Made by a program: the position numbers and the translations under genes. The notes below the pieces were generated by a model. The model saw only the letters and a list, made by a program, of their open reading frames with translations, had not been told where the DNA came from and did not search any database. A stretch of DNA of 64,000 nt from assembly GCA_029204225.1 (NCBI GenBank), contig CM055112.1:26674118-26738117 (forward strand). Reading direction: 5' to 3'. Below are positions 1 through 64,000 of this stretch, piece by piece (position 1 is the stretch's first letter; each line of letters begins with the position of its first letter). Source of the DNA: Diphasiastrum complanatum (lineage: Eukaryota; Streptophyta; Lycopodiopsida; Lycopodiales; Lycopodiaceae).

Positions 1-3000
1 TAGCTTGCTAGTTTTGAATGGACAGCAACATTACATAATCATTTCGTTCAAGTTTGATCAAGTTCTATTGGTGTTTGTATCTCATGAAGATATCAAGTCT
101 AGATCATGGTAGAAGGGATTCTACATCAAAATTGAGTTTTTAGCTTTTGTAGATTGGATATTTTGTAGATCAAAATCCTATATAGGTCTATAAACTTTAT
201 CAATTTCGATTTTTCATTTCACATACTGGATTTGGCCCATTTTTGGATCATTAGATCAGCCCAAGTGGTGGCTAATAGATTGCATATCAAATTTTCAGCA
301 TTTGCAAGTAGATTTGGAATAGTCAAATTTTTGTGATTTTGTCAAAACCCTAATTTTGATTGGATCTCTAGATAGTGAGGTTGTTGGACTTCATTTAAGT
401 GTGTTTCAATCTTAGGAAGAGGCAAAAGTCATTAGATTGAGGATAGATCATAGGTTGATCAAGATTCCATGATTCTATGTGTTGATTTGCTTGACATAAG
501 TGCTATAAGAGAATTTGTGAGATAGTTTCAAATCTAGGTAATTTCTTTTGAAATCATTTTTTGTTGTTCAAAGGAGTGCTTTGTGCTTTGAAACAGTTGA
601 AAGAGAAGATCTGGTCATTGCTACATGGCAACCTCAATTGGAGTCATGTTGGAAGCCATGTAGGCTTACCTCAAGTAACTATTCATTGTGGAAAGTGGAG
701 ATGGAGTCACTTCTTTGAGATGAATGTGTTTTGGATATTGTTGTAGGTTTGGGAGGAGAGACCAGCAATACAACAAGATCAAATGAGGTATGACAAGAGG
801 TCCAAGAAGGCTCTACACATGATAAAGATGATGTTACCAATGAGCTTCTCAAGGAAGTTGGTAAGTGTACATCATCTTTGAAGCTTGGAATTCATTGAAG
901 AAGCTTTATGAGTCCAGTCTACTTCTAGAGGTGTTGACTCTAAGAAGGAAAATATTTTCTTGTTTTGCAAATAATGAAGAATGTCCAAGTACTTTTGTTT
1001 TGAGGATGAAAGCATTGAATGATGAGTTGGCTTGCATTGATGAAAGCATCTAAGGAAGGAGAGCTTATTCAAGTAGTTCTTAATAGGCTTGTTGGATGCT
1101 CCATGCTAACATTGTTCAAAGTATTGCTATTCAAAAGACTTTACTAAGTTTGATGGATCTTCAAAGAGATCTTGATCCAATGAGGAATATAGGCTTCAGC
1201 AAGAGGTGGATCTACATCGACACTTCAAGAAGATGCTAGTTCACAAAGGGCAAATTTCAAGGGCAAAACCAAAAGTAAGTGGTCTAAAGGGCAAGATCAA
1301 ATGGATGCTTCTTCAAGTGGCAAAAGAATGATAGATCAAAGCTCAAGTGCTTCTATTGTGGCATCAAAGGACACTTTGCAATGTGAGTGCTACAAGAAGA
1401 AGAGAGATCAAGGAGACAAGCAAGGGTAATCTTACTCTTGATGAGATGGTTTGGATGTTCAAAGATACAAATGATGATGCTTTTGTGATGCTTGCTAATG
1501 ATGGAGATCTAGATCCTGTGGTGGATTGATAGTGAGCAAGTTCACACATGACCTTTCACAAAGATTACTTCACTTCTTTGTTGCATATAAGATGACAAGA
1601 GGGTGACTACACGCCAATGATGGTGAGTGTGCAATCAAAGGGATTGGCACATTTCCCTATTCTCCTCTACTAAAAATAAGAATTTTCATCTGGAGGTATG
1701 TCTTGTTTATTCTATGTATTACCAAGAATTTGCTTAGTGTGAGTCAAATGCTAAGCAAGGCCTCAAAGTTGGAGTTTGATGGAAGATGCTTGTTTGTTCA
1801 AAATGATGATGTCTTGGTTGGAAAAGGTATAACTCAAGGGAAGTTGTTCAAACTAGATGCTTGTGTTATTGATAACCGAGTTGATGTGTTGCAAGGGAGC
1901 AAATACCTATTCAAGAGGTTGTGGCATAAAAGGATGGACAACCTCAACCTTCATAGTCATTGGAGGTAATGGCTAGGAAGAAGATTGTCTAGGCCCTTCC
2001 AAGTTCCTTAAGTGGCGATCAAACATGTTTGTGAGTTTTGTGCTTTGTCCAAGTCACATAGAGTACACTATACTAGATCTTATATCTAAATCTACAAAGC
2101 CTCATCAACTTGTACATTCGAATATTCATGGATTTTACTACAATTAGCCATAGTGGAACTAATATGTATGTAACATTCATGATGAATTTAGTAGATTTTC
2201 GTTGGATCTATCATGACTAAATAGCAAGGATGAAGTGAATGATGTCTTTATCAAGTTCAAGAATGCAAGGGAGAACCAATTTTCCACAAAGATCAAGTGC
2301 TTGAGGAGTGACAATGGTGGTGAATACATATCTTCCAAGTTTAAGGCCTTTTGTGATGAGCATTGGATCAAGAGGGAGTATACAACATCAAGGACTCCAA
2401 CAACAAAATGGAGTGGCTGAAAGGAAGAAATAGGACTTTATCTGAAAGTGCTAAAGCTATGAGGTTAAGTGCTAATCTTGACAAACCATTTTGGGATCAA
2501 GCTAGAAGTCATTACATCTTCTCAATCTTCTTTCATTTGTCCAAGAGAAGTATGCTAATTCTATTCTAGAAAGATTTTATGTGGTAGATGCAAAAGCTAG
2601 TGATACACCTATGGAGTCTCATGTAAAGCTAACTATAAGAGGTAATGAAAGATCCTTCGAGGGACATTACTCTCTATAGGAAGCTAGTTGGTTCCACTCA
2701 TCTATCTAACCATTACTAGACCAGATCTAAGCTATTATGCTGGAAGATTGAGTCAATTCATGCAAGATCCTAGTGAGGAGCATTAGAAGCTAGGAAAGCG
2801 AGTTTTGAGGTACATCATTGGAACTCGAGATTTTGGCATATTGTATGAGGGATCATCACCTAATCTTTTTGAATTTTCAGATTCGAACTATTCTGGAGAT
2901 GTCATGAATAGGAAATCCATTAGTGCTCATTGTATTTTCATAGGTGATGGAGCTATATCATGGATGTCGAAGAAACAAGCCACTATCTCATTGTCATCTA

Positions 3001-3068
3001 GTGAGGCCGAGTACAAAGCTCTTACACATTGCACAAAGGAGATGGTATGGATCAAGAGGATTGTAGGC
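1..3068 (+). mobile_element. Ty1/copia element A, truncated
   Basis: Degraded copia element in the same orientation and family as element B (8738-13884). Position 1 lies inside the LTR, about 455 bp into it by comparison with B. After about position 87 the sequence jumps to the part of B just downstream of its primer site, so roughly 170 bp holding the LTR end and the primer site are deleted. It ends abruptly at 3068 within the RNase H coding region, where the G1 LTR begins. The remaining RNase H tail and the 3' LTR are not found elsewhere in the window. Same-family assignment rests on long stretches of near-identical sequence seen by eye. Confidence 0.88.
624..3068 (+). pseudogene. copia A gag-pol pseudogene
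   Basis: Reading frames are broken by many stops and small indels. In order: Gag start region at 624 (begins MATSIG in B; a stop soon follows); Gag core to about 1150; zinc-knuckle region near 1340-1400, coding C-F-Y-C-G-x3-G-H, which B has lost; protease region near 1500-1550; GAG-pre-integrase about 1860-2080; integrase about 2160-2520 with the SDNGGEY motif; a jump near 2520-2540 that removes the reverse-transcriptase core including the YxDD box; a fragment of the RT C-terminus (TPMESHVKL) at about 2600; then RNase H at 2805-3068 with SDSNYSGD, KSISAH and LSSSEAEYKAL. Not expected to make a functional polyprotein. Confidence 0.85.
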
Positions 3069-3806
3069 TGATATTCTAAGGAATATTCGAGCCATCTTGA
3101 AAAAGATACAAACTTAAGCCTAGAACTGGATCAGCCAAGTTTAGGGCCTTTGCGCCATGTCGTAACGGCTTAAAAGTTGTTTAGTTCTAAGCCTAAGTCT
3201 AGAAGATTGAAACTTAAACTAGTCTGAATAAGTTCAACTTAAGTTAGTTCAATTGTTTATGGTCCATTGGGAGTTTGTCTCATGGTACCAAGTTAAGCCT
3301 ATGTGGTCTATTTGTCCCATAGTGCCTTTTTGTAAGTGACCACCAATCCAAGTATATATATAGGAGTGGAAGAGTCCACTTTGTGGAAGAGCCTCATTTG
3401 CAATACATGCCTATCTTTCTCTCTGAGTGTTCTCCCTTGTGTGGTTTCATGTATTGTCTTACTTCACATTGTATTGTATATTATTCATCTAGCAACAAGT
3501 TAAGTTAATCTAGGCCATCCATTCTCTAGTAGGGTAAGCCTTAGAGGAGGAGATTATTAGGTTAAGCCGTCATTTGAGTCAGTTCTGAAGTAGAGAAACA
3601 AGAGAAGAGTGGATCTTGCCCGAAATACTCACCCACTCACTGTAGATCTTCTCATCCTTCAACCTCTCGGTTAGTTGGAAGCCATAGCCATTGGTTGGGA
3701 AAGCCACAATGCCTAGTTGGAGCCATAACATGTTTTAGTTGGGAATCCGCCATAGCACTCATTAGTTGGAGCCATAGCCAGAGTTGAGGGATGCGAACAG
3801 CCAACA
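3069..3806 (+). repeat. putative 5' LTR of G1
   Basis: Inferred LTR of 738 bp. It starts TGATATTC exactly where copia A homology stops and ends CCAACA one base before the primer site. It contains a TATA-like tract at about 3352-3362 (AGTATATATATAGG), followed by the expected transcribed region. No second copy exists in the window, so the left boundary is inferred. Confidence 0.6.
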
Positions 3807-3807
3807 T

Positions 3808-3823
3808 TGGCGTCGTTGCCCGC
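3808..3823 (+). other. G1 primer-binding site, tRNA-Asp type
   Basis: TGGCGTCGTTGCC matches TGGCGCCGTTGCC, the complement of the plant tRNA-Asp 3' end, at 12 of 13 positions; the one change is a C to T at a CpG. It lies one base after the LTR end, as expected for a minus-strand primer site. Confidence 0.75.
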
Positions 3824-4700
3824 TCTATTTTCGCTTTCTCTACTTTCTCGCTACTCTTCCTGTTTTCAAGCTATTTCTTGCTTGGTGCTTTTGCTTGTTG
3901 CTGTTTTTTTTATGCTTACTGCTTTTTGTTTTTTGCTTTTTGCTTTTTTTCAAGCATCCTTCCTTGCTTGCTTTCCTTCAAGAAATCTCAAAGCGTGTTT
4001 TTTTTTAACAAAGAGGGTTTATGGAGTAGATTTAGCAGCCATCCTCAAGGCCACACTCGAGGGCTTATGCAAAGCCCTATCACGTTTTTAGAAGGGGGCG
4101 CATCTAAGATCTTGAACTCTCACATTTTTAGCTCGTTCAGCAGCTCGTTTTGCCTGTTTTCAATCCATTTTCTACCTTCGCATGTCCCAGTGAAACGGCA
4201 GATCAAAGCCCATCAGCGCTTTATGGATGAATCTTTTGCTCAGAGGTTCATCTGCTTATTGCCCACACGTGAGCAACTCCTCGAATTGCCTGGCATCTGA
4301 AGGTGTCAGCAGGGTGACCCATCACTAATCGCACTTCCATCAGGTGATTTCGTAAGAGCAACATCCATCTGATGACCTGCCCTCTGCTGCTTCTTCAAAG
4401 CATAGTGTTGTTTTGCCTACAACGTGTTTTTGAACAAGAGGAGCATGCCATGTGTTGTCTGTCTTTGAAGGCATGAAGGGGACGTTGCATCTGCAGCTTC
4501 TCTAGCGTGTGACGGGGACACTTTTTCTTCATCTGTGGTCTTCTTCATCTACAGCTGCATCAGGCGTGAAGGGGACATTTCATCTGCAACTCACTTTTAG
4601 CATCCATCAGGTTTTCAACGGCCATCAGAGGGCACACCAGCCGCATCTTGGAGCAAGCCCTCATCCACGCTATCCTTTCTCAAATCAAATTTGCACATCA

Positions 4701-4764
4701 ACTCCCTCACAGTTTGTGAAACTCCCTCACGATTTGTGAAACTCCTTCATGGTTTGTGAAACTT
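4701..4764 (+). repeat. three 20-bp tandem units in G1 leader
   Basis: Three consecutive 20-bp units built on AACTCCCTCAC-TTTGTGA, differing at a few positions, followed by a partial fourth. Confidence 0.7.
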
Positions 4765-5643
4765 CAGGATTGTAAGTGAATTTTGGGAGTGCAGTAACCA
4801 GGCAAGTAGGCTCTCAATGAAGAACAGGCAGTCGATAGCGCTTCATCAGTGTTTTTTTTTTCAGTCCATGCCAGTTCTTCTATCTGTAGCCCACCACCTA
4901 CTAGAGTTCTCTTCATCAACGTTTAGTTTGGTGTGCTCTGCAGCGCTGGAGTTCCCTTCTAATACAACCTTCTCCGTTTTGAACACGTCTTCCACTCATT
5001 TTGAGCACACCAACAGCCCATTTTTTTGCTTGCAGGACTACCAACCCACATAGCAGCACACCATTAGTCCGTTTTCAGTTTTGCGTCCTTTTCTGTTGCC
5101 TTCGATATGGTTGCATGTGCAATCGCCAAAGCTGCAACACCATCAGGTTCTACATAGCCGAACTTTACTACAAATTTCTCTGCTGATTGAGATTGGTGTA
5201 ATGTGGACAGAAGAGATTAAGCTGCTTTCTGCACAGCTAGCTTTCAATTTTAGTCATTTGTTTGTTTTTGAATGATCGCTTACATCTGCGTTTTTCAGCC
5301 TAGTTTAGTTTGTTAGATGCTTCATGCATACTTGCATCTATAGCACTTCTTGTAATTTTTTCATAGTGTTTTCATGCTTGCATCCTCCCTCAGCCCTGTG
5401 CACTTAAATGGCGTTCATCGACATGTTTTAGACATTTTCAACGGTTTTCATAGACATTTTCCCGGCAGTTTTTCAGTACTTCATCGGTTTTGCGCATAGT
5501 TTTCCGGCTTCTTTTCCGATTTTAGAGGCTTTTGTCATCCGTACTTCTGCCATTTCTAGCCATTTTTCAGTCATTTTCAGTGGGTTTCCGACTGATTTTT
5601 ACTACACGTTTTTCATTAGTGTTCATAGTCGTTTACAATTAGT

Positions 5644-6000
5644 TTGTCACCTTCTGAGTCGTGTACGAGTCATATTCCTGTGCGAGTCATCTTCTGTGCG
5701 AGTACCCCATGGTTTCTAGCGAGCCCACGGTTGGATCTTATGTGCGAGTACTTCATGTGCAAGTACCCCACGGTTTCTAGATCCACGGGTACAGGGTTTG
5801 CACGAGTCATTTTTTGCAAGTCATCTTCTGTACGAGTCATATGCGAGTGGTAAGTTACCCGTCAACGAGTCATTTTTTGCACTTTCCACACCTCTACGTG
5901 TAATACGTTTCCGTCCACGAGTCATCTCCCACCCTTGCACGAGTCATTTTTTTTGCAAGTCATCTGCGAGTAGTACGTTTCCGTCCACGAATCTCATCAG
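5644..6000 (+). repeat. CGAGTCAT-based repeat cluster in G1 leader
   Basis: Words such as CGAGTCAT, TGCGAGTA, GCAAGTCATCT, ACCCCACGGTTTCTAG and GTACGTTTCCGTCCACGA recur many times at irregular spacing. This looks like a degenerate tandem repeat whose units have diverged. No protein motif is encoded. Confidence 0.65.
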
Positions 6001-6229
6001 ATGTAGCTATTCTGCGCTTCATGGACGCCATTCCCCCACGGCTACTCCCTGAGAAGGTCCGAGAGATAGAGCCTAAGGCTAGCATTGCTGCAGCCAAACT
6101 GGACCAAAGTAAACTATATCGTGTCAAATGACCGGTATACGAATGGGAGATACCTGATACTGAATCTATCTACGCGCTTAACCGAAGTCCCTCAAGCATC
6201 CAAGCCACACAAAAAACGCCGCTCACAAG

Positions 6230-8737
6230 GTGCATGCGAAACCAACTAGGGAGGAAGCTATCCGCGAGAAAATGAAAAAGATTATAGAGGTGGAGCTTCC
6301 TCGCGATCTTACGATAGCTCAAGAAACCTCGGGCGAAGCACAATCCTCTAGGTCCACAAGCCACACAGCTAGAACCCCTAAGGATCCACCTAAGGCTATG
6401 ACTAAGAAGCCCTACGCCCCTGATAAAATTGATGTGTCCATCCATTTCAAGGACTTCACCATTGAAGATGTAACTATCCACCTGCCTCAAGCTCAATGGG
6501 AGCCAAAAGTGAATGAGCCATATGATGGCCCCCGCTCAAACCATAAAGTTAAATCTTCAAGAGCCTCAGAGGAAAAGTTTGTCCATATTGGAGCACACCT
6601 CAACACCGAACAACGTCTGGCCTTAGAGAAGCTCCTTAGAAAATATCGTCATAACTTCGCATGGAACTACAAGGACATGAAGGGGGTAGATCCCTCGGTT
6701 GTCGTGCATAGAATCCCATTAAAGAAGGATGCTAAACCCCATGCCAGTAGACCTTATCATTGTCATCCGATCTACAGAGCATGCATCAAAGAAAAACTCC
6801 AAAAGCTCTTGGAGGCAGGTTTCATCTACGAGGTGGAACATACAGATTGGGTATCACCTATCATTGTGGTCCCAAAGAAGAATGGGAAGCTTCATATCTG
6901 TGTTGACTATCGCAAATTAAACGCTTCCACAGAAAGAGATCATTTTCCAATCTCGTATGGCGAATCCATATTGGAAAACCTAGCTGGGGATGAAGTTTAC
7001 TCCTTCCTAGATGGCTTCAGTGGATACAACTTAGTTGTTATCTCTGAAAAAGACCACCCCAAAATGGCTTTTGCTATGGAATGGGGTATCTTCTGTTGGT
7101 GCGTTATGCCCTTTGGATTGTGTAATGCGCCATGTACCTTCCAACGTGTCATGCAAGTAGCATTTTATGATCTCATTGGTGACAACCTTGAGATCTATCT
7201 TGATGACATTGGGGTGCACTCGGAAGAATCCACGCACTTGACCATACTCGAACGTATTTTCATACAATGCCAGAGGTATGGTATTTCTCTTAATCCTGAA
7301 AAATTTCAGATATGGGTCACCCACGGTGTCGTACTTGGTCACATTGTATCGCGCAATGGGATTGCCACTGACCCAGAGAAGATCAAAGTCATCGTTGAGA
7401 GGCCAGAACCTAAAACGGTCCGAGACGCTTATTGTTTTATGGGTCACGCTAATCACTATCGTTGCCATATTCGCGATTTTGCTAGTAAAGCACGATGGAC
7501 ATACAGAGTGACCGTAAATCCTAAGTGGACGGATGAATAGAGAAAGGCCTTCCAAAAACTCAAACACGCCTTGACAACTGCTCCTGTCTTGCAAGCTCCA
7601 GATTACATGAAGGAGTTTCATGTGCATACTGATGCATCGAAGTTTTTCATCGGTGCAGTGCTAACTCAACCCGGAGAGTACAAGAAAGACTATCCAATTC
7701 GTTTCCTTAGTAGACATTTAACATCTGCGGAAAAGAACTACACCACAACCGAGAGAGAAGCATTAGCGATGATTTAAGCCATCCAGAAGTTTCGACATTA
7801 TCTTCTAGGTAAACCCTTTGTATTTTTCACAAATCATCAAGCGTTACTTTACCTCATGAACAAAACTTGCACAACAGGTAGAATCACATGTTGGTTGCTA
7901 TTACTACAAGAATTCGAATTTTGTATTGTTGTGGGCAAAGGATCGCAACATTTTGTTGTTGATCATCTATCTAGAATATCGAGTGATGAGAAACCAATGG
8001 AGGACATCAATGATGACCTACCCGATGCAATACTTTTTCAAGTTGACTATACTCCCATGTGGGCCAAAGACATCACAGAGTTTTTAACGATGGGGGTGCT
8101 AGATCCGACGTTGTCGAAACCTGCCCAATGTGCACTTATCGACAAGGTGGCACCCTATACACTTATAACAGGGCAACTTTATAAAAAAGGGTGTAGACGG
8201 TGTGATTAGACAATGTTTGACTGAGGGCGAGATTATTTCCATCATATCCTTGCTACACGAAGGAGTTGGTGGTGGACACTTTGCCTCAGAAAAAACAGCT
8301 AGGAAGATCTTACTAGCTGGGTATTGGTGGCCTTCGCTATTTAAGGACACTCATAACTTTGTAAAGGCTTGTGATGTGTACCAAAGAGCCAAAAGGCCAC
8401 AATTTTCAGATTATATGCCTTTAACCCCCATCTTATCTGAACAAGCTTTTTTTTGAAATGGGGTATTGATTATGTAGGACCAATCAGTCCCGCCGCGCGA
8501 TTCACACAGGCAAGATATATTATCGTGATGACAGATTATTGCACGAAGTCGGCAGAGGTTCAGGCGGTAAAGAACGCCGATGCCAAAACCACTGTTCGGT
8601 TCCTTTATGAGCAAATCATTGTACGATTTGGTTGCCCACTCAAAATCGTCAACGATAGGGGTACACACTTTTTGAACATAGTAATTGAACACTTGTTGTC
8701 GACCTTCCTAGTTGTTCATCGCAAAAGTGCCCCATAG
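6230..8737 (+). pseudogene. G1 pol, 5' part (RT, RNase H, integrase start)
   Basis: The first frame (6230-7540) carries a linker and then the reverse transcriptase: LHICVDYRKLN, MPFGLCNAPCTFQRVM and the catalytic YLDDI (usually YVDDI). A stop at 7538 separates it from RNase H at about 7545-8200, with HTDASKFFIGAVL, TEREALAM followed by a stop, and FTNHQAL, where the usual Asp is Asn. A one-base shift near 8190 precedes the integrase zinc finger (HEGVGGGHF, then CDVYQRAKRP with one zinc-binding Cys changed to Tyr). Another shift in a T-run near 8455 precedes the DDE core (WGIDYVGPI, NDRGTHF). The frame is cut at 8737 by copia B. Dead enzyme; assignment to Ty3/gypsy pol is secure. Confidence 0.93.
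8733..8737 (+). other. left target-site duplication of copia B
   Basis: CATAG at 8733-8737 corresponds to CATAT at 13885-13889. Restoring CATAT makes the interrupted integrase codons read through across the junction, so the left copy carries a T to G change. Confidence 0.8.
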
Positions 8738-9387
8738 TGTGAAAGATTCAACTAGTTTCATCACATTTTGCAATATTTTCATATTTGGCATATTGAGGCC
8801 AAAACTTGCTTTAGACTTAGAGGTTGACTTTTCAAAGTTCATTAGTCTAAATTTCATTTGAATAAACACTTTTTGAAAGTGTGGGAAAGATAGAATGTGA
8901 GTTTGAGTAAATTCAATTTGAATAAGTTGGGTACATTGAATCTAGACCCAAAATTAGTAGGGTTAGCATTTTGGTGGAAAAGCCAAGTGGCCAAATAGGG
9001 TTTGGACCTGTTATAAAAGGATGTAACTTGTGGAGAGAGTGATCTTCTCTCTTCTCTATTTCATTTCATGCTTATACATGGTTCTCTTGGGTTCTACTAT
9101 CCATTGGTGCACTATCTTGGTGATTGCTTGCAATTCTATGTGTAGAATGATCTATATGTGCTATTTTTGGATCCACACGTGTGAAATACAATAGCTTGCT
9201 GGTTTTGTACGGACAGCAACAGTACATAATCATTTTATTCAAGTTTGATCAAGTTCTATTAGTGTTTGCATCTCAAATTGTGTGTAGATGCTGATTTTTC
9301 TACATTGGTGAGATTGGTAGTGTATTTCTCTTTCTAACCAAAGATCATTCAAGTAGATTGGATCTTAAGGATCTAAAATCTTTCACA
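8738..9387 (+). repeat. 5' LTR of copia B
   Basis: 650 bp from TGTGAAAG to TTTCACA. It holds a TATAAAAG box (about 9013) followed by a pyrimidine stretch, and the palindrome CACACGTGTG at 9173-9182. Paired with 13237-13884. Confidence 0.93.
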
Positions 9388-9400
9388 TGGTATCAGAGCT
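9388..9400 (+). other. copia B primer-binding site
   Basis: TGGTATCAGAGCT, the standard plant copia site complementary to initiator tRNA-Met, directly adjoins the LTR end. Confidence 0.93.
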
Positions 9401-9987
9401 TGTGTTTCAGTTTATGAAGGAGGAAATCAGATCTATCAATGATTTGGTGAAGATATCGAGTCTAGAGCATGCTAGAGAGGATTCTACACCAAAATCGGAT
9501 TTTTTGCTTTTGTAGATTGGATATTTTGTAGATCAAAACGCTAAATAGGTCAATATACTTATTCAATTCCGATTTTTGAATTCACATACTGGATTTGGCC
9601 GATTTTCGGATCATTGGTTCAGCCTAAGTGGTGGCTTATAGATTGCATATCAAATTTTCAGCATTTGCATGTAGATTTGGAATACTCAATTTTTTGTGAT
9701 TTTGTCAAAACTCTAATTTTGATTGGATCTCTAGATAGTGAGGTTGCTAGACTTCATTTGAGTGTGTTTCAATCTTAGGAAGTGGCAAAAGTCATTAGAT
9801 TGAGGATAGATCATAGGTTGATCAAGATTCCATGATTCTATGTGTTGATTTGCTTGGATAAGTGCTAGAAGAGAATTTGTGAGATAGTTTCAAATCTTGG
9901 TGATTTCTTTTGAAAGCATTTGTTGTTGTTCAAAGGAGTGCTTTGTGCATTGAAGCAGGTTGAAAGAGAAGATCAAGTCATTGCTAC

Positions 9988-12900
9988 ATGGCAACCTCAA
10001 TTGGAGTCATGTTGGAAGCCAATGATAGGCTTATCTCAAGTAACTATTCATTGTGGAAAGTGAGGATGGAGTCACTTCTTGAGATGAATGATGTTTTGGA
10101 TATTGTTGTAGGTTTGGAGGAGAGACCAGCAACACAACAAGATCAATTGAGGTATGACAAGAGGGCCAAGAAGGCTCTACACATGATAAAAATGAATGTT
10201 ACCAATGAACTTCGCAAGAAAGTTGGTAAGTGCACATCATCTTTGGAAGCTTGGAATTCATTGAAGAAGCTTTATAAAGTCCAAGTCTACTTCTAGAGTG
10301 TTGACTCTAAGAAGGCAAATTTTTTCTTTTTTGCAAAAGAATGAAGAAAGTCCAAGTACTTTTGTTTTGAGGATGAAAGCATTGAATGATGAGTTGGCTT
10401 GCATTGATGAAAACATTAAGGAAGGAGAGCTTATTCAAGTGATTCTTAATGGCTTGTTGGATGCCCATGTTAACATTGTTCAAAGTATTTCTATTCAAGT
10501 GCAAATAATGATGCTTTCGTGATGTCTCATGTATGTTTGCTAATGATAGAGATCTAGATCCTTGGTGGATTGATAGTGGAGTAAGTTCACACATGACCTT
10601 TCATAGAGAGTACTTCACTTCTTTGTTGGCATATGGAGATGACAAGAAGGTGATCTACACGGCCAATGATGGTGAGTGTGCACTCAAAGAGATTGGCACA
10701 ATTCCTATTTCTCTCTCTAAAAATAGGAATTTTTATTTGGAGGATGTCTTGTTTATTCCATCTATTACCAAGAATTTGCTTAGTGTGAGTCAAATGCTAA
10801 GCAAGGCCTCAAGTTGGAGTTTGATGGAGATGCTTGTTTGATCAAAAGGAAGGATGTCTTGGTTGGAAAAGGTAAAAGTCAAGGGAAGTTGTTCAAACTA
10901 GATGCTTGTGTTATTGCTAACCAAGTTGGATGTGTTTCAAGGGAGCAAATACCTATTCAAGAGGTTTGGCATAAAAGGATGGGACACCTCAACTTCAAGT
11001 CATTGGAGGTAATGGCTAGGAAGAAGATTGTGAAAGGTCTTCCAAGTTCCTTAAGTGGCATCAAACATGTTTGTGAGTCTTGTGCTTTGTCCAAGTCACA
11101 TAGAGTACCCTATACTAGATCTATATCTAAATCTACAAAGCCTCCTCAACTTGTACATTCGAATATTCATGGATTTATTACAATTAGCAATAGTGGAGCT
11201 AATATGTATGTAACATTCATTGATGATTTTAGTAGATTTTGTTGGATCTATCATGACTAAATAGCAAGGATGAAGTGAATGATGTCTTTATCAAGTTCAA
11301 GAATGCAAGGGAGAATCAATTTTCCACAAAGATCAAGTGCTTGAGAGGTGACAATGGTGGTGAGTACATATCTAACAAGTTCAAGGCCTTTTGTGATGAG
11401 CTTGGGATCAAGAGGGAGTATACAATATCAAGGACCCCACAACAAAATGGAGTGGCTGAAAGGAAGAATAAGACTTTATGTGAAAGTGCTAAAGCTATGA
11501 GGTTAAGTGCTAATCTTGACAAACCATTTTGGGATCAAGCTTTGTTGTGTGCCAATTTCTTGTGCAATAGGTGGTCGAGTGCTATTTTGGATGGAAGGAT
11601 ACCTTTTGAGATGCTATTCAAGAGGAGGCCGAGTGTCAACTTTCTAAGAACCTTTGGATGCACATGCTATGTCAACATTACTCTTGATGATAGGACCAAG
11701 GAGGATTCATCTTCAAGAAGAGGTATTTTTGTTGGATATAGTGAGGTGAGTAAAGCCTACAAGGTTTACATTCCTTCTACTAACAAAGTGATTGCTGATA
11801 GAGATGTCATTTTTTATGAGGGGAACATTCCAAAGGTGTCTTCAAGCATGATTGATGGTAGAGTGGATGGATCTAACATTCTCGATGTTGATGAGAAGGA
11901 TCATACTTTGGATGGTGGTGATGATGGACCTTCATCAAGTCAAAAGCCAAGGAGAACATCAAGAGAAAGACAATTACCTTCAAGGCTCACATATGATCAA
12001 AAGGGTAAGCAAGTAGTTTCTGGAAATTATGTTGCTTTCCTAACCTCTTTGGATGAGCCTACAAATGTAGATCAAGCAAGGAAAGAAGAGGAGTGGATCC
12101 AAGCAATGCCATCTCGAGTATCAAGCTCTTATGAAGAGTGGAACATCTTTTGGAGGATCTTCTTGTGTACATGGAGCTATGCAAGTGGGTGGATGTTATC
12201 TTGTTGTGAAATCAAGTATTGGATCTGGAAAACAAAGTTTGTTCAATGACTTTGATGATTAAGTTGTTGATCAAGAGGTTGATCTCAAAGCGCTTCAACT
12301 AGTCAAAAGGGAAGTTGGCAATTTGGAACTAGTCAAGAGCATCAAAGGAGAGGTAATTGGCAAAGGTATTATGGATCTATTTTTACAGCATATTGAAGAC
12401 TCAAGTAAGGTCAAAGGAGCAGCAAGGAAGTGTTGTTCAAGTTTTACTTTATTTGTTCTATCTCATGTTTGAGCAATTTCATGTGGATGTAAGCAAATTG
12501 TCAAGATATGATAAAACTAACTACATTGGTGAGCATTGTTTTGATGTTGGGTTAGTACTAGAATTCTTGGCTGGTTTTGCTGATGAAAATGAAGCTATTG
12601 GAGGCTCATTATGTCACTCATTCATGGCCAAATCATCAAGGCTTGATGGCATCTTTTGGCAAGATGGAGATGGAAGCTCATTCATGGAGTATCATGGTGG
12701 ATACATGGCAACAAAGGACAAAGAAGGAGGAGACATGCAAGCAAAAGTTGATCACTCACATTAATTGTTTGTTTGCTGTATTTTTCCAGAGAGTTCAAAG
12801 TTGGAAGCATGGTGGAATTATTTCATTTACATTCTAATTGATTCTTCATGTTCTAGTTACATCTTGATATGTAAAATTGATGTAAGAAATAGTGAAGCAT

Positions 12901-13241
12901 CCCAAGTGGACACTATTCTCTATATCAATTATGGTTGTTTCTATTTTGAGCATTACATGATCATTGAAAGGAGATCTATTCTTAGGAAGAAGATCATTCT
13001 TATGATGGATCAAAGTTCTATTGTCAAAAACTATGCTAGGAGCAAGCATATTGAGATACAATATCATTTTGTGAGAGAGCAAGTCATTGCAAAGGAGGTA
13101 GAGCTTCAACATGTGTCTTCAAGGGAATGTGTAGCTGATATCTTCACCAAAGCATTGGGAAAAGACTTGTTCATGAAGCATAGGACTTCACTTGGAGTAT
13201 TATTAAAGTCTATGCTAAAACTAGTTGAAGAGGGAGTGTGA
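9988..13241 (+). pseudogene. copia B gag-pol pseudogene
   Basis: Gag starts at 9988 (MATSIGVMLEAND), runs to about 10296, shifts frame, and continues at 10298-10500. The zinc-knuckle segment present in copia A is deleted near 10500. Protease follows at about 10560 (WWIDSGVSSHMT), then GAG-pre-integrase at about 10970-11100 (HKRMGHLNF, CESCALSKSH). Integrase has IDDFSRFCW at about 11220, a one-base frameshift near 11255, GDNGGEY at about 11350 and QQNGVAERKN at about 11440. From about 12117 the N-terminal edge of RT is recognisable only as degraded sequence. 12250-12890 has no RT motif, and coding similarity resumes with the RNase H tail (ARSKHIEIQYHFVREQV) at about 13030-13240. Confidence 0.9.
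12250..12890 (+). other. non-RT segment replacing reverse transcriptase in copia B
   Basis: Where the RT palm should lie there is about 640 bp without RT motifs. It holds an open frame at 12357-12764 whose translation I do not recognise. Just after it, 12891-12914 matches copia C (42764-42787, opposite strand) at 23 of 24 bases although the two elements are different families. This may be spacer, captured sequence or heavily diverged pol. Confidence 0.5.
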
Positions 13242-13884
13242 AAGATTCAACTAGTTTCATCACATTTTGCAATATTTCCATATTTGGCATATTGAGGCCA
13301 AAACTTGTTTTAGACTTAGAGGTTGACTTTTCAAAGTTCATTAGTCTAAATTTCATTTGAATAAAAACTTTTTGAAAGTGTGGGAAAGATAGAATGCGAG
13401 TTTGAGTAGATTCAATTTGAATAAGTTGGGTACATTGAATCTAGACCCAAAATTAGTAGGGTTAGCATTTTGGTGGGAAAGCCAAGTGGCCAAATAGGGT
13501 CTGGACTTGCTATAAAATGATGTAACTTGGAGAGAGTGATCTTCTCTCTTCTGTATTTCATTTCATGCTTATACATGGTTCTCTTGGGTTCTACTATCCA
13601 TTGGTGCACTATCTTGGTGATTGCTTGCAATTCTATTTGTAGAGTGATCTATATTTGCTATTTCTGGATCCACACGTGTGAAATATAGTAGCTTGCTGGT
13701 TTTGTACGGACAGAAATAGTACATATTCATTTCATTCAAGTTTGATCAAGTTCTATTAGTGTTTGCATCTCAAATTGTGTGTAGATGCTGATTTTTCTAC
13801 ATTGGTGAGATTGGTAGTGTATTTCTCTTTCTAACCAAAGATCATTCAAGCAGATTGGATCTTAAGGATCTGAAATCTTTCACA
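13237..13884 (+). repeat. 3' LTR of copia B
   Basis: 648 bp, TGTGAAAG to TTTCACA, preceded by a purine-rich priming tract. CACACGTGTG is at 13671-13680. Confidence 0.93.
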
Positions 13885-14406
13885 CATATTACCCAAGATG
13901 TAACGGGCAGGCTGAGTCCACGAATAAGGTTCTGTGTGAAATCCTCATGAAGACGATGGAAGCCAGTATGTTGGATTGGGAGTTCAAGTTATATGCCGCT
14001 TTATGGGCATATCGAACAACACCCAAAAAGGCCATTGGCACGACACCATTCCAACTCACGTATGGACAAGAGGCCATGATGCCTGTAGAATTCTATGTCC
14101 CGTCTTTACGGGTAGCCTACGATTTGAAACTAGACGAAAGTCAGATCCTTGCCCATAGGCTATTCCACCTCCATAAGCTTTGCAAAACAAGAGTCATTAG
14201 TGTGCATGCACGACAAGCTCTATCAAACGAAAGTACATACGGGCAAACTTAAGTTTACTGGCCAAGGTCCCTATATCATTGATTAGATCTTTGCTTCGGG
14301 CTACGCTAAACTTAAAACCCTCAAAGGCATCCCGCTGGACACGGTAGTGAACGAGAGTAGATTACGGCGATATCATGAGCCCTGCTATTCCTTAGACATG
14401 TACTGA
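13885..14406 (+). pseudogene. G1 pol, 3' part (integrase end)
   Basis: Continuation of the G1 integrase after copia B. It resumes in the middle of the conserved Y-x2-N-G-Q-A-E-S motif that carries the third catalytic acidic residue (NGQAEST at about 13905), runs through WAYRTTPKKAIGTTPF and LTYGQEA, shifts frame near 14220, and finishes with GPYIID, a stop, and an integrase C-terminal domain (NESRLRRYHEPCYS) ending at 14406. Joined with 6230-8737 it is one polyprotein gene split by the nested element. Confidence 0.9.
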
Positions 14407-14821
14407 TTGATTCTGTGTTATGTGTGTGTGTGTGTGCATGCATGTCTATAATTTCTGTCATTTTGTGATAATGTTCATTTTGTTTTTAATTCATTTTTTA
14501 CACCCTTTTTTGTTGAATTGTCTGCATGTTTAACAATCAATACTTAGGATAGTTTAGGTCCGAATTCTTGCAAATCTACCTCACTTCTATCACTATTGTA
14601 TAGGTTTCAGGTAACAACATGCATGACCAGTGACAATCATGTCCCAAAACAGTAATTATCTTCCGGGTTGGAGCTAGCATCACTTATTTATGCAATCGAT
14701 TGCAAGGAATTTATCTTTCTCTCTAAAAAAAAAAAAAAAGACAGACCACTCACATAAGCTATCAGGCAGCATATTATCTATATTGTGGAGTCCCAGAACT
14801 AAGCAAAGTGCTTGATCAGAC
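14407..14821 (+). other. spacer between G1 pol and downstream ORF
   Basis: Non-coding 415 bp with a short (GT)n run (about 14419-14436) and an A15 run near 14725. It could hold an internal promoter or splice acceptor for the downstream ORF, but nothing decisive is visible. Confidence 0.4.
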
Positions 14822-16122
14822 ATGAAACCTAGCAGGTACACTCAAGAAATTCACTTGGTCTCATTTACTGATTTTTTTCGAAAGTTAGCAATGGCTTTCT
14901 TGGAGCGGCTAAACTTCGACACACAACTTATCTCCGGTGTGCAACATGAATGCCCGATGCGTGCGGCTTATTCTACATTTGATGACGAGCTCCAGACATT
15001 CAGGATTCCTAGACGAAACGATGAGGTTCCAATTCCTATCTCACCACATATCCTAAGCCACTTGGGGTTCCCGAATGAAGGAGAGCCTATGCACGGCAGA
15101 GGGCAATCTTTTGATAGAAATTATTTGACGCATATTTGTACAGAAGATGGTGACACCTCCATCTATAACAATGACAATGACGTTGTCAAACTCATCTCGG
15201 ATCCAGGACTTAGGGCAACGGCGGACCTTCTTGCATTACTCACTGAGGTACAATCGTCAAGAATTGACAAAATTCCGAACAGCACTTTATTTGCCCCATC
15301 ATTTGGCTAGGAGGAACCTATTACCCGTCACTTCATGTGGGCAGAAAAGATAAGTATCAAATTATGTGCAGCGCTCAAAGCAAGAAAACCTCTCACAAAG
15401 TGCGGATATCTCCTACATATGCTCGTAAACAAACATTACTTGGGTGACTTCTCTAGCATTCTCACTCGAGTGCAAGAGAAATATCCAAACGTGCCACATA
15501 CCACCTCGACACGAGCTCAGCACCCCAAGAGGATAAAAGGGGGAGAGGCAAAGGCAACAAGAAAGCCAGAACACAAACGATGCCACATCACTAGCAGAAA
15601 CACACCAGTGTCACTCACACAATGCACGGTAGCAGAGTTAGAGTCACAGCGGTTAAAAGAGCATGCCCATAGCCAACACACAAAAGAACATTCCGAGGGC
15701 CACACACAAGGTACAGACTCATCCAGTAACAACAAACAACACTTGTGCAAATCCACTAGCCAAGGGCATGGAAATATCAACGAAATGGGAGACACAACAC
15801 AATCACCTTATCCAATGCCTAAAGACACCTCAACAGTGAAAATCATGGAAGCCATTGAAGAAGAATTGACTACAACATCAAATCCTTCGACGAGACATTC
15901 TGAGGCAAAGGAGCCAGAGGCTGAACCTGGTGTCCCACCTGTGTCGTTCGTGGTAAGTGACCCACCAACCACCATCTCATCAACTCCCATCACATCACTG
16001 TCACACTACCCATCACACTCACCCTCACCACTACACCCCCTATTGTCTCCACAAACACACTCCCACTCTCCACCACACCAGTCACAACCACCTCTACGCA
16101 ATCTCCGATGCATTTTGCAAAT

Positions 16123-16126
<4 letters not shown>
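14822..16126 (+). CDS. extra ORF downstream of G1 pol, one in-frame TAG
   Basis: Unrecognised protein of about 434 codons in one frame, interrupted only by TAG at 15308-15310; the frame continues without a break from 15311. The N-terminal 160 residues look globular (FRIPRRNDEVPIPISPHILS). After the stop come about 60 ordered residues (KCGYLLHMLVNKHYLGDFSS) and then a long low-complexity tail rich in Thr, Ser, His and Pro. I see no signal peptide or membrane segment, so it does not look like an envelope protein. An ORF in this position is known in Athila/Tat-type gypsy elements; its role here is unknown. The stop at 16124 lies in the antisense copia LTR fragment, so the native C-terminus is probably lost. 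The TAG could be a CAG to TAG mutation or a readthrough stop. Confidence 0.6.
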
Positions 16127-16673
<547 letters not shown>

Positions 16674-17354
16674 CTGAGAGTTGCAGCTCTTAGGAAAAGT
16701 CTCTATCATGTACTAAAGGTACAAATGTGATCAATGTGTCAATTCTCACTTCTCATATCACAATTTCCATTCAAAATTAGGATCATACTCATGGTCCTAT
16801 ACATATACAATATGAATTCTACCTAACGAATTCAACTACCAGTATTATGCAATTTTCTCACCAGAATTCACAAAAATCCAAATTACATAATACAAGCACG
16901 TTCAATATCCCTTATGTCCATTTCGTCCCCCCTTAAGATTTTCGGTCCCTCAAAAAATTTCATCGACTGAGGTACATGAAATTTCCTTAGACATATGCAA
17001 ATGATAATGAAAAGTCGATTTTCATTTTCATTTCACTGGTTTTGGCATTACTTCGTTAAGGTCTATCAATTTAATGCAACTAATGAAAGTACACGAATAA
17101 AAAATCCACAAAATTTGGATTCCAGTACTTCTCTTACTGTATTCAACAAAAATCCATTTTGTTGAATAAAGAAGTTGCCTCCATTCAGCAATTATGACTT
17201 ACTTTATTAGTTCAACTATATTTCACCTTCAATGAGTATCTTGCAAAAAGCTTTTGCATGCAAATTACTAACGACCAAAATTAATTAGAATGCAATAACA
17301 AAACCATTGGTATTTTACCGACCAAAAAAGAGAAAAAAACTCCCAAACACAATT
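16674..17354. other. no gene seen
   Basis: About 680 bp of AT-rich sequence between the LTR fragment and element G2. No coding pattern or repeat recognised. It continues across G2 at 25524. Confidence 0.5.
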
Positions 17355-17359
17355 TAACT

Positions 17360-18546
17360 TGTTTACAGGGTCTCTGTCTTAGAATCTGTTAACTAGTTCT
17401 TTGTTTCGTTACTTCTTTTGCTGTTTGTTTTACAGCTTTGACAACTTGGTATTCTGCCTGTCAACAGAGACTGTGGGCACTTCTTGAGATTATCTTTCTT
17501 GTTTTAAGACCCAGATTAGGCAGAAGGGGTTGATAATCATTGTAGTATTGTCTTGCCTGTCAGAGGACATCCGGATGGGTCACTCTTGAACTGAATGCAC
17601 ATGCATAATCAATCAAAATGCAAGCCAATGCGTTCAACAAATGATCTACATTACTGTTTAGTTGAACAACGATGGATTCCTACTTCTACTTTGCTGCAAA
17701 ATGAACTAAAATTAGATCCTACACTACTTTACTTGCATAATTTGATAAAACAAAAAACAAAAACTAATCTACAGCACTTAGAAGTCCAAGAATCAAGAAA
17801 CCAACCAGTCTTTTGATTCTTGGACATCCCAAGAACATCAAACTGGATTGTAAAGAGATATGCAAGAACTACACCACAAATCCAGCCTATTTAGTTTACT
17901 TGAATGCTGGCTCCTAAATTAATCTACAAACAAGAAAAGAAAACTAATCCACTCTAGGAAAACAACAAATCTAATCCACTCTAGGAAAGCAGCAAATCTA
18001 ATCCACCCTATAATCCACAACCACACACGAAGGAGAGAAGGGTAGGATCATAAATGCATCACTCAATAAACAAGCATGATCAAGGAGCTCAATGGATGCA
18101 CCAAACTCGTGAAGGATCTTCTCATTTTAGCATGGAGTTGATACAATACACAAAAAGCTCCTCTTCACAAAGAGGGAGTCTCTTAAATAAGCAAGAGAGC
18201 TCCTTAGGTGGCATCCTAGTGGAATTTCCACATTTTACAAATTACAAGTGGAATAATGCTCTCCACTAGAGGTCACCATCAAAAGGTGGCTCACTCTACT
18301 TTCTTTAAGAGGGGTGTACTCGCATTTATTACATTTGCTTAGAAATACTAGTTTCTACATGGCCATTCCATCTTTCGAGATTCACCATGAGGCTTACACA
18401 GTTCTTGCATGTCTTTTTAGCTAGTATTTCTCAGCTCTCAGTCTTTGTTAGTCTCGTCTTCTCAGAGGCCTCCTTGGTCTAAGGTGAGAGGTGCTCTTGA
18501 GTTGCTCTGTCCAAGTATCTTGGGGATTCGTCAGAATCAGCCAACA
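17360..18546 (-). repeat. 3' LTR of G2 (minus sense)
   Basis: 1187 bp, plus-strand ends TGTTTACAGG and CAGCCAACA. The purine tract AGGGGTGGGATGA adjoins it on the interior side (plus strand about 18547-18560), as expected for the 3' LTR of a minus-sense element. Confidence 0.93.
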
Positions 18547-20750
18547 TCATCCCACCCCTAATGTGTTGCAAGACCCACTGCAACTCATATTGGACGATGT
18601 CGCTCCGCTTCCGCATTGGCGTCTTCGATCGGCACTTGGAAAAGCGTAGATCCTTGTTCGCTTGCATAAAGTGTTTATTGTTGTCAGTCTTTATCAAAAA
18701 CTGTTTTTGCAATTGTCGCAATTTAACCAAAATGTCTTATTGTTGTAATGGGTTGACATTCTCAAAATTTGGAGAGCTCTCAGCAGCTTCACAACTCTGC
18801 ATGCATGAGTGCTTCTCGTGTGTCTTCTTTTTTACCACTTGTATCTGCCATTGACAGTTTCATATTTGGTTTCTTGGTAGGTTCTAACTTTTGGGAGGTC
18901 TGTATCCTCCATTTGCTTCTGGGTGTTTCCGCAGTTCTTTGCTCAGCCGAAGTCCCAGCCTTAAGGAAAACCTTTGATCTGCAGATTGCACAAACTCGAT
19001 TATCAATCTCATGGGATGGAGCCATCAAAATTGGTGGTAGGAATAGATTTGGGTGGATGGTTTGGTAAAGGTAAGGAAAATGATGAAGGCTTGGTGGTAG
19101 GGTGAAGGAACTAATAGTTCTACAGTTGCAGCCTTGGACCCTTGCAATGCCGAGCTTCGACCACCACTTGCTGGGTGAGGAACTCGCTTTGATTCAGCTA
19201 TCATTGCTCCAGAGAGTTTCTTTTGATCAAGGTTGATCTGACTCATCTGTTGCTTAAGTTTTGTCCTTTCCTCCTCAGCTTCTTTGCTTAATTTTTTATG
19301 TCTTCTAGCTGCTTCGCCTGCTTTTGTAGGTCTTCTTTTGGCTGATCATCCATTGTAGGTGGCAGTTAGTCTTCGCAAGACACTTGCAATGATCTTTCAA
19401 CTACTTCGGTAGGACTATAAAAAACTAGGGATTTCTCAGAAGAAGATGATAAACAAACAGATGGAAGGTAGGGCGGAGGTGGTGACATCGGTAGATGGTG
19501 TGGACGATAGGCATGAGAATGGCGCAGAAGTATGGCAAGAGGTCAGTTGAAGAAAGAGATTGATTTCCCAATGCTTGTGTTTCCCTTTCTAAAGGATCCT
19601 CGTCATGACTAGGGAACTTCTTCTGATTGAGTATCTTTGAATTGCCCATCTGTCTTCTTAGCCATGTCGTTGTCGACTTTGGATTTGTGACCTTGGCTGT
19701 TGATCTTGCTGGTGTTGTTGCTGGTAGCGTGACTGCTCTAGTGGATCTAAGCAGATCCACTCTCTCCCCCCCCTCCCAAAATATGTTGGTGGGGATGTTG
19801 TTGTTGGTAACTGTTTATGTTCAGGATTGGATCGACGTGTGGAACACGTATTTGAAACACGTTGAACATGGGACTGGACTGAACAAATTTTAACTAAATT
19901 TGTTTCGATCTTGCTGTAGTTGACTCAAAGATGAATATGACAATGAGAGTCAGGAATCAACTCTAACGTGACAAAGATTTCTCAAAGTTTCAGTATGCCC
20001 AGAGATTGTAAACTCTGTGCAAGGTGATTTGAAGGTGGATATATGAATGAAAATGTATTCTTGAGATGCTCTATGGAAGACTCTCGTGCAGTAGGTATTT
20101 CTCATGCAAAAATCAATCACACACTAGGAATGAAGAGCAATAAGGAAATAAACAAACTGTACAAAGAGTGAGAACTGTAGTGCACTTGTCGAACACAACT
20201 TGCATTCATCGACATTGATAATTTACCTTGATAGTTGCAATATTTCAGTGCTGTAGAGTAATGTGACTTACTTTGATATGCCCTTGGCAAAACAAGGCAG
20301 GATTGGTGACACAAAAATCTACCATCATTGATAGCAGATGTTGTAAGATATAGCTTGAGATGCATGTATGTTGAGGTACTATGTCTGAAGGACCTCTGTG
20401 AACAAGAAATTCAGAACCGAATCTCTATCTGGATTTCCAAATCCTAGATGTGTTGTGTACTGGCATATTGGAAATTTTATCAGCATATGGAAAGACAAAT
20501 AGATTTGAGGTTGTAGAAGTGGAGAAAAACTGTCAATTCTCTATGGAGGTTGCCCTTGGTTGGACATTGTAGCAGATGACGGAAGATCGGTTTCACTTTC
20601 TTTTGACAAGGACTCATTTCATATTAATGTCTTTTGCATTATGGAGCTGGTGTATTGTGCGATAATGTAGAAGTTTGCAAGAAACTTCTCGATTGAGCAG
20701 CAGGTTTAACTGTTCATTGCTATGGTGCTCGTGTTGTTGTGGTGAGGATC
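18547..20750 (-). pseudogene. G2 3' interior with coiled-coil remnant
   Basis: 2.2 kb between gag and the 3' LTR, where pol would normally be. In minus sense, about 19025-19353 encodes charged heptad-like sequence starting MDDQPKEDLQKQAKQLEDI, broken by a stop and a frameshift and continuing KEAEEERTKLKQQMSQ; another charged stretch lies at 18560-18730. These read like pieces of a coiled-coil protein. No pol motif is found. Whether it was a separate ORF or a Gag extension is not resolvable. Confidence 0.45.
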
Positions 20751-22006
20751 CTATCGTGATTCATAACTGACGTAACGGGTAGGTAGGATCTTAGTTGGTT
20801 GTTTCGGACAATCTTTGAGACTGTGTTTTCTGATACAGTCAGGACACTCAGCATGGTACTTGGCCTTGACTGGACAATCAGCCATGAAGTGGCCATTTTC
20901 ACCATAGATGAAACATCTGGTGTGCAATGGCCCTTGTATAACAGCATAACCATCTTGTATGTTGAATGGTTTTGGACTTTCAGGTGGATATTCATGATAA
21001 GTCAAGGAATGTCTAGATTGTGACGGGTGGTCTTCATATTGTTGGACTGTATGTGCTTGGATAGGCTGATATGAAGGACAAGCATCAACAGGATGCATAG
21101 CCCGGCAGTGTGGGCACCATATTGTTTTTGTCTATAAGGTACATGTGCAGGGTTTGGCTGACCAGGCATACTACTTTGGATAGACTTCAAGGTAGTTTGA
21201 AAGTCATTGGTGAGTTTCTCCATCTATAGTTGATGTTGCTTATTAAGCAACTCCAACTGGGATTTCCAAAGCTGATCTCGGGTGTCCTCGATCGGCTTCG
21301 ACTCATGGACATGAGCACGTGGTGCTCGTCTTTCTTTGGATTCGTCAATATCGGATTCTTCATCTTCTTCCTTGATGGCATCAGACATAGCTAACTTTAG
21401 GCTCGTATATTCATCATTGGATTTAAGCTCACGTCTAATCCATCGTGGAAGGCCAACTAAGAACCAGATGATGAGCATCTGTTCAGAGGGTTGTTCTTGT
21501 ACTTGACTTTTGAGGCGTTTGAAACACTCGATATAGTGTCGTATTCGTTCTTCTTTTGTCATTTTGATGTTACTCAATTTGACGAAAGGGCTCTCGATCA
21601 AGCAAAATGGCTTAAAACGCTTGACAAAGGACTCTTTTAAAATTGACCAATCTGTCTTTTCTTCACGATCAAGGTTGAAAAACCAATCACATGCTTTAGT
21701 GATCATGGTCATCAAAAATATTTGGAACATAGCAATAGGAGATGTTTCACCATACACATCACATGCATTCTCAAAGATTTGCAAAAATCTTTGAGGGTCC
21801 GAACTACCGTCAAACTTGGGTAGATCTAGCTTGGGTGTACGTCTCGCAAGATGAGCTCCGTGGGTAGCAGAAATTCCATTAGGGTTGGTTCTGACCCGTG
21901 AGGGCTCAACACCAGAAAAATGGGCTCGTGCTCGTGAAGACTCGGCTCTATCAGATTCTTGTCCCTCGAATGGGTTTGTTGATTGGTCTTGTAGTCCGGC
22001 CCTCAT
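20751..22006 (-). pseudogene. G2 gag with three zinc knuckles
   Basis: Minus-strand gag. From 22006 the frame has an acidic/Ser N-terminus, then a retrotransposon Gag domain (about residues 55-190: LPKFDGSSDPQRFLQIFENA, WFFNLD, FVKRFKP, LVGLPRWIRREL). One TAG stop at 21224-21226 is followed in the same frame by more Gag (MEKLTNDFQ); a frameshift near 21110 then leads to the nucleic-acid-binding part. Three tandem knuckles are visible: CPHCRAMHPVDAC, CFIYGENGHFMADC (second Cys replaced by Tyr) and CPDCIRKHSLKDC. The outer two have C-x2-C-x3-H-x4-C spacing; the middle one would be the standard C-x2-C-x4-H-x4-C. The product would coat element RNA in virus-like particles; this copy is damaged. 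Confidence 0.85.
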
Positions 22007-22189
22007 TCGGTAGAACCTATGACATCTGATTTGTTCAGCTACAGGGACCCGACTTTATATGGATAATCGTCTAGGATTTTAGGGTCCTTTTGGTGGTCCA
22101 TTGGATACTGGTGTGTTTTTTTTATTGTTTTTTATTTTGCAAAATTTTGGTGGTTTTGGAAAAGTTTTTTTTTTTTTTTGACAGTCCTA

Positions 22190-22900
22190 CGGTTTACGGT
22201 GAATGCGGTTTGCGGTTTGCAGTGGGGTGCAGGTGATTGCGATCTGATGTTGTTGACGGATGGTTGCGGTTAGTTGCATTTGATTACGTTTAGCTGCGGT
22301 TGATTGCGATTGCAATGGCTACGGTAGATTGCAGTTGATTACGAAGGGATGCGGTCGATTACCATGGAGATGGGTGAGTGTGGTTTCAGCGAATGTTAGC
22401 GGGCACTGGTGGTGCTATGCGGAGGCAGCCGGTGTGTAGTCATGATGGGACGAGGGCAGACTATTGCGGTTGGGACGAGTGAAAACGGTGGTTCGCGGTG
22501 ATAATGTGGAGGCGGTTAGAGGGTTGTTGTTTGTGGATGGAATGCGGCCTAAGGTGAGGTACTACAGTGCGAGGGTGAATGGAGATGGGGTGCGGGTGTG
22601 TGCGTCTGTGGACGACTGTGATGTGTCTGCGGTTCAAGGCGGGCATAGTTAGAGGATGGCTTGTTTGCGGGTGTAATGCTGTGGGGGTGCTGGCGTGAGG
22701 CGATGTGAGTGTAAGCGTAAGGTGATGTTTGCGGGAGAATGGGGTGGGAAAGCCGTCTATTGCGGTACTGGTTGTGATGGAGGTGGAAGGTTGGGTTACT
22801 ACGATGCAATGCGGTCAGTTGCAATCTAATGCGTGTAGTATGGGTGAATGTGCTCTGTTTGCGACTACTAATCTGTTTGCGTTCTAAGGTGGATGCGGTT
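22190..22900 (-). repeat. degenerate GCGGTTGATTGC-type repeats in G2 leader
   Basis: On the plus strand words like GCGGTT, TTGCGG, GATTGCG and GATTACG recur dozens of times with irregular spacing, giving strong G+T bias. No ORF with protein character. It lies between the gag start and the next repeat zone. Confidence 0.6.
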
Positions 22901-23444
22901 AGGTGTTTGAGTAAAACAGGTGTAGAGGCATGGAAGACGAACAAAGGCAGAGTGTAGCAGATGCAAACGGAGATAGACGGAGTCAGATGCAAACGAAGGA
23001 AGAGGTGGTGGATGCAAAGAATATGCGGATGCGATGTCAGATGGCCGATGTACTCGTTGTTTGTGATCGTCGTTTGAGATTGTTATGGTCTGGCGTAGAT
23101 GTGGTCCGGCTAAGATGGTGAGGGACCCCTTCGGTCGAGATCTAATGTTGGCTCTGGCTCCGGATAAGATGGAAGTGTGAGGGGAGTGATGGAGTGTGGA
23201 TTGCGGCTGAGGCAGTGTGAGGCTGTTAGGGGGTGATTGTACAGGTCTATCTGGGAGAAGGATGGGGTTACATGTTACGGTTGGTTGGGATGCAGGTGTT
23301 TACGAATGAATGCGATGGAATATGATTAAGTTGTGTGCTGCGGTGGATTGCAATGTCTACGGTGGACTAGTGTGAAACTATTTGTGGTCTAGTGTGGATC
23401 TGGGCCGGTTGAAGCAGGTTGTCGGGTGAGATTGGACTGAATGG

Positions 23445-24067
23445 TTGTTGGTTGAGATTTCACTGAGGCTGTCGGTTGAGATTTGATAGAATGGCCATCG
23501 GTTGAGATCTCACTGAGTCTGTCGATTGAGATTTGATAGCAGGCCGTCGGTTGAGATCTGACTGTGGCCTCCGGTTGAGATTCAACAGATGGGTGCCGGC
23601 TTTGGGAAATGGCTGGCTATCCAAACAAGTGTTTGCTGAATAGGTCATTCAGGCCTATCAAAATTGTAGGGATCGTGGCGATTGAGGTCTGAACAAGTAC
23701 CCTGGTTGAGATGGCAGCGAGCACTTCGGCTCTGGTTGAGATTTGAATGATGGGTGTCGAATCTGGTTGAGATCTAATACAATGTGTCGGTAGAGATCTG
23801 ACATATTGGCTTTGGTTGAGATCTGACACTGGCTGTCGGTTGAGATTGGACAGTGTGTGTCGGTTGAGATTTAAAAGCTCACTCCGGTTGAGATTTAACT
23901 GAGGGGTGACGGTTGAGATGTGAGGTAGCACGTTGGTTGAGATCTGATAGATTACTCCGGTTGAGATGGGAGTCAGTGCATCGGTTGAAATCTGAACGAG
24001 CACTCCGGTTGAGATGTAAGCTGGTCCTTCGGTTGAGATTTAGGCTAGGCTCCGATTGAGATTTGAA
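23445..24067 (-). repeat. GGTTGAGATYT repeat cluster, about 20 copies, in G2 leader
   Basis: The plus strand carries the motif GGTTGAGAT followed by T or CT about twenty times at intervals of roughly 22-45 bp, with variable sequence between copies. In the sense strand the unit reads ATCTCAACC. Array-like but not a strict tandem repeat. Confidence 0.75.
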
Positions 24068-24308
24068 GCGTGAGAAAATTAGAGGAGCGGGAGCTTGGAT
24101 AGAAGGGAATGCAGGTTTGTGAGTGTGTTTGCGAACAACGAATTTGCAAATTTAGCAACCCATAGTTGTGGGCGAGGAGATAGCCATTAATGTGGCTCTG
24201 TTCAGTTGCAGAAACTCAGATGTGCTTAAAGATTCGGAGTTTGTTTGCAGGGATCTGAATGTGGACAAGACTGCGTTGCTTATGTATGTAGAATGTTGTG
24301 GAGTTTAA

Positions 24309-24325
24309 GTTGCAACGGTGTTAAA
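24309..24325 (-). other. decayed G2 primer-binding site
   Basis: Directly next to the 5' LTR the sense strand reads TTTAACACCGTTGCAAC. It keeps the CCGTTGC core of the tRNA-Asp site TGGCGCCGTTGCC but has A in place of G at several positions, as G-to-A transitions would give. Confidence 0.5.
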
Positions 24326-25518
24326 TGTTTACAGGGTCTCTGTCTTAGAATCTGTTAACTAGTTCTTTGTTTCGTTACTTCTTTTGCTGCTTGTTTTACA
24401 GCTTTGACAACTTGGTATTCTGCCTGTTAGCAGAGACTGTGGGCACTTCTTGAGATTATCTTTCTTGTTTTAAGGCCCAAATTAGACAAAAGAGGTTGAT
24501 AATCATTGTAGTATTGTCCTGTCTGTCAGAGGACATCTGGATGGGTCACTCTTGAACTGAATGCACATGCATAATCAACCAAAATGCAAGCCAATGCGTT
24601 CAACAAATGATCTATGTTACTGCTCAGTTGAACAACGATGGATTCCTACTTCTACTTTGCTGCAAAATGAACTAAAATCAGATCCTACACTACTTTACTT
24701 GTATAAATTGACAAAACAAGAAACAAAAACTAATCTACAGCATTTAGAAGTCCAAGAATCAAGAAACCAACCAGCCTTTTGATTCTTGGACATCCCAAGA
24801 ACATCAAACTGGATTGTAAAAAGATATGCAAGAACTACCCCACAAATCCAGCCTATTTAGTTTACTTGAATGCTGGCTCCTAAATTAATCCACAAACAAG
24901 AAAAGAAAACTAATCCACTCTAGGAAAGCAGCAAATTCAATCCACTCTAGGAAAGCAGCAAATCTAATCCACCCTATAATCCACAATCACACACGAAGGA
25001 GGGAAGGGTAGGATCATGAATGCATCACTCAAGAACAAGCATGATCAAGGAGCTCAATGGATGCACCAAACTCGTGAAGGATCTTCTCATTTTAGCATGG
25101 AGTTGATACAATACACAAAAAGCTCCTCTTCACAAAGAGGGAGTCTCTTAAATAAGCAAGAGAGCTCCTTAGGTGGCATCCTAGTGGAATTTCCACATTT
25201 CACAAATTACAAGTGGAATAATGCTCTCCACTAGAGGTCACCATCAAAAGGTGGCTCACTCTACTTTCTTTAAGAGAGGTCTACTTGTATTTATTACATT
25301 TGCTTAGAAATACTAGTTCCTACATGGTCATTTCATCTTTCGGGATTCACCATGAGGCTTACATAGTTCTTGCATGTCTTTCCTAGCTAGTAGCTCTCAT
25401 ACTCGGCTCTCAGTCTTCATTAGTCTCATCTTCTCAGAGACCTCCTCGGTCTAAAGTGAGAGGTTCTCTTGAGTTGCTCTGTCCAAGTATCTTGGGGATT
25501 CATCAGAATCAGCCAACA
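24326..25518 (-). repeat. 5' LTR of G2 (minus sense)
   Basis: 1193 bp, paired with 17360-18546. The outer flank is the target duplication TAACT. Confidence 0.93.
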
Positions 25519-25523
25519 TAACT

Positions 25524-26830
25524 CAATTCACTAGGAGGAACCTTACTTCAGAGTTAAATCGTTAAAAATCAACCAGATACCTAGGAGGAATCACCATGAA
25601 AAAAATATTTTACTGTCAATCCTAAATCTACTGACCTATCTTATAAACAAACAGTTAGGATAGTAAAATTATTCCTTTCACAATTTCCTGGATAAGGTCT
25701 GGAGGATTGATAATTCCACTCACAACTATGCGTTTAGTGCATTTCACAAAAATCTACACTCAGAATTAGACCATTCTAACGATGCTAAGATTTTCATAAA
25801 CCATGGTTTATTGGTATGCGACATGCAATACCCCTTTGAGAAAGCCATGCTAATGCATGAAAATAAATTCTCCAAGACCCATACAAAGGGTGAGGACTCA
25901 TTCATGCAATTACCACATGAAGCCCTAACCACAGATTCTCAAAGCATAAAATTAGGTCGTTACAACCTTTCCCACATTCGCTACAGCTACAACAATTGAA
26001 TGGAGTGACTTACAATTTATTGTACTACCACTTCCAAAAGTGTAGAAGTATAGTCAAAGGAGAAGGGTCTTTGGCAATCAGAAGTTCAAAGCTTTGTAAA
26101 TCCTCACAACTCTTCAAACAGAGTTACCTCCTCATGATCACTCCTTGCTTTTTCACAAGATCTATAAAAGCAAAAAACTAATATAGATCTAATTTGTAGG
26201 AAACGACAAATCCAAGGAGATGGTCACTCTCATTCAAATGTTACTAGCTTTACTTTTTGCTAACAGAAAAAAAAAATTAATTTAACTGCAATCACCAATC
26301 TATGCTCTATAGGTTGCATGTTCCAGTAGAGGATTAGTTTCTAAAAACTTTCAATTCTCAACATGCAATCATTAGATTTATGAGTTCAACCAACTAGCTG
26401 GTTATTTCAGCATGATAGATCAATCCAAATTAATCTATCAACAACTTAGCTAGTCCTACATGAATCTAACTCTATAGAATACTATGGTCCTATGCATGTT
26501 ACTCCATCTAGTAGATTTAAGCAATAAAACAAACAACAAGATCTTCCACAACAGGTCAGTCTACATCAATTTGAAAGCTTCTCAAGAGCAAGAAATTACA
26601 AATAAATTCATACTAATTCTCAGCATCTTTACACAAAATCGAACAAGTAGAAGAGCACTTTACCACAAATTTCGAAAAGCATGCTTCAAAACAAGAATTA
26701 GTGAATCCATATTTGAAATTCTCTTGAGAAAATCAACACTCCATTTCGGGATACAAATCCAAGCAATTATTCCTTTCTAATCAGATGTAGAGCTTGTTTT
26801 CAAACCCATCCAAGACTACATCTTAGCCGA
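25524..26830. other. no gene seen
   Basis: 1.3 kb of AT-rich sequence between G2 and the copia primer site at 26831. Possibly the leader of a minus-sense copia element, but no Gag coding is visible. Confidence 0.45.
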
Positions 26831-27153
26831 GCTCTAATACCAATGTAAGGACCAACCAGGAAAACTACTAGTATGAGGACAAGAGCAACATATAAAGAGA
26901 CTGGTGGGAGCCAAAAAAACCACCCAACCAATTGAGATGTATCCAAACACCTCACCCACGAGCCATGGCAATTGAATACATGAGGAGAGGAGAGAAAAAC
27001 CTAGAGCTTGAAAGCTTAGAATGGAGGAGGATGTGTCCCTACCCGTATACATAGGGGTAGGAAGCCTGTGCATGCACCCATGCAACCTCCCATGCAGTCC
27101 ATCTAACCATAGGTCACATATCCCATGCAATCTTCATGTGTAAGACCGTCACA
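26831..27153 (-). mobile_element. minus-sense copia LTR and primer site fragment
   Basis: GCTCTAATACCA at 26831-26842 is the complement of the copia primer site TGGTATCAGAGC with one change. Next to it, 26844 onward starts TGTAAGGACC, and a plausible LTR end is at 27153 (sense start TGTGACGGTCTTACA), giving about 310 bp. No partner LTR is found, so the outer limit is a guess. Confidence 0.45.
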
Positions 27154-27263
27154 AGCCATGCACTGCCCCACATGTCTCAATAGGAGTCTTTGGGTCCTCT
27201 CAAGATTATTAGATACAAACTGGCCTTGACATGAAATTAAATTGATGCATAATTCAGTGTTTT

Positions 27264-27783
27264 TTAATCACTTGCAAGATGCCATAAAATTTGAAACGTG
27301 CCACAGTTTGGCACAAATATTTTGTTTCCACCCATGTGCCCTTCAATAATCTTCGCATAAGTTGTTGTCGAAAAAATCCACGACAAGATAGCATGGTCTT
27401 CTTTTAAAACCTGAACATTGACATTAGCAAACTTAGGGAATAAATAAATCATAGCATTCTGGTAAACAATAATAAATAAAATTGAAATATACCTGAAATG
27501 CTGCTAACCACCATATTTCATTCTCTGATTGAACACTAAATGATGAATCCTCTGCAACATTTTCAATATTTTTTAATGCTTTGTTCATAAAGATGATATT
27601 TACCCATTCCAATTTTTGTCCCTTAACAATTTCAGACTCATCAAGTTTAATAGCCAATATTAAGTTTCCATGGACTTCTCCTTCAACTATTTTGTAATTC
27701 TTTCTTATAGGTCTCATTACTCTCACTAGCTTTGGTGGTACAATATGAAGATCAAACTTTTCCATTATTTCAAAATTGGACAA
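27264..27783 (-). pseudogene. E2 transposase-like gene fragment, two exons
   Basis: Two minus-strand frames match consecutive parts of the E1 transposase-like protein. The first (27783-27493) ends IKLDESEIVKGQKLE...FSVQSENEIWWLAAFQ, against E1 IKLDEAEIVKGHKLE...FSVQSENHIWWIAAFE. The second (27410-27264) has VLKEDHAILSWIF, AKIIEG and WHLASD followed by a stop, against E1 VPKESHDVLEWLF, SKIIHA, WHLAAD. Between them lies a clean phase-0 GT-AG intron (27411-27492, donor CAG/GTATAT, acceptor TTCAG/GTT) that E1 lacks. The Asp just before the stop aligns with the proposed first catalytic Asp of E1. Everything downstream is missing. Confidence 0.75.
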
Positions 27784-27877
27784 ACTAAATCATGTAATGA
27801 GAAAAATGATTCACACAAAACGTCAACAAGCATGTAGATCATTAAGCAATAGCAATGGATGTTATATAATCTACCTT

Positions 27878-28066
27878 TCAAATGCTTTCAAAGATTTTTG
27901 GAGGGAACACCATGCTCAACCAAAATTTATCCTCTTTTCCTCCTCCCGCTAGTGATATGGCGCAACCAAACTCCTTCACAAACGTATGAATAAAAGCTTC
28001 TTGGCAGTGTGGATAGTCGACCATGTGCTTAATTGACGTGTTTATTTCGTTTGAGTTAAAAGTCAC
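27878..28066 (-). CDS. possible upstream exon of E2 gene
   Basis: Open minus frame of 62 codons (HCQEAFIHTFVKEFGC, KEDKFWLSMVFPPKIFES) lying between the E2 terminus and the recognised transposase exon, followed by a donor-like AAG/GTAGAT. It has protein-like composition but I cannot match it to E1 or E3. Confidence 0.35.
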   Translation of the reverse strand: MTFNSNEINTSIKHMVDYPHCQEAFIHTFVKEFGCAISLAGGGKEDKFWLSMVFPPKIFESI

Positions 28067-28237
28067 TTAACAACTAGTTAGACGGTGGGCAACACCGGAA
28101 ACTAAAAAAAGACGGCAACAAATCTTGCGTTTATACTCTCTCTCTCTCTCTCTAATCATTCTCTCACTAAGTTTGGGTTCCTTGTAGGGCCCTTTTTGAG
28201 TTGAGATTTTCCCTAACGTGACAAACTTTCTTGACCA

Positions 28238-30694
<2,457 letters not shown>

Positions 30695-30705
30695 CTATCT
30701 ATCTA

Positions 30706-30840
30706 TATATATATTTAAACTTATGTACATTTTTGCGCATGTGTATGGGTGCACCCATGCATCCTTCTCCCATCACCCATGCATACACAATTTTTGAGCT
30801 AAAAATGATGGGGAGGGGATGCATGTATGGGGAGAGTAGT
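30706..30840 (+). repeat. GGATGCATG fold-back repeat, copy 1
   Basis: Shares with 33481-33617 the order TATATTTAAA, TTTTGCGCATG, CCATGCATCC, ACCCATGCAT, TTTGA.CTAAA, GGATGCATGTATGGGGAG. The inner part folds back on itself (CCATGCATCC against GGATGCATG). Likely a small non-autonomous element. Confidence 0.6.
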
Positions 30841-31360
30841 TTGTAGACTAGCAAAGCACAAATAACCAAATTTATCACCTGGTTAAAAATGAGCAATAGT
30901 GTCTCTCATTCAACATTTTGTCCCAAATGGAAATAAGCAGGACATTCATTTTAGAAATAAAGAGTCTATTTTAGAGATAAAATGCAGGACAAGTATTTTC
31001 AGAAATTGCCATGAGTTCTAGACATCGTCATGATTTAGGACTCATTGACCTCTCTAAAATCAGGTTGTTTAGTATTCATAAAGCTGAAAATAGATTCTCA
31101 ACATATATAGGACACCTAAAAGCTAAATGAGTGATCATTTAGTTTCTATAGGGGGGCCTAAATTAAGCAAAATAGTTTGGAAGTTACCAACTATTGTAGA
31201 CACCTACAGTACACACTGCACATGCTGAAACTGATTGTTAATATTTGGCAGACAGACAGATTCCAGGTCTTCGAATCTGTTCAGTTGCTATCCTTGACAT
31301 GGAGGTGCATTTTTAGTATGGTCTACAATCCAGCACACAACTTAGGAATTGCATGGTTTT
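30841..31360. other. no gene seen
   Basis: 520 bp of AT-rich sequence; no coding pattern or repeat recognised. Confidence 0.4.
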
Positions 31361-31363
31361 TAA

Positions 31364-31845
31364 CAGTTCAATACTCATAGCGAAACATGCATCCGAACCA
31401 GAAACCCTAAACGCAATTTTGGAAATCTAGGCCCATCGAGCCAGAAATTGAACGGATTCAGTAAAAAACGATCAGAACTTCGGACAGGAGGTGTCCATAG
31501 GTTTGTGGGCTAAACACGAACCCACAGGACCATTTGTAGCTCAATTCCGATGTCGTTTGTCCGGAAACACCTTTTTTGTTTGGGAGAATGCCACTAAATG
31601 GACTACTTTCTAACATCCCCGAGAACTGGTCCAATGTCGTTGAACGAAGTCCATTTTCTAGGTCATCATTTTCGTCTTGTGCTGCACGTCAAGACGAACC
31701 CACAGGTCTAAATCGGGCTCCAAACGGTTCAATACTCACAACAACGAAACGTGCGTCCAAACCAGAAACTCTAAACGAAGTTTTGGGATTCTAGGCCCTC
31801 GTCGAGCCAGAAATCGGTCGGATTGAGTAGAAAACAGTCACATTT
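31364..31845 (+). repeat. direct duplication, about 100-bp units 360 bp apart
   Basis: Segments starting TTCAATACTCA at 31368 and 31729 share CGAAAC.TGC.TCC.AACCAGA, AAC, TTTTGG and TCTAGGCCC plus GAGCCAGAAAT. About 85% alike by eye. Function unknown. Confidence 0.6.
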
Positions 31846-32378
31846 TAAACAGATTGAGGTACTACAGGTTTTGAAGTAAATTTAGCATGATTTGTAGAGG
31901 TTGTTCAATCCAACCGTAACATTTCAAAGAATCTCATGGCATCTGTTCACAGCACACACATTTCAGAAAGTGATCTCTCTCTCTCTCACACACACGCACA
32001 CATTCCGCTGTCATTGTAACAGGTCACAGACACAGTAGCAGCACACACGAGCAGACTAGAACTATCATGGAGGAAGCAGTTCATGGAGGATAGTATTTGC
32101 AATATTGATGATACGAACGTTAGCAGCATTGCGACGATTCCTTGACGAATGGTCGTTTGATTTTCTTGAGATCTTAGATGGAGGTCTGAGATGTTGATAT
32201 TTGCACCGATATTGGTTCAGTGCAGGTTCCAAACTCATAAGATCTGGAGCTTGAATAGTAGGTCCAGTAATCTTCATCATCCACGATTGTTGAGATCTTT
32301 CATGAGTAGTAATTGCTGCAGATCGCATGCCAACATCAGTTTCAATAGGCCCATGAAACTCAGGAGGCGTAGTGGATG
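31846..32378. other. no gene seen
   Basis: No convincing ORF; a short CT/CA tract near 31975-32000. Confidence 0.4.
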
Positions 32379-32465
32379 CTTCTTGGTTTCCAAGGGGAGG
32401 CTCGAACCTAAGACCAAAGAAACTTTGGATGTCAAGCTAACCAACTAAGCCAACCCCATTGGCTG
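32379..32465 (-). repeat. tRNA-derived SINE, copy 1
   Basis: The reverse complement matches 35108-35196 nearly throughout, including GTTGGCTTAGTTGG (A-box-like) and GGTTCGAGCC (B-box). See the second copy. Confidence 0.65.
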
Positions 32466-32902
32466 TAGTGGATGACTGAACCGGGACTTTAATAATAATC
32501 TTTGTTTTTTTTTTTTTTTTTGGATTCTGCATTCAGTGAACAGATTGAACCAACACTACTCATAGAGTTGTCCCGCATAAAGTAATAAAAATACATACCT
32601 CACACTTACTAAATATTCTGATTTCCTATTTTACAAACCAGTTTTATTACATGATAAGTACCTTCAAGGATATCCAACTTACATCAATGTCCTCATTCAT
32701 TATCATTAATTGTGCAATTCACAAGATCACAAAAATATGCCAAAACATACTTTGCATATCACAATACATATTATATATATTAATTAATTGATTAATTAAT
32801 TACATGATTTGCATATCACAATACATATTATATGTATTAATTGATTAATTACATGAACCGTGGCACGGTTCACCCCACGGTTCCCAAGACCCACGGTTCT
32901 AT

Positions 32903-32957
<55 letters not shown>

Positions 32958-33240
32958 TGACGAAGTTTTTGGAGGGCGGAGTGTAGTGTTGATGACGCTC
33001 TCAAGGTTGTCGATCTGCTCATTGCTCAGCACTAGCATTTCACTTTTGTCCAATTTAGCGAAGACCATGAATCGGGATTCAGACTCTAGAGTCTTCTAAC
33101 GAGGTTATGTTGGTGTGAAAATTGCTATTTCTAAGGCTTCAGCCTTCCTTGATGAGCAGTTGGAAGGTTAGAGCAACCTGAAAGATTGTCGTTGAAGTTT
33201 ATATTCTTTTCTTGATGACTCTTGGAGCCTTTTTTTCGAC
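32466..33240. other. no gene seen; A/T runs and (AC)n(AT)n
   Basis: Non-coding. Holds a T15 run (about 32506-32520), a TTAATTAATTGATT cluster near 32780-32850, (AC)19 at 32904-32941 followed by (AT)8 at 32942-32957, and three CACGGTTC words at 32865-32900. Confidence 0.5.
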
Positions 33241-33402
33241 TCCTCTATTGCTTCATTCTATATCTTCTTAGCCCTCTATAGCTAATCGCAACTCCATTCT
33301 ATATCTTCTGAGTCCTCTATTGCTTCTTTATGTATCTTTTGAGTCCTCTATAACTAATCGCAACTCCAATCTGTATCTCCTGAGCCCTCTATTGTTGATC
33401 TG
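33241..33402 (+). repeat. short tandem repeat based on CCTCTAT
   Basis: Four or five units of about 30-41 bp starting CCTCTAT, two of them containing CTAATCGCAACTCCA and most ending ATCTTCTGAG or a variant. Confidence 0.65.
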
Positions 33403-33480
33403 TGAATATGGAAGCTTTATTAATATTTTCTGACAGGCGAGAATGGATTGAGTCCAGGTTTAAATCGCCTCAATCTATAG

Positions 33481-33617
33481 ATATATTTAAATTTACGTAT
33501 AGTTTTGCGCATGGGTGAGGGACCCCATGCATCCTCCTCCCCTTACCCATGCATGCACGTCTTTTGAACTAAATTTTTTTAAAAAGAGGATGCATGTATG
33601 GGGAGGAGGATGCATGG
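33481..33617 (+). repeat. GGATGCATG fold-back repeat, copy 2
   Basis: Contains a perfect 18-bp inverted repeat: CCATGCATCCTCCTCCCC at 33525-33542 and its complement at 33600-33617, with 57 bp between. Sequence order matches copy 1 at 30706. Confidence 0.7.
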
Positions 33618-33651
33618 CCCTCCTCTCCATGCATGCATGCATATTCATAAG

Positions 33652-35107
<1,456 letters not shown>

Positions 35108-35196
35108 GCCAACGGGGTTGGCTCAGTTGGTTGGCTTGGCATCCAAAGTTTCTTTGGTCCCAGGTTCGAGCCTCCCCTTGGAAACCAAGAAGCATA
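35108..35196 (+). repeat. tRNA-derived SINE, copy 2
   Basis: TGGCTCAGTTGG at 35119-35130 fits the RNA polymerase III A-box and GGTTCGAGCC at 35163-35172 the B-box, 32 bp apart. GGGG at the start can pair with CCCC after the B-box, like an acceptor stem, but the remaining stem pairs are poor and no clear anticodon arm forms, so a working tRNA is unlikely. A second dispersed copy (32379-32465, minus) with the same downstream CTTGGAAACCAAGAAGCAT argues for a SINE. Confidence 0.7.
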
Positions 35197-35598
35197 ACTA
35201 CCCTTCGGGTTGTAGTCCTTTTAGATTCATTTATTAAGGTATTTTTGCCTTCAATATATCGTTGAATAACTTGTCATTGCTACGCCCATTAGATATTCAA
35301 TGCTAATCTTTATCAATTGAGTAGGTTCATTGGGGTTTTGCATCACAAAGTAGTAATTCAAGAAAAATATGCATGTAATAGGGTATTACATATCATCTAC
35401 ATTTGGATATCCCTACTGATTTGTCCATTTTATAGAAAAGAGGAGGCATTGATTTTAGTTACTTGATCAATTAGATATAGATATATTTCAGCTACTATGA
35501 TTATATACTAACTATCTGGTGTTTCTTGCAGATCTACATTAGTTGCTCCTCATAATATTAAGGACAATGCTTTAATTTGAAAGACATCGGGTTCAATA
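35197..35598. other. no gene seen
   Basis: 400 bp of AT-rich sequence without features. Confidence 0.4.
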
Positions 35599-35874
35599 TT
35601 GACAAGAAAATCTATTGAATACATTATGATGAACAATAGGAGCTCTAATATTAAGTGCAAAATTACAGAGTCTTTGATGGTGGACATTCAGAAAATTTTA
35701 GATCAGACTATAGTCCAAGGTGCCGATGATTTTGTTGGTATTGGCAGAGAAGCATATGCAACAATATTTCAGCTATTAGAGAAGCTTTTAAGAAAGTTTG
35801 AACTAAAAAAAGTCCCTATCCCAAGGTTATATCACTTGAAAAAAGACAAACAAGTTAAACATAGGAATGCATAA
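35599..35874 (+). CDS. unrecognised ORF, 91 codons
   Basis: Charged, helix-prone sequence (MVDIQKILDQTIVQGADDFV, ATIFQLLEKLLRKFELKK). The stop codon lies in the left arm of a perfect hairpin (35850-35908), so the C-terminus looks artificial. Possibly an exon or relic; no family recognised. Confidence 0.25.
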   Translation: MTRKSIEYIMMNNRSSNIKCKITESLMVDIQKILDQTIVQGADDFVGIGREAYATIFQLLEKLLRKFELKKVPIPRLYHLKKDKQVKHRNA

Positions 35875-35908
35875 GATGTTAACTTATGCATTCCTATGTT
35901 TAACTTGT
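35850..35908. repeat. perfect 26-bp inverted repeat, 7-bp loop
   Basis: Arms 35850-35875 and 35883-35908 are exact reverse complements (left arm starts ACAAGTTAAACATAGG), loop ATGTTAA. No mismatch, so the inversion is probably recent. Confidence 0.95.
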
Positions 35909-36053
35909 GATGGCAAGAGTCATAAACGGAGAAGACGTGGAAATTGTGGCGTATGATGGGATGGGTGAAGTAATGGAGGGTCTGATTGGACTATGGGTAG
36001 GGGATGCAGTAATGGTGATGGGGGAGGTGTGGCTAGGGCTCGTATAGACGAAG

Positions 36054-37026
36054 ATGGGTGGCGGAGATGGGGATGTGTCGAAGATCGGTTACTATTGGAC
36101 GTTGCGTGATCAAGGGTGTTGTCATCATCACTTCTTCACCACCTACTTCTCCAACTCGACCCCAGACTCTTTCCTCGCCTCCAAAGACACCCATTCCTTT
36201 AAACTTTCCCCAGACAATGAACAATTCGTACTTGATCTTTTGGGAAAGCCTCCAGTAGGTTTCCCCTCTCAGCTTCTACAAACTCAGCTAGATTTTTCTA
36301 TCCCCCAATCCTCTCCCTCCTTTGAAGAACACATGGACCTTGGTCAAGAGAGATCCTTCGACCAATTGTTGGAATATCAAGGTGAGCAGGCTACCACAGT
36401 TGCTCAAAATGTAGAGTCAGGCCTGGCCCCTAATGATGACACATTTCTTGGTGTTTCACCATCAGGACCCAGTCCCAAGGATGTCATAGTCCCAGAAGGC
36501 TATGACTGTGAAGACAATTTTGTGGATATAGAGCCTAAAGTAGTGGAAACAATAGCTGTCTCAATATCGTTCAGAGCAGCCAGTACTTCCACAACAATCT
36601 CATTGGATTTAACAGACATCCAAAAAATTTATCAACACCTTGGCATTCTGCTAACCTAGTTGCTGCAAGAAAAACAAACATGTCAGCTTGCATCTACAAA
36701 CTCAATTCAAAAGGGACAATGTAGGCCCAAGAGCTGCAAAAGGTCAAAAAAGAATTGGAAGTGGCACAATAACATGAAAGGGTTACTCAGAAGGAGTTAG
36801 AATAGAACCAGGAAACAGAGGCAACCTGGGATCCTATGCACAACAATTACAAAAAAGTTTGATGGATGCCAGTGGTCAAGTCTCCCAAGTAGTACAAAGC
36901 GTGCAACAACATGTGTCATTACTACATGAACAATTGGATATGGAAACTATTGAGAAGGAGCATCTTAGCAAAGCATTAGTAGAATTAATGACTGAATGTG
37001 ATGAGATCCTAACAGGTGACATTTGA
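36054..37026 (+). pseudogene. decayed ORF with coiled-coil tail
   Basis: Open frame 36054-36659 (201 codons): Ser/Pro/Phe-rich first half, then an acidic region (EGYDCEDNFVDIEPKVVE) and TDIQKIYQHLGILLT before a stop. Beyond it, interrupted by further stops and frame changes, lie heptad-like pieces (ELQKVKKELEVAQ; SYAQQLQKSLMDASGQVSQV; LHEQLDMETIEKEHLSKALV) up to 37026. A single ancestral protein with a globular N-terminus and a coiled-coil C-terminus is plausible. Family unknown; it resembles in style the ORFs that follow gag or pol in G1 and G2. Confidence 0.4.
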
Positions 37027-37532
37027 ATTTTTCCTTGACAAGGAAAACCTATATGCCATAGGGAGGGAATATACGTAGTGATATTTTGAAATATGACATA
37101 ACCATAAGGTTTGAGTGTTTTAGTTAATACATTGAACTCTAAAGTATACAGGTGATTAATCTTAAAGGTAAATTTTGAAGATGTATATTTGTGGGTGAAG
37201 AATCTTAATTAACAATGGAGGATATTTTGAAAGGACGGACATATATATCATATCTACACTCCATGTTTAGAATGTGGAACATCAAATGTATTAGAAAAAT
37301 TATGCTTTCATTTAAGGATATAAATGTGCAGGGTAATAAATGTGAAAGAAAATGAAAAACATTCATCTACTTTGAAGTATCTACAACCCAAGTGATTGCA
37401 TAAACACATATGACACAATGTTTGACAAGAGCACTTGCACTATAGCATGAATGATGAAAGTACTAACACAAATAGAAGAACCCTAAAATGGATCTTGAAC
37501 ATACATTTTGATGTACATATGCAGATCACATT

Positions 37533-37571
37533 TGCATTAGGGCCCTTTTTGGACTCAAACAGGGCCTCTTC
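37533..37571 (+). repeat. E1 left terminal inverted repeat
   Basis: Starts TGCATTAGGGCCCTTTTTGG; identical to the reverse complement of 50918-50956 except at one base. It contains an internal palindrome (GGCCCTTTTTG against CAAACAGGGCC). Weaker similarity (CTAAT.ATAATTA..TTAGTG.TAAT) continues a little further in. Confidence 0.85.
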
Positions 37572-38034
37572 CTTGCCTAAACAAGTTTTCTAATCATAAT
37601 TAATTTAGTGCTAATCAATCCTACGTGGCACCTTTACCTTGGGTTACCATACAAGGTGAGCAAGAGTTAAGGCCTAAATGTAGGTCTCCTTTTCATAGAC
37701 TATTGTAGGTTATTTGCATAGACTATAATAGGCAAGTAATAGGTAAGTTACAAATTACAACTAGAGTAGGGTTAGTATAGGACGACCTTTCATTGTCCTA
37801 ACTACAATAGGACCCTAGGGATGGAAACTAGTATATGCCTAATAAAGCTTATATCATTGTTAGTTCACATTGAGCTTTGACACCATTTGATTAAGGTATA
37901 TTGTAATGTTCTACATAGATTCTTTTGGGAAATTTCATTACATGTATCACTTACATGTGAAGTTAGAGAAGGATTATGCGACCACCAAAGCTGCATGGGG
38001 TGTTAACTTAAATCCGTATGACATGCATTGTTAG
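37572..38034 (+). other. E1 left subterminal region
   Basis: Leader of the transposase-like gene. A short open stretch starting at an ATG near 37942 (MYHLHVKLEKDYATTKAAWG) could be a first exon, but its splice donor is not clear. Confidence 0.35.
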
Positions 38035-40623
38035 AGATTAGAAGGAAAAAAACATATTGACCTATGGGTAAGAGGTGATTTATACCCTCATAATCCACTG
38101 GTAGATGCTCCTCCTAAATTTTCTAATGTACATAGTTTGTTAAGGTTCGTTGGGGATGGTCGGAATGGACTGCTTGGCTATTGTCAAGCAATGGATTCTC
38201 GAAGAATCCAAGCTGAGACATTGGCAAATACGACATTCATTCGTATCTTGAGTATGAATGACAATTTAAAGTCATTGCATGGAATAAATATGAAATTGGA
38301 GCAGGAGATAAATGGTTTGAAAATAGAGCTTGCCAGTTCTATCGCAAAAATTGAAGAATTGCAATCTTCAATCAGTATATTTCAGAGGACAATATATGGC
38401 TTACAACGAAAGCGTAGAGTCTCGATGGATCAGCAAGCAGAAAATGAAAACCCTAAGAGACACAAACTAGAAGCTTTGGCACCAGGTGGTGGTGCCAGTA
38501 AAAGACGTATGAGGGACACAAAAGAGTTCTTGAGAAAGACGGTTGGAAAAGATTTTATTACCGAAAAATATATGAAACATTTTTTGAAGGGTAAAGATTT
38601 GATTAAGATTGTGGAAGATGAAACAAGTGATTCAATTCACTTGAGAATTGCAAAAAAGCTAGTCGACAAGTTCAAGCCAAATCCAAATGTTAAAGAGATA
38701 GTGTACGCATGTGACCAAGGAGGTGTGAGTCGCAAGGGGTATAGAGCTTTGAAGAAGTATATGAAACGCTCTGACAAAATTGGGTTAAAACGCCATCAAA
38801 TAATACCTACTTATAAACTTGTTGAATCCGCCAAACGAGAATGCAATTCGATTTTGCTCTCTGAATTAGGAGAGTTTCAACATATTGAGGATTCTTTTAC
38901 AGTAACCAATAAGAAGAAAGGACCTCCGACAAAACAATTATCATCAAGGCAATAATATATTCTTAGATCTGGAAAAGGTCCAAGCGATGATGATCCGACA
39001 TTACGAAGTTAGAACAAATGGTAAGAACATTTATTGTGGATTTCGGTTTTCAATTGTATGCTTTTCTTCAACTAATATGTTTTTGTAATGAAATTTCTGT
39101 TTTACAGATTTGCAGAGGTAAAGTTATATTTGTTATTAAGTTGGACGAAGCAGAAATCGTAAAAGGGCATAAACTTGAACGTGTCACAATCACCTTGATG
39201 AATTGTGAATTGCAACAGTTTGGCGGAAGTTATTGTAAAGAATTTAGCGTGCAATCTGAAAACCACATATGGTGGATAGCTGCATTTGAAGTTCCTAAGG
39301 AGTCTCACGACGTACTGGAGTGGCTATTTGAAAAATGTAGTATATCTAAGATAATACATGCACAAAATGAAGGCAAATTGCTCAATGTTGAAGGAGAAAG
39401 CTTTGTTGTAGAATGGCACCTAGCTGCTGATTTGAAGACTTTGAAATGCATGTACGGTTCTGGTCTCGGTGCAAATGCAAAGAATTTTTGTATATATTAT
39501 ATGTTTGAATCTGGGCAGAACAAAAGCATTTTGAATTGCAACCAACGTCTTGCACCAAATAGGCACAATCTAGACAAAGCTTGGAAACTTGTGTTGAACA
39601 TTCCTCTCGAAAGAGTCCATTTTTGCACAATGCATGGTGAATTACGAATACTGGACAAATTATTATTTTTGCATTGTTGTTGCGCATGGAACATGCAGCC
39701 CAAATCAAGAGCAGATGTTAGCATTAAAAATCTAGAGATAATTTTATCCGATATGGGATTGCACGGGGGCCACGTGAGTCTTACCAAAGACGTTGAGATG
39801 AGTGGAAAAATGCAAGATCTTCCAGCAAAAGTTTCAATGGGTGGTGCAAAAGTGAGACACCTATTGTCAAATCATACTGCACGTGAAAGCAGTGTTGAAT
39901 GGGAGTACTGGAAGAAAATATGTCAATGCACAACAAATATGGGCTCAGATCCTCGCATGGCAAGTACACGTGCTAAGGTTTGGCAAGCATTTGATGTCTT
40001 GTCACAAACTATCAACAAAAAGATTGTGAGAGATGAAGATTTGGATAGATACGCAAGAGAAGTCAAAATATTTACTGAATTGATGATCGATGCATGGGGA
40101 GAAACACACGTAACTCACTATATGGTATGTGTGTCTCATATTTTTTACTTTTGTATTTATGTATTTGTAAAGATTTAAATTAATATGAAATTTCTATTAA
40201 TAGCACATCTTCTATGCTCATGGACCTTGGTTTATGAAAACCTATGGATCATTAACTATTTGGAATACGCAAGGCATGGAAAAGAGTCATTACAGGGCAA
40301 AGGCTACATATTTCAAAAATTCACGGCATGGCGGAGGAAAGGGTCGTAGCAATGCATTGGTTGAGATATTCCAATGGTTTTACAGAGGAGTTTTGGGCCG
40401 AGGACACTTTCAAAACACAAGAACTGAAGAGTTGTGTTCAATGATCCCCAATTCAAATTCAGTCAGAAAGACAGCATGGCAATCCTCTAATGCTAGAACA
40501 AGGCATCAAGAATGGAGGATGTCTAGAGTCCGATTTGGAAAGAGATGGATGCCGAGGACACCAACATCCAATGTTTTGGAAAACAGCGCTAGAGAAGCTA
40601 CGGAAACTGATGAGATGGAATAG
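38035..40623 (+). CDS. DDE-transposase-like gene, spliced
   Basis: First clear exon opens at an acceptor at 38034 and encodes HIDLWVRGDLYP...GLLGYCQ, a Leu/Glu-rich coiled coil and a basic region to about 38955. Next block 38906-39020 (LEKVQAMMIRHYEVRTN) is in another frame, so an intron or frameshift lies near 38900-38968. Intron 39021-39117 (phase 1) restores GKVIFVIKLDEAEIVKG, agreeing with E2. Intron 40125-40203 (phase 0) joins THYM to HIFYAHGPWFM. Candidate catalytic residues: Asp in WHLAADLKTLK (39429) and Glu in QGMEKSH (40279), with HFCTMHGELRILDKLLFLH and an HGGGKGRSN motif between or after. I take it for a nuclear DDE-type transposase of an unnamed family. The catalytic assignment is inference; ATG and N-terminal exon unknown. 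Confidence 0.65.
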
Positions 40624-40756
40624 AAACAATTCATGTTGAATTGTAATTCGAATATTCCTTTGTGATAAATATTACTGCCGAACTGGATTGTTGTTGTAAA
40701 TAGAAATTGTTTTATTTGGTTTTATAATAATATCTATTTTTGAAAACACGTCCCTC

Positions 40757-40764
40757 TATATAAG
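40757..40764 (+). promoter_or_regulatory. TATA box of E1 gene 2
   Basis: TATATAAG, 124 bp before the ATG at 40888 and about 135 bp after the end of the transposase-like gene. The same octamer precedes the H3-like gene at a near-equal distance. Confidence 0.65.
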
Positions 40765-41474
40765 AGTGGGGTTTTCATTTTGTTGTCACTTCTTGCTTTG
40801 TTGAAATTTCTTTCCTCGTAATTTAGCTTGTCTTGTTCAATTAGACTACTAGTTTGCTGGTCAATTAGTGTTCTTAGTTGCATAACAATGTCGTCCTCTA
40901 AAATAGAGTTGGCCAATCTGCTAGCCCCCACAGAGTTTTTAGATTAGTTAGATCGTATTTATTGTATGTTTACCGGTAGAATAGACACGCTTGCCACTCT
41001 ACGGGCTAATACAGATGCATTCACGTACGTGAGTGAGTATATAGATGAAACTTTGAAGCCTTATGCCCTACAAATTCCTGACTCCACTATCATGTGGATT
41101 CCATATAACTTGCTTAGTTATATACGAAAAGGAGATAGACCCTTTATCGCTCGTCTCAACAGATTTATTAGTCACTTGGGTAACGATCATTACTTGGAGC
41201 TGACCAAGGATCAGCTGAAAACTTTTGATCTTAAAAGTGTAGGAAAGAAGTTTCTATCCGGTGAGATTACTGTTATTTTTTTTCTTAATGAATTTCCAGC
41301 GACTGTGGCTAGCAACAAACACAATCCTAGTGAGCAGGTGAACGAGATGAACGACCTAGGTGAAGAGGAAGATTTATCTGCAGAGCACGAAGCAGTCTTG
41401 GTTGCGCAAGAGGCAATAAGTCCTAAATATTCTTTGATGGTAAAAGCAAAATTAGACAAATATCTTGAACCTGG

Positions 41475-42283
41475 TGTTGAATTTCACACGTGTGGATTGT
41501 CCACTACATGTACTTGTGATCTCCTAAGGTGTGTAGATGCACCAAGATCAAGACTAGATTGAGATTCAAGATCTATCTTTGATTCTATGGCAAAAACACA
41601 CTACTACATGCATTCAATCACTTCCAACTCTCACTCACACGTGTGGGAAGTGTTCCAAAAGTATTCTAAGTAAAAACAAGCTGCTCTCCTCGGGTAGAGA
41701 GAGAAAAACCATCATGAGCTCTCGGGTAGAGAGAGAAAGCTAGAAATTCAATGACACTCAAAATCCACTCAATCTCAAAATCAATTAGATCCAAAAGGAG
41801 GAGTACAATGATACTAATAGATTCATGAGCTACCACTATGCTTAACTATGATTGGATCACACTTTGCCACTTCTTAATCCTATTGGACCATTGATCCATG
41901 CACCTCTAAATTCTATTGGACTATATTCAAGCACACTTCAATTTTCTATTGGACCTCACAAGGTTCCACCTCTAAATCCTATTGGACCTCTTAAGCTTCA
42001 TCAAACAAAAGCATGACACTTGTCTACACTCTAATTGGCACAAGTTTGGCTCAATATTGGCATTACAAGTGGAAATGGATAATTTGCCATCTATGCCAAA
42101 TTTGACCCTATCAACATCCTACACCTAAATGCTTGACTATGAAATTCTATGAGACCCCTATATCAAACATTTTGATTTACTTTACAATTGTCCACACGTG
42201 GGAACATCCTCCACACATGTGAGATTCACTTACAAACTTCTATCATAAAAAATATTAAGCTAGATTTTTGCCAATTTCTCACA
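41475..42283 (-). repeat. 3' LTR of copia C (minus sense)
   Basis: 809 bp. Sense start TGTGAGAAATTGGC at 42283. Contains CACACGTGTG at 41485-41494 and 41636-41645. The polypurine tract adjoins it on the interior side. Confidence 0.94.
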
Positions 42284-42409
42284 CTCCTCCTCAAAAAATA
42301 GCTTGGAAAGGTACTAGATCACTTGAGAAGTTTGTAAATCTTTTTGAGTGGATCATTTGGTATGCATAAGAAGTGAAGATCAGCCAAGGGATCCATCATA
42401 GCAGCACCC

Positions 42410-44983
42410 TTACCATATCCATGATAAGATCTCTTTGGTAGAGATCTCTTGCCAATGCCTTTGAAGAGTGCTCCACCAATATGCCACTATTATCATGGGC
42501 TTCCTCCATGCTTGATGATGATCTTTGCCTTGAAAGTTCCACTTGCATGATGGATGCACCATAAATAGAGAAATATGAGGCTTCCAAGCCTCATAAGGAT
42601 CATGGAGATCAAGATCATAAGATGTGAAACAATGATGATTATCAAGATTATGCTTTCTAGCTTGACTAGTCCACATACAATGAACTATATCCATGATGGA
42701 TCTAATCTTGATATCAAAGACTATCTTGATCTTTTTTAGGCTGGTTACTCTCTCAAGGATGTAAGTGTCCACTTTGGATGCTTCACTTAATCTCAAGAGG
42801 AGTTTACAATTTGCCTCAAAACATGTGAAAACATGATTTTCAAAAAAGTGAGTACCAAGCTCAATCTTGTTCTTACTAGAACCAAGAGCATACTTTTGAC
42901 AATACAATATCTTGCTTTTAAAAAGTATTGGAAACACATCTAAGTCAATAATGACAAGAAACATGTCCATACCATAAGCATCATACAAAACTAGTATAGC
43001 TTTTCTTGAACTTTGAGATCCAAAAAATTCAATGAAGCAAGATAGCATTTCAAGCAAAGGAAGAGAAGCATATATGAATGTGTTGTAGTAGATACCACAT
43101 GAAAGATGCCCCTCTTTGCCATGTAAGATGAGCCATAAAGACTCAGCCATGCATCTTGAAGATCTTCTTGAAATCATATGAATAAGAAACTCCTCCTCAC
43201 ACATTGGCCCCATCATAACTTGAATACCTTCAAAAAGGATAATTTGTGATGCTTCTTGAGAAGCCTTGATCTCGGCCACTTCCAAGATTGAATCTTCATG
43301 CAATATGACATCTCTATTCACCATCACATTTGAAATAGAGAGTGTAAAGACACTAAAGGTCTCCTTGATGGATGAGTATCCAATCATGATCCATGAGCTT
43401 GGATCATCCTTCCTTCTTGTTTCCAAGGGAATATGTGCAAAGCAAGCACTACCAAGTTCACTAAGGTGATCAACCTTAGGCTTCATCTTGAATAAAACTT
43501 CATATGGTGCTATTCCTTCAAGAGCTCCAATACTCCTAAAAGCTTTGATCTTCAATGAGAATTTCTTCTCAACATATGCTTTGAATAATAAGGAATAATC
43601 ATACACCATAATACTTGAAGAGAGAAGATATGTGCATCTTGTGTAATTTTCCTCCTTTGAAATATTGGAAATATAAGAAACATCAAGAGAGTTTGCACTC
43701 TCACTTGGATCCAATTTGTAGATGCCTTCAAATCTTGATCCATATGCAAGGATCTCACCATCCTTCTTAATCACACAATTGTCAATATTGAAATTGACAT
43801 CAAAGCCACTATCAAGAAGTTGGCCAACACTTAAGATGTTCTTTGTAAGCTTTGGGACAAAAAGAACATTGTTGAGAAAGAGATCTTTAGAAGATGCAAG
43901 CTTCAAGGGAATAATCCCTACTCCTTCAATATTGCACTCATGCTTACTTGCAAAGTATATGGTCTTCTTGACTCCATCATAAGGCATAATAGATGAAAAA
44001 AAGTGCTTGGAGCCACACATATGTGAAGATGCTCCACTATCAATATACCATGAGTCATCCTTGTTGAAGGTGGAAGAGGAGAAGCTTGATGCCATAAGAG
44101 AGCCTTCTCCATCACTTGCAATATAGTCTTCTTTCTCATTGGTGATGTTGGCTTGATTGAGTTGATTCTTCTTCTTGAAGCAATTGGTGGCATAATGGCC
44201 TTTCTTGCCACAATAAAAGCACTTGATCATCTTCTTCTTGAGATTTGAATTATAAGCATGAGAGGTATCCTCCTCCTCTCCATCTTGGTCTTTAGCTTTG
44301 TCATTAGAGAAATGATGGTGTTGCTTCTTACTCCTCTCTTTGTGCTTGGCAAATAGAACTTTGCCATCATCATGATTGAGTGATAGCTTGTCCATCCTCA
44401 AGAGTTTGTACTCTTGTCTTGATTCTTCAGAAATAAGCACACTTTGAAGGGCCTCCAAACTTGGTAGCTCCTCCTTAATAGCATAGGGCTGGACAAGGTT
44501 GTCATATTCATCTCTCAAGCCATTGAGAATGACTTGGACTAGCTCACTTTGATTGATTGAGTCACCAATACATGCAAGCTCCCTATGAATATCCTTGACC
44601 CTCAAAACATAATTAGATGCACTCTCGTCACTCTTTTGACTACTTTGGAATATTTGATTTCTAAGAGTGAGGAGCCTAGAGGTGTTCTTAGCCTCATAGA
44701 TGGACTTGAGACAATCCCAAGCTTCCTTGGATGTAGAACAATCACCAATCTCCCTCAATATCTCATTAGAGACATTCATCTTAATGTAGTGGAGAGCCAT
44801 CCTAGCTCTCTTCTTGTATTTTTGTACTTCTTGAAGGACTTGAGGCTCCTCCTCAATCCCAAGTACAATGTCCATCACATCTTGGAGTATCAAGATGGAC
44901 TCCATCCTCAATTTCCATATTGAATAATTGGAAGTAGACAATCTCTCACTTGGTTGCAACAAGTATGAACTCATTGAAGTCAT
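42410..44983 (-). CDS. copia C Gag-protease polyprotein with non-RT C-terminus
   Basis: 857 codons without a stop, starting MTSMSSYLLQPSERLSTSNY at 44983. Residues 1-200 are copia Gag (UBN2-type: WKLRMESILILQDVMDIVLG, SKEAWDCLKSIYEA). The zinc knuckle is CFYCGKKGHYATNC at about 259-272; the aspartic protease is WYIDSGASSHMCGS at about 314-327. A residual integrase C-terminal part follows (APYEVLFKMKPKV, RRKDDPSSWIMIGYSS) without the catalytic D-D-E core. The last 270 residues or so match no copia domain I know (RSSRCMAESLWLILHGKEGH; FIEFFGSQSSRKAILVLYDA). Likely a structural polyprotein mobilised in trans; the C-terminal part may be read-through of non-coding sequence or a real module. Confidence 0.85.
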   Translation of the reverse strand: MTSMSSYLLQPSERLSTSNYSIWKLRMESILILQDVMDIVLGIEEEPQVLQEVQKYKKRARMALHYIKMNVSNEILREIGDCSTSKEAWDCLKSIYEAKNTSRLLTLRNQIFQSSQKSDESASNYVLRVKDIHRELACIGDSINQSELVQVILNGLRDEYDNLVQPYAIKEELPSLEALQSVLISEESRQEYKLLRMDKLSLNHDDGKVLFAKHKERSKKQHHHFSNDKAKDQDGEEEDTSHAYNSNLKKKMIKCFYCGKKGHYATNCFKKKNQLNQANITNEKEDYIASDGEGSLMASSFSSSTFNKDDSWYIDSGASSHMCGSKHFFSSIMPYDGVKKTIYFASKHECNIEGVGIIPLKLASSKDLFLNNVLFVPKLTKNILSVGQLLDSGFDVNFNIDNCVIKKDGEILAYGSRFEGIYKLDPSESANSLDVSYISNISKEENYTRCTYLLSSSIMVYDYSLLFKAYVEKKFSLKIKAFRSIGALEGIAPYEVLFKMKPKVDHLSELGSACFAHIPLETRRKDDPSSWIMIGYSSIKETFSVFTLSISNVMVNRDVILHEDSILEVAEIKASQEASQIILFEGIQVMMGPMCEEEFLIHMISRRSSRCMAESLWLILHGKEGHLSCGIYYNTFIYASLPLLEMLSCFIEFFGSQSSRKAILVLYDAYGMDMFLVIIDLDVFPILFKSKILYCQKYALGSSKNKIELGTHFFENHVFTCFEANCKLLLRLSEASKVDTYILERVTSLKKIKIVFDIKIRSIMDIVHCMWTSQARKHNLDNHHCFTSYDLDLHDPYEAWKPHISLFMVHPSCKWNFQGKDHHQAWRKPMIIVAYWWSTLQRHWQEISTKEILSWIW

Positions 44984-45728
44984 GTAAAGTGGAGATAAAT
45001 AAAAGTGATGAACAAAAAATGTTGCTTCTCTCTCACTATAGGATCCAATAATGGTGTGCTACCATCTCCTATGCAAGATCTTGCAACAAACTGTGAGATG
45101 ATTCTCACTAGCTATCTCAATCTCTCCAAAACTAGATCTACTTCACATCAAATGATGGAGTATGGGCAAAGTTAGGATCAAACACTCTTAGCACGTGTGA
45201 AATACACTAAGAAACCAAATTTGACTCAAATACAATGATATTGCATGAAACAAAATGGCTAAGATCTCAAAACAGTGCCTAGATCACATATAGATGAGAT
45301 TGGTAAGCATTCAACTGTGATTTTGGATCAAACAAGCAATCTTTTGACCAAACCAAATGTGTCCACCCAGGTCTAGGTGCCCTACCTAACCCTCTTCAAA
45401 AGCTTATAACTTTTGATTGGCTCAACCAAATGGAATGAAACTGATTGCATTAGAAACTAGACAAAAATAGCTTCAAAACAAGCTATCTAGCAAGATTTTT
45501 GGATCAAACATGAAAGAGAACTCCCAAACTGAAATTGGATGTTCCTCACACGTGTCTGAGCACCTGATTCCGCACAGTACCAGGTCAGACCCAATCAATG
45601 TCCTTTTGATCTCTTTTGATCCAAAATTGAACAAGATAGCTAGGAAAATGGGCCTTGACAATTTGTAGCTCAAGATTGATGAATAGTTTCTACTCAAATG
45701 GATCAAAATGCATGGTAACCTTAGGTAG

Positions 45729-45740
45729 GCTCTGATACCA
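45729..45740 (-). other. copia C primer-binding site
   Basis: GCTCTGATACCA on the plus strand, exact complement of TGGTATCAGAGC, adjoining the 5' LTR. Confidence 0.93.
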
Positions 45741-46551
45741 TGTTGAATTTCACACGTGTGGATTGTCCACTACATGTACTTGTGATCTCCTAAGGTGTGT
45801 AGATGCACCAAGATCAAGACTAGATTGAGATTCAAGATCTATCTTTGATTCTATGGCAAAAACACACTACTACATGCATTCAATCACTTCCAACTCTCAC
45901 TCACACGTGTGGGAAGTGTTCCAAAAGTATTCTAAGTAGAAACAAGCTGCTCTCCTCTGGTAGAGAGAGAAAAACCATCATGAGCTCTCGGGTAGAGAGA
46001 GAAAGCTAGAAATTCAATGACACTCAAAATCCACTCAATCTCAAAATCAATTAGATCCAAAAGGAGGAGTACAATGATACTAATAGATTCATGAGCTACC
46101 ACTATGCTTAACTATGATTGGATCACACTTTGCCATCTCTTAATCCTATTGGACCATTGATCCATGCACCTCTAAATTCTATTGGACTATATTCAAGCAC
46201 ACCTCAATTTTCTATTGGACCTCACAAGGTTCCACCTCTAAATCCTATTGGACCTCTTAAGCTTCATCAAACAAAAGCATGACACTTGTCTACACTCTAA
46301 TTGGCACAAGTTTGGCTCAATATTGGCATTACAAGTGGAAATGGATAATTTGCCATCTATGCAAATTTGACCCTACTATCAACATCCTACACCTAAATGC
46401 TTGACTATGAAATTCTATGAGACCCCTATATCAAACATTTTGATTTACTTTACAATTGTCCACACGTGGGAACATCCTCCACACATGTGAGATTCACTTA
46501 CAAACTTCTATCATAAAAAATACCAAGCTAGATTTTTGCCAATTTCTCACA
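45741..46551 (-). repeat. 5' LTR of copia C (minus sense)
   Basis: 811 bp, paired with 41475-42283. The right flank is gene 2 of E1. Confidence 0.94.
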
Positions 46552-46766
46552 CTTATGAGGATGAGGGAGATGCTCCTAAATTAGCATTAGAAATGTTAAA
46601 ACCAGTACTGTCATTAGAGAAGCGATCAGAGAAGCTGAAGTCCTCTCTGAAGGAAATGGATCAAAATAAAGATTTTGTCATTTTTTTTCTTGAGGACTCT
46701 CCTAATTCTCTGTTGTAATTATATGATGTGCTTATTCATTGAATTTAGAATTTAAATTTTTTTTCT

Positions 46767-46772
46767 AATAAA
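46767..46772 (+). terminator. poly(A) signal of E1 gene 2
   Basis: AATAAA 49 bp after the gene 2 stop, in a T-rich context. Confidence 0.45.
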
Positions 46773-46793
46773 GATTTCTTTTCTTTTTTCCGT

Positions 46794-46861
46794 GGCGTGA
46801 TTTTCACACCAGGGCGCGACCAGGGCCCATTTGACCAGGTCGCGCCCTGGCGTGATTTTCA
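46794..46861. repeat. GC-rich hairpin with flanking direct repeats
   Basis: CCAGGGCGCGACC at 46809-46821 pairs perfectly with 46838-46850 across a 16-bp loop. GGCGTGATTTTCA occurs directly repeated on both sides (46794-46806, 46849-46861). It lies in the intergenic space between convergent genes 2 and 3, in otherwise AT-rich DNA. Confidence 0.9.
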
Positions 46862-47116
46862 TGCCACAACATGGAAACCTATCTTAGCTACAACATGGTT
46901 AAAGAAACTACCATTTCCATAGTACTGAAAATTTTAAATCACTGCATTCACATAGATGGTACTAAAATTTTCAAATGACAGCATTCACATAAACAATACT
47001 GAAATCAGATATTAAACTCAATCACAACAATTTGCATTCACATAATCTGAAATTCTGCAAGATACTTGACACCAAATCTTCAGTATATTATAAATAAAAT
47101 CATGTACATGATATTT

Positions 47117-48367
47117 TTAATTGCGCTCTCTCCTTAGCCTTCTAGCTAGGTGGAGATCCTTCGGGAGTATTGTGACTCTCTTCCCGTGCACTGCACACAA
47201 AAATGAGTCCTCAAAGAGCTGCATTAGGTATATTTCCGCAGACTCTTGTATTGCAGACACCGCATCTGCCGTAACTCTGTTTCCCAAGGAAAATTCATCG
47301 ACTATTTCTTTTACAAGCCTCACAAAAGGGGCCCTAGGGATCAAAAATTTTACGGACTTCTGATAGCTCTGTATATCCTGGAGCCACTTTGCGATCTTGC
47401 GCTGTCTACGCAATCGATGAGGTGGTGGCTGCATCCTGCGGAGCTCCTTTCCAGCCCATGGTGCTGCATGAGGGGCCGACCTACCCTTGCCACGCTCTAC
47501 GGTCCTACTTGGGCCAACTGCGGCAGAACTTGGAGGCGGTGGAGGTGGTGGAGGTGGAGGTGGTGGTGGTGGAGGTGGTGGAGGTGGTGGTGGTGGAGGT
47601 GGTGGTGGTGGAGGTGTTGGTGGAGGAGGTGGTGGAAGTGGTGGGGGCGGAGGCGGTGGAGGTGGAGGTGGTGGAGGCGATGTTGGCGGTGTGGGCAGTG
47701 GTGATGGCTGCTGAGCTGCAGGGTTCCGTCGCTTTCATGTAGAGCCTGCCTTGCGAGGATTCTTTCTCTTTCGCTCGTGTGCTCCTCTCTCTGACCATCT
47801 ATGGGTCGCCTTCTGCTTCATCCTTGTTGTGTGCGACATCGGGGTGCCCTCATCAGAACCACCCACCAACAACGACATCATCGGACCCATCACCGGGCCG
47901 TGACTTGGAGGTGACACGGTGGGTGTGGTGTCCCCCGATATGCCTAAATTTGATGTGTCCATGCCCATTGCTGGTGGAAATGGGTCGAAGAAAGAATCAT
48001 TCAGAACCGGCAACTCACCCGATGCCGCAAGCTCCTCATCTAGGAACTTCATTGTTTTCTCCCGCTCAGTTGCCGTCGGGGAAGGGCTTTTTTCTCGTGG
48101 TGGTTGTTGCTGCTGCTGGTCCTCCTGCTGCTGTTGGTCTTCTTGCTGCTGCTGCTCAGTCTGGTCCTCCTGTGTAGCTGCTGTATGGGCCATGTCCTCC
48201 TCAACTTCACGCTGAGTGGCCGGATCTTCCTGAGACGCTATAGGGCTACGACTCCTACTCCTGCTTCTGCTCTCCCGTCTCTCTCTCTCATCGAGGGTGG
48301 CTAGTGCATCCCTATGGAGCAATGCAGTCACTCTGGGATCTCTAGCCGTTTGTTTCGTCCGTGCCAT
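47117..48367 (-). CDS. histone H3-like fusion protein, one in-frame TGA
   Basis: 416 codons plus stop in a single frame. It begins MARTKQTARD at 48367, identical to histone H3 residues 1-8 with Asp instead of Lys9. Then come an RS repeat (about residues 33-45), a Gln-rich stretch (about 75-95), an acidic/Ser linker, TGA at position 211 (47735-47737), a proline-rich tract coded by CCACCACCT repeats (about 225-285), and an H3 histone fold (about 330-416): YQKS, LIPRAPFVRLVKEI, SAIQESAEIYLMQLFEDSF, LCAVHGKRVTILPKDLHLAR. Loop 1 has normal H3 length, unlike CENP-A/CENH3. Canonical H3 is about 136 residues, so the excess is linker. Expected to enter nucleosomes or mimic the H3 tail in the nucleus. 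The TGA may be a CGA mutation. A start 4 codons upstream (48379) is possible but MARTK fits. Confidence 0.88.
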
Positions 48368-48493
48368 TTCCTCCAACATTGGTTAGCCTTTGAAAACGTA
48401 TCAGAGAACACGAGAGATGAAAAACAGAGAATTTAAAAAAACTGACACTCTGACACTCAAGGGATGAAGTGGAGAAATGAGGACCCAAGCACC

Positions 48494-48501
48494 CTTATAT
48501 A
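48494..48501 (-). promoter_or_regulatory. TATA box of the H3-like gene
   Basis: TATATAAG on the minus strand, about 127 bp upstream of the MARTK start codon, followed by GGGTGC. Confidence 0.7.
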
Positions 48502-48983
48502 GTGAAGGGTTCTATTTCTAGTAAGTGCCCCTATAAAAGTTTTGGCCTCTTTTCCAAATATAGTATGTTCTTGTCTATGCTCATGAGTAAAAATCCTAAT
48601 CGCCAGTTAGCGGAAACCTTCAAAGAAAACCAGTAATAGTATTAAAATGCATATCACTAAACGATTTAAACCTTAACAAGTTTCAACCTTGGACATCCAC
48701 AAATGTAGTAACAGGCATATAAAATGTGACAACGCAAAATTAAAGTCAAAACATAACCAAATATATTAGAATAGAGTCAAAACGCAACCAACTAATTGTG
48801 TTTTCTATTTTTCATTAGATTAAATCCTTTATTCCCATTGGACTCCTAATGTCCCTGTTTGTAAAAATGAAACACATTCATGATCTTTTTTGGCTCGTCT
48901 CCGTATATGCAAAACCAAACACAAAGTTAATAATCCTATATTTATTCAACATTACTATTTAAAATTCAGGAATCTGATGGAAA
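48502..48983. other. E1 intergenic region
   Basis: AT-rich region between the H3-like promoter and the 3' end of gene 4. No ORF. A good donor (AAAAT/GTGAGT) at the end of gene 4 means a further 3' exon of gene 4 could lie here. Confidence 0.4.
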
Positions 48984-50071
48984 TTAGGGACTCACATTTT
49001 GTCCATTACGAGTAAAGACAAAATCTACTGGCACATCAACAAAAGTCAATCCAAGCATATGCCGAAGATCTTCTAGGCTGCACTCCTTATCTATTTGAAT
49101 TTCTCGTATTTCATCATGGGGCAAATGTATGGATATCTCCACTTCTTGTTGATTCGTCTCCGCATCCAGAGGGTCCCATCGGCCATGACCAAACTTATAT
49201 CACCTATAGATAAAACTTAAGGAGCATGTTTGACGTGAAATATGATACCTTATGGTCATTGTTTCACAAGAGAGCTTACACCTTATTAAATCTCCTTTAT
49301 GCTCCATTTCCTTTGAATCCCATGCGACAAATATGTTATCCAATAGTGATGATTCTGTTGCTTTCCATGCCCACATCGTGTTTGTTTTTCTAAAGGGGAC
49401 CGCCTTAAATATGGCAACAAATACGGTGATTGGCACAGAGATGCTAGTGTAGACTCGTTTGGATCCGAATGTTGGCTTCATATTACTAGTAATCTCTTTG
49501 AGAAGTTGCCTCTGCATTAATTCAATAGTCAGTTAGTCAACATATGGCCACTCGTGAGAATCGATCGCAGGCTCAGAAATTGGTGCTAATTTGCCTTGGC
49601 CAAAGTTTTTTTTTGGAACTTCGTACATGTGATCGTAAAAGAAAATGCCCATTTTGATCAGGGCAGAGGATGCCAACCCACCATATATTAGTTCTCCATA
49701 TTTGGCGTGTATGGCGGAGAATTTTCCAGTGAAGGACTTCACGTTTTGCCAGTCGAAGCTATTTGAAGGAAAGACATCTGCACCAGGCATTAATGCAACA
49801 TTATTATCCATAACAATGACATAATAATAATTCAAACATAATAGTTAACACAAGAATAAAAGAGGTGAGACCTACAATGTGACTGCATGGTTCTATCAGC
49901 AACAACCACATCCAATAAAATATCTCGACGCATGTATACGTGTTGCACATTTGCAAGGTATTCGCCGTTTTGGTCGATCTTGAATTCGTGGATCCTTCCT
50001 TTCCAATGGTAGTCTTGGTTGTTTCGCTTCCTCTTTGCAACCTTGTGAGTTCCTTTGCCCGATGGTTGCAT
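48984..50071 (-). pseudogene. E1 gene 4, unknown spliced protein with in-frame stops
   Basis: Exon 1 (50071-49876) starts MQPSGKGTHKVAKRKRNNQD and ends RTMQSH. A GT-AG intron of 98 bp (49778-49875, phase 1) leads to exon 2 (FPSNSFDWQNVKSFTGKFSA, YGGLASSALIKMGIFFYDHM). From 49777 to the stop at 48984 the frame is open except for TAA at 49533-49535 and TGA at 49200-49202. Each stop could instead lie in a tiny GT-AG intron (30 and about 45 nt), shorter than usual for plants. The C-terminal part (EVEISIHLPHDEIREIQIDK, SLEDLRHMLGL, DFVFTRNGQN) recalls a ubiquitin-like beta-grasp domain, a weak impression only. Basic N-terminus; no family recognised. Its 5' end faces the right terminal repeat. Confidence 0.55.
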
Positions 50072-50554
50072 GTAAACTCAGTCAAAAGTTGAAAATGTAT
50101 GGGGCGTACTCTAAGCTATCTCTGAGCGACTAAAAATAAGTCTGAATTAAGCACAATGCTGATAAGCAGTAAGCGCAATAGCAATCTCTAATCAACTCTA
50201 ACGAAATTAGCTAGAATGCTCAAGAGTGTCCAAGCTCGCAAACTTGAGAGAGAACGCTAACTATTCAATACTTGATGATTGATCTTCATCCTTGAGATGT
50301 AGAATATAAATAGCTATTAATACTAAGCAATTAGACCATCAAATGCATCATCCAGTTGGCTGTGATGTGTTTGCATCCATCTAGTTAGGACTTTGATGTG
50401 TGCAACAATGGAAGCTAGTTGATTCTTGGGCTTCCTTGATTGAGTAGAGGCCATAATGGATGATGTAATGATAATGTAGGATATGCGAAATAGTGTGTAG
50501 ATCTTCAGATAAGGTGAACCAAAATAAAAAAAATAGAATATTTGTGGAGTATAC

Positions 50555-50631
<77 letters not shown>

Positions 50632-50917
50632 ACAAAATGAGAGAGAGATGAGGGATACAAGCTTGTGAACATTCAAAATTTGAAATAAGGACTAGGCTCA
50701 CTTAGGATATGGCTGCTAGTAGATAGACAGGCTAGTTGATGTTAACTTGTAGGCATAGTTATTGCTTTATCTAGGGTTAATGTTAGAGGTGTACTTTGTG
50801 GGCCCACGCTTGATTTAATCTGCACCATTGAATTTGCCATGTCATATGGACCATTCTCTCTCAGTTATCAATATTTTATTGGGACACGTGTCGTCATTAA
50901 CACTAATTATAATTAGT
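50072..50917. other. E1 right subterminal region with (AG)n
   Basis: Leader of gene 4. On the minus strand CTATTTATATTC (about 50293-50304) could be a TATA element. (AG)n occupies 50561-50629. No ORF of protein character. Confidence 0.4.
50561..50629. repeat. (AG)34 microsatellite
   Basis: 69-bp uninterrupted run inside the E1 right subterminal region. Confidence 0.97.
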
Positions 50918-50956
50918 GAAGAGGCCCTTTTTGAGTCCAAAAAGGGCCCTAATGCA
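50918..50956 (-). repeat. E1 right terminal inverted repeat
   Basis: Reverse complement starts TGCATTAGGGCCCTTTTTGG; 38 of 39 bases match 37533-37571. The inner edge continues with ACTAATTATAATTAGTG, itself a palindrome. Confidence 0.85.
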
Positions 50957-50999
50957 TTAGCCAATTCGTGCTTTAGAATAGCTTGTTTTTCAAAGCAAT

Positions 51000-51305
51000 G
51001 TGAAACTGGAAAAGGCTAGTCAAGTAGAGGCATGCCAAGTGTCATCATGAGGTTGGGCCTCAATCCGCTCGTGACTTGTACAAATCAAAATGCATGGTTA
51101 AAATAAGAAAATAGACATAAAAGCCATCAAACGCCATGCAAAATCTCCATAGGTCCAATTGGAGTACATGGACCCTCATAAGATTATTAATTACATTATC
51201 GGCCAAGCCCAGAATGACGTGGCTTAACTAACAACCTATACACTAGAGTACCGGCTATCCATGCCAAATTATGCTGAATCCCACATATTGGACATGGACA
51301 TAACA
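51000..51305 (-). mobile_element. chromovirus LTR fragment
   Basis: In minus sense, GGGGGAAGAA (polypurine tract) is followed at 51305 by TGTTATGTCC, a typical LTR start after the chromovirus pol end. The LTR would run toward lower coordinates; its far end near the E1 right terminus is not determined. Confidence 0.45.
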
Positions 51306-51623
51306 TTCTTCCCCCTTGAACTACTTCTATCCTCAGAAGTGGAAACTAAGAAAATTCTTCTTTATGCTTTCAACCCTTTCTCACGAATTATCATCCTCAG
51401 TCTGACCCTTCCACCTAATCAAGCACTCAGAGATAGAACAATTTCTCAATTGATTATCTCTGGTTCTAAGTACTCTTTCAAGTTCCAAAGATACACTAAG
51501 TGATAAATCCTCCAAGTGGGTAAGATCCTCATTAGGTCCAACTACATCACCTTCATGTAAACTTAATTTTAACCAGCTTACATGAAACATTGGGTGAGCA
51601 GTCGACTTATCCTGTGATGTCAA
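51306..51623 (-). pseudogene. Ty3/gypsy chromovirus integrase tail with chromodomain
   Basis: Minus frame HPMFHVSWLKLSLHEGDVVG followed by a chromodomain (LELERVLRTRDNQLRN, ECLIRWKGQTEDDNS), where the usual Trp codon is a TGA stop, then ERVESIKKNF and the FKG tail typical of chromovirus pol, a polypurine tract and an LTR start. Upstream integrase, RNase H and RT are absent, so this is a 3'-end fragment. Chromodomains steer integration to marked chromatin; this one is dead. Confidence 0.8.
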
Positions 51624-51732
51624 TTTTGATTGCTATACTTGCCTTATCATCAAGAAAGTAAATTTCATTGCTAAAGGGATTAGAGATGGTAGGCTTTTCA
51701 AGCTTGATCTTTGTGTTAGATCTAATCACAAT

Positions 51733-52062
51733 TTGGATGTGATGGAAGCCAAGGAAGAGCTTGTTTTTCAAGAGGAGAAATTGGAGCATCCAGATCTCAA
51801 ATCCATGGATGTTGGTTTTGCTTTTAATGTCAAGAATGTTGTTTCAAGTGTGGATGAAAGTGTCTCTAATGTTGCTGGTGTCAAGTATCCTGCAAGGCTC
51901 AAGGAGGAGTCAAGTGAAGAAGAAAGTGTAGAGCATCAATCTCTACAACCAAGCACACCAAGGGTATCATTAAGATCCAAGGAGAAGCCAAATCTTAAAA
52001 AAAGACATATTTATAAAGATTTACAAGCAAGCACTACAACAACCCTGTGTAGAGTTTCTTGA
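51733..52062 (+). CDS. unrecognised ORF, 109 codons
   Basis: Polar, acidic then basic sequence (KEELVFQEEKLEHPDLKSMD, RLKEESSEEESVEHQSLQ, RSKEKPNLKKRH). The latter part resembles the variable Ser/Glu/Lys linker between integrase and RT of copia elements, but no fixed motif is present. Confidence 0.25.
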   Translation: MDVMEAKEELVFQEEKLEHPDLKSMDVGFAFNVKNVVSSVDESVSNVAGVKYPARLKEESSEEESVEHQSLQPSTPRVSLRSKEKPNLKKRHIYKDLQASTTTTLCRVS

Positions 52063-54741
52063 TGTAGAATTAAAATCATGAGAGCTAGATTACATCACAC
52101 ATTGCATGGTCAATAATTATAAATAAACTTTCTTTCTTGAATTACTTATCGTAATGTCTAACACTACATTTTCTTTTCGTCCAACATATCTTGAGAGATC
52201 ATACAACATTCTTTGCAAATACATATGGAAGTCTGAGTGTCTAGTCATGGAATATCACAAGCACGAGTAAGATTCCATCACTGATATGGAGGAACCAGTG
52301 ACAAAAGAAGCTACATTTCTCAATTATTTTTTCTATCGAAGAGTTCAAGTTCGACAAATAACCAAATCTTCATATTAGAAGAAGTTTAGAAAGTCATGCA
52401 AGTTTATATAACAAGAAAATAGCTAGAAATACTCACAAAAGACTTTGTAGTCTTTTTTTATGTAAAAATTACATTGTTGATAATTTTAAAAAAAATCATT
52501 TTAGTTCATCAGAATTCTCATCATGTCCAATTGTTGTGTTATCATGACAAAATTCTCTACTTGAAAATGGATCTAGGAGATGAGGATTGTCTTGATTACC
52601 ATTTAATTGTATATATGAACCATATAATGAATAACAAGATAGAAACATTCTCTTGTCCATAGCCTAAAATATTCAAAACATGAGATCTCTGAATGACAAT
52701 GGATTTATTTGCTCTAATAAACTTATGCCCTCCTAAGTAATGTGACAATGCCTTTACGACCATAATCAATGTCTCCCCAATTGGATTGAACTTACATATT
52801 TTATTTTATTTATAAATGCTTGAGGTAATGGCCCAGTTCATTGTCCCCATGGAATGAGTTTCAGTGCTTTTCGATACTTCCTCAATGAACATTAAATTCA
52901 TCTATAATAAGAGTAGTTCGCATACATCGGGAAGAGGTATCAAGTAACCATGTTTATAAAGAATTCAACATTACATGTAATTTCAAAATAAGAAAAAAAT
53001 ATATATTGGGCTTTATGAAGACAAGCAAAATATCACCACTAAGAAATTCTTCATCTTTTTCATATTCGATACCATGCACCATATCATGACTAGTCTCAAA
53101 AGTTGTGATATTCAAGAATTTCAAAACGGTGCTAGATAGGAGACATAATATTTCTTCTTCACGATATTCAAAAAAATTACATAGGTCTGTAGTAGTAATA
53201 TATACATCATTATTGACATAGTATTTTGACATATCGAACAAGTCCCTAGATTGTACATCAGAAGTGTCTTTATGTACAGAAAAATGGGAACCAATAAAAG
53301 TCTATCTCAGTTTCTTTGTGTCTACATTATTGATGTCATAATCTTTCTCAAGGGTGTCTATAAGAAAGTGGCTTACGTCTATGTGAGACGAATGAGAAAT
53401 AAAGGTGGATGTCTCAAACTATTTGAAGTTCAATGACTCCAAATCTTTTGGAGTTTGAAGAATATAACAAAAAAAGACAAACAAACTTTTTTTGGTATTT
53501 GAGATACCTATAATTTCATATGCAAATACTATAGGATGTGGAGTTTTTAAATTGTCCAAAAAGCTTGGTATACATCCTCTCTAATCTTAGTCTGTGACAA
53601 GGAGCAAAATGCACAGGTCACTAAAGTGCATGAAGGAGAGAGCACCTTACGATATTATAGGAATAGTCAAAGCATCTATAAATCTAATATAATGGTCATA
53701 AGAAGCCTCAACATTCTACTGAGCTATTTAAAAATATATACAAAAGGTCGAAATAAAGATTTGAAATAATTGACATTATTTTTTATATCAAATTCAAGAA
53801 GAAATGAGGATAGGGCAATGTCTCTATTGAAATGTGACAAATGTGCCATTTTAAATAGCTTCTATCACAAAATGAGAGCAAATATTGCTTTTGTACACAT
53901 GAGATATCTCAAGTTGATATATGATATTTGTTTGGAGTACAACATTCTCAATCAAGTGTAAATAATTGCATCATTTATCGTCAAGATTAGAAAATTCTAG
54001 ATACTTTTCCAATTCATAACGAGAGTCATTGGAAGAAATCAAAGGTGCCATATAAAGTATGAAGGAATTGTCATATCATACCATGATTTCTACATTTTTA
54101 TAAGTATATGCATTTGATTGACATAATATAATATTTCGTCTATATGTTGTGTACTATGTTGCATACCTTTATAGTAAGTAGCTCACCCATGGAATATAGA
54201 TTTTAATATGGTTTTTTTTTTCTCTTGTAGAAATTTGGCCATAGATATGAGCTCTTTTTTGAACTTTGATTGTAGGTGTCTTGTGATATCTATCAATATG
54301 AGATGGCATGCAAAAGGAACATGTGAGGAGGGTATATGGTGCCACCTAATAAATTGCCTTGCTCAGAAGCATGATGGACTCCAAATGGTCCAAGTTTTGT
54401 TATAGAGTCCATTTTGAGATTTAAGTAATCATCGGAATACATGGCCAAGATTGATAATGAATTATAGCATGCCACCTTGTTTTATACCAAAAAGTTTTTA
54501 ATATTGCTCTTTGATTATTTTGCACCAAAGTAAAGCTTGAAAATATTAATGTCTACTTATAGGTTGTGTGGACTCACTCTAAACTCATTTGAGTTTTTAT
54601 GTTATTAGCTAAATCAATCAACAATAATTGCATGAAGTGTGATGTTTGATATTTTTTGTGAATGAGTCAAATCATTATTGATCAATTGGAGTATTTGTGG
54701 CATAGTTTATTGGCTTATGAGGTTACCAAAGATTTGTATCA
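52063..54741. other. no gene recognised
   Basis: 2.7 kb of AT-rich sequence. A minus frame at 52954-53241 (MFDMSKYYVNNDVYITTTDL, 95 codons) is the longest; it has mixed composition and no known motif. Nothing else stands out. Confidence 0.4.
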
Positions 54742-55122
54742 TTGCAAAGGGGTTTTACATTGAGGGGCATCCTTCAATGGAAATTTCATGATTTTTCAGC
54801 ATACAACTTGCTTGCTAGCGACTCAATGAAAGAGTATGTGAGATGCCTTGAATGTGGAGCCAACAACAACAAAAATACGGTTAATTCACTACCAACAATT
54901 ATTTATTGTGGGGATAAACATTGTTTACCTATGAATAGAAGATTGATGTGGAAGAGAGAGCACCACCTTATCAAAAAACATCATAAAAAATCATGCAAGT
55001 TTGTGATTAAAAAAGAAATGGCTAATGGATCCCAGAAAAAAGTGAGTGGAAGATGCATCAAAGTACACGAGCTGGAAGAGGCTAAGCACCCTCTATACTC
55101 TACCATATTGGAAAGTGAGTAG
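54742..55122 (+). CDS. unrecognised Cys/His-rich ORF, 126 codons
   Basis: Contains two C-x2-C-like pairs (YVRCLECGANNN and IIYCGDKHC) and a strongly basic stretch (MWKREHHLIKKHHKKSCKF, then VIKKE). A small zinc-binding, DNA- or RNA-binding fold is possible. The start codon is not supported by anything upstream, and no family is recognised; it may be a transposon relic. Confidence 0.3.
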   Translation: MQRGFTLRGILQWKFHDFSAYNLLASDSMKEYVRCLECGANNNKNTVNSLPTIIYCGDKHCLPMNRRLMWKREHHLIKKHHKKSCKFVIKKEMANGSQKKVSGRCIKVHELEEAKHPLYSTILESE

Positions 55123-57104
55123 TAAGTATGTTGAAGCTTTGATTCATTTTCGTTTCATGTTTTTTGACCAAGGATGATTGCATTATAAAACCAAACTTTT
55201 TTACTCCATTATGTTTTTATTTGAAATTCAATCCATTTCATGCACATGGAAAAAAAATATTGGTGAACACAAACATTATTTAATATTTGGAGAGAGAGAC
55301 TTTGTGAAAGTAAGAAAGAACATGGAAGACATGGGTAATCATCAAAAGGGGCCTATTTCTTATTATCAACCACACCTTACACATTTACAAAACTTGAAAA
55401 GCAAAAGCTTTTTGATCCTATGTCAACAATTCAAATTCATCATTATGAGCTCATGTATCAAGTGATAAGTTGGTGGCCATGAAGTCACATGCAATTACTT
55501 CCTCTAGCTATTTGATATTCTCATATTTGAGTAGGCTTGATTTGATATTATAAGGCTCTTTTTGCTTTGGGGAGGAGAACCAAAAAAAAAAAAAAAATGT
55601 CACTCTAGTTTTCTCAATAATGGTTAGGAGTTTGTTTCATTTCCAATTTTAGTATATTATTATTGGGTGTTGAAGGATACATAAAAAAATTGTTGTTTTC
55701 AACAAGATAAGGTAACATGTCGAAAGTTAAATTTTTGTTAGTTTCTCAATATGTTTTATAGACTTTTGATCATTTATCTTCTTACATTCCACTTTAAATT
55801 TCTTTATTTGAACAAGCCTTAAGTTCAATACCTAAAGCTCAAGTTTCTTCATGTTTATAACACTTAGCATTTCGTAGTTTTTATGTGTGATATTCATTAT
55901 CTAATTGGATCATTATTCCTCCTACAAAAGACTACTTCTATGACACTTCATAACTCCTAATTTTGATGGTTTGTAGTCTTTTCAAGTCTTTAAAACTAGT
56001 GAAAACTTGAAAACTACTTTTACTAGTTCTATGTAACATGAACTTGATTCATGGTACAAGCTTACAAATCTAATTATTTATGAAGGATCTCTGTAGGCAA
56101 AGGGATTTTTAATTAATGGATGTAACGAGATTGTTATGGTGATTTTTCCTTTGCATGGGTTAGTTAGCTACGAAAGATTCTTGGAGTGTCGTATAGTACA
56201 CTGGCAAGTTGGATAAAATCTAATGAGAAGCCATTTTTCACACCTTTCCAGTTACATTACCACAAAAGACATCATCACATTCATAGCAACTAAAGTAAGT
56301 CCTAAGCACAACACCACAACTATTCTGCAACACAATAGATCACAGATTACCACAATATCAACACATTATTACAATCAACAACACAATAAATGTACTACTA
56401 CTTCAAGCTAACATCCTTATTCTATCCAAATAAACCTAAGCTTTTACTCAAGCATGCTACCAAAAAATTCTACTGCATGAAGAGGAGGCATTAGCCAATC
56501 TTAATTTCACATCACATTAGCATATGACATAATAATAAAGAGCACAATGCCAAAATGAGAGCAATCACATTCACAAATGGAAATACTAACTTGATAATCC
56601 AAAACATTAACATTAAGAATATTCCTTTTTACATAAAAGGGCCTAGTTATAGCCGAAAGAGTGGTCCCATTTACTTATGGGATTAAAGAAGTCCAAGTTA
56701 CAATGCTTGACTTTGAGAGACTTTTAAAACCTTACAAGCTTAAGTTGAAAGCAGCTTAAACCTTCAATAATTCTAAAAGTCTAAGTTTAACATTGTACCA
56801 CCAAAATTTTTATCTAATCTTATCATGACAAATGTCATTACAAGCTGGACTTATACATGCATGACGCCAGGCTCGTGCCTTCTCATACAAAACTGTAAAT
56901 TACAAATACTTATGTAAGGTTCACCTTTTCCTAGAACTCTTGTCCTGAAGAAATACTCCTTGAGCCCTGTGTCCCAACCCCCACAATTGACGAACATACA
57001 AAGCAAGGACATGGATGGGTATGAGGACATACGTGGAATCAACTATACGATGTCATTCAATGATGATAGCAAGATCAACTGCATGTAGTGCATAAGGTGA
57101 AAGG
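55123..57104. other. no gene seen
   Basis: 2 kb of AT-rich sequence with short frames only and an A15 run near 55580. Confidence 0.4.
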
Positions 57105-57323
57105 ATGTCATTTGAGATGGCCAAGAGATTATTTTTGGAAGAATACAAAGAAGCTAGTGTGGATGACAATCTTCTTTGGCCTGACGGTCATTTGACAATG
57201 AAGTTGAATTCAAATCAAGTTATGGACCATGCGAAAGCTGAGAAAGGTTACATGACTACACTCGACGATCCCTACACCTTTGATTATATTTTCAAACACG
57301 TGCCAAAGCAAAAAAAATTCTAG
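57105..57323 (+). CDS. unrecognised ORF, 72 codons
   Basis: MAKRLFLEEYKEASVDDNLL, then WPDGHLTMKLNSNQVMDHAK and a Lys-rich end. Protein-like composition but short and isolated. It could be an exon or relic of a transposon gene. Confidence 0.25.
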   Translation: MSFEMAKRLFLEEYKEASVDDNLLWPDGHLTMKLNSNQVMDHAKAEKGYMTTLDDPYTFDYIFKHVPKQKKF

Positions 57324-57923
57324 CTTGTGTCAATATGAAACCTTATTCTTCAAGCAAGGCATTTGGATTTCTAGTTGGCATTGCTCACTATGCCTATCAA
57401 CTAGCATTCTTGACTAGAAAAGCAAATGTCGTGTTTGAAGATTAAAGGGCCAAATTGATACAAATTTTCTGAAAATTCTAGTTTAGCACTTGTTTGGAAC
57501 TATACTCAGGGAAGCACGGGTCGCTACATGTAATGATACCTTTCATAGCTCTCACATCATTCATACTTGATTTAAATCTAACTTTCTTATCGTATAATGA
57601 GCGTTAGGTTAAAGAAAATTCTAATCCATCATCCACACCTAAGTCTTCATATTCTTCCAAAAAAAAAAATCAGCAATGTCATTGTGCTTTCACCTTATAG
57701 AGAGCTACATCTTCTAGTTGGCATCATCGAATGAAATGTACAATTGATTCCATCTATGTTCTTTGTACCAATCTATGTTTTTTGTTTTGGCTTTGTATGT
57801 TATCCTTTAAATAGAGATGTCTTTTGTTCAGATGAAGATCCTTCATAGTAATGGCATTTCTGAATTTATCGTACCATGAACAAGTCCATGCCACAGGAAT
57901 ACAATAGCTCATAAGGAGGCCTG
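57324..57923. other. no gene seen
   Basis: 600 bp between the short ORF and the minisatellite; no features. Confidence 0.4.
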
Positions 57924-58889
57924 AAATACTTGGCCAGATTGTGTAGCACAACTAAAACCATAGAAGTTATTGAAGCAGATGATAGAATAGCACAACTGAA
58001 GCCATAGAAGTTACTGAAGCAGATGATAGAATCACTTGGCAAGATTGAATAGCACAACTGAAACCATAGAAGTTACTGAAGCAGATGATAGAATCACTTG
58101 GCTAGATTGAATAGCACAACTGAAGCCATAGAAGTTCCTGAATAGAATCACTTGGCCAGATTGAATAGCACAACTGAAGCCATAGAAGTTACTGAAGCAG
58201 ATGATAGAATCACTTGGCCAGATTGAAAATGGCACAACTGAAACATAAAAGTTACTGAAGCAGATGATAGAATCACTTGGCCAGATTGAATAGCACAACT
58301 GAAACATAGAAGTTACTGAAGCAGATGAAAGAATCACTTGGCCAGATTGAATAGCACAACTGAAACCATAGAAGTTACTGAAGGAGATGATAGAATCACT
58401 TGGCCAGATTGAATAGCACCACTGAAACCATAGAAGTTATTGAAGGAGATGATAGAATCACTTGGCCAGATTGAATAGCACCACTGAAACCATAGAAGTT
58501 ATTGAAGGAGATGATAGAATCACTTGGCCAGATTGAATAGCACAACTGAAACCATAGAAGTTATTGAAGGAGATGATAGAATCACTTGGCCAGATTGAAT
58601 AGCACAACTGAAACCATAGAAGTTATTGAAGCAGATGATAGAATCACTTGACCAGATTGAATAGCAGAACTGAAACCATAGAAGTCATTGAAGCAGATGA
58701 TAGAATCACTTGGCCAGATTGAATAGCACAACTGGAACCATAGAAGTTATTGAAGGAGATGATAGAATCACTTGGCCAGATTGAATAGCACCACTGAAAC
58801 CATAGAAGTTATTGAAGGAGATGATAGAATCACTTGGCCAGATTGAATAGCACAACTGAAACCATAGAAGTTATTGAAGCAGATGACGG
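57924..58889. repeat. 62-bp minisatellite, about 15 units
   Basis: Head-to-tail array with unit start GAATCACTTGGCCAGATTGA. Unit starts at 58029, 58091, 58145, 58207, 58270, 58331, 58393, 58455, 58517, 58579, 58641, 58703, 58765 and 58827: period 62 with one 54, one 63 and one 61. Units after 58393 are most alike, with an alternating GGAG/GCAG variant. The unit is not a multiple of three, so it is not coding. Confidence 0.97.
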
Positions 58890-59477
58890 AATTTCTCAAG
58901 TACGTCGGGATGAGGAAAACCCATGATGACAGAAAATCCTAAGCATAAGAGTACTAGAATAGAAAGGATATGGTCAGCGATTTTGACGTATGCCAAACAT
59001 TAAAAGAGCTCAATCTTGAACGATCTCTCTATTGCAATGAAAAATGAATATGAGATGTTGAAGATGCAAGGGACCAGGGTAATGCCATTACCGAAATTTT
59101 GCTGAAGGAGGAAGACCCTTTCTCTTGTTGCTCACTGCGCTGCATCCTCCGATTGAGTAAGATGGAACTCGTGAGTGAAAGACAGGTTTTTGCATATGAG
59201 TCGATCCACATCTGATGAACTAAAACTACACGCAGCTGCATCTATCTAACTATCGGTGGGTTTCAATTGAAGGTAAGAAAATTCAGATGTACTTCCTTGG
59301 ATCGGCTCAATAGCTCTTCTTCTGCCACTAGTTGTGCGAATTCGATGCTTAAATAGAAAGGCGAGCCTGGAAATCAGAAATGTGAAATGTGCATCTGTGA
59401 TCATCGTTGGCATTGCAGCAGCCGCAGCCGAGGCTTGGATTCATCATTAGGCAAAGGGGAGACGGAATCTTTTTCTG
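58890..59477. other. no gene seen
   Basis: 590 bp with only short frames. Confidence 0.4.
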
Positions 59478-59543
59478 TTTCCTTTTCCTTTTGCTTTTGC
59501 TTTTCCTTTCCTTTTGCTTTTGCTTTTGCTTTTCCTTTTGATT
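59478..59543. repeat. CTTTTG/CTTTTC hexamer repeat
   Basis: About ten tandem copies of CTTTTG or CTTTTC with small slips. Confidence 0.85.
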
Positions 59544-59659
59544 TGGGTTTGCAGGTGCAATAAGCGGCAGACAGCTGCGTGCACGGTAAAGTTGAATGTG
59601 TTGTCTCCTCCATGTGGCCTTAGGAAGCTCAGGACACAAAAATTACAAAATGCAGTCTT

Positions 59660-59662
<3 letters not shown>

Positions 59663-59710
<48 letters not shown>

Positions 59711-59738
59711 ACACACACACACACACACACACACGCGG

Positions 59739-59782
<44 letters not shown>
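59663..59782. repeat. (TC)n(CA)n(TC)n compound microsatellite
   Basis: (TC)21, a short break, (CA)12 ending CGCGGG, then (TC)21. Confidence 0.96.
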
Positions 59783-59784
<2 letters not shown>

Positions 59785-61311
59785 GGGTTGTGTTATGATT
59801 TGGTGTCTTGGGTCTAGGTCCAACCATCCTACCATTTACACAAGCCATCATTGAGCAATGAGTGATTTGACAACTACTATGTGGAGTGTTTAGTTGGCTT
59901 AGAGAAGGTTAGCTAACATGAAAGCCATAGCCGGCCAACAAGTAGCTTTCACCTGTTTGGTGTTTTGTGGTGTTGTGTCTCATCATTGCACAAGGTGAGT
60001 TATTTTTTTATTGATTTGTTGCTCGTATTGATCTTTGTGATTTTTTTGTTTAAATTACTGGTTTTTTTTTGGTGCAATTGTTGCTAAACTATTTTGGTAG
60101 AACGATTTGGCTACAAATCTTGCAAGGATATTTAAGGTTGGGAATGAGCTAGAGACTAGAAAGGTGGATACTAGCTAAGATGGCGAAGTTGGGAACATTA
60201 GCTATTGGAGTTTGTTGAAGTATTGTGCAAGGTAGTTAATTCAGAATTGCCATTTTACAAGTGGATGAAGGGGATTGTGGTTATGATATTTTGTGCTTAG
60301 TTTACATAGATGGCAACGTAATTATAGTTCTAAGATGTTTAATTTTGATTTAGGATTTATAAAATCGATGAAATGCGTAGTGATTTTATGTTTGTTGAAC
60401 ATAATCCACTTTTGTGATGTTCCCATCCACAACTTCAAGAATAATATGATTAAGAAACTTCAGTAAGTATAACCTAGATAGGGATTTAGTACAAAATAAG
60501 TCTTGAAATTTGAACAATGGGGCTTGCTTCAAGAGTAGATCCTCCAAAATGGATGCAACTAGAAAATGATTTGTAGAGAGCTTTGTGCTATTTTAATCAT
60601 GTGCATAGGTTGACATTTTGGGTGACTATGGCAAAGCACGAGTATAACACTTCCTGAGAGACAATGAGAGCTTTTGTTACTGGTTGCAATAAGAATAGGA
60701 ATGAAGATCTTACTAGCAATGCAAACAATTGCGACACATTGATCGAAGATTTTCTTCATAGGTTTCATGGTCGATGAGGCTTGGATAGTTGTCAAGATTG
60801 TGACGATCCACAAGCTCCTATGATTGGAAAGGAGAGATGACATTTTTTCACTTCATGGACAATGTCAGAATACACACCAAAAAAGCATATCAGCGAGGGT
60901 GAAATGTAGACAACATCGATGATATAGATGATATATATAACAAAACAATTCATTACTTTGGGCCAAGACTTTCGTTGTTGACCTGAAAGGTTTTATGATT
61001 ATAATCATAGCTACAAATGTGAAATTTTCTTGGTGGCATCCAACAATACATGCATTTTCCACTTATGGGTCTATATTTTGCAATTGATTCATTGTCATTA
61101 GGGGATATTAGAACTCAAAAAGATGCACATAACTACGTCAACAATAAACAAGTTCAAATAAACAATGTGGAATGAATGACAATCATACTTGAAAGCTCTA
61201 ATTCTTTTCTTTTGATTGCCCTTGTATAAGGATAAGTCATCAATATTCTTCTTTGATATCCTTTTTCTAACATGTTTTGGTTTGAGCTCCGAAGACTAGT
61301 GATTATAGTAT
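59783..61311. other. no gene recognised
   Basis: 1.5 kb. It may contain decayed interior of E3 but I could not align any part to E1. Confidence 0.35.
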
Positions 61312-62058
61312 TCAGTTCTGATATAGATTCCTTGAGTGCAAAGATTTCATTTCTAGTGTGCTACACATAATATTGTTGCAATTGTTGACAAGGATACTGT
61401 AATTGTTGATTAGCATACAGTAATTTTGCATTATGCATGCCAAAATCTCACAACCTTTGACAATATCCAAGTAATCTGCTATGCCCTTCACATACAACTA
61501 TGAGGAAATGACTAATAGACTTAAAATTGGGACGTAAACTGATACTTGGATCTTTACGATAAACTTTTCCATCTACCCACAAATCTACATGCTTATGATT
61601 ATTTTTTCTCAAATATTCAACTAGTGCAGTAGCATTTTCTACAACTATTAAAACAAAAAATTGATCATGGAAAAGATTGATCAAAAGATGTCAAAAGAAT
61701 GATCATCATTACTTCGTATTGGCTATGTCGAGCTCATAATTCTTTTGCCTCATATTTTACTACGAGCATACAAAGATTTCAAAAGTGCTCATAGTGCTCC
61801 TGCTACATATTTTGCAACAAGCATATCAAGATTTCAAGTTGGCAGAGCATGCAAAGCAATTTTGGCTTACGTTATTACAAAGCACACTTAATTAATTAAT
61901 GTATAAAGTAACTATACTAGTTAGAATGCGAGCAATACCGGAAACTGAAAAATGGCAATCAAATGTTACCGGTTTCCATTCTCTCTCTATGTAACCTCTC
62001 TCTAAAATCAAATTTCTTAAAGGGCCCATTTTGAGTCCATATTTTCCCTAATGTGAAA
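61312..62058 (-). mobile_element. E3: broken DNA transposon of the E1 family
   Basis: Minus-sense fragment: terminus 61916-62058 (CTAGTTAGA, ATACCGGAAACT, CTCTCTCT, AGGGCCCATTTTGAGTCCA, TTTTCCCTAATGTGA) shared with E2 and, in its GGGCCC-GAGTCCA core, with E1; then the 5' part of a transposase-like gene. The opposite terminus was not located. Confidence 0.65.
61448..61684 (-). pseudogene. E3 transposase-like gene, 5' fragment
   Basis: Minus frame with HKHVDLWVDGKVYRKDPS and HSRLLGYCQ, matching E1 HIDLWVRGDLYPHNP (from 38053) and NGLLGYCQ in the same order and at the same distance. An acceptor-like TTGTAG just before the exon sits at the place where E1 also has an acceptor. After the stop at 61448 the frame continues with broken Leu/Gln-rich sequence to about 61312, comparable to the E1 coiled-coil region. 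No catalytic part remains. Confidence 0.65.
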
Positions 62059-63054
62059 CAAGTATATGTACAAAGGGATTAAGAGACAAAGAAGGGTGTG
62101 CCTCATCTAGTTTTAGGGATTTCATCGACGCACAAGTTTTGAGAATTCAATCGATTAGCTACACCATGGCTTCTTTGTGTCAACAAGAAAATGCAAAAGA
62201 TGTGTCCACAACAAGATTCATCATGGTTCAATGGAGTAATATGTGCATAATTTGCACTAGGGCATTCTAGAACGCATTCAGATCGGCATTTTGGAATTAG
62301 GGCTAGGGTTTTTCAGAACGCTATTTTTTTGTTTTTTGCTTTGCCTTAAAAAAAATTGGTTTTCCTTGGAAACAAAAGTTTAGCACAAGTGTCAAAAAAT
62401 TGAGCTGAACTACATGAAGAGCATGCAAAGGTCTCTATAGAAACCTATTGGAATTGTTCAGACTATTGACATGAAATATACATTATTGGAGTAACCTATT
62501 AAAGGCCTTGCTAGAATATGTCTTGTTGAAATATTTATATCAAAATCAAAAGAGACTTGCAATTATTGCAAATGTAGTCCGTTTCAAGAAGAAAGACTAT
62601 GATAGTATATCTTTCATTTTGTGACATTTGTTGACATACTCTCAGTTGAGCATAGATGTTTCCAAGAACGTTCTCAACAAAATGCTTCCTTGTTGCAACT
62701 ACCTATGGTAATTTGTTGCAACTACCTATGTGAACAAGCTACTATAGACTATGGTAATTTTGATTTGGTGCTTGATCATAAAAGAGAATGATACCGCTTT
62801 ACAATTTGATTGGCAACCAATTGGAGTTCAACTTAAAACTTGGGGAATTCATAGTAGAGCTTATAGCATAGTAACAAATTTTTTGTGAAAAGTACAGTAC
62901 TAAGAACCATAAATGGATCTTTGAATGATCCACAAGGTGATTGTATGCTTGTTAAACAATCTATCAGAAACTAGTCATCAGAAAACAAGATCTAGTTTAG
63001 CAGCTTGATAGGAAACAAGTAGAGACAATCAAAGCAATTAGTATAATCCAACTC
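62059..63054. other. no gene seen
   Basis: 1 kb of AT-rich sequence flanking E3. Confidence 0.4.
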
Positions 63055-63567
63055 CACACGTGTGGAAATAAGGCTGTAGTACGGCCTGTAGACAATGTTT
63101 ACAAAGTGCCAAAGCTGGGTTTCATTGGAAAAATAGAGTAATCACCATACAATGAGAGGAAACTCGAGTTTCTCCTTGAGGCTCCAAAAAGTTTCTATCT
63201 TCTCACTATGGAGAATGGGAATACATAGTAAAACACACTTCCTTTGCAAAGTTAGGTGAAAATCCAGCATGTAATAAGGAAGTAGACTCCATTTTCTTGC
63301 CCTAATGTGAAAACCCTAGCCTGGATCCAAGAGTCATGCTTGGTAGGTGCATGGTAGGTACAAATCTCATCATAAATCATGGTCTAGATCCTACAAAGTA
63401 GGAATCACTACCAAATAGACACAACCACTCCTCTTGACTCGCGGTAACCTACTTTAGGTGTGTATGTACAAGTGGCACTTTGGCCATTGAAGTAACCAAC
63501 AAACAATATTGACAAAATGTACAATATTCTACATGGCTAGATTTGCCAATTTAGACAATTTTTCACA
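63055..63567 (-). mobile_element. possible copia LTR fragment, minus sense
   Basis: In minus sense it starts TGTGAAAAATTGTC and, about 510 bp later, ends at CACACGTGTGG, the same palindrome at a similar place as in the copia B and C LTRs. The start resembles that of copia C (TGTGAGAAATTGGCAAA). No primer site or partner LTR is visible. Confidence 0.4.
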
Positions 63568-64000
63568 TTTTTATCCATCATAGTAAAAAAAAAGCTTAAA
63601 CTAAATATTGATGTTTCAAAAAAAAAAAACTTGCAATCTAAGTTCTAGTACGCTCATAGTTTTGGAATTCAATGGATTATGATTGATGAAGATTTTAAAT
63701 ATTTATGATTGATAGATCATAAATAGGTATTTAATTATTATCTAAGGATTATTAGAAAATGTGATGATTCTTAAGAATGACGAGTAATTCTCAATCTTTT
63801 GAATGAGTCAAGAATTTAGATCAGTGACTTAAAAAATCTAAATCGTTTTACTCCAGTGATTCTATTGAGAACATATGTGTCTCACAGACGTTCTCATGAA
63901 GTAAATTATTTCACTTATGGAGAGTTTGCTTAGTTTAGTGGATAATACTCTACTATCAATTGTCGTCTATAAGTGCTTGTGTACAGTTTTTCAACTTGGA
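63568..64000. other. no gene seen
   Basis: AT-rich sequence to the window end. Confidence 0.4.

Follow-up and report, generated by a model that had tools for sequence, protein, structure and literature searches.

The histone H3-like gene on the minus strand at positions 47117–48367 of the window (the whole stretch of 64,000 nucleotides analysed here) is cargo of a DNA transposon, and about this we have hardly any doubt. The original prediction had proposed this from the window alone, and copies beside the same terminal inverted repeats (TIRs) elsewhere in the genome carry the gene in the same place and orientation. The element is more unusual than that prediction knew, because its transposase resembles RAG1, the recombinase of vertebrate antibody genes. 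As the best explanation of the whole we lean, by no means strongly, towards a transposon-owned H3 derivative that would act as a K9-less, anti-silencing component of nucleosomes.

The reading frame opens with MARTKQTARDPRV... and closes with ...LHLARRLRRERN (translation of the window, minus strand). It contains a single internal stop, a TGA at codon 211, as compared to 19 and 22 stops in the remaining two frames of the same strand. The frame starts, as had been claimed, with the exact H3 tail MARTKQTAR, continues with an RS-, Gln- and Pro-rich linker and ends with a diverged but complete H3 fold; the fold had been expected about 330 residues after the tail and starts close to that, around residue 315. 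More specifically, the protein consists of ARTKQTAR, i.e. the first eight residues of H3, a new linker of approximately 300 residues, much of which is a Pro-rich microsatellite, and the fold. From the full H3 tail with K4, K9, K14, K27 and K36 the first eight residues alone are kept, and ARKS is absent throughout the window copy.

The fold part matches Pfam Histone (7.1e-29) and H3 chains of solved structures in the PDB (1.8e-27). With Arabidopsis H3.1 it shares 53 of 98 residues (54%), and the 45 positions that differ from canonical H3 have accumulated with no frameshift. Identity to Arabidopsis H3.1 is 17/29 in helix 2, 5/6 in loop 2 and 1/7 in loop 1; loop 1 aligns to H3.1 gap-free and is of canonical H3 length. 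Structure prediction, suggested beforehand as a check, returned a helical fold, with a pLDDT of only 71. Among 635 Foldseek rows the 50 best are all nucleosome or histone-octamer chains with 43–55% identity, which we take to be H3. Pfam, PDB and Foldseek agree on an H3-type histone fold.

The 39-bp inverted repeats reported around the gene are real and match each other at 38 of 39 positions, but they do not close around the gene; what they delimit is a 13.4-kb unit that comprises four genes and, nested in it, a Copia retrotransposon. The left repeat lies at the transposase end (37533–37571, plus strand; its conserved terminus begins at CA, 37535) and the right one at the gene-D end (50918–50956, minus strand). 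The neighbouring transposase-like gene is also confirmed, since it matches relatives over 37945–40572 in tblastn. On the plus strand it is followed by ORF-B (40888–41474), shortened by the Copia or a rearrangement, and then comes the Copia itself (41475–46553; LTRs 41475–42285 and 45741–46553, 98.6% identical). Gene D (48987–50068, minus strand), probably of at least two exons, lies beyond the H3-like gene. Damage is spread over the window copy: the transposase has one stop, a frame change and a Tyr at a zinc Cys position, ORF-B and the H3-like gene each carry a single stop, and gene D carries two, both in frame. What the window contains is a decayed element from a high-copy DNA transposon family, and we infer a plant host from the Copia element, matches in ferns and the size of the genome.

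Neither ORF-B nor gene D had a significant Pfam or PDB match in sequence searches, and no family was recognised for either. ORF-B reaches at least 300 residues in copy L018 (2812–3750). Gene D, a conserved gene of the element, occupies 997–1854 in L049, and its C-terminal part in L027 matches PB1 only at E 0.22. A TATA-like box, CTATATAAG (48494–48502, minus strand), precedes the ATG of the H3-like gene (48367) by about 135 bp and is statistically weak. There is a similar box 132 bp upstream of ORF-B, and the alignment score is reached in 35 of 1000 shuffles. We considered a promoter common to ORF-B and the H3-like gene and found the case weak: CTATATAAG is expected 0.49 times per window and 20 of 200 shuffles reach two.

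The survey for further copies covered the genome to which the window belongs (1.745 Gb, 5,176 contigs), with the H3-like fold as query. Scoring of the best 150 among 6,211 first-look candidates gave 150 matches, the window included, mostly 80–93% identical to the window fold. Twenty of these places, hand-picked mostly for long open frames, were fetched with 9.9 kb each, and all 20 contain at least one other gene of the element. The transposase is found in 17/20 and ORF-B in 16/20, always on the strand opposite to the H3-like gene (16/16); gene D is present in 18/20, always on the same strand (18/18). A piece of gene D also occurs in 11 of 20 further places, seen as stretches of 2.0–2.6 kb. Paired TIRs surround the H3-like gene together with other element genes in L014, L018, L021 and L023 (6.4–8.3 kb); most of the transposase is gone from L014, and ORF-B is not seen in L021. 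Bystander status had been tied beforehand to repeat copies that never carry the gene, or to its occurrence only as an ordinary host locus, and the survey shows neither.

The terminal 20-mer, with up to 2 mismatches, occurs 1,037 and 1,051 times in the genome, while the reversed control gives 0 and 0. Three units were picked by their TIRs alone. The full-length one (L049, 8.1 kb) has all four genes, the H3-like gene being matched only in part, and two shortened ones (L050 and L051, 2.66 and 1.14 kb) have no H3-like gene, so the family includes internally deleted, MITE-like members. Some copies have outer flanks in common, namely L014 with L022 and L026 with the window (50957–50976). Part of the copy number therefore reflects duplication of larger segments and not transposition.

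Assignment of the transposase is based on fold and residue spacing because sequence alone gives little: Pfam RAG1 is found in 1 of 70 transposase homologs (E 0.0019), and the transposase profile finds no chain in the PDB. The predicted fold matches RAG1/Transib, with the P element (6.5), Hermes (5.2) and others ranking lower; the match spans model residues 72–531 only, and the part with the catalytic E is in a stretch with pLDDT below 50. In mouse RAG1 the catalytic triad is D600, D708 and E962, according to an excerpt of PMC4914335. All three D-D-E residues are present in the window transposase, which was traced by tblastn of relatives as an N-terminal part (37945–38955, plus strand, with the stop near 38033 and the frame change near 38925), a catalytic exon (39108–40124, plus strand, with D at 39144 and 39429) and a last exon (40204–40623, plus strand, with E at 40279). 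In the 70-row alignment the first D is kept in 51/51 and the second in 66/66 letters, and E in 6 of the 8 rows with a letter. Equivalence to the RAG1 triad is judged by order and spacing, with direct alignment to RAG1 for the E region only (E 0.013). The zinc site of RAG1, CxxC plus HxxxxH (C727, C730, H937 and H942), also has its counterpart: Cys is found in 65/67 and 64/66 letters and His in 7/21 and 7/13, where we infer that the other letters come from frames running into the intron. The window copy has the first Cys (39489) and both His (40204 and 40219), and the second Cys position is Tyr (39498). We accordingly assign the transposase to a family with the RAG1/Transib fold.

The termini are of another type. 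Transib TIRs start with a CAC-type heptamer. Among 25 TIR hits, some of them duplicates, C and A precede TTAGGG in 23/25 and 25/25 and TTAGGG itself is present in 24/25, i.e. the terminus is CA followed by TTAGGG and not a CAC-type heptamer. Target-site duplication of Transib is about 5 bp, as stated in an excerpt of PMC8355894. The eight TIR pairs show no consistent 5-bp duplication, some of these units being duplicated or rearranged; in L051 it is 3 bp (AAT).

Comparison of the copies shows which parts of the H3-like protein are kept. The start pattern was found in 10 of 20 full-size loci, of which 2 are open end to end and 8 are broken; the other 10 have no exact start pattern and are outside this count. 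The open copies run from MARTKQTAR to the end in L009 (412 aa, Pfam Histone 6.7e-29) and L025 (394 aa). The N-terminal half could be aligned in 38 copies, 2 without and 36 with the start. The lysine equivalent to H3K4 is present in all 36 started rows, and MARTKQTAR is exact in 20 of them. Changes at R2, T3, T6 and A7 look like scattered decay, and in the rows shown position 9 is occupied by D or G and in no case by K. In the fold, D106, C110, H113, K115, R116, T118, D123 and L126 are kept in 42/42 copies, K56 in 41/41 and R69 in 40/41; since resemblance to the window fold was the criterion by which the copies were chosen, these figures overstate conservation. R49, R63 and R72 are replaced in 41/41, so DNA binding may be altered. 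Among what the fold keeps are residues that serve H3–H3′ pairing, contact with H4 and the DNA-facing loop 2.

The original prediction had suggested that the gene could steer the element to certain chromatin, shield its DNA or compete with host readers of the H3 tail. Our own proposal for the role is as follows. The gene would be a long-resident, element-owned derivative of histone H3 whose product may pair with the H4 of the host and enter nucleosomes or H3–H4 complexes on or near the DNA of the element. Once incorporated, it would present H3K4 but neither H3K9 nor H3K27. H3K9me2 is the main transposon-silencing histone mark in plants. Chromatin of the element might then be unable to take this mark and stay open for expression of the transposase and for cutting. 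We put forward this K9-less-nucleosome mechanism tentatively, as it seems to us somewhat more apt to be wrong than right. The complete version, in which the element has its own H3 variant with K4 and without K9 or K27 that resists H3K9me2 and helps the RAG1-like enzyme to find open chromatin, appears doubtful.

The main rival to the anti-silencing mechanism is that the protein is a chromatin tether or a decoy. Its H3K4-type tip would recruit or titrate PHD-finger proteins and COMPASS, and the fold or linker may couple these H3K4 readers and writers to the transposase and so direct integration towards active chromatin. The restriction of the tail to the first eight residues, the K4 found in every started row and a long RS/Gln/Pro linker suitable for such a task all agree with this possibility. 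It would also mirror the vertebrate RAG system, where the PHD finger of RAG2 binds H3K4me3 (excerpt of PMC8355894). However, a conserved surface for H3–H3′ and H4 contact is superfluous for a decoy, and sequence searches recognised no RAG2-like or PHD domain in ORF-B or gene D. There is also an in-frame ATG four codons 5′ of MARTK (MLEE/MSEE-MARTK) in 3/3 copies whose frame start was read, the window included. Translation from this upstream ATG would leave ARTK without the free N-terminus required by H3K4 readers, which counts against the K9-less nucleosome as well; in our reading, the upstream ATG has a less favourable context than the ATG of MARTK. Altogether we regard the tether or decoy as rather unlikely.

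It could also be that an ancestral element captured a host H3 gene and that this gene has been copied since then without any use, as in Pack-type elements. That 8 of the 10 judged copies are broken, that stops are common to several copies at 8 sites and that so much of the linker is a Pro-rich microsatellite is what passive copying would leave behind. Pack-type capture gives recent, near-identical and varied host fragments. Here, by contrast, all 20 loci contain the same gene with the same neighbours, the identity to Arabidopsis H3.1 as reference is down to 53/98 with the frame of the fold intact, and two frames of 394–412 aa are still open.

Selection signals, which bear on the same question, are modest. 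For singletons, the ratio of nonsynonymous to synonymous variants relative to neutral expectation is 0.79 in the fold and 0.83 in the N-terminal half; for variants found in at least 3 copies it is 0.46 and 0.47, respectively. The difference between shared and singleton variants gives Fisher p 0.010 when pooled and p 0.14 for the fold alone, with copies treated as unrelated. In the N-terminal half 8 of 91 variants shared by at least 3 copies are stops (3.9% expected), indicating that some broken lineages have multiplied. None of the 59 shared variants in the fold is a stop, which, together with their fewer amino-acid changes than in singletons, speaks against passive copying. When neutral decay was simulated, starting from H3.1 and ending at the observed identity, 2.3 stops arose on average and none in 9% of cases, and substitutions as conservative as those observed were seen in 27 of 3,000 runs. 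Shared-variant ratios in the other genes range from 0.14 (D4) to 1.24 (catalytic exon of the transposase, 14 vs 4) with small counts, so by this measure the H3-like gene does not stand out. Taken together, the sequence comparisons make past constraint on the fold more likely but do not prove it. The gene probably had a function under selection in the past, and we consider purely passive capture improbable.

Still less credit can be given to a structural role in the transpososome, where histone-like pairing and wrapping would compact the ends of the element or protect the excised DNA. R116, V117 and T118 of loop 2 are kept in 40–42 of 42 copies and the gene is linked to that of the transposase, which would suit such a role; on the other hand, the exact H3K4 tip is left unexplained. 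Moreover, RAG1/Transib enzymes are known to function without any histone. A host H3-variant or CENH3 gene merely lying beside transposon debris can practically be dismissed: the window has the gene once, with no H3-like match at its four other transposase pieces, but against this stand 150/150 scored places in the genome, other element genes in 20/20 loci and a loop 1 of canonical H3 length that lacks the insertion present in P0008–P0010.

The element family and its H3-like protein share features with several known systems. RAG1, ProtoRAG and Transib elements have a CAC-type heptamer, while the termini here are CATTAGGGCCC...; the window family also differs from them in the lack of a consistent 5-bp target-site duplication in eight TIR pairs and in three extra genes, the H3-like one included, among which no RAG2-like gene was recognised. 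As of 2015, the transposase was the sole protein encoded by every known Transib transposon, and elements with RAG1 and RAG2 have been described (Kapitonov and Koonin, excerpt of PMC4411706). An excerpt of PMC9435367 reports 39 Transib-like proteins in plants, which likewise combine a plant host with a Transib-like transposase. Compared by description only, the window family possibly belongs to the same group; that excerpt mentions no accessory genes, whereas the window element has three.

The H3-like protein resembles canonical H3 and its variants in the complete fold, the tetramer residues and the first eight residues of the tail. It differs from canonical H3 in its 54% fold identity, a linker of some 300 residues, the absence of K9 and being encoded by a mobile element. 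CENH3 is likewise a diverged H3 with an altered tail, and its fold has a longer loop 1. The canonical tail tip, the canonical loop 1 aligned to H3.1 with no gap, the high copy number and the location in a transposon set our gene apart, and we rejected CENH3 identity. In the H3 tree (P0011 excluded before building) 10 of 11 inner branches are open and the H3-like gene is not placed. Other H3 folds with long unusual N-termini are P0014 and P0008–P0010, one of them from the fern Adiantum nelumboides. Pack-MULEs also have a host-derived gene inside a DNA transposon, in their case varied recent fragments as opposed to one fixed, long-diverged gene in 20 loci. Giant viruses and bracoviruses are similar in carrying a histone on a selfish element; here the carrier is a DNA transposon, and neither a capsid nor a polymerase gene was recognised in it. 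Relatives in viral contigs were considered and rejected, as none of the 18 and 7 pattern stretches was confirmed. The original prediction knew of no plant transposon with a gene for H3 tail plus fold. Searches among open-licence PMC papers for histone genes in transposons turned up no report of one in such an element, and a prior description elsewhere is possible.

Hosts silence transposons via marks on histone H3, and an H3 of its own would, if our reading is true, be a direct counter-move of the element. The element may bring along a chromatin protein of its own, and on the boldest reading it would have authored a histone code for itself, with its chromatin marked as active. A transposon H3 that combines the activating tip with loss of the main silencing site would amount to a natural experiment that separates the tail of H3 from its core. 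A multi-gene element of the RAG1 type, apparently from a plant, is also relevant to the way in which RAG-like enzymes became dependent on H3K4 marks. The genome has about two thousand termini and includes copies with open frames, which makes these ideas testable.

Regarding the history of the window itself, the Copia flanks differ (CCTGG/CTTAT) and show no target-site duplication. The near-duplicate copy L026, about 160 kb from the window and sharing its outer right flank, has no match to the Copia LTR. Relative to L026, the window has different sequence over about 0.8 kb, a stretch that starts inside ORF-B and runs past the end of this gene, and the Copia junctions are at 41420–41475 and 46553. 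We considered a junction of two elements at the Copia; the missing LTR match in L026 points to local rearrangement instead. Older pieces of RAG1-like transposase lie outside the unit at 35644–35907 (plus strand, best E 2e-6) and 52158–52271 (plus strand, E 8e-5). Their position on both sides in consistent order suggests that the unit was inserted in an older relative. Two more decayed copies of the transposase family are at 27204–27789 and 61229–61654, both on the minus strand. In addition, a pair of 89-nt inverted repeats (32376–32464 and 35107–35195), 93% complementary and 2.6 kb apart, possibly marks another small element.
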